From Actinomycetota bacterium (lineage in GTDB: Bacteria > Actinomycetota > Thermoleophilia > Miltoncostaeales > Miltoncostaeaceae): a DNA stretch of 64,000 bases. Shown here one piece after another: positions 1 through 64,000 of the stretch. The notes beneath the pieces are model-generated. The model was not told where the DNA came from. It saw nothing but the letters and a program-made list of their open reading frames with translations, and did not search any database. The position numbers and the translations under genes are program-made. Within the stretch, counting starts at the first letter, position 1; every line of letters starts with the position of its first letter. The stretch is taken from assembly GCA_016870155.1 (NCBI GenBank), contig VGCE01000004.1, forward strand, positions 62,001 to 126,000. The letters run 5' to 3'.

Positions 1-602
1 ACGGCGCCGGGCACCGCGCCCTTGACCAGCAGGATGTTGCGCTCGGGGTCGCGGTCGACCACCTGGAGGCCGCGCTGGGTGACCTGGCGCGCGCCCATGT
101 GGCCGGCCATGCGCATGCCCTTGAACACGCGGGCCGGGTAGGCGGCGGCGCCGATCGAGCCCGGGCGGCGCACATTGTGCGAGCCGTGGCTCTTGGGGCC
201 GCTGGCGAAGTTGTGGCGCTTGATCGTGCCGGCGTAGCCCTTGCCCTTCGAGGTGCCGGTCACCTTCACGTACGAGCCGGGCACGAAGGAGTCGACGGTG
301 ACGACCTGCCCCTCGGCGAGCTCCTCGCCCTCCTCCAGGCCCAGCTCGTCGGGCGAGAACTCGTGAAGGTGGCGCATGAGCGGCGCGCCGGCCTTCTCGA
401 GGTGGCCCTGCTCGGGCTTGTTGATGTGCTTGTCCTTCGCCGCGCCGAAGCCGAGCTGCACGGCCGCGTAGCCGTCGCGCTCGTCGGTCTTCACCTGCAC
501 CACGGGGCATGGGCCGGCCTCGATTACGGTGAGTGGAACCCGCGCGCCGTCCTCGGCGAAGATCTGGGTCATCCCGACCTTGCGTCCGATGATCGCCGCC
601 AC
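1..602 (-). CDS. rplC: 50S ribosomal protein L3 (3' end cut by window edge)
   Basis: Large-subunit ribosomal protein that nucleates 23S rRNA folding near the peptidyl-transferase centre. The reverse strand from a GTG at 602 reads [15 protein letters not shown], the typical L3 N-terminus, and the last codons in the window read [11 protein letters not shown], the family's C-terminal signature. About 200 of roughly 210 residues are present. Only two bases separate it from the rpsJ stop, so it is the second gene of an S10-type operon continuing beyond the left edge. The GTG start was chosen because it directly precedes the conserved N-terminus. Confidence 0.95.
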
Positions 603-604
603 GG

Positions 605-916
605 TCAGACCTTGATCTCGATGTCGACGCCGGCGGGCAGGTCGAGGCGCATAAGCGAGTCGACCGTCTTGGGGGTGGGCGAGAAGATGTCGATGAGGCG
701 CTTGTGGGTGCGCACCTCGAAGTGCTCCCGCGAGTCCTTGTCCTTGAACGGGCCCTTGATGACGCAGTAGCGGTGGCACTCGGTGGGAAGCGGAACCGGG
801 CCGGAGATGGTCGCGCCACTCCGCTGGGCCGTCTCCACGATGGAGGCCGCGCTCTTGTCGATCAGCTCATGGTCATAGGCCTTGAGCCTGATGCGGATCT
901 TGTTCTGCGTGATCAA
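605..916 (-). CDS. rpsJ: 30S ribosomal protein S10
   Basis: Small-subunit protein of the 30S head; it also serves as NusE in antitermination complexes with NusB. At 103 residues it has the standard length, with the conserved [16 protein letters not shown]-terminus and the R-T-H-K-R-L segment in the second half. The start is TTG (914-916), weakly preceded by GAGAAG. It is the first gene of the S10 operon and lies about 100 bases downstream of tuf, beyond a GC-rich hairpin, so it may be expressed partly by readthrough from tuf. Confidence 0.95.
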
Positions 917-965
917 GGTTCGGTCTTCTCGTTCTGCGTCGTCGGGTGCTGCTCGGGGAAAGCGA

Positions 966-1000
966 GGGCCCCGCCCCCCTGCTGCGGGGTGACGGGGCCC
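966..1000 (-). terminator. GC-rich hairpin between tuf and rpsJ
   Basis: GGGCCCCG at 966-973 is exactly complementary to CGGGGCCC at 993-1000, giving an 8-bp stem just after the tuf stop. In the minus direction it is followed by a short T/C-rich stretch rather than a true U-run. It could partly terminate tuf transcription or attenuate readthrough into the S10 operon. Confidence 0.5.
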
Positions 1001-1015
1001 GTACTGCCGGTGCCG

Positions 1016-2203
1016 CTACTCCAGGATCTGCTCCACGACCCCGGCGCCCACGGTGCGGCCGCCCTCGCGAATGGCGAATCGGAGGCCGTCCTCCATGGCG
1101 ATCGGGACGATCAGGTCCACCTCGAGCACGGCGTTGTCGCCCGGCATGATCATCTCGGCCCCGTCGAGGAGCTGGATGACGCCGGTCACGTCGGTCGTGC
1201 GGAAGTAGAACTGCGGGCGGTAGCCGTTGACGAACGGCGTGTGACGGCCGCCCTCCTCCTTGGAGAGCACGTAAACCTGCGCCTTGAACTTCGTGTGCGG
1301 GGTGATGCTGCCGGGAGCGGCCAGCACCTGACCACGCTGGATGTCCTCGCGCTTGACGCCGCGCAGCAGCGCGCCGATGTTGTCACCGGCCTGGCCCTGG
1401 TCGAGCAGCTTGCGGAACATCTCGACGCCGGTCACGACGGTCTTCTCGATCTCGGTCTGCATGCCTACGACCTCGACCTCGTCATTCACGTTGATGATCC
1501 CGCGCTCCACGCGACCAGTGGCGACGGTGCCGCGACCGGTGATGGTGAAGACGTCCTCGACGGGCATCAGGAACGGCTTGTCCACGTCGCGCTCCGGGAG
1601 CGGCACGTAGTCGTCCACGGCCTGCATCAGCTCGAGGATCTGCTCCTGGGCTGCGGCGTCGCCGTTGAGCGCATTGAGCGCTGAGACCTTGACCACGGGG
1701 ATGTCGTCGCCTGGGAACTCGTACTCGGTGAGCAACTCACGGACCTCGAGCTCCACGAGCTCGAGCAGCTCCTCGTCGTCCACCATGTCGGCCTTGTTGA
1801 GGGCCACCACGATGTACGGCACGCCCACCTGGCGGGCGAGCAGGATGTGCTCGCGGGTCTGCGGCATCGGGCCGTCTGCGGCCGACACCACCAGGATCGC
1901 CCCGTCCATCTGGGCGGCACCCGTGATCATGTTCTTGATGTAATCAGCGTGACCCGGGCAGTCGACGTGGGCATAGTGACGGCCCTCCGTCTCATACTCC
2001 ACGTGCGAGGTCGCGATGGTGATGCCGCGCTCGCGCTCCTCGGGGGCGTTGTCGATCTCATCGAAGCTGCGCACCTCGCCGCCGAACTTCTGGCCGAGCG
2101 TCTGGGTGATGGCAGCAGTGAGGGTCGTCTTGCCGTGGTCGACGTGACCGATGGTGCCCACGTTCACGTGGGGCTTCGAGCGGTCGAACTTCTCCTTCGC
2201 CAT
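1016..2203 (-). CDS. tuf: Elongation factor Tu
   Basis: GTPase that delivers aminoacyl-tRNA to the ribosomal A site. The 395 residues are full length. G1 is GHVDHGKT (about residues 19-26), followed by the switch I R-G-I-T-I segment, DCPGH (about 80-85) and NKAD (about 135-138). The C-terminal barrels are intact ([12 protein letters not shown], ending [11 protein letters not shown]). The start is ATG. It is separated from fusA by the oppositely oriented oxidoreductase gene, so it needs its own promoter; a TATGTT box lies at 2345-2350 and the roughly 140-base leader holds a strong hairpin. Confidence 0.98.
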
Positions 2204-2288
2204 CCCATGCTCCTCATGCGCGTCCGGGCGGGCGTGCGACCATCGGGGTCGCCACCCGCCTGTGCTTCCGAAAAGGCCCTCTCATGCA

Positions 2289-2314
2289 ACGCGCGGCCAC
2301 AAGTGGCCGCGCGT
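2289..2314 (-). promoter_or_regulatory. Perfect 12-bp hairpin in the tuf leader
   Basis: ACGCGCGGCCAC (2289-2300) and GTGGCCGCGCGT (2303-2314) are exact inverse complements separated by only two bases. The hairpin lies 86 bases upstream of the tuf start, between its putative -10 box and the gene, so it would be transcribed into the leader. It could act as an attenuator or be the remnant of an older terminator. Confidence 0.55.
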
Positions 2315-2344
2315 GCGAAGGCCGTTGCTCTCGCGAGCCGGGGG

Positions 2345-2350
2345 AACATA
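2345..2350 (-). promoter_or_regulatory. Putative -10 box for tuf (TATGTT)
   Basis: On the minus strand TATGTT matches the actinobacterial TANNNT consensus and is the best candidate in the tuf upstream region. It would give a leader of about 140 bases. Confidence 0.4.
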
Positions 2351-2398
2351 GCACGCGATGGCCGGCTCGCAAGCGCGACTTCGGCGAGCCGTCGGGCA

Positions 2399-2404
2399 TA
2401 GCAT
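2399..2404 (+). promoter_or_regulatory. -10 box TAGCAT, leaderless start for the FAD oxidoreductase
   Basis: TAGCAT followed by seven bases and then GTG at 2412. This is the spacing seen at many other genes in this window and decides the start codon. Confidence 0.55.
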
Positions 2405-2411
2405 CAGGCAC

Positions 2412-5093
2412 GTGGATACCGCACGCCATGCGCTGCTGGATCTCGCCCGCGGGGCGCGGGGCGATGTGCGCGCCGATGCCGCCACGCGCGAGCTCTACGC
2501 CGTGGACGCCAGCCTGTACCGCCGGGTGCCCGTGGGAGCGCTACTGGCGGCGCATGACGACGACCTCGCGCTGGCCGTGGATTGCTGCGCGCGGCACGAC
2601 ATCCCGCTCACCATGCGGGGTGCGGGCACGAGCCTGGCCGGGCAGTCGGTGGGCCGGGGCCTGGTGGTCGACTGCTCGCGCCTGCGCGACATCGAGGTGG
2701 ATGCCGCATCGATGACCGCCCGCGTGGGGCCCGGCGTGGTGCTCGACGACCTCAACCGCGCGGCCGCCGCGCACGGGCTGATGTTCGGGCCGGATGTCGC
2801 CACCGGGAGCCGCGCCACCCTCGGCGGGATGATCGGCAACAACTCCGCGGGCGCCAGGTCGATCGTCTACGGCATGACCGCCGACAACCTCGTGGAGCTC
2901 CACGTGGTGCTGGCCGACGGCACGCAGGCGTCGCTCGCGAAGGGCGGGCAGGCGCCGCCGGCACTCGAGGCGGCGCAGGCGCTCGCCACCGATCAGGGCT
3001 TTCCCGCCCTCATGCGCCGGGTGTCGGGATACGCACTCGACCGCCTGGTCGGCCCCGACCCCGACTGGCCGGCGTTCCTCTCGGGCAGCGAGGGCACGCT
3101 GGCGGTGATGCGCTCGGCCGTGGTGCGCCTGCTGCCCATGCCCCCGGAGCGCGCGCTGGCAATCATCCCCTACCCCGATATCGACTCCGCGCTGGGCGCG
3201 GTGCCCGGCCTCATCGGCACCGGCCCGTCGGCCATCGAGCTCATGGACGCCTCGCTGGTTGATCCGGCCAACCGCCAGCCCGCCGAGCGCGCGCTGCTGG
3301 GGATCGTGGGGCGAGCCCCCGCGATGCTGGTGATGGAGTACTCGGGCGAGGTGGGCGAGGCCTCGGGGAAGGCCCGCGCGCTGGCGGGCGCCACTGTGAT
3401 TGACGACCCGGCCGGCCAGGCCGCGGTATGGACGATCCGGCGCACCGGAATCGCCCGCGCGCTTCGCACCGAGGGCGACCAGAAGCCCATCCCCTTCATC
3501 GAGGACCCGGCCGTGCCGCCCGAGGCCCTGGAGTCGTTCGCGCGCGCGGTGCGCGGCGTGCTGGCCGACGAGGGCATGGGCGATGCGGTCTGGTACGGCC
3601 ACGCGAGCGTGGGCTGCCTGCACATCCGTCCGATGGTCGACCTGCGCCGGCCGGGCGCCCCCGCGCAGGTGCGACGGGTGGCCGAGGCCGTGGCGGACAT
3701 CGTGGCCGCGCACGGCGGGTCGCTGTCAGGCGAGCACGGCGACGGCCGGCTACGCGGTGAGCTGCTGCCGCGCATGTACGACGCCGACCTGCTCAGGCGC
3801 TTCGACGAGGTGAAGCAGGCGCTCGACCCCAAGGGCATCCTCAACCCCGGAATCATCACCGACCCGGACCCGCTGGACGAGGGCCTGCGCATCCAGGCCT
3901 CGCCCGCCCTGCACCACATCAGCACCGCGGTGTCATTCGACGCCGTGGGCGGGTTGCAGCGCGCGGCCGAGGCCTGCAACGGCAACGGCCAGTGCCGCAG
4001 GTCGGATGCCGTCATGTGCCCCTCCTACCAGGCGCTGCACGACGAGCGGCACTCCACCCGGGGTCGCGCGGTGCTGCTGCGCGCCGCCATCGAGGGCAAC
4101 CTCGAGCTGGGCCTGGCCGACCCCGGGCTGGCCGAGGCCATGGACCTGTGCCTGTCGTGCAGGGCATGCGCCACCGAGTGCCCCGCCGGCGTGGACATGT
4201 CGCGCCTCAAGGTGGAGGCCATGGTGCATCGGCACGCAGAGCAGCGCCCGTCGGCCGCCGTGCTGGCCGCCGCCCACGCGCACGACCTCATGCAGGCCGG
4301 ATCACGGTCGCCACGCCTGGCTCGGCGCGTGGGCGCCCTGGCGCAGGGGCGCCTGGGCCGTGACGCCCCGGTGCCCGTGCGCGAGTGGCGCCCGCCCGCG
4401 CCCACGGGCCCCGGCACCCCCATCGGCCTGTTCGCCGACACCTGGACGCGCTTCCTGCACCCGCCCATCGGTGACGCCGCCGTGCGCGTGCTCGGCACCG
4501 CGGGCGCGCGCGCCGAGGTGCTCTCAGGCGGGTGCTGCGGCCGCCCCGCGCTGTCGCAGGGCATGCCCGACCTGGCCCGCACGCAGGGGCTCAAGGTGCT
4601 GCGCGCGCTCGCGCCCTACGCGATGGCCGGGCGCGCGATCGTGGTGCTCGAGCCTTCGTGCCTGTCGATGCTGGCGTCTGACCTTCCATGGCTGCTGCCC
4701 GACGACCCGCGCGCCCAGTGGGTGGCCGACGCCGTGGTCTCGTTGGAGCAGGCGGTGGTGGACCTCGGCCTTGAGGTGCCCGGCACAGGCGACGCCCCGC
4801 TGGTGCACCGGCACTGCCATGCCCGCGCCGATGGCGACACCGCGGCCGTGGCCGCTATGGGCCCGGGCGCGCATGCCACCGACGCCGGCTGCTGCGGCAT
4901 GGCCGGCGCCTTCGGCTACCTGCACCCCGAGGTGTCACGCCTCATCGGCGAGGACCGCCTGGCGCCCGAGGTGCGGGCCTCATCGGCCCCGGTGGTGGCC
5001 GCCGGCGTGAGTTGCCGAGAGCAGATCCGCGATCTCACCGGTCGCGACGCGTGTCATCCCGCGGTGCATCTGGACCGCCTGCTGCACGGGTAG
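2412..5093 (+). CDS. FAD-linked oxidase fused to Fe-S / CCG-domain subunit (YdiJ/D-lactate dehydrogenase type)
   Basis: Probable flavoprotein dehydrogenase of a D-2-hydroxyacid (D-lactate, D-2-hydroxyglutarate or glycolate class) that passes electrons through Fe-S centres to the respiratory chain. Domains in order: an FAD-binding-4 (PCMH) domain with RGAGTSLAGQSVG and GNNSAGARS; an FAD-oxidase C domain; a dicluster 4Fe-4S segment (C-N-G-N-G-Q-C, then CLSCRACATECPAGV); and two CCG half-domains (GGCCGRPALSQG and GCCGMAGAFG). This fuses GlcD-like and GlcF-like parts in about 893 residues, near the size of E. coli YdiJ. Start GTG 2412 rests on the -10 box; an ATG at 2358 is the alternative. It interrupts the fusA-tuf pair on the opposite strand. 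The exact substrate cannot be read from sequence. Confidence 0.85.
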   Translation: MDTARHALLDLARGARGDVRADAATRELYAVDASLYRRVPVGALLAAHDDDLALAVDCCARHDIPLTMRGAGTSLAGQSVGRGLVVDCSRLRDIEVDAASMTARVGPGVVLDDLNRAAAAHGLMFGPDVATGSRATLGGMIGNNSAGARSIVYGMTADNLVELHVVLADGTQASLAKGGQAPPALEAAQALATDQGFPALMRRVSGYALDRLVGPDPDWPAFLSGSEGTLAVMRSAVVRLLPMPPERALAIIPYPDIDSALGAVPGLIGTGPSAIELMDASLVDPANRQPAERALLGIVGRAPAMLVMEYSGEVGEASGKARALAGATVIDDPAGQAAVWTIRRTGIARALRTEGDQKPIPFIEDPAVPPEALESFARAVRGVLADEGMGDAVWYGHASVGCLHIRPMVDLRRPGAPAQVRRVAEAVADIVAAHGGSLSGEHGDGRLRGELLPRMYDADLLRRFDEVKQALDPKGILNPGIITDPDPLDEGLRIQASPALHHISTAVSFDAVGGLQRAAEACNGNGQCRRSDAVMCPSYQALHDERHSTRGRAVLLRAAIEGNLELGLADPGLAEAMDLCLSCRACATECPAGVDMSRLKVEAMVHRHAEQRPSAAVLAAAHAHDLMQAGSRSPRLARRVGALAQGRLGRDAPVPVREWRPPAPTGPGTPIGLFADTWTRFLHPPIGDAAVRVLGTAGARAEVLSGGCCGRPALSQGMPDLARTQGLKVLRALAPYAMAGRAIVVLEPSCLSMLASDLPWLLPDDPRAQWVADAVVSLEQAVVDLGLEVPGTGDAPLVHRHCHARADGDTAAVAAMGPGAHATDAGCCGMAGAFGYLHPEVSRLIGEDRLAPEVRASSAPVVAAGVSCREQIRDLTGRDACHPAVHLDRLLHG

Positions 5094-5111
5094 CGCGCGC
5101 GCCGAAGGCGA

Positions 5112-5133
5112 GGGGCCGCGCGATGACGGCCCC
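5112..5133. terminator. Hairpin between convergent oxidoreductase and fusA
   Basis: GGGGCCG (5112-5118) pairs with CGGCCCC (5127-5133) across an eight-base loop, in the 65-base gap between two convergent stop codons. It is placed to act in both directions, though neither side has a U-run. Confidence 0.5.
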
Positions 5134-5158
5134 GAGGAACATCATGGTGCGGCGGGTG

Positions 5159-7249
<2,091 letters not shown>

Positions 7250-7324
7250 TGAATCTCACCTGTCCGTAACGATGTGGCACGGGAAACCGATTACCCCGCG
7301 ACGACTCTCCTGCATGCAAGCCGA

Positions 7325-7346
7325 CCCCGAGCCGATTCGGCCGGGG
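7325..7346 (-). promoter_or_regulatory. Hairpin in the rpsG-fusA intergenic region
   Basis: CCCCG-A-GCCG pairs with CGGC-CGGGG (nine base pairs with one bulged A, three-base loop) shortly after the rpsG stop. It is the only distinct structure in the 105-base gap and could modulate readthrough into fusA. Confidence 0.4.
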
Positions 7347-7354
7347 AACGGGCG

Positions 7355-7825
7355 CTACCAGCGGTAGTGCGCGAAGGCCTTGTTGGCCTGCGCCATCCGG
7401 TAGAGGTCATCCTTGCGCTTGAAGGCGCCGCCCTGCGAACCGAGGGCATCGAGCAGCTCGTTGGCAAGGCGCTCGCTCATCTGCTTCTCGCGGCGCTGGC
7501 GCGCGAAGAGGACGATCCAGCGGATTGCCAGGGTGCGCCCGCGGCGCGACGGCACCTCGATCGGCACCTGGTAGGTGGCGCCACCGACGCGCCGGCTCTT
7601 CACCTCGAGCGCCGGCGTGACGTTGCGAATGGCCTCCTCCATCACCTGCACGGGGTCGCGACCGGTGCGCTCGCGGATGCGCTCGAGCGCGTCGTAGACG
7701 GTGCGCTCGGCCACCGACTTCTTGCCGGCCGAGAGGACCTTGTTGATGAGCTGCGTCACGACGACGTTGTCGTAGACGGGGTCCGGGATGAGCGGACGGC
7801 GTGTGATTGCTGCGCGGCGGGGCAT
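7355..7825 (-). CDS. rpsG: 30S ribosomal protein S7
   Basis: Primary 16S rRNA binder of the 30S head. The 156 residues are standard length, with the family N-terminus [11 protein letters not shown], the conserved [12 protein letters not shown] segment, and the end F-A-H-Y-R-W. Four bases follow the rpsL stop, so translational coupling is likely. S7 is a translational repressor of this operon in E. coli; no repressor site was tested for here. Confidence 0.97.
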
Positions 7826-7829
7826 CTGC

Positions 7830-8201
7830 CTACTTCGGTGTCTTGGCGCCGTACTTCGAGCGCGCCTGCTTGCGGTCGGACACGCCTGCGGTGTCGAGCG
7901 CGGCGCGAATGACCTTGTACCGGACGCCCGGAAGGTCCTTCACGCGGCCTCCGCGCACGAGCACCACCGAGTGCTCCTGGAGGTTGTGGCCCTCGCCGGG
8001 GATGTAGCTCGTGACCTCCATCCCGTTGGTGAGCCGCACGCGCGCCACCTTGCGCAGCGCCGAATTCGGCTTCTTCGGGGTGGTGGTGTAGACCCTCGTG
8101 CACACCCCGCGCTTCTGCGGGGCCCCGCGCAGAGCGGGCGTGGAGGTCTTGGTCGCCTTGGGCTTGCGGCCCTTGCGGACCATCTGGTTGATCGTTGGCA
8201 C
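7830..8201 (-). CDS. rpsL: 30S ribosomal protein S12
   Basis: Decoding-centre protein controlling translational accuracy. The 123 residues start [11 protein letters not shown]. The streptomycin-contact loop [13 protein letters not shown] is wild type, and the second loop reads [13 protein letters not shown]. No classical resistance replacement is visible at the lysines of these loops. The start is GTG at 8201. First gene of rpsL-rpsG-fusA. Confidence 0.97.
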
Positions 8202-8261
8202 GAGCCTCTTCCGGACTGTGGGCGTGTGGAATCGGTCGCCCCGGCGGGCGAGCGGTCCGGG

Positions 8262-8267
8262 ACCGTA
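8262..8267 (-). promoter_or_regulatory. Putative -10 box for rpsL (TACGGT)
   Basis: TACGGT on the minus strand, directly after the EcfT-like gene's stop codon and about 60 bases before rpsL. It is the best TANNNT match in the short gap and would give the str block its own promoter. Confidence 0.35.
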
Positions 8268-9173
8268 TCACGGCGAATCGGGCCGTCCAACACCGCTCGG
8301 GCGCGCTCCCGTGCGCGAGAGCGCCACTGCTGCGACCACGAGCGCCACCAGCACCGCCATCGACAGGAGGAGCGACTGCCACGTGAGCACCGGGCCAAGC
8401 ACGGGATAGAACGTGAACCCCGTGGCGCCGGCCGCGATCGCCCACGCCACGACCCCCGCGAGCAGCGCCGAAACCACCAGCGTGACCTTCTCGCCGGCGT
8501 CTCGTGGTCGCTCGGGAAGGCGCGTGCGATGCCCCTCGCCGTAGCCGCGCGCGGCCATGGCCTCGGCGGCGTCGAGGCCGCGCTCGAGGGCCGATCCCAC
8601 CAGTGGAAGCGCAAGCGCCGCTGCGGCCCGTGCCCGCTGCATGCGCGATCCCGTGGTGAGCCCCACGCCGCGCAGCCGGGCGGTCTCGGCGATGGCCCGG
8701 GCGTCGCGGCGCATGGTCGGCACCAGGCGCGCGGCCAGCGCCGACACCAGGGCCGATCGCGGGGCCACGCGCCCGATTCCGGCGAGCATGCGATCGGGGT
8801 CGGCCCACGCGAACAACGCCGCGGCGAGCGCGATGGTGGCGAGCACCCGCAGCGCGGCCGCGGCCCCGGCCGCGATCTCCTCGGCCGTGACCTCACCGCT
8901 GAGCGGCGGCGGCACGGGGATGTCCACGATCACCAGGTCGCCCTGTCCCGACACCAGCGGGGTGAGCAGGAATACTCCGATGGCCGACACCAGCGCGGCC
9001 ACCACCACCAGGCGCCCCGGGCGTCCGGGCGCCATGCGAAGCAGCACGATCGCGCCCACAGCCAGGGCAGCCAGCACCAGCGGCTGGTCGGTGGTGAACG
9101 CGAGCACCCCGGCAACCAGCACCAGCAACACCACGGGCAGCGGAGCGCGGTCGCCCGCGACGGGCGCGCTCAC
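8268..9173 (-). CDS. EcfT/CbiQ-family transporter transmembrane protein
   Basis: Membrane scaffold of an energy-coupling-factor (vitamin or metal) importer. About 301 residues with several hydrophobic segments at both ends. The central cytoplasmic region carries the two family motifs that couple to the ATPases: A-E-T-A-R-L-R-G-V-G-L and A-E-A-M-A-A-R-G-Y-G. Start GTG 9173 overlaps the upstream gene's stop by four bases (GTGA), so the two are coupled. No EcfA ATPase or S component is encoded within the window, so partners must lie elsewhere. The substrate is unknown. Confidence 0.75.
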   Translation of the reverse strand: MSAPVAGDRAPLPVVLLVLVAGVLAFTTDQPLVLAALAVGAIVLLRMAPGRPGRLVVVAALVSAIGVFLLTPLVSGQGDLVIVDIPVPPPLSGEVTAEEIAAGAAAALRVLATIALAAALFAWADPDRMLAGIGRVAPRSALVSALAARLVPTMRRDARAIAETARLRGVGLTTGSRMQRARAAAALALPLVGSALERGLDAAEAMAARGYGEGHRTRLPERPRDAGEKVTLVVSALLAGVVAWAIAAGATGFTFYPVLGPVLTWQSLLLSMAVLVALVVAAVALSRTGARPSGVGRPDSP

Positions 9174-9928
9174 GACGTTGGCGCCAGGCGTGTGAGCACC
9201 AGGTCGACGTCGGTGCGAAGCGATGCGAAGCCATCGAGCTCGGTGTGCATGACCCACCGCACGGGCATCCTGAGATCGGGCGACCACCACACGCGATCGT
9301 TGCGCTCGCCCGCGATCGGGCCCGTCACCGTGCCGCGCTTGTCGATCACCAGAACGCGCACCTGCGTGCCGTCCACGTCGAGCACCTGCGCCCCGAGCAC
9401 CCGGGCCCGGGTGACCACCCGCACCTCGTCCATCATGTAGCGCTCGGTCCAGGCATCACTGGGCTCCATCGCCGCCGGGTAGACCAGCGGCGGGGGCTTC
9501 AGCCTCTCGCGATCGTCACGCCCGAGGCCCGTCACCTTCACGCTCGTCACGCGCTCCTCGAGGCGCTCGCCCGCGGGCGTGATGCGCAGGCGCGAGGCCT
9601 CCACGTGCTCCTCGCTCAGCACGAGCGTGCGCCAGAAGCCCTTCGGGGCCGGCCGCACCACGATCTGCGCCTCGGACGGCAGGCGACGATCGATCGTGAC
9701 GGGCCCGATGCCCACGGCCTCGTCCCCCGAGGCGCGGTAGGTCCACACGCCCGACCGGGGGGCGCCTGCCACAGCGGGCACGGAATCCGACCCGTACTCA
9801 CGGCCTGCGGCCTGCTCGGACACCGGCGTGCTGCTGCCCGCCTGCGACCACAACCAGGCCCCCAGCCCGATGAGCACGATGGCGATGACGAGGGAAACGC
9901 GGATCACGTGGCGAGCGAGCCGGGGCAC
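9170..9928 (-). CDS. Membrane-anchored extracytoplasmic protein, unknown function
   Basis: About 252 residues. A short basic N-terminus is followed by one hydrophobic segment (V-I-R-V-S-L-V-I-A-I-V-L-I-G-L-G-A-W-L-W) and then a soluble, beta-rich domain without cysteine pairs or recognisable catalytic motifs. It is probably anchored with its bulk outside the membrane. Start GTG 9928 is supported by the TAGCAT box eight bases upstream. It is translationally coupled to the EcfT-like gene, suggesting a shared role, possibly as an accessory or substrate-related protein, but no function is recognised. Confidence 0.7.
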   Translation of the reverse strand: MPRLARHVIRVSLVIAIVLIGLGAWLWSQAGSSTPVSEQAAGREYGSDSVPAVAGAPRSGVWTYRASGDEAVGIGPVTIDRRLPSEAQIVVRPAPKGFWRTLVLSEEHVEASRLRITPAGERLEERVTSVKVTGLGRDDRERLKPPPLVYPAAMEPSDAWTERYMMDEVRVVTRARVLGAQVLDVDGTQVRVLVIDKRGTVTGPIAGERNDRVWWSPDLRMPVRWVMHTELDGFASLRTDVDLVLTRLAPTS

Positions 9929-9936
9929 GGTCGCCG

Positions 9937-9942
9937 ATGCTA
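9937..9942 (-). promoter_or_regulatory. -10 box TAGCAT, leaderless start at 9928
   Basis: TAGCAT on the minus strand, eight bases before the GTG start of the anchored protein that leads the two-gene operon with the EcfT-like protein. Confidence 0.5.
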
Positions 9943-10034
9943 GGGCAGCGCCGTGGACGGGGAAGGAGATCGGTCGCAAGCGTCGACGCACCGACCCCGA
10001 AACGGGCATTTCCCACGTGCGCGCACGGCGCACC

Positions 10035-10040
10035 TAGCGT
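10035..10040 (+). promoter_or_regulatory. -10 box TAGCGT, leaderless start at 10050
   Basis: TAGCGT followed by nine bases and ATG; no Shine-Dalgarno sequence lies between. Confidence 0.55.
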
Positions 10041-10049
10041 GCCCTCCCC

Positions 10050-10823
10050 ATGCCCCGCGCACGCCTGAATTCGCCCTGCCCCTGCATGGCCTGCCGCCAG
10101 CGCCGCGACGCCCGCCATGGCAGGCGCGGTCGCGCGCTGTGGATCGGCCTCGTGGGCCTTCTCGCCTGCTCGGTGCCGCTCGCGGCGGCACTCCCCGACC
10201 GCGAGGTGCCCAGCCAGCCGGTGCCACAGGCCCCGGTGAACATGGTGATCCCCAGGGAGCCCGTGCTGACCCCGCCGACCATCGAGGTGACCGGCGAGGA
10301 CGGCGGGGCGATCATCGACTGGCGCGAGAGCGTGCCAGGCGGATCGCCCAACGGCGGGCGCCTCACGGGCGCCGTTCGACTGCCGGCATCGGGCACCGGG
10401 TATTACACGTATGACCCGCGCACCCAGCGCGAGCCGGGCGGCCTCGAGACCCGCTGGGGCACGGCGCGCCTCGTGCGCGAGGTGGTGGAACTCGGGGAGT
10501 GGTGGGCCGGGGCCAACCCCGGTGCCGGGCCCCTCGGCATCGGCGACCTCTCGCGCAGGAATGGCGGCAGCATCGACGGGCACTCGTCGCACCAGAACGG
10601 CCTCGACGTGGACATCCGGCTGCCGCGGCGTGACCGCGCGCGCGGGGCCGCGAACCCGGGCAACTACGACCGTGCGCTCACGCAGCAGGTGGTGAGCCGC
10701 ATTGTGGCGCAGGGCGCCGACCTGGTGCTGATCGGGCCGTCGCTCGACCTTCGCGGGCCGGCGGGCGTGGTGGTGCGGTGGCCGGACCACGACGACCACC
10801 TGCACGTGCGCTTCCCGGGCTGA
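10050..10823 (+). CDS. MepA-like (M74) murein endopeptidase
   Basis: Predicted secreted metalloendopeptidase that cuts peptide cross-links in peptidoglycan. The 257 residues begin with a basic, cysteine-containing leader and a hydrophobic export segment (residues 30-48). The zinc-site motifs typical of penicillin-insensitive endopeptidases are present: H-S-S-H-Q-N-G-L-D-V-D near residues 176-186 and H-D-D-H-L-H-V-R at the C-terminus. The D-L-S-R-R-N-G-G-S segment also fits the family. It is transcribed alone from a leaderless promoter, divergent from the anchored-protein/EcfT operon. Confidence 0.8.
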   Translation: MPRARLNSPCPCMACRQRRDARHGRRGRALWIGLVGLLACSVPLAAALPDREVPSQPVPQAPVNMVIPREPVLTPPTIEVTGEDGGAIIDWRESVPGGSPNGGRLTGAVRLPASGTGYYTYDPRTQREPGGLETRWGTARLVREVVELGEWWAGANPGAGPLGIGDLSRRNGGSIDGHSSHQNGLDVDIRLPRRDRARGAANPGNYDRALTQQVVSRIVAQGADLVLIGPSLDLRGPAGVVVRWPDHDDHLHVRFPG

Positions 10824-10871
10824 TTGCCCGCGCTCCTGGTGCCCCTGCGCTTCCTCCACGTTTCGCGCCGC

Positions 10872-10877
10872 TAGGGT
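10872..10877 (+). promoter_or_regulatory. -10 box TAGGGT, leaderless start at 10886
   Basis: TAGGGT lies eight bases before ATG 10886 with no ribosome-binding site between, matching the leaderless pattern of the window. Confidence 0.55.
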
Positions 10878-10885
10878 AGGCACCG

Positions 10886-11674
10886 ATGGGCTCCGTCATC
10901 CTCATTCCCGCCGACTTCTGGTCGGAGTCGTTCCCCGTTGTCGACGCCTTCCAGGAGCGCATCCGCGAGACGGGCATCGGCACCATCCAGATCACCCTCT
11001 TAGCGTTCCTCGTGACGTTCCTCATCACGCGCGCCATCACTTGGTCGATCAAGCACGGCAAGGGGCCCTTCGGTGACGTCTCGGTGGGCGGCACGCACAT
11101 CCATCACCTGGTGCCGGGCATCATCCTGCTCCTGGTCACGGGCACGGTGGGAATCGCCATCGACTGGCAGCCCGGGGGGCTGGCGGGGCTCATCGTGCCC
11201 ACGCTCTTCGGCATCGGCGCGGCGCTCACCCTCGACGAGTTCGCCCTGTGGCTCACGCTCAAGGATGTGTACTGGTCGAAGGAGGGCCGACGATCGGTGG
11301 ATGCCGTGATCGTGCTGCTCACGGTGCTGGCGCTGGCCGCGCTGGGGCTGCCCTTCTGGGTGGACATCTGGAACAACGCCGACGTCACCGGGAACTGGAT
11401 CGTCGCCACGTGGCACTTCCTGGCCCTCGTCTTCTGCGTGACCACCTTCCTCAAGGGGAAGTGGACCTTCGCGTTCGTGGGCTTCCTGTTCTGGCCGCTC
11501 GCGTTCATCGGCGCCGTGCGCCTGGCGCGCCCCAGCTCGTGGTGGGCGCGCAAGCTCTACGGCGTGCGCCGCATGACCCGCTCGCAGGCGCGCTACCCGG
11601 GCGACCGCCAGGTTCCCACGTGGTTCTGGCAGCGCGACCACCACAAGAAGCGGGAGGCGGCCGCCGGGACGTGA
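10886..11674 (+). CDS. Multi-pass membrane protein of unknown function
   Basis: The 262 residues hold five or six predicted membrane helices. Notable conserved-looking features are G-G-T-H-I-H-H-L-V-P-G-I at the start of helix two, the acidic L-D-E-F-A-L-W-L in a mid-protein helix and a D-V-Y-W after it, plus a basic cytoplasmic C-tail (D-H-H-K-K-R-E). The His cluster and the buried acidic motif could bind a metal or take part in catalysis, but I recognise no characterised family. It is convergent with rpoC (29-base gap) and transcribed on its own. Confidence 0.75.
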   Translation: MGSVILIPADFWSESFPVVDAFQERIRETGIGTIQITLLAFLVTFLITRAITWSIKHGKGPFGDVSVGGTHIHHLVPGIILLLVTGTVGIAIDWQPGGLAGLIVPTLFGIGAALTLDEFALWLTLKDVYWSKEGRRSVDAVIVLLTVLALAALGLPFWVDIWNNADVTGNWIVATWHFLALVFCVTTFLKGKWTFAFVGFLFWPLAFIGAVRLARPSSWWARKLYGVRRMTRSQARYPGDRQVPTWFWQRDHHKKREAAAGT

Positions 11675-11702
11675 TCCCGGGCGGCGCACCCCTCACCCGC
11701 GA

Positions 11703-20026
<8,324 letters not shown>

Positions 20027-20035
20027 GTCGCAGAG

Positions 20036-20041
20036 CCTCCT
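20036..20041 (-). promoter_or_regulatory. Shine-Dalgarno AGGAGG fixing the rpoB TTG start
   Basis: A perfect AGGAGG on the minus strand, nine bases before TTG 20026. It rejects the longer reading from the upstream ATG. Confidence 0.75.
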
Positions 20042-20199
20042 GGCGTGAGCTCGGTGATGTACGGGCATGCGGCAGCGGGCGCCGTAGGCGCGAAGACGCG
20101 GAATATGTGAGCGGGCAGCGGGTCGGGCACGTCGTACGCGACCGCCGTGGGACGCCGCGCCGGGCATTGGGCGCAATGGGCGTTCACGGCGGAACGATC

Positions 20200-20205
20200 A
20201 TCATA
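20200..20205 (-). promoter_or_regulatory. Putative rpoB promoter -10 (TATGAT)
   Basis: The sequence GTGTATGATGATC contains TATGAT; the same TGTATGAT string precedes rplK. Transcription from here would give an rpoB leader of about 170 bases, running antisense to the start of the neighbouring plus-strand gene's upstream region. Confidence 0.5.
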
Positions 20206-20256
20206 CACCTTCCCCGTACCCGCGCCCGGGTTACGGCGCGCCCCCGCAACGGTCGC

Positions 20257-20262
20257 CATACT
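20257..20262 (+). promoter_or_regulatory. -10-like CATACT before GTG 20269
   Basis: CATACT lies six bases before the chosen GTG and keeps the essential A and final T of the -10 consensus. It is weaker than the TANNNT boxes elsewhere in the window. Confidence 0.35.
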
Positions 20263-20268
20263 CAAGGC

Positions 20269-20772
20269 GTGGCCAGTGACGCCTCAGGTCCCGTGGACGG
20301 CGACCGCACGGCGGCCATCGCCGAGCACCTCGTGCCGCTGCTCGACTCCACCCATCAGGTGTGGTCGACGGCGCAGGAGCGACGCCGCCTGCGGGCCTTC
20401 GGGTTCCGCCCGGCCATGGAATCGGGGGTTCTCAAGCGCGAATGGCGTCGAACCCAGGTGCGCGTGGGCCCCGACGCCCTCCGCGTCGTGGCGAACGACG
20501 GTTCAGGCGAATTGGCCTGGGATCCCCAGGCGGGCCTCACGCTCGACGGTGGGCTCTTCAGGGCGACGCCCGCCGGAATCGCGCTGGCAGACTCGATCAA
20601 CGGGCTGATCCACGGCTATGAGCGGTGGGTGGAGGCCCGTGAGGGACGCGAGGAGCGCCTGCGCCGCGGGCACTGGAGCGCGGCGAATCGCAGGCAGGTG
20701 AATGCCCTGGCCGAGACCCGGCGCCTTCAGCGCCTGCTCACGGTTGGGACCACGCGGGCCCGTCGGTCCTGA
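20269..20772 (+). CDS. Hypothetical protein
   Basis: About 167 residues from GTG 20269. Charged and soluble, with no signal peptide or membrane segment. It has an Arg-rich middle (A-Q-E-R-R-R-L-R-A-F-G-F-R-P), a short beta-like segment (R-V-V-A-N-D-G-S-G-E-L-A-W-D) and a helical basic C-terminus. The frame is open back to 20107, but the upstream part overlaps the rpoB promoter region and is unlikely to be translated. It is divergent from rpoB. Not recognised; codon usage with strong third-position GC supports a real gene. Confidence 0.55.
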   Translation: MASDASGPVDGDRTAAIAEHLVPLLDSTHQVWSTAQERRRLRAFGFRPAMESGVLKREWRRTQVRVGPDALRVVANDGSGELAWDPQAGLTLDGGLFRATPAGIALADSINGLIHGYERWVEAREGREERLRRGHWSAANRRQVNALAETRRLQRLLTVGTTRARRS

Positions 20773-20786
20773 CCGGACCGACGGGC
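20758..20786. terminator. Perfect 12-bp hairpin between convergent genes
   Basis: GCCCGTCGGTCC (20758-20769) and GGACCGACGGGC (20775-20786) are exact inverse complements with a five-base loop. The hairpin covers the plus-strand stop codon and lies before the minus-strand stop at 20801, so it probably terminates both genes. Confidence 0.7.
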
Positions 20787-20800
20787 GCAGACGTCGATCC

Positions 20801-21034
20801 TCAGGCCATGCCGTCCGGCTGGCTGCCCGGGTCGCCGGTGCGGCCTATCACCTTACCGCCGGCGATGTGGCTCAGGTCCTCGAGCCAGCCGGTGAGGCGG
20901 GCGTAGTCCTTGTCATCTTCCGGCAGGGTCGCGCGGGCGGCCTCGACCTCGGCAATGGCCTCGTCGACGTTCGACTTGTTGGCGAGGGACACCTTGTCCC
21001 TCAGATTGCTCTTCACTTCGCGGTCAAGCGGCAT
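20801..21034 (-). CDS. Small hypothetical protein
   Basis: About 77 residues starting M-P-L-D-R-E-V-K-S-N-L-R-D-K. Highly charged and probably helical, with a pattern of E/A/R heptads (A-I-A-E-V-E-A-A-R-A-T-L-P-E-D-D-K) and a flexible G/D-rich C-terminus; no membrane segment. The second ATG (21034) was chosen because GAGGT lies at good spacing before it; ATG 21046 is the alternative. It stands between the subtilase pair and rpoB on the same strand. Function unknown. Confidence 0.6.
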   Translation of the reverse strand: MPLDREVKSNLRDKVSLANKSNVDEAIAEVEAARATLPEDDKDYARLTGWLEDLSHIAGGKVIGRTGDPGSQPDGMA

Positions 21035-21132
21035 GACGTACCTCATTGGCGTGAGTAGGATTCAAGGGCGCTGGACCGCGCCGTTGATGGAATGATGCGA
21101 AATCGGCTCGCGGCGCGCCCGGTGAACGGTCC

Positions 21133-23307
21133 TCAGTCGCCGAGGCGCACGGTGCGCGTGGTGGTGCGCGTGTGGCCCACGGCATCGGACGCGGTGATCG
21201 TGGCCGTGTAGCGACCCGCGGCGAGCGGGCCCAGCGACACCGCCCTACGGGCCGTTCCGCTGAAGCGCGCGATGCGGCGCAGCTCGCGGCCATCGGGGGC
21301 CACGAGTGTGATCCTCAGCACCGATGCGCTGACGTCGTCGGCCACGAACACGGCGCGTGCCGGGCGCGGGCGGGACGTGGCTTGTTGCCTGGCCTCCTGC
21401 AGTCCGGCGCGCTCGAGGCGAAACGACCGCAACTGCGGGGCACGGGTGTCCACGAGCACGGGGAACTGGCGTACGGCGGTGTTGCCCGGCCAGTCGCCCG
21501 CCTTGATCTCGACGAGGCGGCGGCCATCGGGAAGCCACCGGCGCCCGAGCCCGGCGGACGGGGAGGTCTCCCCCGGACGGCGCACCACCGTGCGGCCGTC
21601 CACCAGCACCGACCACCCGGTCAGTCGCGAGGCATCCTCCACCGACCCCGTCACGCGCAGCGGCAAGGTCTTGATCACGCGGGGGATGCGCGGCGCCACG
21701 GAGATCTCGGGCGGGTCGGCATCCACGCGCACGCGGCCGGCGCCGTACCGGTCGTCCGGGCCCGGCGTGCCCAGGTCGAGCGCCTGCGTGGCCAGGACGT
21801 CGCCGAGGCCGGGCAGGTCGAGTGGCGCGCCCGCGCGCTTGCGCGCGGCGATGATGAGCGCGATCGCCCCCGCGGCGTTGGGTGCGGCATTCGACGTGCC
21901 GCCCACCGACCGCGGGCCCGACGCCGTGAGCACGCGGGTGTTGGTGGGCGCCGTGAGGTCGGGCTTCATGCGCCCGTCGTCCGTGGGCCCTTGCGAGGAG
22001 TAGGCCTTCAGCCCGTTGTTGGTCCAGTCCACGGCGCCCACGGTGATCGACCCGTCGGCGTCACCGGGCGTCGGCACGCTGCCGGGACCGGGGTTGCCCA
22101 GGGCGTCCATGGCGATCTCGCGCGAGAACAGCGTGATGCGCCCGGACGGCGCCGGACCCGCCGCGCGCATCACGCGCAGGCGGAACTCGCCCCCGTCGCC
22201 CGACGGGTGGCCCGTGAACCGCTCGGTGGGCGCGGCCCCCGCCACCTGCGAGTCGCGAGATGCGGTGACCTCGGCCCAGCCCCCGGCCGCGGTGCGCTCC
22301 TCGAGCACCAGGTCGAGGTCGGTGGTCTCGGCGCCGTCGGGCTGTTCCCAGGTGAGGGCGAGGGTGATGGGCTTGCCGGGATCCACCTCGAACGTCCAGC
22401 CGGGCGTGGTGGGCCAGTCGAGCGCGTCGTCGTCATCGCCGTCGGCCCACTGGCCCTCCCAGTGGCGCTCGGCGTAGTTGCCGGCCGAGTTCACCCAGGC
22501 GATCCCCGCGGCGGCAGCGCGGTCCACCGCCTGGGCGGCGGCGCCGCTGCCATCGAAGGGCCCCTCGATGAAGCTGTTGCTGTGCACCACCACGTCGGGA
22601 CGTCGCCGGATGAGCCAGCCGACCGCCGCCTGGAAGTCCTGCTCGGTGTGGTAGTTGACGAACACGTACTGGGCGGCGGGCGCGTAGTCGTACACGGTCT
22701 GTGCCACCAGCTCGCCGTGGTTGGTGGGGTTGCCATAGGCGTTGCGACCCGCGAGGCCCCACGCGGCGTCGAACGACCGGGTCTCGAGTCGTGCGGCGGG
22801 CGGCAGCTCGCGCCGGGCCTGCAGGCCCGGGATGCGCGTGCCCCCGAAGCCCAGGTCGAGCACGGCGATGGTGACGCCCGCGCCGTCACCGGCCAGCGAC
22901 TGCAGGGCGTCGGCGCCCACCCTCTCGAAGCCCTCCGACCGCACCGCGCCGCTCGCGGACACCGCGGCCCCGGGCTCATCGGCGTCGGTCTCGCCCATGC
23001 CACCGGCAGCGGCGCGCACGGCGGCCACGCCGGGAATCGCGCGAAGGCCATCGAGGCGACCCGGCGAGGCGGTCACCTGCAGCAGCGTGCCATCGCGGCG
23101 CACCACGCGCAGCGCCGACGCCCCGAGGGCTGATGCCACCGATTCGGCCCGCCCCGGCGAGGCCGTGACGGTGATCGGCACCGGCGAGGCGGTGCCCGGA
23201 GGCGCGGCCGATGCCGCCGCCCCACCCGATGCGCCGGCAGCAGGAGTGCCGGCGGCGAAGCCGGCCGCCAGCGTGGCGAGCCCGACTGCGATGAGCGCGC
23301 GCGTCAT
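21133..23307 (-). CDS. Secreted subtilisin-like serine protease (S8), long form
   Basis: 724 residues with an N-terminal signal peptide (A-V-G-L-A-T-L-A-A-G-F-A-A-G) and a pro-region. The S8 triad is visible: Asp in A-V-L-D-L-G-F-G-G, His in T-N-H-G-E-L-V-A, Ser in G-G-T-S-N-A-A-P-N-A-A-G; the oxyanion Asn fits V-N-S-A-G-N. An inserted beta domain lies between His and Ser, and the C-terminal 200 residues look like Ig-like or bacterial domains (T-L-P-L-R-V-T-G-S-V). ATGA overlap with the upstream paralogue indicates coupled expression. Probably extracellular; substrate unknown. Confidence 0.85.
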   Translation of the reverse strand: MTRALIAVGLATLAAGFAAGTPAAGASGGAAASAAPPGTASPVPITVTASPGRAESVASALGASALRVVRRDGTLLQVTASPGRLDGLRAIPGVAAVRAAAGGMGETDADEPGAAVSASGAVRSEGFERVGADALQSLAGDGAGVTIAVLDLGFGGTRIPGLQARRELPPAARLETRSFDAAWGLAGRNAYGNPTNHGELVAQTVYDYAPAAQYVFVNYHTEQDFQAAVGWLIRRRPDVVVHSNSFIEGPFDGSGAAAQAVDRAAAAGIAWVNSAGNYAERHWEGQWADGDDDDALDWPTTPGWTFEVDPGKPITLALTWEQPDGAETTDLDLVLEERTAAGGWAEVTASRDSQVAGAAPTERFTGHPSGDGGEFRLRVMRAAGPAPSGRITLFSREIAMDALGNPGPGSVPTPGDADGSITVGAVDWTNNGLKAYSSQGPTDDGRMKPDLTAPTNTRVLTASGPRSVGGTSNAAPNAAGAIALIIAARKRAGAPLDLPGLGDVLATQALDLGTPGPDDRYGAGRVRVDADPPEISVAPRIPRVIKTLPLRVTGSVEDASRLTGWSVLVDGRTVVRRPGETSPSAGLGRRWLPDGRRLVEIKAGDWPGNTAVRQFPVLVDTRAPQLRSFRLERAGLQEARQQATSRPRPARAVFVADDVSASVLRITLVAPDGRELRRIARFSGTARRAVSLGPLAAGRYTATITASDAVGHTRTTTRTVRLGD

Positions 23308-24785
23308 CGCGCCGGTGCCTTCGCGCGCTTCGGATCCTTGCGCACCACCACGCGCCGGAGCACCGACTCGTTGCCCGCCAGGTCGCGGGCGGTCACCTCC
23401 ACGCGGTTGCGGCCCTTGCGAAGCGTCACCTCATGTCGCATCTGCGGCCCCGGCACGGTGCGGATGGCCCGGCCATTGACGGCGAGTGACACCGACTGCA
23501 TGGTGCCGAGGTCGAAGGCGCGGATGCGCACGGTGGACCGCAGGCCCGCGGTTGCCGTGACCCGCACCACCGGCGCGACCACGTCGAAACGGGCCATGCC
23601 GGCTCCGGTGCCGGCATCGGGGCCCGGCATGCCCAGGTCGCGCGCCCGCGCGGTGATGTCGGCCCGAAGCGACGCGACGTCGTTCGGCTGGCCGAGCGAC
23701 GCGCGCTCGTCGCGCACGAGCGCGGCGACGCCGGCGACGTGGGCCGTCGCGGCCGACGTACCGGCCGTGCCGGGGAAGAGCACGTTGGCGGTGACGTAGG
23801 TGGGTCCCACCAGGTCGGGCTTGGCACGCCCGTCCTGGGTGGGTCCGCGCGAGGAGTACCTGGCCGGGTCGCTGCCCTGCCACGGCACGGCCCCCACCGA
23901 GAGCGCGCCCGCGGCGTCACCCGGCGTGGCCACGCTGCCATCGGCCACGGCGAGCGCGCCGAACCCCACCGTGCGCGAGAACACGTCCACCGGCGACTCC
24001 GGGCCTGCCGTGCGGGTGACCACCAGCCGCCACGCGCCCCCGTCCACCGCCACGGGCTTGGTGCGACGGGTGTCATCGCTCACGGCCACCTCGGCCCACG
24101 ATCCATCGGCCTGCTGGCGCTGCACCGAGAGCACGGCGGTGAGCGCCGCGTCGTTCCACCCGAGGCCGAATGCGATGGTCTCGCCGGGTTGCGGGGCGAT
24201 GGGCAGCTCGGTACCGGCGGGCGACGGCACGCCGCGCCAGTGGCGCTCGGCGAAGTTGCCGCCCGAGTTGACCCACAGCACGCCGCGCGCGGCCGCCGCG
24301 TCGACGGCGCGGGCGAGCGGGCCGGTGCCATCGAACGGACCGCCCAGGAGCGAGTTGGAATGGCTGACCACGGGTATGCCGTTCGCCACGATCCACTCGG
24401 TGGCCTGCAGGAAGCCATCGATGCCCGCATAGTTCACCAGCACCAGGCGGGCACGCGGGGCGACGTCGCGGACGATCTCGGCCATGCGGGTGCCGTGCTG
24501 CGTGAGGGCGCCCAGGTTGTCGCGCCCATCGAGCCCGTTGACCGGGTCGAACGACTTGACCTCCAGCTGGTCGCGGGGAGGCAGCTCACCCGCCGCGATG
24601 GAGTCGTCGAGGCCCCCGAAGCCCATGTCGAGCACGCCCACCCGGGTGCCCGCGCCGTCGATGCCGCGTGCCCAGGCGGCGTCCGCCCCCATGCGGAAGG
24701 TGCCTTGCGACACCACACCGAGGGCGGGCACGGACGCGGCCACTGCGAGGGCGGCGCCGGACAGACCGATGAGCAGGCGCTTCAT
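23304..24785 (-). CDS. Secreted subtilisin-like serine protease (S8), short form
   Basis: 493 residues with signal peptide (L-L-I-G-L-S-G-A-A-L-A-V-A-A-S-V-P-A-L-G). Triad: Asp in G-V-L-D-M-G-F-G-G, His in L-T-Q-H-G-T-R-M-A, Ser in A-G-T-S-A-A-T-A-H-V-A-G; Asn in V-N-S-G-G-N. It shares with the downstream paralogue the F-G-G motif, the S-H-S-N-S / H-S-N-S-F region and the N-F-A-E-R-H-W / N-Y-A-E-R-H-W segment, so the pair arose by duplication. This copy lacks the long pro-region and ends in one Ig-like domain. The gene starts just after the rplL terminator. Confidence 0.85.
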   Translation of the reverse strand: MKRLLIGLSGAALAVAASVPALGVVSQGTFRMGADAAWARGIDGAGTRVGVLDMGFGGLDDSIAAGELPPRDQLEVKSFDPVNGLDGRDNLGALTQHGTRMAEIVRDVAPRARLVLVNYAGIDGFLQATEWIVANGIPVVSHSNSLLGGPFDGTGPLARAVDAAAARGVLWVNSGGNFAERHWRGVPSPAGTELPIAPQPGETIAFGLGWNDAALTAVLSVQRQQADGSWAEVAVSDDTRRTKPVAVDGGAWRLVVTRTAGPESPVDVFSRTVGFGALAVADGSVATPGDAAGALSVGAVPWQGSDPARYSSRGPTQDGRAKPDLVGPTYVTANVLFPGTAGTSAATAHVAGVAALVRDERASLGQPNDVASLRADITARARDLGMPGPDAGTGAGMARFDVVAPVVRVTATAGLRSTVRIRAFDLGTMQSVSLAVNGRAIRTVPGPQMRHEVTLRKGRNRVEVTARDLAGNESVLRRVVVRKDPKRAKAPAR

Positions 24786-24805
24786 TCCAAGACCAGCAAA
24801 GCAAA

Positions 24806-24836
24806 CGGCCCGGGTGGCACAGAGGCACCCGGGCCG
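24806..24836 (-). terminator. Intrinsic terminator of the rplJ-rplL block
   Basis: On the minus strand CGGCCCGGGTG pairs with CACCCGGGCCG (11 bp, nine-base loop) and is followed by TTTGCTTTGC. It is the most canonical terminator in the window and separates rplL from the subtilase pair. Confidence 0.8.
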
Positions 24837-24937
24837 CTCAGGACATCGCCGGACGGCCGGGAGATGCCGGTCATTCGGCGGGGGCAGTCACTCCGACGCG
24901 ACTGCCCCGGGAGATGCCGCGCGCAACGGGGTTGGTC

Positions 24938-25333
24938 CTACGAGAGAGAGACGCTGCCGCCGGCCTCCTCGAGCTGCGACTTGATCTGCTCGGCCTCGTC
25001 CTTCGGCACACCCTCCTTGACGGTGCCCGGGGCGCCGTCCACCAGGTCCTTGGCCTCCTTGAGGCCGAGGCCCGTCACCGCGCGCACGACCTTGATCACC
25101 TGGATCTTCTTGTCGCCCGCGGCGTCCAGCGTGACGGTGAAGGAGTCCTGGTCGGCGTCCCCGCCGCCGTCGGCACCCCCGCCGCCGCCGGCAGCCGGAG
25201 CCGCCGCCACGGCGACCGGCGCCGCGGCGGCGCTCACGCCGAAGGTCTCCTCGAGCGCCTTGATGCGCTCGCTCAGCTCGAGCACCGAAATGGCCTTGAG
25301 CTCGTCGATCCACTCCTCGGTGGTCATCGCCAT
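24938..25333 (-). CDS. rplL: 50S ribosomal protein L7/L12
   Basis: Stalk protein that recruits translation GTPases. 131 residues: an N-terminal dimerisation helix pair ([14 protein letters not shown]), an Ala/Gly-rich hinge, and the C-terminal domain ([10 protein letters not shown], then [12 protein letters not shown]). ATG start with AGGAGG eight bases upstream, located inside the end of rplJ; only two bases separate the genes, so translation is coupled. Confidence 0.97.
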
Positions 25334-25335
25334 GG

Positions 25336-26130
25336 TCAGTCTCCTCCTGTGGTCTCGTCGGCAGCCGGCTCGGCGTCCGCGTTGTCGTCGGCTGCCGGCT
25401 CCTGCGCGGCCTCCGGGGTGTCATCGGCCGCCGCTTCCGGCTCGGCCTCGGTGGTGTCCTCCATGCTGGCCTCGGGCGCGGCATCCGCCTCTGCGGCGGG
25501 TGCCTCCTCGGCCGGGGCATCCCCTGCAGGCTCTGCCTCGGCGGGTGCCTCCGCGGCAGCGGCATCCTCGGCGGGTGCTTCCGCGGCGGGTGCCTCCTCG
25601 GCCGGGGCCTCGGCGGCGCGCTGCGCGTGGTACTGGCCCAGCGCCACGGCGAGGCCCGACAGCAGGCTGTTGAGCGCGTTGACGGTGCCCTGCAGCGGGC
25701 TGGCCACGCCGCCCACCAGGCGGGCGAGCAGCTCGTCACGCGGCGGCAGCGCGGCGAGCTTCTTGAGCTCGTCGGCCGACACCGGGGCGCCGTCGAGAAT
25801 TCCGCCCTTCATGCTCAGGCGGTCCTCGGATGCCTTGGCGAAGGTGTTGAGCGCCTTCGCGATGGCGGCCGGGTCACCGGCGGCCCACACCAGTGCGGTC
25901 TGGCCCTCGAGGTACTCGAGCAGGGCGTCCTTGCCCGTCTCGTCGCACGCGCGACGGGCGAGGGTGTTCTTCACAACCTGGAACTGGGCGTCGGCCTCGC
26001 GGAGCTTCCCGCGCAGGTCCTCGACCTCCCGGACGCTCAGGCCGTGGAACGCCGTCGCGATGACGGTGTCGATGGTGGTGAGGCGCTCCGCGATCACCGC
26101 GATGGCCTCTGCCTTCTGCTCCCTGTTCAG
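25336..26130 (-). CDS. rplJ: 50S ribosomal protein L10 with long acidic tail
   Basis: Base of the L7/L12 stalk. The body carries the typical [14 protein letters not shown] and [10 protein letters not shown] segments and the L12-binding C-terminal helix ([12 protein letters not shown]). The best start is CTG at 26130: it gives the family N-terminus [11 protein letters not shown], and GGAGGTGA lies at ideal spacing; GTG 26097 would cut the protein. After about residue 171 an extra 93-residue tail follows, made almost wholly of A, E, P and D with no Lys or Arg; L10 normally ends near 175. The tail contains an exact 26-bp direct DNA repeat (25493-25518 and 25583-25608). Confidence 0.93.
25493..25608. 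repeat. 26-bp direct repeat inside the L10 acidic tail
   Basis: Positions 25493-25518 and 25583-25608 are identical over 26 bases with a 90-base period, in frame (30 codons apart). Shorter imperfect copies of GGCGGGTGCCTCC lie between. This points to growth of the tail by in-frame repeat expansion. Confidence 0.8.
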
Positions 26131-26230
26131 TTCCTCACCTCCTCCTCTGCTGGCCGCGCGGGGGCGGGCCGTGAGGAGGCGTCGCGGGGCACGAGGCCCC
26201 GCATGCTCCCTGTGGCTCCGTCCTCACGCG
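26131..26230 (-). promoter_or_regulatory. Probable L10 leader and ribosome-binding site
   Basis: The roughly 100 bases before rplJ contain the SD GGAGGTGA (26135-26142) and a hairpin (GCGGGGC 26184-26190 with GCCCCGC 26196-26202) flanked by unpaired purines. The position matches L10 leaders, which bind L10-L12 and repress translation of the operon. I see the hairpin; I did not verify a kink-turn match to the known leader model. Confidence 0.45.
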
Positions 26231-26254
26231 GGTCGGGGTGTCCCCCTGGTTCAA

Positions 26255-26271
26255 GGCGCGCCAGGCGCGCC
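26255..26271 (-). terminator. Hairpin downstream of rplA
   Basis: Two copies of GGCGCGCC separated by one base form a seven-pair stem with a three-base loop, 42 bases after the rplA stop, followed on the minus strand by TTGAACC. It probably gives partial termination between rplK-rplA and rplJ-rplL. Confidence 0.5.
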
Positions 26272-26312
26272 CCCGTGATCTTCGGTCGGGATGCCGTGTC
26301 AGCGACGCGCCG

Positions 26313-27029
26313 CTAGGCGGTGGCCTCCTCGAGCAGGTTCTGGGTGTACTGCGGGTCGATGTCGATGCCGGGCCCCATGGTCTGGGCCACGCTGATCGAC
26401 TTGATGTACCTGCCCTTGGTCGATGCCGGCTTGGCGCGCATGATCTCGTCCAGGATGGCCGCGTAGTTCTCGGTGAGCTGCTCGGCGGTGAACGACCTCT
26501 TGCCGAGCCCGATGTGCACGATGCCGGCGCGGTCGGTGCGGTACTCCACCTTGCCGCCGATGACGTCGGACACGGCCTTGCCCACGTCGAACGTGACGGT
26601 GCCGGTCTTGGGGTTGGGCATCTTGCCCGAGGGGCCGAGCACGCGGCCGAGCCGGCCGACGGCGCCCATCATGTCGGGCGTGGCGATGGCCACGTCGAAG
26701 TCGCTGAAGCCCTCCTCGACCTTCTTGACGAGGTCCTCGCCGCCCACGAACTGCGCGCCGGCCTCCTCGGCCTCGCGCGCCTTCTCGCCCTCGGCGAACA
26801 CCGCGACGGTGACCGCGCGGCCCGTGCCGTGCGGCAGAGCGATGGTGCCGCGCAGTTGCTCCTCGGCGTGACGGACGTTGACCCCGAGGCGGAAATGGGC
26901 CTCGACGGTGGTGTCGAACCGCGCGACCTCCTGGCTGACGAGCAGGCGGAAAGCCTCGAGGGGGTGGTAGTTGCCCTCGGGGTTGATCTGCGCCTTGGCG
27001 TCGTCGTAGCGCTTGCCGTGCTTGGCCAT
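26313..27029 (-). CDS. rplA: 50S ribosomal protein L1
   Basis: Mobile L1-stalk protein involved in E-site tRNA release and, in many bacteria, translational repressor of rplK-rplA. 238 residues, full length; [10 protein letters not shown]-terminus and [17 protein letters not shown] in the centre. Two bases after the rplK stop, so coupled to it. Confidence 0.97.
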
Positions 27030-27031
27030 CC

Positions 27032-27457
27032 CTAGCCCTCCACCGTGACGCCCATCGAGCGGGCGGTGCCCGCGATCATGGTGATGGCGGCGTCGATGTC
27101 GTTCGCGTTGAGGTCCTGCATCTTCGTCTCGGCGATCTGCTGCAGCTGGGCGCGGGTGATGGTGCCCACCTTGGTGCGGTGCGACTCCGGCGAGCCCTTG
27201 GGAAGCTTGATGGCCTCCTTGATCAGCACGGCCGCCGGGGGGGTCTTGGTGATGAACGAGAACGAGCGGTCCTCATATACCGAGATCTCCACCGGCGTGA
27301 TGACCCCGCCGAGGCTCTGCGTCTCGGCGTTGAACGCCTTGCAGAAGTCCATGATGTTGATACTCGCGGCACCCAGGGCGGGACCCACCGGCGGAGCCGG
27401 CGAGGCGCCCCCCGCGGGGATGTGCAGCTTGATGACCTGCAGTACCGTCTTCGCCAT
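27032..27457 (-). CDS. rplK: 50S ribosomal protein L11
   Basis: GTPase-centre protein that also senses uncharged tRNA in the stringent response. 141 residues; [17 protein letters not shown] and the C-terminal [14 protein letters not shown] start. It has its own likely promoter (TATGAT at 27502-27507), so rplK-rplA can be expressed apart from nusG. Confidence 0.97.
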
Positions 27458-27501
27458 GGTGGCGTGACCTTCCGGACTGGGACCGTCTCGAGCGGCCCGG
27501 G

Positions 27502-27507
27502 ATCATA
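27502..27507 (-). promoter_or_regulatory. Putative rplK promoter -10 (TATGAT)
   Basis: TATGAT in the context TGTATGATCCC, about 45 bases before the rplK start. The same TGTATGAT string precedes rpoB, suggesting a shared class of strong housekeeping promoter. Confidence 0.5.
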
Positions 27508-27561
27508 CATCCGCGCGCGCGAATGGCCAGCGACATGCGCAGGCCCGCCGCATGCACGTTC

Positions 27562-28104
27562 CTACGTGAGCTTCTTGACCTGGTCGAACGACAGCTCGGC
27601 CGGCGTCTCGCGGCCGAAGATCGACACCAGCACCTTCACGCGCCCCTGCTCGGCGTTGATCTCGGCGATCTCGCCCGTGAAGTCCGACAGCGGGCCCGAG
27701 ATGACCTTGATGCTCTCGCCCACCGTGAACTCGGCGCGCACCTTCGTGCGGGTCTCGGTCTGGGTGTGCAGCAGGCGGTCCACCTCGGTGCGCGACAGTG
27801 GCGGCGGGCGGTGGTCGTCGTGCTTCGTGGCGCCGACGAACCCGGTGACGCCCGGGGTGTCCTTGATGAGCGACCAGGCGTCGTCGTCGGTCATGTCCAT
27901 GTTCACGAGCACGTACCCCGGCAGGGTGCGGCGCTCGGTCTGCACCTTCTGGCCGTCCTTGTTGGTCTCGACCACCTGCTCGGTGGGGACGATGACCTCG
28001 CGGATCGAGCGCTGGCGGTGCTGCGTCTCGACGCGACGGAGGATGTTGGCCTTCACCTTGTTCTCGTGGCCCGAGTAGGTGTTGATGACGTACCAGCGCA
28101 GCAA
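27562..28104 (-). CDS. nusG: Transcription termination/antitermination factor NusG
   Basis: Binds RNA polymerase and couples it to Rho or the ribosome. 180 residues: NGN domain (W-Y-V-I-N-T-Y-S-G-H-E-N-K-V, G-Y-V-L-V-N-M-D-M, V-T-G-F-V-G) and C-terminal KOW domain (E-S-I-K-V-I-S-G-P-L-S-D-F-T-G). TTG start at 28104 with AGGAGA five bases upstream; nine bases follow the secE stop. Confidence 0.97.
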   Translation of the reverse strand: MLRWYVINTYSGHENKVKANILRRVETQHRQRSIREVIVPTEQVVETNKDGQKVQTERRTLPGYVLVNMDMTDDDAWSLIKDTPGVTGFVGATKHDDHRPPPLSRTEVDRLLHTQTETRTKVRAEFTVGESIKVISGPLSDFTGEIAEINAEQGRVKVLVSIFGRETPAELSFDQVKKLT

Positions 28105-28113
28105 GTGCTTCTC

Positions 28114-28494
28114 CTAGAAGATGGCGTCCACGAGCGTGCTCATGAGCACGTCGACGACGCCGAGGTAGACCGCCACGATGGCGACGAAGATGAGCACGAC
28201 GGCGGTGGCCTGGAACAGCTGTGCCCGATTGGGCCAGGACACCTTCTTGAGCTCGGTCACGACCTCGCCGACGTAGCGGCGGCTGCGGCCCTCCTGCACC
28301 GACTTGGTAACCGTGCCCGACTTCTCGTTCTTGGCCTGCTGGCGCGGACGCGGCTGGGCCCTCTGCCCGCCGCCCGACGACTTCCTGTTGCGGCGCCTGC
28401 TGGGTACAGGCGGCGGCTCGGCCCCACCGGGGCCGGTCTCGTCGGGTCCGGGTTCCCCGGAGGTCTGGCCCTTTGACGGGCGAATGCGTGCCAT
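28114..28494 (-). CDS. secE: Preprotein translocase subunit SecE
   Basis: Essential clamp of the SecYEG channel. 126 residues: a long, basic, Pro/Arg/Gln-rich N-terminal extension of about 65 residues, the amphipathic helix (V-T-E-L-K-K-V-S-W-P-N-R-A-Q-L) and one membrane helix (V-V-L-I-F-V-A-I-V-A-V-Y-L-G-V). The ATG at 28494 is the first start not overlapping the tRNA gene. The N-terminal extension is typical of actinobacterial SecE. Confidence 0.92.
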   Translation of the reverse strand: MARIRPSKGQTSGEPGPDETGPGGAEPPPVPSRRRNRKSSGGGQRAQPRPRQQAKNEKSGTVTKSVQEGRSRRYVGEVVTELKKVSWPNRAQLFQATAVVLIFVAIVAVYLGVVDVLMSTLVDAIF

Positions 28495-28533
28495 CTGCCT
28501 GGCGGCCTTCTCAGTCTGTCGCGATCTGCTGGA

Positions 28534-28606
28534 CAGGGCCGGAGGGACTCGAACCCCCAACCCCCGGTTTTGGAGACCGGTGCTCTACCAATTGAGCTAC
28601 GACCCT
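28534..28606 (-). tRNA. tRNA-Trp (anticodon CCA)
   Basis: The 73-base minus-strand sequence folds as a cloverleaf: acceptor AGGGTCG with CGGCCCT, D-arm AGCTCAATTGGTAGAGC, anticodon arm CCGGT-CT-CCA-AA-ACCGG, T-arm GGGGGTTCGAGTCCCTC. The discriminator is G, as expected for bacterial tRNA-Trp. The 3' CCA is not encoded. It lies between rpmG and secE, the usual actinobacterial arrangement, and is probably processed from their common transcript. Confidence 0.97.
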
Positions 28607-28616
28607 AGGTATTGCC

Positions 28617-28781
28617 CTACCGCGTCTCGCGGTGCTCCGTGTGGCGGCCGCACCAGCGGCAGTACTTCGAGAGCGACACGCGGTCGGGCGTATTGCGCCT
28701 GCTCTTGTTCGACTGGTAGTTGCGCCTCTTGCAGTCCTGGCAGGCCAGGGTGACGGCGATGCGCTGGCCGGTCTTGCCCAC
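28617..28781 (-). CDS. rpmG: 50S ribosomal protein L33 (zinc-ribbon form)
   Basis: 54 residues from GTG 28781, with GGAGG seven bases upstream. The sequence [17 protein letters not shown] and the second pair C-R-W-C give the C+ (zinc-binding) form; no C- form is seen in the window. It ends H-T-E-H-R-E-T-R-stop just ahead of tRNA-Trp and is the first gene of the rpmG-tRNA-secE-nusG transcript. Confidence 0.93.
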
Positions 28782-28812
28782 AGGGAAACCTCCGGTCGTT
28801 GGCGGGTTTGGG

Positions 28813-28818
28813 AAGGTA
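28813..28818 (-). promoter_or_regulatory. Putative -10 box for rpmG-tRNA-secE-nusG (TACCTT)
   Basis: TACCTT on the minus strand, about 31 bases before the rpmG GTG and leaving room for its Shine-Dalgarno sequence. Confidence 0.4.
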
Positions 28819-28823
28819 CCACA

Positions 28824-28846
28824 GCCCGGACGGTGGGCCGTCGGGC
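28824..28846 (-). terminator. Hairpin after the secreted-protein gene
   Basis: GCCCG-G-ACGG pairs with CCGT-CGGGC (nine pairs, one bulge, four-base loop) 11 bases beyond the stop at 28857, just before the rpmG promoter region. Confidence 0.5.
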
Positions 28847-28856
28847 CTGCGGCCGC

Positions 28857-29696
28857 CTACGAGATGCGGGTGACCAGGACCTTCCACGAGGATGACGTCG
28901 TGATGGTGGTGGGCGACTCATCCGTGCTCACGTGCACCCGGGGCCCGTACGAGAGCCGGGCGATCGCAGACCGCCCGGGCGCCAGCGCGAGCACCTTCCT
29001 GCGCGGGAGCTTCGCGCACCACATCACCGCGAGGCAGGACAACGCCGGCCGTGCCCGATCGAGCTCCGCCCGCTGCGCGGTGGTCAGGTTGAGCACCGTG
29101 CGGTACGGACCGGGGACGAGCGGCGCCATGCAGAAATCGCTGGGCTCTGCGCAGGTCAACTTGGTGGCCGGGTCGTTGGGGTCGCCGGCGCTCACCCCGA
29201 CCCCGCCGCCCATGAAGGCCTGGCTCACGACGATCAGCCCGGCGTTGAGGGCCCGGCATCCGGTCTCGGCGGCGACCGCGCCGCTGAGGCCGATGGCGTT
29301 CTCGGAGTCCTCCTCGGTGTCGGAGGGGTTGCGAAGGGCGTCGAAGGCGATGGGCACGCCGGCGACGGACGCCTGCCCGATGCGCTTGCTGGCCCGGCAG
29401 GCGGGAGTGCTCTCGGTGCCCGAGAACGTGCCCGAGTACCGACCGGCCGCGTACAGGGTGCCCGCGAGGCCTTCGCGTCCGCGAAGCGGCCAGTTGTTGC
29501 GCAGGCCGGGAACGCGCGGCTCCACGCCCCGCAGGTTCACCTTCACCTGGATCGTGCCCGACACGGCGCTCTCGGACGTAAACGACTGCGAGAGGGAGAA
29601 GAGCTCCACCTTGTATCGCGCGGCGACGGCGGCCGGCGCGGCGGCGAGCACGAGGAGCGAGATCAGCACGAGCGCTCGGGGGAGCGGTTTCATCAT
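28857..29696 (-). CDS. Secreted protein of unknown function
   Basis: About 279 residues from ATG 29696 (a second ATG follows directly). Clear signal peptide: K-P-L-P-R, a hydrophobic run (A-L-V-L-I-S-L-L-V-L-A-A-A-P) and A-V-A-A cleavage site. The mature part is predicted beta-rich, with several cysteines (T-P-A-C-R-A-S, T-G-C-R-A-L, K-L-T-C-A-E, D-F-C-M-A, L-S-C-L-A, M-W-C-A-K) that may form disulfides, and repeated G/S/T-rich strands. No catalytic motif recognised. Divergent from the acyl-CoA ligase with a 64-base gap. Confidence 0.7.
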   Translation of the reverse strand: MMKPLPRALVLISLLVLAAAPAAVAARYKVELFSLSQSFTSESAVSGTIQVKVNLRGVEPRVPGLRNNWPLRGREGLAGTLYAAGRYSGTFSGTESTPACRASKRIGQASVAGVPIAFDALRNPSDTEEDSENAIGLSGAVAAETGCRALNAGLIVVSQAFMGGGVGVSAGDPNDPATKLTCAEPSDFCMAPLVPGPYRTVLNLTTAQRAELDRARPALSCLAVMWCAKLPRRKVLALAPGRSAIARLSYGPRVHVSTDESPTTITTSSSWKVLVTRIS

Positions 29697-29748
29697 CTGA
29701 AGACAGCGGCTGGGCAGCACCGCGCGCAACCCGGGGAGCGCGCGCCGG

Positions 29749-29754
29749 TAGCCT
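29749..29754 (+). promoter_or_regulatory. -10 box TAGCCT, leaderless start at 29761
   Basis: TAGCCT followed by six bases and ATG; no Shine-Dalgarno sequence. TAGCCT is the most frequent box in this window. Confidence 0.55.
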
Positions 29755-29760
29755 GCGGGC

Positions 29761-31392
29761 ATGGCTGCCGAATGGAGTGACTGGTACACGAAGGAGGACA
29801 TCACGGGGTGGGTGCTCCCCCGCATCCTCCGCGAGCGCGCCGAGGCGCATCCCGATCGTCCGTACATCCGGTTCGGCGATGGCGCATGGACCACCTACGG
29901 CGAGATCGACGCCCGGGCCAACCGCATCGCCGGTTCCCTCATCGCGCGCGGGCTCCAGAAGGGCGAGTGCGTGAGCACGCTCATGCCCAACTCGGTGGAC
30001 CAGGTGGCGCTGTGGTTCGGCATCCTTCGCGCGGGCGGGGTGCAGTCGCCGATCAACCTGGCCTACCGCGGGGACTTCCTCTCGTGGGTGATCAACCTGC
30101 CCGGGTCGCGGTTCCTCGTGATCTCGGACGACCTCCTCGACCGGCTCGACCACGTGGCGGCCGACCTGCCCGTGCTCGAGCACGTGTTCGTGTGGGAGTC
30201 GGGCGAGCGCAACGGCCCCGACCCGCGCGTGGCGCACGAGCCCTTCGCGGTGCTGGACGACGCGCCGGACGACGATCCCGGCGTGGACGTGACCTGGGTG
30301 GACGACGCGCGCATCATGTTCACCTCGGGCACGACCGGTCGCAGCAAGGGGGTGATCAAGCAGCACGCGTCCGACTACTTCTCGGGCCGCACCTACATCG
30401 AGGTATGCGGGGTCACCGAGGACGACGTCTTCTACACCTGCCTGCCGCTCTTCCACAGCAACGCCCAGGTGCTCAACTGCTACCCGGCCATGATCGCCGG
30501 CGCGCGCATCCAGCTGTCGGCGCGGTACTCCTCGAGCAACTTCTGGCGCGAGGTCACCGAGTGCGGCGCGACGATCCTCAACACCGTCAGCGCCATGAAC
30601 TACTTCATCTGGAACACCGAGCCGGGTGACCTCGACCGCGCGCATTCGGTGCAGCGCATCATGGCCATGCCGGCCCCCAAGGACATCTATGAGGACTTCA
30701 AGGGCCGCTTCGGCATCCGCTGGCATGAGGGCTACGGGCTCACCGAGACCGGCATGGTCACCTACGTGCCACCGGGAATCGAGAAGCCGGGCTCGTGCGG
30801 AAAGGCCAGCCCGGGTTTCGAGGTGAGCGTGGTGCAGCCCGGCACCGACCTGCCCCAGCCGCCCGGCGAGCCCGGCGAGATCGTGGTGGACATGAAGCTG
30901 CCCAACATCGTGATGCGCGCCTACGCGGGCATGCCCGAGAAGACCGCCGAGGACTTCAAGAACCTCAAGCTGCACACGGGCGACCTGGGCGTGATGGACG
31001 AGGAGGGCTACCTCTACTTCAAGGACCGCGTGAAGGACTACATCAGGCGCCGCGGCGAGAACGTGTCGTCGATGGAGGTGGAGCGCGTGGTGGCGCAGCA
31101 TCCCGGCGTGCTCGAGGCCGCCGCGGTGGGCGTGGCATCAGCCGAGGGCGTGGGCGCCGAGCAGGAGATCCTCATCTGCGTGGTTCCGCGTGAGGGCGTG
31201 CCCGACCCGCATGAGCTGCTCACCTTCTGCAGCGACAAGATGCCCTACTTCGCCGTGCCGCGGTACGTGCGATTCATGGAGCACCTGCCGAAGACCCCCA
31301 CGGAGCGCGTGCGCAAGGTGGAGCTGCGGGAGCTGCCGCTGGACGACGAGGTGTACGACCGCGTCAAGAGCGGGCCGAAGATCAGCGCCTGA
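29761..31392 (+). CDS. AMP-binding acyl-CoA ligase (CaiC-like)
   Basis: Activates a carboxylic acid with ATP to an acyl-adenylate, then to acyl-CoA. 543 residues with the adenylation motifs: M-F-T-S-G-T-T-G-R-S-K-G-V (phosphate loop), G-Y-G-L-T-E-T-G, the Y-L-Y-F-K-D-R-V-K-D-Y-I-R-R-R-G-E-N-V hinge region and the C-terminal lysine region T-P-T-E-R-V-R-K-V. It most resembles carnitine/crotonobetaine-CoA ligases and related short/medium-chain enzymes; the substrate is not determined. Start supported by the -10 box. Confidence 0.85.
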   Translation: MAAEWSDWYTKEDITGWVLPRILRERAEAHPDRPYIRFGDGAWTTYGEIDARANRIAGSLIARGLQKGECVSTLMPNSVDQVALWFGILRAGGVQSPINLAYRGDFLSWVINLPGSRFLVISDDLLDRLDHVAADLPVLEHVFVWESGERNGPDPRVAHEPFAVLDDAPDDDPGVDVTWVDDARIMFTSGTTGRSKGVIKQHASDYFSGRTYIEVCGVTEDDVFYTCLPLFHSNAQVLNCYPAMIAGARIQLSARYSSSNFWREVTECGATILNTVSAMNYFIWNTEPGDLDRAHSVQRIMAMPAPKDIYEDFKGRFGIRWHEGYGLTETGMVTYVPPGIEKPGSCGKASPGFEVSVVQPGTDLPQPPGEPGEIVVDMKLPNIVMRAYAGMPEKTAEDFKNLKLHTGDLGVMDEEGYLYFKDRVKDYIRRRGENVSSMEVERVVAQHPGVLEAAAVGVASAEGVGAEQEILICVVPREGVPDPHELLTFCSDKMPYFAVPRYVRFMEHLPKTPTERVRKVELRELPLDDEVYDRVKSGPKISA

Positions 31393-31640
31393 TGGACGAC
31401 GACCCCCTCGACCTGGCCGAGGCCGCGGCATTCATCATGGGCGAGCGCCCGGGCCTGCAGGAGGACGACGTCTGGACCGTGCTGAAGGAACTCGGCGACC
31501 CGCCGGTGCGAAACGCCGACGGCATGGCGGTGGACCTCATCACGCGCCTGCACCCGGGAATGCGCCCCCGCGACGTGCGGACGATCCTGGGGGAATGGCG
31601 CGAATACGCCCGCCTGGCAGTGGAAGAGGACTGGGACTGA
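31392..31640 (+). CDS. Small hypothetical protein
   Basis: 82 residues, acidic and helical (P-L-D-L-A-E-A-A-A-F-I-M-G-E-R; V-R-T-I-L-G-E-W-R-E-Y-A-R-L-A). The ATG shares its first base with the acyl-CoA ligase stop (TGATG), so it is co-translated with that gene. No domain recognised; the 3' side runs into a repeated palindromic motif. Confidence 0.6.
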   Translation: MDDDPLDLAEAAAFIMGERPGLQEDDVWTVLKELGDPPVRNADGMAVDLITRLHPGMRPRDVRTILGEWREYARLAVEEDWD

Positions 31641-31655
31641 GCGAAGGCCCGCCAG

Positions 31656-31727
31656 GGTGACCGCGGAGAGGGTGACTGTCACCGAGAGGTGACTGTCACC
31701 GGGGTTTCCCGGGAGGTGACCGTCGCC
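31656..31727. repeat. Tandem GGTGACNGTCACC palindromes (copy A)
   Basis: Exact GGTGACTGTCACC at 31671-31683 and 31688-31700 (17-base period), with decayed units GGTGACCGCGG at 31656 and GGTGACCGTCGCC at 31715-31727. Each unit is an inverted repeat of GGTGAC. The same paired unit, with the same spacer and the following GGGGT, recurs at 63464-63500. It lies between convergent genes. Confidence 0.85.
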
Positions 31728-31739
31728 GGGGCCGCCCGC

Positions 31740-32807
31740 CTACCCCCGCCGCGCAGACGAGGGCTTGCCCAGCAGGATCTCCCGCGCGGCGTTGAGCGCC
31801 ACGGTCATGTCGGCGGCGCGCTGCTGCAGGTCGGGGTGCAGGTCGGCCACGCGGTCGGGGTGGCAGCGGGCCACCTGGCGCCGCCATGCGCGCTCCACCT
31901 CGTCGGGCAATGGCCGCGGGCCGAGGCCGAGCAGATCGGCCGCCTCGGCCGTGCTGGCGGGCGCGGTGAACGTGGATGACTGCTGCTTCTCGAGCAGCCC
32001 CTGCGCGAGGGTGCGCAGGCGCGCCTTCTCGGCGTGGATGTCACCCCACTCGTCGTCGATCTGCTGCTGGCGCTCGGCCAACCGGGCGCGCTCCTCGCGC
32101 ACCTCCTCGGCCAGCGACGCCAGCGCCCGGTCGCGCGATGCGGAGTCGTGCCTGAGCAGCTCCACCATCACCTCGGGATCGGCCGCCGCCGGGACGTCGG
32201 CAGGCACGGGGCGCCCCTGTCCGGACTGCCCCTGGCGCACGAGGGCGATCACCTCGTCGAGCCGCTGGTGGGCCGAGTTCGCCATGGAAGGACCATCGGA
32301 CGGCGCCAGGCGCACGAGCGCGAGGGAGTCCCATGACGGGTCGACGATGAACGCCGCGCTCGACCGGCCCGCGAGCATCACGCGGCGATCGGGCTGCGCG
32401 CGGTGGCCGATGAGGGCGAAGCGCGCATCGACGTCGGCGTCGCCGCGCAGCGCGGCGAGCTCGGCGGCGAGGTCGTCGAGCCGGCGGGCCACCTCGCGGC
32501 CATCCGGGCCATCGGGCGTCACCGCCTGGGCGGCGGCAAGCGCCTCGTCGAGCCCCTCGGCCCCCTTGCCCTGCCCCACGGCCAGCACGGCCCACCAGCG
32601 GGTCCATGGGTCGTCGTCGGGTGCGGCGGCCAGTGCGCGCCCGGCCTCCACGGGGTGGTCGAGCGACTGCAGCGCCGCGGCCAACCGCGGGCGGGCCGAG
32701 CGGTCGCCCAGCGACGCGGCGACCGCGAGCAGGGCCACCTGGCGCCAGCGCGCGGAGTCTCCCCGGGGCGGCGTGGGGCCTGCGGCATCGGCGAAGGGGT
32801 CGTGCAC
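31740..32807 (-). CDS. Protein with C-terminal J-domain
   Basis: 355 residues from a GTG whose -10 box lies seven bases upstream. The N-terminal two thirds has TPR/helical character (A-A-L-Q-S-L-D-H-P-V-E-A-G-R-A-L) and a charged coiled-coil segment (E-E-V-R-E-E-R-A-R-L-A-E-R-Q-Q-Q). The last 65 residues form a J-domain: helix II W-R-R-Q-V-A-R, HPD, helix III A-A-D-M-T-V-A-L-N-A-A-R-E-I-L. The HPD should stimulate an Hsp70. J-domains are usually N-terminal, so this is a specialised co-chaperone. Confidence 0.75.
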   Translation of the reverse strand: MHDPFADAAGPTPPRGDSARWRQVALLAVAASLGDRSARPRLAAALQSLDHPVEAGRALAAAPDDDPWTRWWAVLAVGQGKGAEGLDEALAAAQAVTPDGPDGREVARRLDDLAAELAALRGDADVDARFALIGHRAQPDRRVMLAGRSSAAFIVDPSWDSLALVRLAPSDGPSMANSAHQRLDEVIALVRQGQSGQGRPVPADVPAAADPEVMVELLRHDSASRDRALASLAEEVREERARLAERQQQIDDEWGDIHAEKARLRTLAQGLLEKQQSSTFTAPASTAEAADLLGLGPRPLPDEVERAWRRQVARCHPDRVADLHPDLQQRAADMTVALNAAREILLGKPSSARRG

Positions 32808-32814
32808 GTCGGCA

Positions 32815-32820
32815 ACGCTA
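32815..32820 (-). promoter_or_regulatory. -10 box TAGCGT, leaderless start at 32807
   Basis: TAGCGT on the minus strand, seven bases before the GTG start of the J-domain gene. Confidence 0.55.
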
Positions 32821-32888
32821 GTGCAGGGTCGTCACTGCGCCGCGCGCCATGCGTGACAGGCGGCTGCCGGTTATGACCAGATAGTGAC

Positions 32889-32894
32889 TAGAAT
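32889..32894 (+). promoter_or_regulatory. -10 box TAGAAT for the toxin-antitoxin pair
   Basis: TAGAAT followed by seven bases and ATG 32902, which sets the antitoxin start downstream of an earlier in-frame start. The antitoxin could repress from here. Confidence 0.55.
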
Positions 32895-32901
32895 CACCGG
32901 C

Positions 32902-33180
32902 ATGGCAACCGCGCCCTCACCGTCGTCCTCGCCCACCCACGTGCCCGTGGCGGAGGCCAAGGCGAAGTTCAGCGAGATGCTGCGCCGCGCCGGGGAGGGC
33001 GAGGAGATCGTGGTGACCAGCCACGGCCGGCCGGTGGCCCGCATCATGCCGCCCGCAGATCCCCGTCCATCGCGCGAGCAGTGGATCGCCGACCTCATGG
33101 AGTTCCGGCGCAGCGGCCGGGGCATCAAGGCCACGCGCGAGGAAATCGTGGAGTGGATTCGCGAGGGGCGCCGCCACTGA
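32902..33180 (+). CDS. Phd/YefM-type antitoxin
   Basis: 92 residues. The N-terminal half has the Phd/YefM DNA-binding fold: V-P-V-A-E-A-K-A-K-F-S-E-M-L-R-R-A, then E-E-I-V-V-T-S-H-G-R-P-V-A-R-I. The C-terminal half is charged and would wrap the toxin (S-R-E-Q-W-I-A-D-L-M-E-F-R-R). It directly precedes and overlaps a PIN-domain toxin, and would autoregulate the pair. Confidence 0.85.
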   Translation: MATAPSPSSSPTHVPVAEAKAKFSEMLRRAGEGEEIVVTSHGRPVARIMPPADPRPSREQWIADLMEFRRSGRGIKATREEIVEWIREGRRH

Positions 33181-33584
33181 CCGACTTCGTGCTCGATACG
33201 TCGGCCACCATGGTGCTCGTGATGGATGACGAGCCCGAGGAGCCGGTGATGCCTATCGTGTCGGCGCTTCGTGACGGAGATGCCGTGGTGCCGGGCCTCT
33301 GGCGGTTCGAGGTCGCGAACGCCCTGGGCACCGCGCTGCGCCGGGGTCGCATCCACGAAGACGGCTTCGCGTACGTGGTGGGGCTGGTGCACGGCATCAA
33401 CGTGACCCACGATGCACAGCCGGCATCGGTGGAGGCGCTGATCGGGCTTGCCCGCGAACACGGGATCACGGCCTACGACGCCGCCTACCTGTCGCTTGCC
33501 CTGCGGCGCGGTATCGCCCTCGCCACCACCGACCGGGCGCTGCGCGCCGTGGCCGACGCAGCCGGGGTGTCGCTGGTCTGCTGA
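33177..33584 (+). CDS. VapC-type PIN-domain toxin
   Basis: Predicted metal-dependent RNase. About 135 residues; acidic residues of the PIN active site are visible in V-L-D-T-S-A-T-M, W-R-F-E-V-A-N-A-L, A-Y-D-A-A-Y-L-S-L and L-A-T-T-D-R-A-L. Homology begins at L-T-D-F-V-L-D, and the only start there is CTG (33177-33179), overlapping the antitoxin stop as CTGA; GTG 33189 would remove conserved residues. A Phd-type antitoxin paired with VapC is common in actinobacteria. Confidence 0.83.
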   Translation: MTDFVLDTSATMVLVMDDEPEEPVMPIVSALRDGDAVVPGLWRFEVANALGTALRRGRIHEDGFAYVVGLVHGINVTHDAQPASVEALIGLAREHGITAYDAAYLSLALRRGIALATTDRALRAVADAAGVSLVC

Positions 33585-33629
33585 CGTCGCACCGGGCGCA
33601 AGCCCGGCGACCGGTGCGACCATCGCCCC

Positions 33630-35645
33630 ATGCCCAACCGCCTCGCCGACCAGGCCTCGCTGTACCTGAGGCAGCACGCCGCCAACCCGGTGGACTGGTG
33701 GCCGTGGTGCCCCGAGGCCTTCGCCGACGCACGCGACCGCGACGTGCCCGTGCTTCTTTCGGTGGGCTACTCGTCGTGCCACTGGTGCCACGTGATGGCG
33801 CATGAGTCGTTCGAGGACGACGCCACGGCCGCGCTGATGAACGAGTGGTTCACCTGCGTGAAGGTGGACCGCGAGGAGCTCCCGGACGTGGACGCCCTCT
33901 ACATGCAGGCCACGGTCGCGATGTCGGGGCACGGTGGCTGGCCGATGACGGTGTTCCTCACCCCGGGCGGCGAGCCGTTCTGGGCGGGCACGTACTTCCC
34001 GCCCCAGCCACGCCAGGGCATGCCCGCGTTCACCCAGGTGCTGAACGGCGTGGCCGAGGCATGGCGCGACCGACGCGACCAGGTGATGCGCCAGGCCGGG
34101 TCGCTGGCCGATGGGCTACGCCAGCAGTCTGCGGTGGAGGTGGCCGCGCCGCCGCCTGCGAAGGACGCCGTGGCGGCGGCGGTGCGCGGGCTGGGCGACC
34201 TGTATGACGACGAGCACGGCGGGTTCGGCGGCGCGCCGAAGTTCCCGCCGTCGGTGGTGATCGACCTGCTGCTGCGTCGCCACTGGGCCGGGCGCGACCC
34301 CGGAGGGCGCGCCCTGGCCATGGCCACCGGCACCCTCGACGCAATGGCGGCGGGCGGTGTGTGCGACCAGGTGGGCGGCGGGTTCCACCGCTACTCGGTG
34401 GACGACATCTGGCTGGTGCCCCACTTCGAGAAGATGCTCTACGACAACGCCCTGCTGCTGCGCGACTACGCGCTGGCCGTGCGCCTCACTGGCGAGGACC
34501 GCCACGGCGAGGTGGCCGGGCGCATCGCGGAGTACCTGCTGCGCGAGATGCGCACCGAGGGCGGCGCATTCGCCGCCGCGCAGGACGCCGACTCCCCGGG
34601 CGGCGAGGGGGCGTTCTTCACCTGGACCCCCGATGAGATCCGCGACCTGCTGCCCGCCACCGAGGCCGAGGCGGTGATCGCGCGGTTCGGGGTGAGCGAG
34701 CGCGGCAACTTCGAGGGCCGTAACATCCTGCGCGTGGTGGCGCCCGAGGTGGCGGTGCAGCCGTCCGCGCTCGAGGTGCTCTACGAGGCCCGGGCCCTGA
34801 GGCCCGCGCCCGATCGCGACGACAAGGTGATCGCCTCGTGGAACGGCCTGGCCATCGGCGCGCTGGCCGAGGCCGGCATGGGCATGAGGCGCGACGACTG
34901 GACCCAGGCGGCGCGCGAGGCGGCGCGGTTCGTGCTGGACGAGATGGTCGTTGATGGGCGGCTGATGCGCGTGCACGCCGACGGGCGGGCCCGGCACCTG
35001 GGCACGCTGGAGGACCACGCCGACATGGCCGACGGCCTAATGGCTCTGTATGCCGCCGAATTCGATCCGCAGTGGGTGCTGGCCGCGCGCGCACTGGCCG
35101 ACGCCATGCTGGGTCTCTTCGCCGATCCCGCCGGCGCCGGCTTCTTCATGTCGGGCACCGACGCCCCGCCGCTCATCGCGCGCACCCGTGACCTGGAGGA
35201 CCACCCCTCGCCATCGGGCAACTCCCAGGCCGCGTGGGTGCTGGCGCGCCTGCACCTGCTCACGGGCGAGCCGCGCTACCGCGACGCCGCGGCCGCAGCC
35301 GTGGGGCTGGTGTCGGCGCAGGCGCAGAGGTGGCCCCAGGCATTCGCCCGCGCGCTCGCCACGGCCGACCTGCTCGACAGCCGCTCCGTGGAGGTGGCCG
35401 TGGTCGGCACGCTCGATGACCCACGTACCGCGGCACTGGTGGACGCCGCGCGAGCGGCAGCCGGCCCCTACGCGGTGGTCGCCGCAGGCGACCCGGCCGA
35501 CCCAGGGGCGGCCACGGCGGCGCCACTGCTGGCCGACCGCCCGCTGGTGCACGGCGCGCCTGCGGCATATGCCTGCAGCGGCTTCACCTGCCGGGCACCG
35601 GTTTCCGACCCCGACGCGCTGGTGGCTGCCCTGCGTGGCGGTTGA
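33630..35645 (+). CDS. YyaL/DUF255 thioredoxin-domain protein
   Basis: 671 residues. N-terminal thioredoxin-like domain with [11 protein letters not shown] (CxxC), D-R-E-E-L-P-D-V-D and [11 protein letters not shown]; then a six-hairpin helical barrel ([28 protein letters not shown]) as in glycoside hydrolase/epimerase folds. Same architecture as B. subtilis YyaL and mammalian SPATA20; role unknown. No export signal, so cytoplasmic. Confidence 0.9.
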
Positions 35646-35650
35646 GCGCC

Positions 35651-35656
35651 TATCCT
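35651..35656 (+). promoter_or_regulatory. -10 box TATCCT, leaderless start at 35664
   Basis: TATCCT, seven bases, then ATG. It heads the bolA-like/glutaredoxin/folE2 operon. Confidence 0.55.
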
Positions 35657-35663
35657 CCCGTGC

Positions 35664-35897
35664 ATGGCAGACCTCGCGGAGATTCAGACGATGATCGAAG
35701 CCGCGCTCCCGGGAGCGCAGGTGGAGGTGCAGGACCACGGCGGCGGCGACCACCTGTCGGCCGTGGTCGTGGCTCCGCAGTTCGAGGGAATGAGCCGAAT
35801 CGACCAGCACAAGGCCGTGTACGCCGCCGTCCAGGCGCGCATCGATGACGGCCAGATCCACGCGCTCGCGCTGAAGACGCGGGCACCGGAGGCATGA
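35664..35897 (+). CDS. BolA/IbaG-family protein
   Basis: 77 residues, full length for the family: E-I-Q-T-M-I-E-A-A-L-P-G-A, then H-L-S-A-V-V-V-A-P-Q-F-E-G-M-S-R-I-D-Q-H-K-A-V-Y-A-A with the conserved His of the BolA motif, and the final hairpin A-L-A-L-K-T. BolA proteins bind monothiol glutaredoxins through a shared Fe-S cluster; here the partner gene overlaps by ATGA, which strongly supports the link. Confidence 0.9.
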   Translation: MADLAEIQTMIEAALPGAQVEVQDHGGGDHLSAVVVAPQFEGMSRIDQHKAVYAAVQARIDDGQIHALALKTRAPEA

Positions 35898-36232
35898 TGA
35901 GCAGCGACGTCAGCACGATGACCGAGGAGCAGATCCTCGAGCAGATCCAGGCGGAGGTCGCGGGCAACCGCGTGTTCCTCTACATGAAGGGCACGCCCGA
36001 CGCGCCTGCCTGCGGGTTCTCGATGCGCGTGGTGCAGATCCTCGGCCATCTCGGCACCGAGTACGGGTCACGCAACATCCTCGAAGACCCTCGCGTGCGG
36101 GTGGTGCTGTCGGAGTGGTCGGACTGGCCGACGATCCCGCAGCTCTTCGTGGACGGCAAGCTGGTGGGCGGGTGCGACATCGTCACCGAGCTCTACCAGG
36201 ACGGCGAGCTGCAGCATTTGCTGCCCTCATAA
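35894..36232 (+). CDS. grxD: Monothiol glutaredoxin (Grx4 type)
   Basis: 112 residues. CGFS active site in A-C-G-F-S-M-R-V-V, the K-G-T-P-D-A-P glutathione-binding loop, W-P-T-I-P-Q-L-F-V-D-G and G-G-C-D-I-V-T-E-L. Carries or delivers a [2Fe-2S] cluster, usually with BolA. Two overlapping ATGs lie at 35894 and 35897; the first gives the ATGA overlap. Confidence 0.93.
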   Translation: MMSSDVSTMTEEQILEQIQAEVAGNRVFLYMKGTPDAPACGFSMRVVQILGHLGTEYGSRNILEDPRVRVVLSEWSDWPTIPQLFVDGKLVGGCDIVTELYQDGELQHLLPS

Positions 36233-36251
36233 CGACGAACCGGGCCCTCAC

Positions 36252-37238
36252 ATGTCCAGCCACCCCATCGAATTCTCCGAGGATCTGCAGGACACCTCGC
36301 CCGCCACCCGCATCGGGCTGTCGCGGGCCGGCGTGTCGCGATCGGCCAAGGCGATCCGCCTGGCCTTCGGCGGGTCCGAGCACTACATGGACGCCACGGT
36401 GGAGTGCGTGGTGGACCTCGACCCCGACCAGAAGGGCGTGCACATGTCGCGCTTCGAGGAGGAGGTCAACGAGGCCATCGACGCCGTGCTCATCGGCCAG
36501 GCGGTGGCGATCGAGGCGCTGGCCGCGAACATCGCGCGCCGCGTGGTAGAGCGCCAGGGCGCGCTGCGCGGCATGGCGACGATCCGCGCCCGCTATCCGG
36601 TGGAGAAGCGCACGCCCGTGACCGACGTCGCCACGCAGGAGATGTACGGCCTCATCGGCACCGCCGCCGCGCGTCCGGGCAGCAGCCGGCGCGCCGTGGG
36701 CGTGTCGGCCCAGGGAATGAACGCCTGCCCCTGCGCGCAGGGCCTGGTGCGCGAGCAGGCCGAGGCCGCGCTGGCCGCTGACGGCTTCACGTCGGACGAG
36801 ATCGACCGCATCGTGGCCCGCGTGCCCATCGCCACGCACAACCAGCGCGCGCGCGGCACGCTGATCGTCGGAAGCCCCGACGGCCGCGACGTGCCGGCCG
36901 ACGCGCTCATCGAGATCGTCGAGGACGGCATGTCGTCCGAGATCTACGAGCTGCTCAAGCGCCCCGATGAGCTCTACGTGGTTGACAAGGCCCACCGTCG
37001 CCCGCGGTTCGTGGAGGACTCCGTGCGCGAGATGATCGCCGGCGTCATCGCGCGGTTCCCGGAGCTGCCCGACGACGCCTTCATCTCGGCGCACCAGGAG
37101 AACTACGAGACCATCCACACCCACGACGTCGAGGCCGAGCGCCACGGCGTGCTCGGCGAGATGCGCGCCGAAGTGGCCGGCGGCGCCCACGCGCACCGCC
37201 ACCTCACCCTGCCGGAGTGGCTCGACGGCCCCACCTGA
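36252..37238 (+). CDS. folE2: GTP cyclohydrolase FolE2/MptA type
   Basis: Zinc/iron-dependent GTP cyclohydrolase I of type IB, making dihydroneopterin triphosphate for folate. 328 residues; hallmark G-M-N-A-C-P-C-A-Q with the metal-binding Cys, plus F-E-E-E-V-N-E-A-I and H-Q-E-N-Y-E-T-I-H-T-H-D. It follows the glutaredoxin gene by 20 bases, so it belongs to the same operon. The last two codons and stop (P-T-stop) lie inside the left arm of a large palindrome. Confidence 0.88.
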   Translation: MSSHPIEFSEDLQDTSPATRIGLSRAGVSRSAKAIRLAFGGSEHYMDATVECVVDLDPDQKGVHMSRFEEEVNEAIDAVLIGQAVAIEALAANIARRVVERQGALRGMATIRARYPVEKRTPVTDVATQEMYGLIGTAAARPGSSRRAVGVSAQGMNACPCAQGLVREQAEAALAADGFTSDEIDRIVARVPIATHNQRARGTLIVGSPDGRDVPADALIEIVEDGMSSEIYELLKRPDELYVVDKAHRRPRFVEDSVREMIAGVIARFPELPDDAFISAHQENYETIHTHDVEAERHGVLGEMRAEVAGGAHAHRHLTLPEWLDGPT

Positions 37239-37501
37239 GCCGCTCCGCCCAGCGCGCGGGGCGCCCGGGGGTCAGCAGAACCCCCGCCGAAAAAGCGCGA
37301 GAGGCGGGAGGCCCGTCACATGGGGGTGGCGGCGATCGCAGCCGGGGATGATGCGTTTGCGGTCCCCGCAAATGCCGATCCCGTTTCGGCGAGTGGCCGC
37401 CACCCCCATATGACGGGCCTGCCGCGCTGCTGTGGTGTTCGGCGGAGGTACTGCTGAGCCCCGGGCTTCACCGGATCGCTGGGCGGAGCGGCTCAGGTGG
37501 G
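37230..37501. repeat. 272-base imperfect palindrome between folE2 and plsY
   Basis: The left arm (37230-37362) and right arm (37366-37501) are inverse complements over most of their length, roughly three quarters by eye. The outer 25 bases of each arm (37230-37254 and 37477-37501) match perfectly. Other conserved blocks are AGGCCCGTCAYATGGGGG (37309-37326 with 37403-37420) and TTTGCGG/CCGCAAA around a three-base loop (37356-37372). Each arm contains the stop codon of one flanking convergent gene, encoding P-T-stop in both. RNA from either strand would form one long hairpin. Confidence 0.88.
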
Positions 37502-38101
37502 ATCCGGCGAGGCCTTGCGGCCGAGCTGGATGCGGTTCTCGGTGCCCGAGAGCAGGCGCTGGATGTTCTCGCGGTGCTTGATGATCACGAAGAGGCCGGC
37601 GAGGCCGATGAAGGCGACATACGACCAGGGCGCGCCGAAGGCCCAGGCGAGCGGGGCGGCGGCGAGGGCGCAGACGATGCTGGCCACCGATACGTAGCGG
37701 GTGAGCACGACGATGAGCACCCAGAGGATGATGAGCACGCCGCTGGCCGCGGGCACGAGGCCGATGAGCGCGCCGGCGCCCACGGCCACGCCCTTGCCGC
37801 CCTTGAAGCCGGTCCACACGGGGAATACATGGCCGATAATCGCCAGGGCGCCGGCGGCGATGGGCCACCACGGGCCGCCCACCACCCACTGGGCGATGAG
37901 CACCGCGAACGCGCCCTTGGCGATGTCGAGCACCATCACCGCGACGCCCGCCGTGCGCCCGAGGGTGCGGAACACGTTGGTGGCGCCCAGGTTGCCACTG
38001 CCCACGGTGCGCAGGTCAACGCCGTTGATGCGGCCGGCGAGGTAGGCGAAGGGGATGGAGCCCAGCAGGTAGGCCACCACGAGGACGAGGACCTGGTTCA
38101 C
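37493..38101 (-). CDS. plsY: Glycerol-3-phosphate acyltransferase PlsY
   Basis: Transfers acyl from acyl-phosphate to glycerol-3-phosphate, first step of phospholipid synthesis. 202 residues with about five membrane helices; motifs S-G-N-L-G-A-T-N-V-F-R-T-L-G, G-F-K-G-G-K-G-V-A-V-G-A and K-H-R-E-N-I. GTG 38101 overlaps the pgsA stop (GTGA), so both lipid genes are coupled. Confidence 0.92.
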   Translation of the reverse strand: MNQVLVLVVAYLLGSIPFAYLAGRINGVDLRTVGSGNLGATNVFRTLGRTAGVAVMVLDIAKGAFAVLIAQWVVGGPWWPIAAGALAIIGHVFPVWTGFKGGKGVAVGAGALIGLVPAASGVLIILWVLIVVLTRYVSVASIVCALAAAPLAWAFGAPWSYVAFIGLAGLFVIIKHRENIQRLLSGTENRIQLGRKASPDPT

Positions 38102-38673
38102 GGATCTCCGGTGACGTCGGGGGCGGGCACGCGGCCCTCGAAGAGCCGGCGGCGGGCCATGATGAAGTAGTAGGCGCCCGAGATGACGGTGAGCGCCACG
38201 GCGAGGTAGAGCAGGGCGTCGTACTGCCACTGGGGCGCCACGTGCAGGATCACCCAGGCGATGGCCAGGTTCTGGCTGAGGGTCTTGAGCTTGCCGAGGT
38301 TGCTGGCGGGGATCACCAGGTCCTCACGCACGGCCACGAGGCGCAGGCCAGTGACCGCGAACTCGCGCGCGATGATGACCATGGCGATCCAGGCCGATAC
38401 CTCGCCCACCTCGATGAGGCACAGCAGGGCGCCCGTGACCAGCAGCTTGTCGGCGAGCGGATCGAGGAAGGCGCCCGCCACGGTGACCTCGCCACGCGAG
38501 CGCGCGAGCCAGCCGTCGAGCGTGTCGGTGGCCGCGGCCACCACGTAGAGCGCGAACGCCCAGTACCGGCCGCCCTCGTCGTCGACGAGGATCAGCACCA
38601 TCACGACGGGGATCAACGCGATGCGCGCTGCCGTCACGAGCAGTGCGGGGTTCAGCGATGCGCGGCCGCCCAC
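38098..38673 (-). CDS. pgsA: CDP-alcohol phosphatidyltransferase (probable PgsA)
   Basis: 191 residues, membrane-embedded. The CDP-alcohol signature reads D-T-L-D-G-W-L-A-R, then G-A-F-L-D-P-L-A-D-K. Most similar in layout to phosphatidylglycerophosphate synthase, which fits its pairing with plsY; phosphatidylinositol-type enzymes share the signature. GTG start at 38673 follows a leaderless -10 box. Confidence 0.85.
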   Translation of the reverse strand: MGGRASLNPALLVTAARIALIPVVMVLILVDDEGGRYWAFALYVVAAATDTLDGWLARSRGEVTVAGAFLDPLADKLLVTGALLCLIEVGEVSAWIAMVIIAREFAVTGLRLVAVREDLVIPASNLGKLKTLSQNLAIAWVILHVAPQWQYDALLYLAVALTVISGAYYFIMARRRLFEGRVPAPDVTGDP

Positions 38674-38679
38674 GCGTGA

Positions 38680-38685
38680 AGCATA
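38680..38685 (-). promoter_or_regulatory. -10 box TATGCT, leaderless start of pgsA
   Basis: TATGCT on the minus strand, six bases before GTG 38673. It is only seven bases from the -10 box of the divergent ACT-domain gene. Confidence 0.55.
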
Positions 38686-38692
38686 GGACCCC

Positions 38693-38698
38693 TATCCT
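38693..38698 (+). promoter_or_regulatory. -10 box TATCCT, leaderless start at 38705
   Basis: TATCCT, six bases, then ATG 38705. With the opposing TATGCT box it occupies a 31-base intergenic region, so the two promoters' -35 regions must lie in each other's coding sequence. Confidence 0.55.
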
Positions 38699-38704
38699 CG
38701 GCGC

Positions 38705-39229
38705 ATGAACGAATTCACCGTGAGCATCGTCGGCGAGGACCGCCCGGGCATCGTCGCGGACGTCACCGGGGCCCTCCTCGAGGCCGGCGGGAACGTCGAG
38801 AACTGCCGCGCGAGCATCCTCGCCGGGTCGTTCGCGATGGTGCTGGCCGTGCAGGTGCCCGAGTGGGTCACCGACCAGGACATCGTCGACCTGCTGGCCC
38901 CCACGGCGTCGGGCCTCGGCCTGTCGCTGGGCGTGCGCCCGGCCGCCCCCGCGGCCGCGGATGAGGGTCGCGAGCGCTGCGTGATCACCATCTACGGCGC
39001 CGATCGCCCGGGCATCGTGCACGGCGCGGCGTCGGCGCTGGCAGAGGCGGGCGTGAACATCGTCGACCTCAGCTCGCGCCTGGTGGGCGACCCCCCCATC
39101 TACGTGCTGGGCATCGAGGCCGAGCTGCCCGACGGCATGGGCCCCTCCGGCCTGGAGCAGGCGATCCGGTGCCCGGAGCTCGCGGGCCTCGACATGTCGG
39201 TGCAATCGGAGTCCGAGCGCCTCCTCTGA
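38705..39229 (+). CDS. Tandem ACT-domain protein (GcvR-like)
   Basis: 174 residues with two ACT domains: V-S-I-V-G-E-D-R-P-G-I-V-A-D-V-T and I-T-I-Y-G-A-D-R-P-G-I-V-H-G-A-A. Both keep the D-R-P-G-I ligand-loop motif. Resembles GcvR and other amino-acid-sensing regulators; no DNA-binding domain. Its stop overlaps the start of def (CTGA). Confidence 0.85.
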   Translation: MNEFTVSIVGEDRPGIVADVTGALLEAGGNVENCRASILAGSFAMVLAVQVPEWVTDQDIVDLLAPTASGLGLSLGVRPAAPAAADEGRERCVITIYGADRPGIVHGAASALAEAGVNIVDLSSRLVGDPPIYVLGIEAELPDGMGPSGLEQAIRCPELAGLDMSVQSESERLL

Positions 39230-39732
39230 TCCGCCCCGTCGTCATATACCCCGACCGGCGCCTGAAGACGGCCTGCGCGCCGGTCAGGTCGTTCGGTCCC
39301 GCGCTGGCGCGCCTGGCCGCCGACCTGGAGGACACCGCGCGCTCGTTCCCGCGCACCACGGGCATCGCCGCCCCGCAGGTGGGCGAGCTGTGGCGCGCGT
39401 GCTTCGTCGACTGCACTGGGCACCCCAAGGTGCCCGAGGCACACGGGCCGATGGTGCTGGTGAACCCCGACCTGCTTTACCACTCGGGCGCCGAGATCGG
39501 ACGCGAGGGATGCCTGAGCCTGCCGGAGATCACCGCCAACGTGGAGCGCCCGCTGGAGATCGTCGTGGCCTTCGACGACATCGCGGGTGACCGCCATGAG
39601 GTGGAGGCCTCGGGGTTCGAGGCCCGGGTGGTCCTCCACGAGATGGACCACCTGGGCGGGGTGCTGATACTCGACCGGGTGAAGTCGCTCGCGCTCGACG
39701 TATTCGCACGCAAGCGGCGATCGCGCGGGTAG
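39226..39732 (+). CDS. def: Peptide deformylase
   Basis: Removes the N-formyl group from nascent proteins. About 168 residues with the three family motifs: G-I-A-A-P-Q-V-G, R-E-G-C-L-S-L-P, and H-E-M-D-H-L; metal ligands Cys and two His are present. Homology begins with I-R-P-V-V-I-Y-P-D, preceded by CTG at 39226 overlapping the previous stop; the only ATG upstream (39169) lies deep in the ACT gene. Confidence 0.9.
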   Translation: MIRPVVIYPDRRLKTACAPVRSFGPALARLAADLEDTARSFPRTTGIAAPQVGELWRACFVDCTGHPKVPEAHGPMVLVNPDLLYHSGAEIGREGCLSLPEITANVERPLEIVVAFDDIAGDRHEVEASGFEARVVLHEMDHLGGVLILDRVKSLALDVFARKRRSRG

Positions 39733-39800
39733 CGGGCACGTAGCGCCTGCGCGCCCGGCAGCGCGGAACCGCCGTGCGCCTGAGGGTCCGAGGCCGGTGG

Positions 39801-39806
39801 CATCCT
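39801..39806 (+). promoter_or_regulatory. -10-like CATCCT before GTG 39815
   Basis: CATCCT followed by eight bases and GTG. It supports starting the amidase at the GTG that directly begins the signal peptide. Confidence 0.4.
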
Positions 39807-39814
39807 GCCGCCCC

Positions 39815-40549
39815 GTGCGCACCGCTCTCATCGCAATCGCCGCCGCGCTGGCCCTCGCGGCACCCGCCGCCCTCTCGGCCCGGCAGCCGGTGGTACTGGT
39901 GCAGGCCGGGCACCTGAGCCCCGGCGAGCCGGGGTACCTGGCGCAGACCGGGGCATCGGGCAACCCGTTCGGCCTGGAGTCGGAGTTCAACCGGCGCGTG
40001 CGCGACGCCATGGTGAAGCGGCTCACGGCGGCCGGGGTGAACGCCCGGCCGCTGGCCGCGCGCGTGGAGCCCCTGGGCGTGCCCGGCGCGACCTTCGTGA
40101 GCATCCACCACGACTCCCCCGGCGGGGCGGCGATGGTGGGCCACGCGATCACCGGCGGCAACGAGAACTACTACCGCGGCGAGGGCACCGGCACGGCGAG
40201 CCCCACCCCCTACCCCGACAGCGGCCCGCACCGCACGCCGGCCACCGCCGTGAGCCCGGCCGTGGAGCGCACGTCAGCCGGCACTGCCCGCCGCGTGTCC
40301 GCGGCGCTGAAGTCGATCTTCACGCCCGCCAACGGCGCCGGGGGACGGTTCCGCGGGGTCATCCCGCCCGACTCCAACCGCCGCATGAACCACTTCTACG
40401 GCTTCTACCGCACCACCGCGCAGTCGCGCGTGATCATCGAGGTGGGCGCCGCCCCCGATGACAACCGGTTCCTCGCGAAGGTGCCCCTCATCTCGCGCAC
40501 GCTGAGCACGGCGATCGTCAACGACCTGAAGGCCCGAGGGCTGCTCTAG
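39815..40549 (+). CDS. Amidase_3-like N-acetylmuramoyl-L-alanine amidase
   Basis: Secreted cell-wall hydrolase cleaving the sugar-peptide bond. About 244 residues: signal peptide (V-R-T-A-L-I-A-I-A-A-A-L-A-L-A-A-P) and zinc-amidase features Q-A-G-H (His), E-S-E-F-N (Glu), F-V-S-I-H-H-D (His) and V-I-I-E-V-G-A (catalytic Glu). The sequence is atypical (long insertion G-N-E-N-Y-Y-R-G-E-G), so it may be a divergent subfamily. The signal peptide supports start GTG 39815. Confidence 0.72.
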   Translation: MRTALIAIAAALALAAPAALSARQPVVLVQAGHLSPGEPGYLAQTGASGNPFGLESEFNRRVRDAMVKRLTAAGVNARPLAARVEPLGVPGATFVSIHHDSPGGAAMVGHAITGGNENYYRGEGTGTASPTPYPDSGPHRTPATAVSPAVERTSAGTARRVSAALKSIFTPANGAGGRFRGVIPPDSNRRMNHFYGFYRTTAQSRVIIEVGAAPDDNRFLAKVPLISRTLSTAIVNDLKARGLL

Positions 40550-40582
40550 GCGTGCCCCTGGGCGGCCCGGCGCAGGCTCCCG

Positions 40583-40984
40583 TCAGGACGCCTTGGTCTC
40601 CCCACCCCTGATGCCGTGCACCGGCCGGCCGGCGGCGATCCACTGGTAGTACGAGCACGCCGGGCCCATGCCGGTCTGGTACTCGACCACCCGCGGATTG
40701 CGCCCGACCTCCTTGGCGATCTGCGCGTGGGTGAGCAGGTTGGGATCATCCATCTCGGGCCAGCAGATCACCAGGTGCGCCGCGGTGATGTGCTTGGCCA
40801 CGAAGCCGCAGCCCTCCGCCGGGCAGGGCCAGGGGTCGGTGGCGATGCAGTACCAGCCCTGGAGGTCTTCCCCCGAGTCGTCGGTCCAGAGGTTCTCCTC
40901 GACGTCCACCGACTGGTCGGTGGCCTCGATGACGCCCACGCCGGGGCCCGTGCCGGGGTCGAGCCGGCGGTCCTGGTCGCTCAT
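40583..40984 (-). CDS. Small hypothetical protein with Cys/His motif
   Basis: 133 residues from ATG 40984, seven bases after a TAGCCT box. Centre: [26 protein letters not shown], with a C-x4-C ... H-x4-H arrangement that could bind zinc like a small finger. The N-terminus is acidic; the C-terminus contains [10 protein letters not shown]. No signal peptide. Family not recognised. Confidence 0.65.
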
Positions 40985-40991
40985 GGCGGTG

Positions 40992-40997
40992 AGGCTA
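40992..40997 (-). promoter_or_regulatory. -10 box TAGCCT, leaderless start at 40984
   Basis: TAGCCT on the minus strand, seven bases before ATG 40984. Confidence 0.55.
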
Positions 40998-41049
40998 CCG
41001 CGCACCGGTGGGCGGCGGCGCGGGCACAGGCCGGGCACCCCCGTTCTGG

Positions 41050-41055
41050 TAGCGT
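41050..41055 (+). promoter_or_regulatory. Putative -10 box TAGCGT for the mutase-carboxylase operon
   Basis: TAGCGT about 58 bases before ATG 41113. Unlike the leaderless genes, this operon has a leader and a GGAGG Shine-Dalgarno sequence just before the start. Confidence 0.4.
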
Positions 41056-41112
41056 GCCGCCGCACGCGAGGGCCCTCCCGCGCGTGCGTCCTCATCCGCG
41101 GAGGCGTGCCAG

Positions 41113-44272
<3,160 letters not shown>

Positions 44273-44276
<4 letters not shown>

Positions 44277-44467
44277 GCCCCGCGCTCGAGGTATCCCCCG
44301 CCCCCACCCCGGACGAGGCCGCGGCCATCGCCGCGGCGGTGCAGGCCGTGCTCAGCGCGGGCGGCGGCGACGTCGATCCCCGCCCGCATGCGTACCGGTC
44401 GGCCTGGCGCCAGGCGGCCATTCGCGAGGGCGTGGGGCTGGCCCCCGATGAGATGACAAGTCGCTGA
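44273..44467 (+). CDS. Small acyl-CoA carboxylase epsilon-like subunit
   Basis: 64 residues, [24 protein letters not shown]. The P-T-P-D-E-x-A-A segment followed by [12 protein letters not shown] is typical of epsilon subunits that stabilise actinobacterial acyl-CoA carboxylases. It overlaps the beta stop by four bases (GTGA) and the biotin-subunit ATG by one base, so it is locked into the operon. Confidence 0.75.
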
Positions 44468-46242
44468 TGTTCGGCACGGTGCTGGTGGCAAACCGCGGCG
44501 AGATCGCCATCCGCGTCATGCGCACGCTGCGCGAGATGGGAATCCGCTCGGTGGCCGTGTACTCCGAGGCCGACCGCGACGCGCTGTTCGTCCAGTTCGC
44601 CGACGAGGCGCACTCGCTGGGGCCCGGTCCCGCCACCGACACCTACCTGAACATCCCGAAGATCCTCGAGGTGGCCGCGGCATCCGGTGCCGAGGCCGTG
44701 CACCCCGGCTACGGGTTCCTGGCCGAGAACGCCACGTTCGCGCGGGCGTGCGAGGAGGCCGGCATCACGTTCATCGGCCCGCCGCCCGACGCCATCGACG
44801 CCATGGGATCGAAGACCGCCGCCCGCGCCCTCATGGACGCCGCGGGCGTGCCGATCGTGCCGGGCGTCACCGAGGGCGTGGCCGACGTGGCCGAGGCCAC
44901 GGGAATCGCCGAGCAGATCGGCTACCCCATCGCGGTGAAGGCGGCGGCGGGTGGTGGTGGCAAGGGATTCCGCGTGGCGCTCACGCCCGACGACCTGGAG
45001 GGCGCCTTCGAGGGCGCGCGGCGCGAGAGCGAGAAGTTCTTCGCCGACTCCACCGTGTATCTGGAGCGCTACCTGCCCCACCCGCGGCACGTGGAGATCC
45101 AGGTGCTGGCCGACGGCCACGGCACCACGCTGTGGCTGGGCGAGCGCGACTGCTCGGTGCAGCGCCGCCACCAGAAGCTGGTGGAGGAGACCCCCAGCCC
45201 CATCGTGGGCGACGACCTGCGCCGCCGCATGGGCGAGGCCTCGGTGCGCGCGGCCGAGGCCGTGGGCTACCGGTCGGCCGGCACGCTGGAGTACCTGGTG
45301 TCGGGGGAGGAGTTCTTCTTCCTCGAGATGAACACGCGAATCCAGGTGGAGCACACGGTCACCGAGATGGTCACCGGGCTCGACCTCATCCGCGAGCAGG
45401 TCCGCATCGCGGCGGGCGAGCCGGTGTCCATCACGCAGGACGAGGTGGCACCGCGCGGCCACGCCTTCGAGTGCCGCATCAACGCCGAGGACGCCCAGAG
45501 GCGGTTCCTCCCCACCCCGGGGCCCATCACCGCGTACCGCGAGCCGGCCGGGCCGGGCGTGCGCGTGGACTCGGGCGTGCAGGGCGGATCGGTGATCAGC
45601 GACATGTACGACCCCATGGTGGCCAAGCTCATCACCTGGGACGTCGACCGCGAGGCCGCGCGCAAGCGCATGCTGCGGGCGCTCGAGGAGTACGTGGTGG
45701 AGGGCGTCACCACGCTCATCCCGTTCCACATCTGGCTGCTGAACGAGCAGGAGTTCATCGACGGCGGGGCCTGCCACGACGCCCTCGAGGTGATGAGCGC
45801 CGAGGACACCCCGCTTCCGCCCCGCGACGGCTCGCCGCCGCCTGCGCCCGAGGCACCCGAGGCCGAGCCGGTGGCCGAGCGCACGATGGTGGCCGAGGTG
45901 GGCGGGCGCAGGTTCGACGTGCGGCTCTTTATTCCCGAGAAGGACCTGGCCGCCGGGGGAGCGCCCGCGCCGAAGAAGAAGCGCGAGCGCAAGGGCGGCG
46001 GACATCACGGGTCGGGCGGCGGCAGCGCCACGGGCGACGTGCACAGCCCCATGCAGGGCACCGTGCTGAGCGTTGCCGTGGAGGCCGGGCAGGAGGTGGC
46101 CGTGGGCGACGTGATCTGCATCATCGAGGCCATGAAGATGGAGAACGAGGTGACCGCCCACACGGCCGGGGCCATCACCTCGGTGTCCGTGGAGGCCGGG
46201 CAGTCCGTGGCCGCCGACGAGGTCATCGCCGTAATCGGCTGA
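44467..46242 (+). CDS. Biotin carboxylase/biotin carrier subunit
   Basis: 591 residues. ATP-grasp biotin carboxylase (L-V-A-N-R-G-E-I-A-I-R, H-P-G-Y-G-F-L-A-E-N, K-A-A-A-G-G-G-G-K-G, L-E-M-N-T-R-I-Q-V-E-H) followed by a linker and a C-terminal biotinyl domain with E-A-M-K-M-E-N-E-V. It carboxylates its own biotin and hands CO2 to the beta subunit. Confidence 0.95.
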   Translation: MFGTVLVANRGEIAIRVMRTLREMGIRSVAVYSEADRDALFVQFADEAHSLGPGPATDTYLNIPKILEVAAASGAEAVHPGYGFLAENATFARACEEAGITFIGPPPDAIDAMGSKTAARALMDAAGVPIVPGVTEGVADVAEATGIAEQIGYPIAVKAAAGGGGKGFRVALTPDDLEGAFEGARRESEKFFADSTVYLERYLPHPRHVEIQVLADGHGTTLWLGERDCSVQRRHQKLVEETPSPIVGDDLRRRMGEASVRAAEAVGYRSAGTLEYLVSGEEFFFLEMNTRIQVEHTVTEMVTGLDLIREQVRIAAGEPVSITQDEVAPRGHAFECRINAEDAQRRFLPTPGPITAYREPAGPGVRVDSGVQGGSVISDMYDPMVAKLITWDVDREAARKRMLRALEEYVVEGVTTLIPFHIWLLNEQEFIDGGACHDALEVMSAEDTPLPPRDGSPPPAPEAPEAEPVAERTMVAEVGGRRFDVRLFIPEKDLAAGGAPAPKKKRERKGGGHHGSGGGSATGDVHSPMQGTVLSVAVEAGQEVAVGDVICIIEAMKMENEVTAHTAGAITSVSVEAGQSVAADEVIAVIG

Positions 46243-46243
46243 C

Positions 46244-47041
46244 ATGACCCGGGTCGTCATGTGGGCCGGCCGCCTGGGGGCGGGCCGCGCCTCGGCCGGG
46301 GCCCTCGTGGAGCCCGGCGACGCCGACCGCGAGACGGTGCGACGCGCGGTGCTCGCATGCGGGGTGGCCCTTGCGGCCGATCGCCTGGCTGCCGCCGACG
46401 GAGCCGGGCGCCACGCGGTGATCCGCGCGTTCGGCGCGTCGGCGCCCGAGGACCTGGTCGACCTGACCGGCCGCTGCGAGATCGGCGGGCTGGCGGTGCC
46501 CCCGGGCGAGGTGTCCCCTCCCCCGGGCGCGGCGATCGCCGACCTCACGCTGCACCCCGGCGACGATCCCGACGACGCCGAGCCCACCATCTACACCGGG
46601 GACATCGACCCGGCAGAAGCCGCCGCGCTCACCGCGGCGGCGCTGGCGCGGGCGCTGCCGCGCGACCCGCTGCACCTGGCGCGCTCAGGCGTGGCGCTTC
46701 GCGCGCTGGCCCGCGAGGCCACGGTGTATCCCGAGACCCTGCGCGATATGGCCAGCGGAATCGCGGTGACGGCCCGCGACCCCGAGGACGTGCGGCTGTT
46801 CAGCGGCCCGGACGCCACGGCCGACGATGACGACCGCCGCTGGCGCATGCCCGACGGCCGCACCGCCGGCATCGCCCTGGGCGCCGCGATCGTGGTGGGC
46901 GCAATCGGGGTGGGCATCGCCGCCGCGCTGGTTGCGGTGCTCGACCCATCCACGGCCAACCGCACCACCGCCCTGGTGGTGGGCGGCATCATCGGCGCGA
47001 TCGTCGGGTGCGTGGTGGCGCAACGGGTGCTGCGCCGCTAG
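46244..47041 (+). CDS. Hypothetical protein with C-terminal membrane helices
   Basis: 265 residues. The N-terminal three quarters is Ala-rich and soluble, and two hydrophobic segments near the end (A-L-G-A-A-I-V-V-G-A-I-G-V-G-I-A-A-A-L; V-V-G-G-I-I-G-A-I-V-G-C-V-V) form a membrane hairpin. One base separates it from the biotin-subunit stop, so it is in the carboxylase operon. It is convergent with the RHS gene. No domain recognised. Confidence 0.65.
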   Translation: MTRVVMWAGRLGAGRASAGALVEPGDADRETVRRAVLACGVALAADRLAAADGAGRHAVIRAFGASAPEDLVDLTGRCEIGGLAVPPGEVSPPPGAAIADLTLHPGDDPDDAEPTIYTGDIDPAEAAALTAAALARALPRDPLHLARSGVALRALAREATVYPETLRDMASGIAVTARDPEDVRLFSGPDATADDDDRRWRMPDGRTAGIALGAAIVVGAIGVGIAAALVAVLDPSTANRTTALVVGGIIGAIVGCVVAQRVLRR

Positions 47042-47051
47042 AAGCCGGGCC

Positions 47052-50000
47052 TCAGAAGCTGAAGTCCACGTCCACGTCGAGCCGCCACATGTTTCGCTCG
47101 TCCTTGCCGAACCGCGGATACATCTTGTCCCGGAGGCCCGCGCCAAGGGGATTGAAGCGCGGACGCGACTCCGACCACACGCGTTCCAGCGTCGCGAGTT
47201 CCGGCTCGCTGAATGGATTGGCCTGCTGAGTCCACGGGGCACGAGCACGCTGGATGATGCTGTTGGGGTTGGAGGCCATGCTGCTCGATGTCTTGAACGA
47301 CACATCGGCGGCAGCGCCCCCGGCACCGCGTCCGGCGCGCAGGAGCCTGTACGCCTTGAAGCCTCCGCCGATGACGCCCACGGCACCGCCGATACCGGCA
47401 GCGATGCCGGCCTCCGACCACTTGATATCCAGAGGATTGTCACCGTTCACGGCGTTCTCTGCCACTTGGCCCACCACGTCACCGGCAAACCCGCCCACCG
47501 CACCGGCGGCGACGGTGCTGAGGAAGGCGACGGCGGGCCCGGTTGCCGCACCGGCTGTCACGGCACTGACCGCGATGGTCGTCACGACGGCGATGGTCAC
47601 TCTGAGGGCCGTGCCCCCGTGGTCCTTCCACCACTGCCCGTCGAAGAGGAAGAAGCCACCGCTTGGGTCCTGTGCGTTGATGGGATCGGACGCGGCGTAG
47701 TTGTACGCAGTGCTACTCGACGCCGGCAGCGGGTCTGGCTGCAGGAAGATGCCGAGTTGCGCCACGTATTCGCGCTCGCCCATGTGGGTCACCGGGGCAG
47801 CGAGAGGGGCGGTCCCCTCCGAGTTGAACAGCAGGTTCGGCGTCGCCGGGTCCAGCGACAGTGCTGCCCCGTTGAGTCGGTTGCCATCCGGGTCATAGAG
47901 CGAGGTGGTCGCGGGGGCCGCGCCGTCAGCGCCTTCCCATGCGATCGAGCCCTGGATGTCCGCGTACCGCCAGAGGGTTGGTGCAGCACCGCCCGGCGGC
48001 GGCAACTGAACGCTGACCGCGCCCGGAAGAGCCATCGACTGCGAGGTGATCCGGCCCTGGTTGTCGAGCAGCAGGCCGCCGAGCGTGCTGCGTGCGGTGC
48101 GCGTGATGCCGTTGGCGGTGATGCTGGTGGCCACCACGACGCCGCTCGGGATGCTGGTGCGCTCTTCCGTGACCGTGCCGTCGCTGATGCGGGACGCCAC
48201 GCCCTGGGCGTCGTACGCCAGCGACAACGGGCCCGCGGTGGTGGCGCGCCCGAGCGGGTCGTAGGCGAAGCCGCCAGCGAAACGCGGGTCGCTGGTCCCT
48301 GTGACCGCACCGGTCGGTGAGTACGCGTAGGTGAATCCGGCGGTCGACGTGTACGGGCTCGTGATGCGGGTGCGCTGGCTGGCGGCGTCAAGCGCGTACG
48401 ACCACGTGCCGCCGCGAACGCCTGCGGGCACGGCGCCGCCAAGCGCGGCGCTGGTGAGGCGGCCATCCTTGTCGTAGCCGTAGTCCCACGTGGCCGTCGC
48501 CGCCCCCGGGCCCGCGATTGCCCTTCGCAGCGTTCGTCCCGCGGGCGACACGGCAGCGGTGTCCGACATCGTCTGGCCGGCAACTTCGATGGTGCGGGTG
48601 CTTGCGTTGCCCTGGGCGTCGTAGCCCAGCGATGCCACCGCGCCGTTCGCGTAGGTCACCGACTGCAGGAGGCCCGTCGAGTCCTGGTACGCGGCCGTTG
48701 CCAGCACCTGGCCATCGCGGCTTATGGTGCTGGTGGACCCGTCCACGGTGTACGTGGCATTCGTGGTCGTGCGTTCGCCCGCGGCGGTGCGGATGGTGGT
48801 GGCTACGGGGTTGTCGAGCTCGTCGTACGACACGCTGGAGTTGGTACCCCACGAATCGGTGGTGCCCACCGCGCGGCCGAGCAGATCGTTGTTGACGACT
48901 TCGGGCGCGATGTCCGTGTCCGGGAAGGTCTGGCGCAGCGCCATCGGGTTGCCGTCCGGCGCGTAGCCATACGCGACCCTCGAAACACCTCCGCCGCCCG
49001 TGGCCGCACCGGTCACGGTCACGGTGAGCGGCCTGCCCGCGAGGTCATAGGTGGTGCACGTGCGCATGGCACCGGCCGTCCTCTGGCCCACCACCCGCCC
49101 AGAGGCGTCGTATGAGTTGACGACCGTGCGTCCGCCGGGCGTGGTCATCGACTTGGGGAGGCCGCCCTGATTGGCCGCCGCACCCGCGCACGACGCAATG
49201 GCTGCCTTCTCGCCTGGGGCGTAGTAGGCCATGGCAATGTTCGTGCCCGCCGCCGTCAGGGCCCCGGTAGCCCGGCCGAAACTGCCAGCCGCGGGGTCGT
49301 AGGCCTCGTAGGTGCGGGTGTTGGTGAGTCCGGACGCAGACCGCGCCCCCACCATCTGCCGCGGGTTCGAGGCGGAATAGGTGCTGTGGGTCGTGAGATC
49401 GGCCAGCGACCCGCCCGCGCGCACCTGGTCGCGCACGGCCGTCGCGGTGGGCTGTGGCAGCTCCGGCCTAAGCGCGGACGAGGGGATCGGCGCGGCCTGA
49501 CCGCCCTTGGGCATCCACTGCACGCTGACCGCACCCGTTCCCGCATTATCCGAACGCACGTCGATGCGAATAGGGATCTGGCTACCCGGCGCGCGAGCGG
49601 CCAGGTCGAGGGACTCAGGGCAGTCCCCATCGCATCGCACGCCGTCGACCCACACCTGCGACGCCCGCAGCACATTCGTGATGCGGCTGATGCCCGACAC
49701 AGGCACCGTGATCGTGCCCTCCAGGCGAGCCGAGTAGGGGGACCGCGAGGCGTCGGTCCAGGAGTACGCCAGCGATGCCGGAGTGCTTCCGGCGATCCTG
49801 GGCCCGACGGAGCCTTTCCAGGGCGTGCCCTCGAACGCCGTGCCCTTCCAGACGGTGGCTTGCAGCCCGGTGATGGCGCGCGCCGGGGTTCCGGGGCCCC
49901 CACCCTGAGGAACCTGCGTGTCGTACGTGAACCGCGTGCGCGGAGCGCCGCCGGCCTGCGGGGTCACGCTGGGTCCGAATGAATCGGTGACCTCACCCTG

Positions 50001-51749
50001 GGCGTTGTAGCGATAGCGGGTGACCAGCCCACCGGGCTCCACCTGTTCGGTCACCACCTGTCGCGCGGAGTCCCACGTGGTGGTCTGCAGGCGCCCGCCG
50101 GAGTCCCGACCGCTCTTCACCAGCATCGATCGCGGCGAGGCGACCGACTCAGACAGCGGTCGGTCGCGACCAGGCGACCATACCCTGAATGACCCGGGGG
50201 AGGGATACTCAAAAGTGCGCTCACCTCGCGCGGGCACCTCAGGCGATCCGGCGATGATCGCCGCTGGGCGGCGGATCTGCTGCACCCGACCGGCCGCGTC
50301 GTAGGCGATGGTGGTGAGCACGTTCGCATCATCGGCGTTCGCAGTCGTGACGCCGGCCGCCGCGATCACTCCCGATGCAACCGCGGCATTTGCCAGCGGG
50401 CCACGCAGCGCGGACGGCCGACCTGTGGCGTCGTACCCGATGTCCGTCTGCTGGAGCGCCCCGGGCCCTGCCTCGGCGTCCGTGACGATGCGGGCGATCA
50501 GGGGGCCCGCCGGACCATCGGTCGCCCGGTAGAAGACATCGGTGCCGGTGCCATCCCAACCCGTGACCCGGCACAGCATCCCCTTCGGCGCCTTCCGGAG
50601 TCCGGGTCCCGCCGGGACGGGGCACGTGCCGGAGCCGCCGTACTTGACCAGGGCCTGGCGTCCCGAGACGGGGTCCGTGAGCGACACCAGCCGGCCCGTG
50701 CCGTCATATGCGGTGCGCAGCGTAGGCATGCGCGCCGACCACGTACCTGTGGGCCGCGACTGCGCACCCGCAGCGGTGGCCGGGAAGGTGGTCACCTCGC
50801 CCGAGCGGTCCGTCACCTGGAACTCACCGGCGGCGGTCGTGCTGTCCACCGCCTGGGAGAGCGTGGCGTACTGCCCACCCGGCCACGTCTGCCCCTTCCC
50901 CCACACGGCCGTCCACGCGCCTGGGGATGACTGCCGGAAGGGCACCACGCCGCCGTCATTCGAGTAGAGGTCGATCCGGTTCGCGCTGACGCGCCGCAGG
51001 TTTGACCACGGGGCATCACCCGTTGAGGCCACATGCCACCCAGCAGGTACGCCAATACTCGGAGCGATCGCCTTCGACTCGCTCGGGCGGTAGCTGAGCG
51101 TGACCCCCACGGGCCCTGACACGGCCTCCGTGGCCGGCGTCGCCAGGGCGATCAGGACCTCACCGGTGACGCCGGCAATGCTGACCCCGCCGAACTCCAC
51201 CGTTGGCTGCACGGACGGCCGCTGGAAGTCCACGCGCACTTGGTAGGGCCCGAACGTCGAACCCCCCGCAGTCGCGCCCCACTCATACACGCCGCCCTGC
51301 TTCAGGCGGTTCGGAGGTACTCGTGTGCCGTTCGCGTCGACGCGCTGGCTCCAGACCAGCTTTCCGGCCAGGTCCTTGATGGTGAAGGTGACGCCGCTGT
51401 CCGGGCCGCCGGGCCAGGCGAGCGACGGGGTGAGCGACGTCGACAGCCCGAGCGTGCCGTCGAGGGTGACTCCCTGCAGCTCGGGCACGAGGGGACCCGT
51501 GGCATCGCCCGCCGGCAGAGCCGGGAGCGTGCGAGGGTCGAACCCGGGGTTGCCCTGCACCTGGTGCGGCGCCTTCGGCGCCTCGGTCACATCCTCCCGG
51601 CCCGGCTGCGCCGCCACCGCGGCCGCCGCGTCCGCCGTGAACCACCCAAACACGGTGACCGGCACCATGAAGGCCGCCAGGCAGGCCGACGCGGCGGCCC
51701 GGTGGCGCCGGCGACGCGGGCGGAAGGACATGGGGGGCGCGTGGCTCAT
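47052..51749 (-). CDS. RHS/YD-repeat protein with variable C-terminal domain
   Basis: 1565 residues. Signal peptide (A-S-A-C-L-A-A-F-M-V-P-V-T-V-F-G), a beta-rich N-terminal part, a PA14-like domain (near residues 620-740), then RHS/YD repeats. The core ends with L-G-I-F-L-Q-P-D-P and Y-N-Y-A-A-S-D-P-I-N-A-Q-D-P-S-G at about residue 1363. The remaining 200 residues hold a hydrophobic pre-toxin region (V-V-T-T-I-A-V-S-A-V-T-A-G-A-A) and a roughly 85-residue polar tail (D-V-S-F-K-T-S-S-S-M ... W-R-L-D-V-D-V-D-F-S-F), the likely effector. No same-strand gene follows for over 6 kb, so no adjacent immunity gene is seen. It follows the lipoprotein gene by ten bases. Confidence 0.85.
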   Translation of the reverse strand: MSHAPPMSFRPRRRRHRAAASACLAAFMVPVTVFGWFTADAAAAVAAQPGREDVTEAPKAPHQVQGNPGFDPRTLPALPAGDATGPLVPELQGVTLDGTLGLSTSLTPSLAWPGGPDSGVTFTIKDLAGKLVWSQRVDANGTRVPPNRLKQGGVYEWGATAGGSTFGPYQVRVDFQRPSVQPTVEFGGVSIAGVTGEVLIALATPATEAVSGPVGVTLSYRPSESKAIAPSIGVPAGWHVASTGDAPWSNLRRVSANRIDLYSNDGGVVPFRQSSPGAWTAVWGKGQTWPGGQYATLSQAVDSTTAAGEFQVTDRSGEVTTFPATAAGAQSRPTGTWSARMPTLRTAYDGTGRLVSLTDPVSGRQALVKYGGSGTCPVPAGPGLRKAPKGMLCRVTGWDGTGTDVFYRATDGPAGPLIARIVTDAEAGPGALQQTDIGYDATGRPSALRGPLANAAVASGVIAAAGVTTANADDANVLTTIAYDAAGRVQQIRRPAAIIAGSPEVPARGERTFEYPSPGSFRVWSPGRDRPLSESVASPRSMLVKSGRDSGGRLQTTTWDSARQVVTEQVEPGGLVTRYRYNAQGEVTDSFGPSVTPQAGGAPRTRFTYDTQVPQGGGPGTPARAITGLQATVWKGTAFEGTPWKGSVGPRIAGSTPASLAYSWTDASRSPYSARLEGTITVPVSGISRITNVLRASQVWVDGVRCDGDCPESLDLAARAPGSQIPIRIDVRSDNAGTGAVSVQWMPKGGQAAPIPSSALRPELPQPTATAVRDQVRAGGSLADLTTHSTYSASNPRQMVGARSASGLTNTRTYEAYDPAAGSFGRATGALTAAGTNIAMAYYAPGEKAAIASCAGAAANQGGLPKSMTTPGGRTVVNSYDASGRVVGQRTAGAMRTCTTYDLAGRPLTVTVTGAATGGGGVSRVAYGYAPDGNPMALRQTFPDTDIAPEVVNNDLLGRAVGTTDSWGTNSSVSYDELDNPVATTIRTAAGERTTTNATYTVDGSTSTISRDGQVLATAAYQDSTGLLQSVTYANGAVASLGYDAQGNASTRTIEVAGQTMSDTAAVSPAGRTLRRAIAGPGAATATWDYGYDKDGRLTSAALGGAVPAGVRGGTWSYALDAASQRTRITSPYTSTAGFTYAYSPTGAVTGTSDPRFAGGFAYDPLGRATTAGPLSLAYDAQGVASRISDGTVTEERTSIPSGVVVATSITANGITRTARSTLGGLLLDNQGRITSQSMALPGAVSVQLPPPGGAAPTLWRYADIQGSIAWEGADGAAPATTSLYDPDGNRLNGAALSLDPATPNLLFNSEGTAPLAAPVTHMGEREYVAQLGIFLQPDPLPASSSTAYNYAASDPINAQDPSGGFFLFDGQWWKDHGGTALRVTIAVVTTIAVSAVTAGAATGPAVAFLSTVAAGAVGGFAGDVVGQVAENAVNGDNPLDIKWSEAGIAAGIGGAVGVIGGGFKAYRLLRAGRGAGGAAADVSFKTSSSMASNPNSIIQRARAPWTQQANPFSEPELATLERVWSESRPRFNPLGAGLRDKMYPRFGKDERNMWRLDVDVDFSF

Positions 51750-51759
51750 GGCGGGCTCG

Positions 51760-53082
51760 CTAGCGGGAGATCACGATGTCAGCCACGCCGGGGCGCGACG
51801 GGCTGCCATTGACGAAGTTGGTCACGTTGCACTGCGCGGCCTCGCCGCTGGTCTGCGACTGATTGATCCTGCAGGTCGCACCATTTGAGGATTCGCTCCG
51901 CTCGGTGACGGTCTTGTCGCCGGGCTGCGGATTGGGCGGGGCGGGGAAGCGGGATGTGATCGTGACGGTCTGGTTCACCCAGGGCTCCTGCGCCGGCGGC
52001 GTGGCGGTGCTGACGAGCTTGCCCGTGATGGTGATGGTGCTGCCCTCGCGGGCCCGGTAGCCGGCCCACCACAGGGCATCGGGCGACTGCCCGCTGGTCA
52101 CCGAGGTGCCGTTGCCGAGCGTGGACGACTGCGCGCTCACGCGTGCCGTGCCGGTGTTCACCGAGCGGATGTCCAGCCGCGAGTCGGGAAGGTCGTTGGC
52201 CACGCGGATGGCCACGGGGTAGTTCTGCACGTAGAAGCCGAAGGCCAGGCGGTCGTAGTCCGGGTCGTTGGCGTTCTCGGTGGCGTCGGTGATCTTGCCC
52301 TGGTCCATCGCGGCGCACGAGAGCAACGTGCGGGCATTCGACTTGCTGTCGTCGCAGTTGCCGGGCTTGCCGTCGCTCTCGCCCCCGTTGTTGTACATGC
52401 GGAAGTATAGGGGCCCGAACGAGACATCGCCGGCCTTCTGCTTCATGTACGCGAACGCGGCGTTTGACGTGAAGTTCTGGTCCCAGTAGGTGATCTCGAC
52501 GTTCTGGCCGAAGCCCCAGCCGTATTCCGGCTTGTTGCAGTAGCGGTAGTCGTAGCCGTCCTTCTGGCCGCGCTCGAGATTGCCGCACGACGGTCCCCAC
52601 ATCCACTGGCCGTTGCCGTCGGTCCAGGCCCCGCCCACGGCCTGCAGCGGGTCCTCGGAGATCCACTGCGTGGCGCCCGTGCCGAGCGAGGGACCCTGCG
52701 CGGCGAACTCACTCACGGCCTGGGCATCAGCGGCGGCGGGCTTCTTCGACCACGTGACCATGTAGTTGTAGAAGTGGCCGCAGATCTCCTCGTCGTCCGG
52801 GCTCGTGTTGGTCCAGTCGTCGTTGTAGCCGCCCTCGTCCTTCCCGCGGGTCCGCGATGCCGAGCCCTTGCTGGTGTCGGGGCGGCAGGCGGGCACGGGT
52901 GGCGCGGTAGCGAGGGCGTCTTCGATACCCGGGTCGAACATGCCGCTGGCCGAGCCAACGCCCGACGCTTCGCGCGTGGGCGTCGCGGTATCCGTGGTGT
53001 CCGAGGTGCTGCCGCAGCCTGCGGCGAGCAGGGCGAGCCCGGCAAGGCCGGCGACGACAGGGGCAAACAGGCGCGTTCTCAC
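51760..53082 (-). CDS. Lipoprotein of unknown function upstream of the RHS gene
   Basis: 440 residues. Signal peptide II with lipobox L-L-A-A-G-C-G-S (Cys 23), so it is membrane-lipidated and outside. The mature part is Asp/Asn/Gly/Ser-rich with paired cysteines (E-I-C-G-H, P-S-C-G-N, R-Y-C-N-K, G-N-C-D-D, L-S-C-A-A) and a beta-rich C-terminus (T-V-T-I-T-S-R-F-P). Aromatic/acidic segments (Y-G-W-G-F-G-Q, W-W-A-G-Y) suggest a binding fold. Operon partner of the RHS gene. No domain recognised. Confidence 0.75.
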   Translation of the reverse strand: MRTRLFAPVVAGLAGLALLAAGCGSTSDTTDTATPTREASGVGSASGMFDPGIEDALATAPPVPACRPDTSKGSASRTRGKDEGGYNDDWTNTSPDDEEICGHFYNYMVTWSKKPAAADAQAVSEFAAQGPSLGTGATQWISEDPLQAVGGAWTDGNGQWMWGPSCGNLERGQKDGYDYRYCNKPEYGWGFGQNVEITYWDQNFTSNAAFAYMKQKAGDVSFGPLYFRMYNNGGESDGKPGNCDDSKSNARTLLSCAAMDQGKITDATENANDPDYDRLAFGFYVQNYPVAIRVANDLPDSRLDIRSVNTGTARVSAQSSTLGNGTSVTSGQSPDALWWAGYRAREGSTITITGKLVSTATPPAQEPWVNQTVTITSRFPAPPNPQPGDKTVTERSESSNGATCRINQSQTSGEAAQCNVTNFVNGSPSRPGVADIVISR

Positions 53083-53124
53083 GGAAGGGGTCCTCGGGAA
53101 GGGGGTGACAGGAGGTCTCGGGTA

Positions 53125-53130
53125 AATCTA
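53125..53130 (-). promoter_or_regulatory. Putative -10 box TAGATT for the lipoprotein-RHS operon
   Basis: TAGATT on the minus strand about 42 bases before GTG 53082; the only strong TANNNT match ahead of the operon. Confidence 0.4.
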
Positions 53131-53181
53131 ACAACCGCGAGCGGGTGGCGGCCTGCGCGCCGGCAGCGATCGATCACGGCG

Positions 53182-53475
53182 TCACGCGCCGAAAAGTCGC
53201 TGGGCGTCGCGGGTGATCTCGGGCGACAGCAGCACGCGCGCCTCGGCCGAGTCGAACGGCCGCCCCGGCCACTCCACCCGCACCCGCCCCTCCTCCTCGA
53301 GCACCCCGAGGGCCGTCATCAACGCGAGCAGGCCCTCGTTGCCATCGAACCCCAGGTCGGCAGCGGCGGTGGGCACCGAGAGCATCACGTCGCCGTCCAC
53401 GGCCATGCCCTCGTCCAGCCACTGCAGCACCAGCAGCATCTCGAGCCTCTGCGCGGTGGCCCTGTCAGCCGACAT
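53182..53475 (-). CDS. Small hypothetical protein
   Basis: 97 residues, acidic, largely helical (R-L-E-M-L-L-V-L-Q-W-L-D-E-G; L-L-A-L-M-T-A-L-G-V-L-E-E-E-G-R-V-R-V-E-W) with a winged-helix-like E-E-G-R-V-R-V turn. Leaderless TACCCT box. Divergent from sucC; 99 bases upstream of the lipoprotein gene. It could be a small DNA-binding protein, but this is uncertain. Confidence 0.6.
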   Translation of the reverse strand: MSADRATAQRLEMLLVLQWLDEGMAVDGDVMLSVPTAAADLGFDGNEGLLALMTALGVLEEEGRVRVEWPGRPFDSAEARVLLSPEITRDAQRLFGA

Positions 53476-53482
53476 GGGCGCG

Positions 53483-53488
53483 AGGGTA
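53483..53488 (-). promoter_or_regulatory. -10 box TACCCT, leaderless start at 53475
   Basis: TACCCT on the minus strand, seven bases before ATG 53475. Confidence 0.5.
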
Positions 53489-53515
53489 GACGCCCGCCCG
53501 GACCATTCACATGGC

Positions 53516-53521
53516 TAGAGT
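53516..53521 (+). promoter_or_regulatory. Putative -10 box TAGAGT for sucCD
   Basis: TAGAGT 58 bases before GTG 53580; leaves room for a leader with AAGGGA as ribosome-binding site. Confidence 0.4.
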
Positions 53522-53579
53522 CCCGCACCGGCCCGCCCCCGACGCGGGCCGTTCACTGACAGCAAAGCAAGGGACGCGG

Positions 53580-54728
53580 GTGGATCTCTTCGAGTACCAG
53601 GGCAAGCAGCTGTTCGCCACGTACGGCCTGGCCGTGCCGTCGGGCGAGGTTGCCGACACGCCCGAGCAGGCGAAGGCCGCCGCCGAGGCAATCGGCGGCA
53701 CGGTGGTGGTGAAGGCACAGGTTCAGGTGGGCGGCCGCGGCAAGGCCGGCGGCATCAAGCTCGCCACGGACCCCGACGAGGCCTACGCCGAGGCGGGGAG
53801 CATCCTCGGCATGGACATCAAGGGCCACGTGGTAAAGCGCCTCTGGATCGAGGCCGCCTCGGACATCAAGAAGGAGTACTACGCCTCGGTCACGTTCGAC
53901 CGGTCGGCGAAGAAGCCCCTCGTGATGCTCTCGGCCATGGGTGGCATGGACATCGAGGCCGTGGCCGAGGAGCACCCGGAGGCGCTCGCGCGCCTGCACG
54001 TGGACCCTCTCATCGGCTTCCAGCCCCACCACGGCCGCTGGCTCATCTACCACGCCAACATCGACGAGCCCGCGCAGAAGGGAGTGCTCGACGCCCTCAC
54101 CAAGGCATACGAGGCATTCATCGGCCTCGAGGCCACGCTGATCGAGATCAACCCGCTCATCTGGACCGCGGACGACCGCGTGGTGGCCCTCGACGCCAAG
54201 GTGTCGATCGACAACAACGCGCTCTACCGCCACCCCGACCTGGAGGCGCTCAAGGAGAGCGTGACCGACGACCCGCAAGAGCGCATGGCGCACGAGCGCG
54301 GCGTCACTTACGTGAAGCTCGACGGCGACGTGGGGATCATGGGCAATGGCGCCGGCATCGTGATGAGCAGCCTCGACGTGGTGGCCCTCGCCGGCGGCAC
54401 GCCGGCCAACTTCCTCGACGCCGGTGGCGGGTCGAACGCAGAGGCCGTGGCCACCGCGCTCGAGGTGCTGCTGAGCGACCCCAAGGTGAAGTCGCTGATG
54501 ATCAACATCTTCGGCGGCATCACCCGCTGCGACGAGGTGGCCGAAGGCCTCCTCACCGCGCTCGACACGCTGGGGGCCACGCTCCCCATCGTCGTGCGCC
54601 TCGATGGGACCGCCGCGGAGGCCGGACGCGCGATCATCGCCGAGCGCGCGCCCGCAAACGTGGTCGTCGAGCCCACGATGATCTCGGCCGCGAAGCGGGC
54701 CGTCGAGCTCGCGAAGGAGGCCTCGTGA
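53580..54728 (+). CDS. sucC: Succinyl-CoA synthetase beta subunit
   Basis: Makes succinate and ATP/GTP from succinyl-CoA. 382 residues from GTG 53580; V-D-L-F-E-Y-Q-G-K-Q-L-F N-terminus, ATP-grasp residues (V-V-K-A-Q-V-Q-V-G-G-R-G-K-A-G-G), I-N-P-L-I and M-G-N-G-A-G-I-V. It overlaps sucD (GTGA). Confidence 0.96.
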   Translation: MDLFEYQGKQLFATYGLAVPSGEVADTPEQAKAAAEAIGGTVVVKAQVQVGGRGKAGGIKLATDPDEAYAEAGSILGMDIKGHVVKRLWIEAASDIKKEYYASVTFDRSAKKPLVMLSAMGGMDIEAVAEEHPEALARLHVDPLIGFQPHHGRWLIYHANIDEPAQKGVLDALTKAYEAFIGLEATLIEINPLIWTADDRVVALDAKVSIDNNALYRHPDLEALKESVTDDPQERMAHERGVTYVKLDGDVGIMGNGAGIVMSSLDVVALAGGTPANFLDAGGGSNAEAVATALEVLLSDPKVKSLMINIFGGITRCDEVAEGLLTALDTLGATLPIVVRLDGTAAEAGRAIIAERAPANVVVEPTMISAAKRAVELAKEAS

Positions 54729-55594
54729 GCATCCTGGTCGACGAGAGCACCAAGCTGGTGGTGCAGGGCATCACCGGGCGCGAGGGCCAGTTCCACACCT
54801 TGCGCAACAAGGCGTACGGCACCAACGTGGTGGCGGGCGTCACGCCGGGCAAGGCCGGGCAGGACGTCGACGGCATCCCGGTGTTCAACACCGTGCGCGA
54901 CGCCGTGGAAGCCACCGGGGCCAACACCTCGATGGTCTTCGTGCCGCCGAGGTTCGCCACCGACGCCATCTTCGAGTCGCTGGACGCCGGCATTGAGTTG
55001 ACCATCGCCATCACCGAGGGCATTCCCGCTCACGACATGATGCGGGTGTACACGCACCTAGGGCGCGGCGACCAGCGCCTGCTGGGCCCCAACTGCCCCG
55101 GCGCCATCAGCCCGGGCAAGGCGACGGTGGGCATCATGCCCACGGATGTCTTCACGCCGGGCCGGGTGGGAATCATCAGCCGCTCAGGCACGCTCACGTA
55201 CCAGATCTCCAAGGAGATCGGCGACATGGGCATCGGCCAGAGCACCGTGGTGGGGATCGGCGGCGACCCCATCGTGGGCTCGTCGTTCATCGACGTGCTG
55301 ACGATGTTCGAGGCCGACCCCGGCACCGACCTCGTGGTGGTGGTGGGCGAGATCGGCGGCGACGAGGAGGAGCGGGCCGGCGAGTTCATCGCCGCCAACA
55401 TGACGACGCCGGTGGTGGGATACATCGCCGGCTTTCAGGCGCCTCCCGGCAAGCAGATGGGCCACGCCGGCGCCATCATCACCGGGTCGTCCGGCACCGC
55501 CCAGGGCAAGAAGGATGCCCTCGAGGCGCTCGGCGTGCGCGTGGGCACCAACCCCACCGAGGTCGCTGAGATCGTGGCCGACACCCTCAGGTAG
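54725..55594 (+). CDS. sucD: Succinyl-CoA synthetase alpha subunit
   Basis: 289 residues; Rossmann domain ([10 protein letters not shown]), L-L-G-P-N-C-P-G, and the phospho-histidine loop M-G-H-A-G-A-I with the following S-G-T-A-Q-G-K. GTG start in the GTGA overlap with sucC. Confidence 0.96.
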
Positions 55595-55621
55595 CACCAC
55601 CCCGGCGCATCGCCCGGTTGC

Positions 55622-56335
55622 TCAGGAGGCGATCTCCATGAGCAGCCGGGCGGTGCCCGCGGGATCCTCCAGCATGAGGTCGTGGCCTGTGGCGATCTGG
55701 TGCATGCGCCAGCCGTCATCCCGGGCGCGATCCACCGTGGCCGCCAGGCTCGCGAGTGGCGGCGCGGTGTGCTGCACGTAATCGCGCGGCAGGGCGTCCA
55801 GCACCGCGCGGTCGTACGCCGCGCGGTCGTCCACGCATCGGGCGGGGAAGTCCGTGAGGCGCGGGCCGACCACGGATCGCAGGTGCTCGGGCACCGACCA
55901 CTGGTCCATGAAGGCGGGTGAGGCGGGCACCCGCCACCCCTGGCCCTGCCCGGCCACCAGGCGTCGGTAGCGCTCCACCACCTCGGGGGGCTCCACGTCT
56001 GCCAGCGACTCCCCGGGGTGCACGAGGAACGCCCCGGCGGCCACCACGCGGCCGACGCGGCCCTCGGCCTGGTGCACCACCGGGCCGGCCAGCACGCCCG
56101 CATAGGAGTGCAGCACCAGCACGGCGTCGTGGACATCCTCCATGCGCAGCGTGGCCACGACATCGCGCACGTGGGTGTCCAGGCCCACGTCCGGCGACAG
56201 CATGTGCGCCCGGTCGCCCATGCCGGTGAGCGTGGGGGCGTGGGCCTCATGCCCCGCCCGTCGCAGCAGGGCCTCGACGGGCCTCCAGCACCAGCCCCCG
56301 TGCATCGCACCATGGATCAGGACGAATGTCGCCAT
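55622..56335 (-). CDS. Alpha/beta hydrolase
   Basis: 237 residues. H-G-A-M-H-G-G-W-C-W oxyanion region, nucleophile elbow L-H-S-Y-A-G-V (Ser), and C-terminal His in T-G-H-D-L-M. Similar to esterase or hydroxynitrile-lyase-like proteins of the EstA/MenH class; substrate unknown. Leaderless TAGCCT. Convergent with sucD, 27-base gap. Confidence 0.8.
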   Translation of the reverse strand: MATFVLIHGAMHGGWCWRPVEALLRRAGHEAHAPTLTGMGDRAHMLSPDVGLDTHVRDVVATLRMEDVHDAVLVLHSYAGVLAGPVVHQAEGRVGRVVAAGAFLVHPGESLADVEPPEVVERYRRLVAGQGQGWRVPASPAFMDQWSVPEHLRSVVGPRLTDFPARCVDDRAAYDRAVLDALPRDYVQHTAPPLASLAATVDRARDDGWRMHQIATGHDLMLEDPAGTARLLMEIAS

Positions 56336-56342
56336 GCAGGCG

Positions 56343-56348
56343 AGGCTA
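56343..56348 (-). promoter_or_regulatory. -10 box TAGCCT, leaderless start at 56335
   Basis: TAGCCT on the minus strand, seven bases before ATG 56335; it lies within 18 bases of the divergent aminotransferase's box. Confidence 0.55.
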
Positions 56349-56365
56349 CCGCGCAGGAGCGTGTC

Positions 56366-56371
56366 TAAACT
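56366..56371 (+). promoter_or_regulatory. -10 box TAAACT, leaderless start at 56380
   Basis: TAAACT followed by eight bases and GTG; sets the aminotransferase start. Confidence 0.55.
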
Positions 56372-56379
56372 GCCGCGCC

Positions 56380-64000: not shown

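Follow-up and report, generated by a model that had tools for sequence, protein, structure and literature searches.

In the window, by which we mean the whole stretch of 64,000 nucleotides analysed here, folE2 and plsY are convergent genes, and the interval between them is occupied by a long palindrome that runs into the last codons of both (Table 1). The original prediction described a near-continuous palindrome of 272 bases containing both stop codons, and folding of positions 37220-37510 bore this out, giving one continuous hairpin of -237.3 kcal/mol. The same interval, shuffled 200 times, gave a mean of -151.8 (sd 6.1; z = -14.1), and none of the 200 shuffles equalled the native fold. The folE2 stop codon (37236-37238) lies inside the outer left arm and the plsY stop codon (37493-37495, minus strand) inside the outer right arm. 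As predicted, the outermost 25 bases pair perfectly and both proteins end in P-T-stop, spelled CCCACCTGA on either side.

In a survey of some 1.2 Mb of the same genome, this was the longest palindrome. We scored inverted repeats in its convergent gene gaps with +1 per match and -2 per mismatch, relying on rough, scripted GC3-based gene calls, which were also used for the locus contexts. A score of at least 16 was reached in 8 of 142 gaps, folE2-plsY included, and at least five of the other palindrome-bearing gaps carried the GTGTCAGGCAC REP, which is a different repeat.

Table 1. Features of the folE2-plsY palindrome and its flanking genes (window coordinates).
Feature	Position	Strand	Evidence
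folE2; final two codons and stop within left arm	36252..37238	+	
Whole palindrome (nested hairpin element and locus-specific outer arms)	37230..37501	.	Fold, repeat finder
Outer left arm, locus-specific, with folE2 codons P-T-stop	37230..37254	+	Repeat finder; 25 nt, 100% complementary to 37477-37501
Module 2a, 5' strand, GAAAAAGCGCGAGAGGCGG, asymmetric internal-loop motif	37289..37307	+	Recurs at other loci and genomes
Stem between modules 2a and 1, left (inner) arm, pairs with 37396-37425	37304..37333	+	Repeat finder; 30 nt, 93% complementary
Core repeat (module 1 and its stems), recurrent in genome and genus	37318..37410	+	5 own-genome copies; 17/20 genus genomes
Module 1 internal loop, 5' strand, GATCGCAGCC	37334..37343	+	Largely invariant in 30 diverse copies
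Tip hairpin GCGTTTGCGG-TCC-CCGCAAATGC	37353..37375	+	Conserved TGCGG..CCGCA tip
Module 1 internal loop, 3' strand, GTTTCGGCGAGTGG	37383..37396	+	TTTCG part conserved in 30 copies
Stem between modules 2a and 1, right (inner) arm	37396..37425	+	Repeat finder
Module 2a, 3' strand, CCGCGCTGCTGTGGTGTTC	37422..37440	+	Recurs at other loci and genomes
Outer right arm, locus-specific, with plsY codons P-T-stop	37477..37501	-	Repeat finder; 100% complementary to 37230-37254
plsY; final two codons and stop within right arm	37493..38101	-	

A genus-specific family of nested hairpins

This palindrome belongs to a genus-specific family of nested, non-coding hairpin repeats and separates convergent genes that are almost contiguous in relatives. 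Its central part recurs elsewhere in the genome and the genus. The core is present at the folE2-plsY site and at four other places in the own genome. Within the genus, 17 of 20 genomes gave a match to a covariance model derived from 30 diverse copies, the exceptions being G024, G026 and G037; outside it, none of 229 genomes from across the class did so. A DNA search with the family gave matches in the window's genus and a single marginal match outside it, and a search of a plasmid collection and of viral contigs with the core gave no match. The 72 copies that we extracted, many of them at contig ends, were sorted by hand into at least 15 loci from the rough gene calls; most of these lie between convergent genes. 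Copies were also found between co-directional genes (ftsH-folP and folK-MSQIDEL), and one locus is a divergent promoter. At the latter, a diverged copy is seen in many genomes of the genus (L105, L196, L197, L198 and L194; C7:7714-7823 in the own genome), with arms that extend to TAGGAT/TAGGCT boxes, and this copy may have been co-opted for regulation.

Comparison of the copies showed that what is conserved is a set of asymmetric internal-loop modules enclosing a tip hairpin, while the stems are locus-specific, nearly perfect in their self-complementarity and fast-changing, with arms that co-vary. Module 1 is the internal loop GATCGCAGCC / GTTTCGGCGAGTGG enclosing the tip TGCGG..CCGCA, and in the window it is itself enclosed by module 2a (GAAAAAGCGCGAGAGGCGG / CCGCGCTGCTGTGGTGTTC), a motif that recurs at other loci and in other genomes with or without module 1 inside. 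Module 2 exists in two forms, 2a and 2b, which are clearly related (shuffle p ~0.0005). The resemblance of 2b to module 1 is weak (shuffle p ~0.05), and a common origin of modules 1 and 2 was dropped for that reason. The nestings found were module 1 alone, 2a around 1, 2b around 1, 2a around 2b and 2b around 2b, with successive modules 39-46 nt apart. Stems between and outside the modules are locus-specific yet self-complementary. The stem between modules 2a and 1 differs among copies with its pairing retained, and the outer arms vary in sequence from genome to genome and largely retain their pairing.

Hairpin-forming DNA can mislead assemblers, and contigs of this genus do break, turn round or misjoin at palindromes (L141, L142, L145, L174, L189, L190 and L192); L141 carries folE2 on both sides and L142 joins two loci. 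Some of the fragmentation and chimaerism in metagenome bins of this genus comes from these hairpins. However, the folE2-plsY element was found whole, in the same place, in independently assembled relatives (L033, L034, L035 and L048), deep within contigs (e.g. 112.8 kb and 42.8 kb), and the stop codons in its arms are in each gene's own frame. An assembly artefact is therefore hardly credible as its source. Separately, L148 (G025:C44) and L149 (G023:C91) are apparently identical stretches although their genomes are otherwise quite distant within the genus, which may reflect contamination of one bin.

Concerted arms, inverted cores and gene ends

In the 30-copy alignment, no Watson-Crick pair type was missing from the stem outside module 1. 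As many as 14 sequences had both partners of a pair replaced, and one-sided changes were nearly absent. Across nine loci, the two arms of one hairpin were 93.5% identical as complements, whereas same-side arms compared across genomes were 63.8% identical, so that the arms resemble each other more than they resemble their orthologues, as in an inverted repeat maintained by template switching. In a tree of the folE2-plsY arms, the two arms of each genome clustered together rather than with the same sides of other genomes, with moderate support (80-94). These three observations indicate that the arms of a hairpin evolve together. Inversion of the spacer, a further feature of inverted repeats maintained in this way, was seen as well: the core is inverted between relatives at most compared sites, and one or more genomes have it flipped relative to the flanking genes at 6 of the 9 loci (folE2-plsY, YciI-ANT, folK-MSQIDEL, ADVLER, GELEEE-NHP and the divergent promoter). 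At folK-MSQIDEL, arms reading GACGCGTAGGGGCGG.. are common to G034, G029 and G023 and nearly so to G032, and in G023 and G032 the core runs the other way.

Strong covariation of this kind, together with the position of most loci at convergent gene ends, would fit a functional bidirectional terminator or structured RNA, in which convergent transcripts form the hairpin and compensatory changes and selection keep it paired. Selection on RNA from one strand predicts more G.U than A.C pairs, but 60 distinct tight arms contained 957 Watson-Crick, 7 G.U, 10 A.C and 22 other pairs, and the covarying arms thus bear no sign of one-strand RNA selection. Moreover, a terminator scan of the hairpin found no T-run (U-tract) after the stem and no terminator-like site, and Rfam gave only sub-threshold matches, the best in the hairpin scoring 24.7 bits against a gathering threshold of 80. 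The orientation of the core varies, not all copies lie at convergent gene ends, some being flanked by co-directional genes and one locus being a divergent promoter, and some relatives are element-free at the same site. These results make the terminator or structured RNA of the original prediction an improbable explanation. Covariation free of G.U pairs would also follow from selection on pairing at the DNA level, for a cruciform or a protein site.

The ends of the two genes differ between genomes with and without the element. In element-free relatives the folE2-plsY gap is 9-11 bp (G037 and G024) or the stop codons overlap (G033, G025, G035 and G039), compared with about 254 bp where the element is present. 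Without the element, folE2 ends in GPE, GPA, LDA or LEA, never in T before the stop, and the last residue of plsY is mostly T (GQT, GAT or AAT). With the element, folE2 ends in GPT (GGT in G030, GPS in G038) and plsY in DPT, and ACCTGA stands on both sides in five genomes where both gene ends are visible. Element-free relatives do not carry P-T on both genes, which favours insertion in the comparison that the original prediction had set as its test, although the T-stop of plsY predates the element. In G036, the gap holds a relic of 75 bp whose perfect arms of 20 bp read GGCCCCACCTGATCCACCCC on either side. The gap in G027 (locus L037/L234) is filled by a member of a third family of hairpins, centred on CTCCGGGGCGAAGCCCCGG, which also occurs in the own genome (C1:283932-284063).

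Similar mirroring was observed at two other loci. A YciI-like gene ends in GCCTGAC, constant in the element-bearing genomes of this group. Its convergent partner ends in ANTAVE, ANTAV or ANTGA in genomes that lack the element or whose arms stop short (G000, G032 and G023), and in genomes with long arms it ends in ANTPA, with GCCTGAC mirrored; this end is short, and shared ancestry or chance could be partly behind it. At folK-MSQIDEL, the end of folK, GACGCGTAG, is mirrored immediately upstream of a TAGGAT box. Taken together, the comparisons at the three loci show that mirrored stops are locus-specific and accompany long arms. Since the gene-end part of the arms differs among loci, delivery of the stop codons as cargo of the element was ruled out; it is probable instead that the arms grew into the gene ends. 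Two of the origins first considered for the palindrome therefore hold in part. A mobile element agrees with a repeat-family core that is absent where the genes nearly abut, but it did not supply the stops; an inverted duplication describes the gene ends, which are mirror copies particular to each of these loci.

The arms could also be older than the core. Small palindromic elements may have entered the centres of pre-existing palindromes, such as terminators or other elements, leaving the older target as arms around a guest core, with nesting produced by repeated insertion into tips. Consistent with this, modules nest tip-in-tip at similar spacing, and G028 carries an identical unit (modules 2a and 1 with their stems) at three loci inside outer palindromes that differ by locus, of 24-26 bp at L118 and L152 and about 12 bp at L151; at L118 the flanking palindrome is GACTGACCCCGCCCCATAGCGCTC, mirrored. 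Relatives carry elements at the same loci, however, so that conversion between resident copies in G028 is as likely as fresh insertion and explains this pattern equally. Plain hairpins of about 13-15 bp stand beside a stop codon at some element-free loci (G038 and L371), and such hairpins could have given part of the arms; the one at L371 counts in favour of the insertion reading. Against this, the ordinary convergent gaps of the own genome almost never contain perfect hairpins of 20 bp or more, the element-free folE2-plsY gaps of 0-11 bp are too small for such a target, and arm turnover continues after insertion. Ordinary terminators were rejected as the arm source because the 142 convergent gaps of the own genome are almost free of hairpins this long. 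Insertion into existing hairpins is thus a partial rival to template switching, and we regard it as rather unlikely to account for the arms.

A proposed origin of the palindrome

We regard it as probable that the palindrome is a hairpin element that is, or once was, mobile, and whose arms have been homogenised, inverted and extended into the flanks by template switching or hairpin-templated repair. A hairpin or cruciform would form when the DNA becomes single-stranded during replication or repair, and one arm could then act as the template for the other through either of these processes. Copying of arm on arm would homogenise the arms, invert the centre and lengthen the palindrome at the expense of adjacent neutral sequence, up to the point where coding constraint halts its growth; at folE2-plsY, the last two codons and the stop of one gene would have been mirrored onto the other. 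Matched but fast-changing arms, no preference for G.U pairs, inverted centres and outward growth would all be expected from such copying. Template switching has been documented to homogenise the arms of inverted repeats and invert their spacers (PMC8604942), and both to generate perfect hairpins and to preserve them (PMC8794818). The genomes compared are nearly all metagenome bins, one per species, and among these mostly different species no single template-switch event between near-identical strains was caught.

Template switching alone leaves the spread of the modules and the conservation of their loops unexplained, and this suggests an enzyme acting in trans that recognises the conserved module loops. 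Such an enzyme would carry modules to new sites and to the tips of other hairpins, and existing copies within one genome may convert each other. No mobilising enzyme or cognate transposase was seen near the copies. No target-site duplication was found, although the boundaries of the element are impossible to fix within flanks that are themselves palindromic. A more speculative proposal, which we consider doubtful, is that an enzyme as yet undescribed and specific for hairpins or cruciforms, whether a recombinase, a transposase or a polymerase-coupled system, uses the conserved loop modules as its recognition sites and itself inserts hairpins into tips, flips centres and copies arms. If true, this would define a class of bacterial mobile element that builds its own palindromic arms from host DNA, gene ends included.

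The family provides a natural, many-copy system in which to watch palindromes of a bacterial chromosome stay perfect and grow, offering dozens of orthologous hairpins with matched, fast-changing arms, inverted centres and rewritten gene ends. Strong two-sided covariation is usually taken as proof of a functional RNA; that it can arise here with no sign of RNA selection bears on the discovery of structured RNAs. The family also draws attention to hairpins at which metagenome assemblies break and are miswired.

Comparison with known systems

Like the REPs associated with RAYT transposases (PMC3733652), the elements described here are dispersed extragenic palindromes, and the own genome also contains true REPs. 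REPs are small, 20-40 bp, with conserved arms (PMC3733652), whereas the element reaches 272 bp and combines a conserved centre with variable arms, the reverse of REP architecture. The presence of two Y1_Tnp genes above the Pfam cut-off in the own genome, along with palindromic repeats, could suggest a REP moved by a RAYT (Y1-type) transposase. However, the REPs on either side of the two RAYT genes are others, GTGTCAGGCAC at one gene and GGTGACWGTCACC at the other; the element is not adjacent to either gene and does not share the flanking-REP sequence. This neighbourhood argues against the two transposases as movers, and we consider a RAYT-moved REP very improbable.

A separate REP family of the own genome consists of ACCCCGGTGTCAGGCACTTAACC and its mirror around a variable, often palindromic centre (C5:59255-59345, C4:26130-26214, C1:369812-369893, C4:141406-141463, C4:182092-182148 and at least six more sites). 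It flanks the RAYT-type transposase gene at C3:216347-216676, which allows this REP to be matched with its RAYT. The other REP type, GGTGACTGTCACC, occurs at window positions 31671, 31688 and 63481, on both sides of the second RAYT gene (C2:239076-239402) and at C2:204351-204477.

Bacterial MITEs are short, non-coding, dispersed palindromic elements that are present or absent at orthologous sites. The element likewise comes and goes at orthologous sites, as the folE2-plsY gap illustrates, but it has no conserved terminal inverted repeat: its arms are locus-specific, and common ends were seen only in the identical units of one genome. No cognate transposase was seen near the copies, and the palindromic flanks hide the place where the target-site duplication of a MITE would lie.

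Among organelle genomes, repetitive and double-hairpin elements (PMC2800124) and the palindromes of Volvox (PMC2670323) are similarly hairpin repeats that are mostly intergenic. Two sponge types are described as having conserved stems and differing loops (PMC2800124), in contrast to the conserved internal loops and tip and the variable stems of the present family. The coding palindromes of nematomorph mitochondria, for which the authors put forward repeat conversion or template switching, are also long, near-perfect, and gained and lost (PMC6649704); they lie within mitochondrial genes, whereas those described here are chromosomal and intergenic and share a conserved core. The features in common with template-switch (quasipalindrome) mutagenesis (PMC8604942, PMC8794818) are co-evolving arms, two-sided changes, an inverted centre and altered coding ends. 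What differs here is a repeat family with conserved internal-loop modules, forming hairpins of up to 272 bp at many orthologous sites within one genus.
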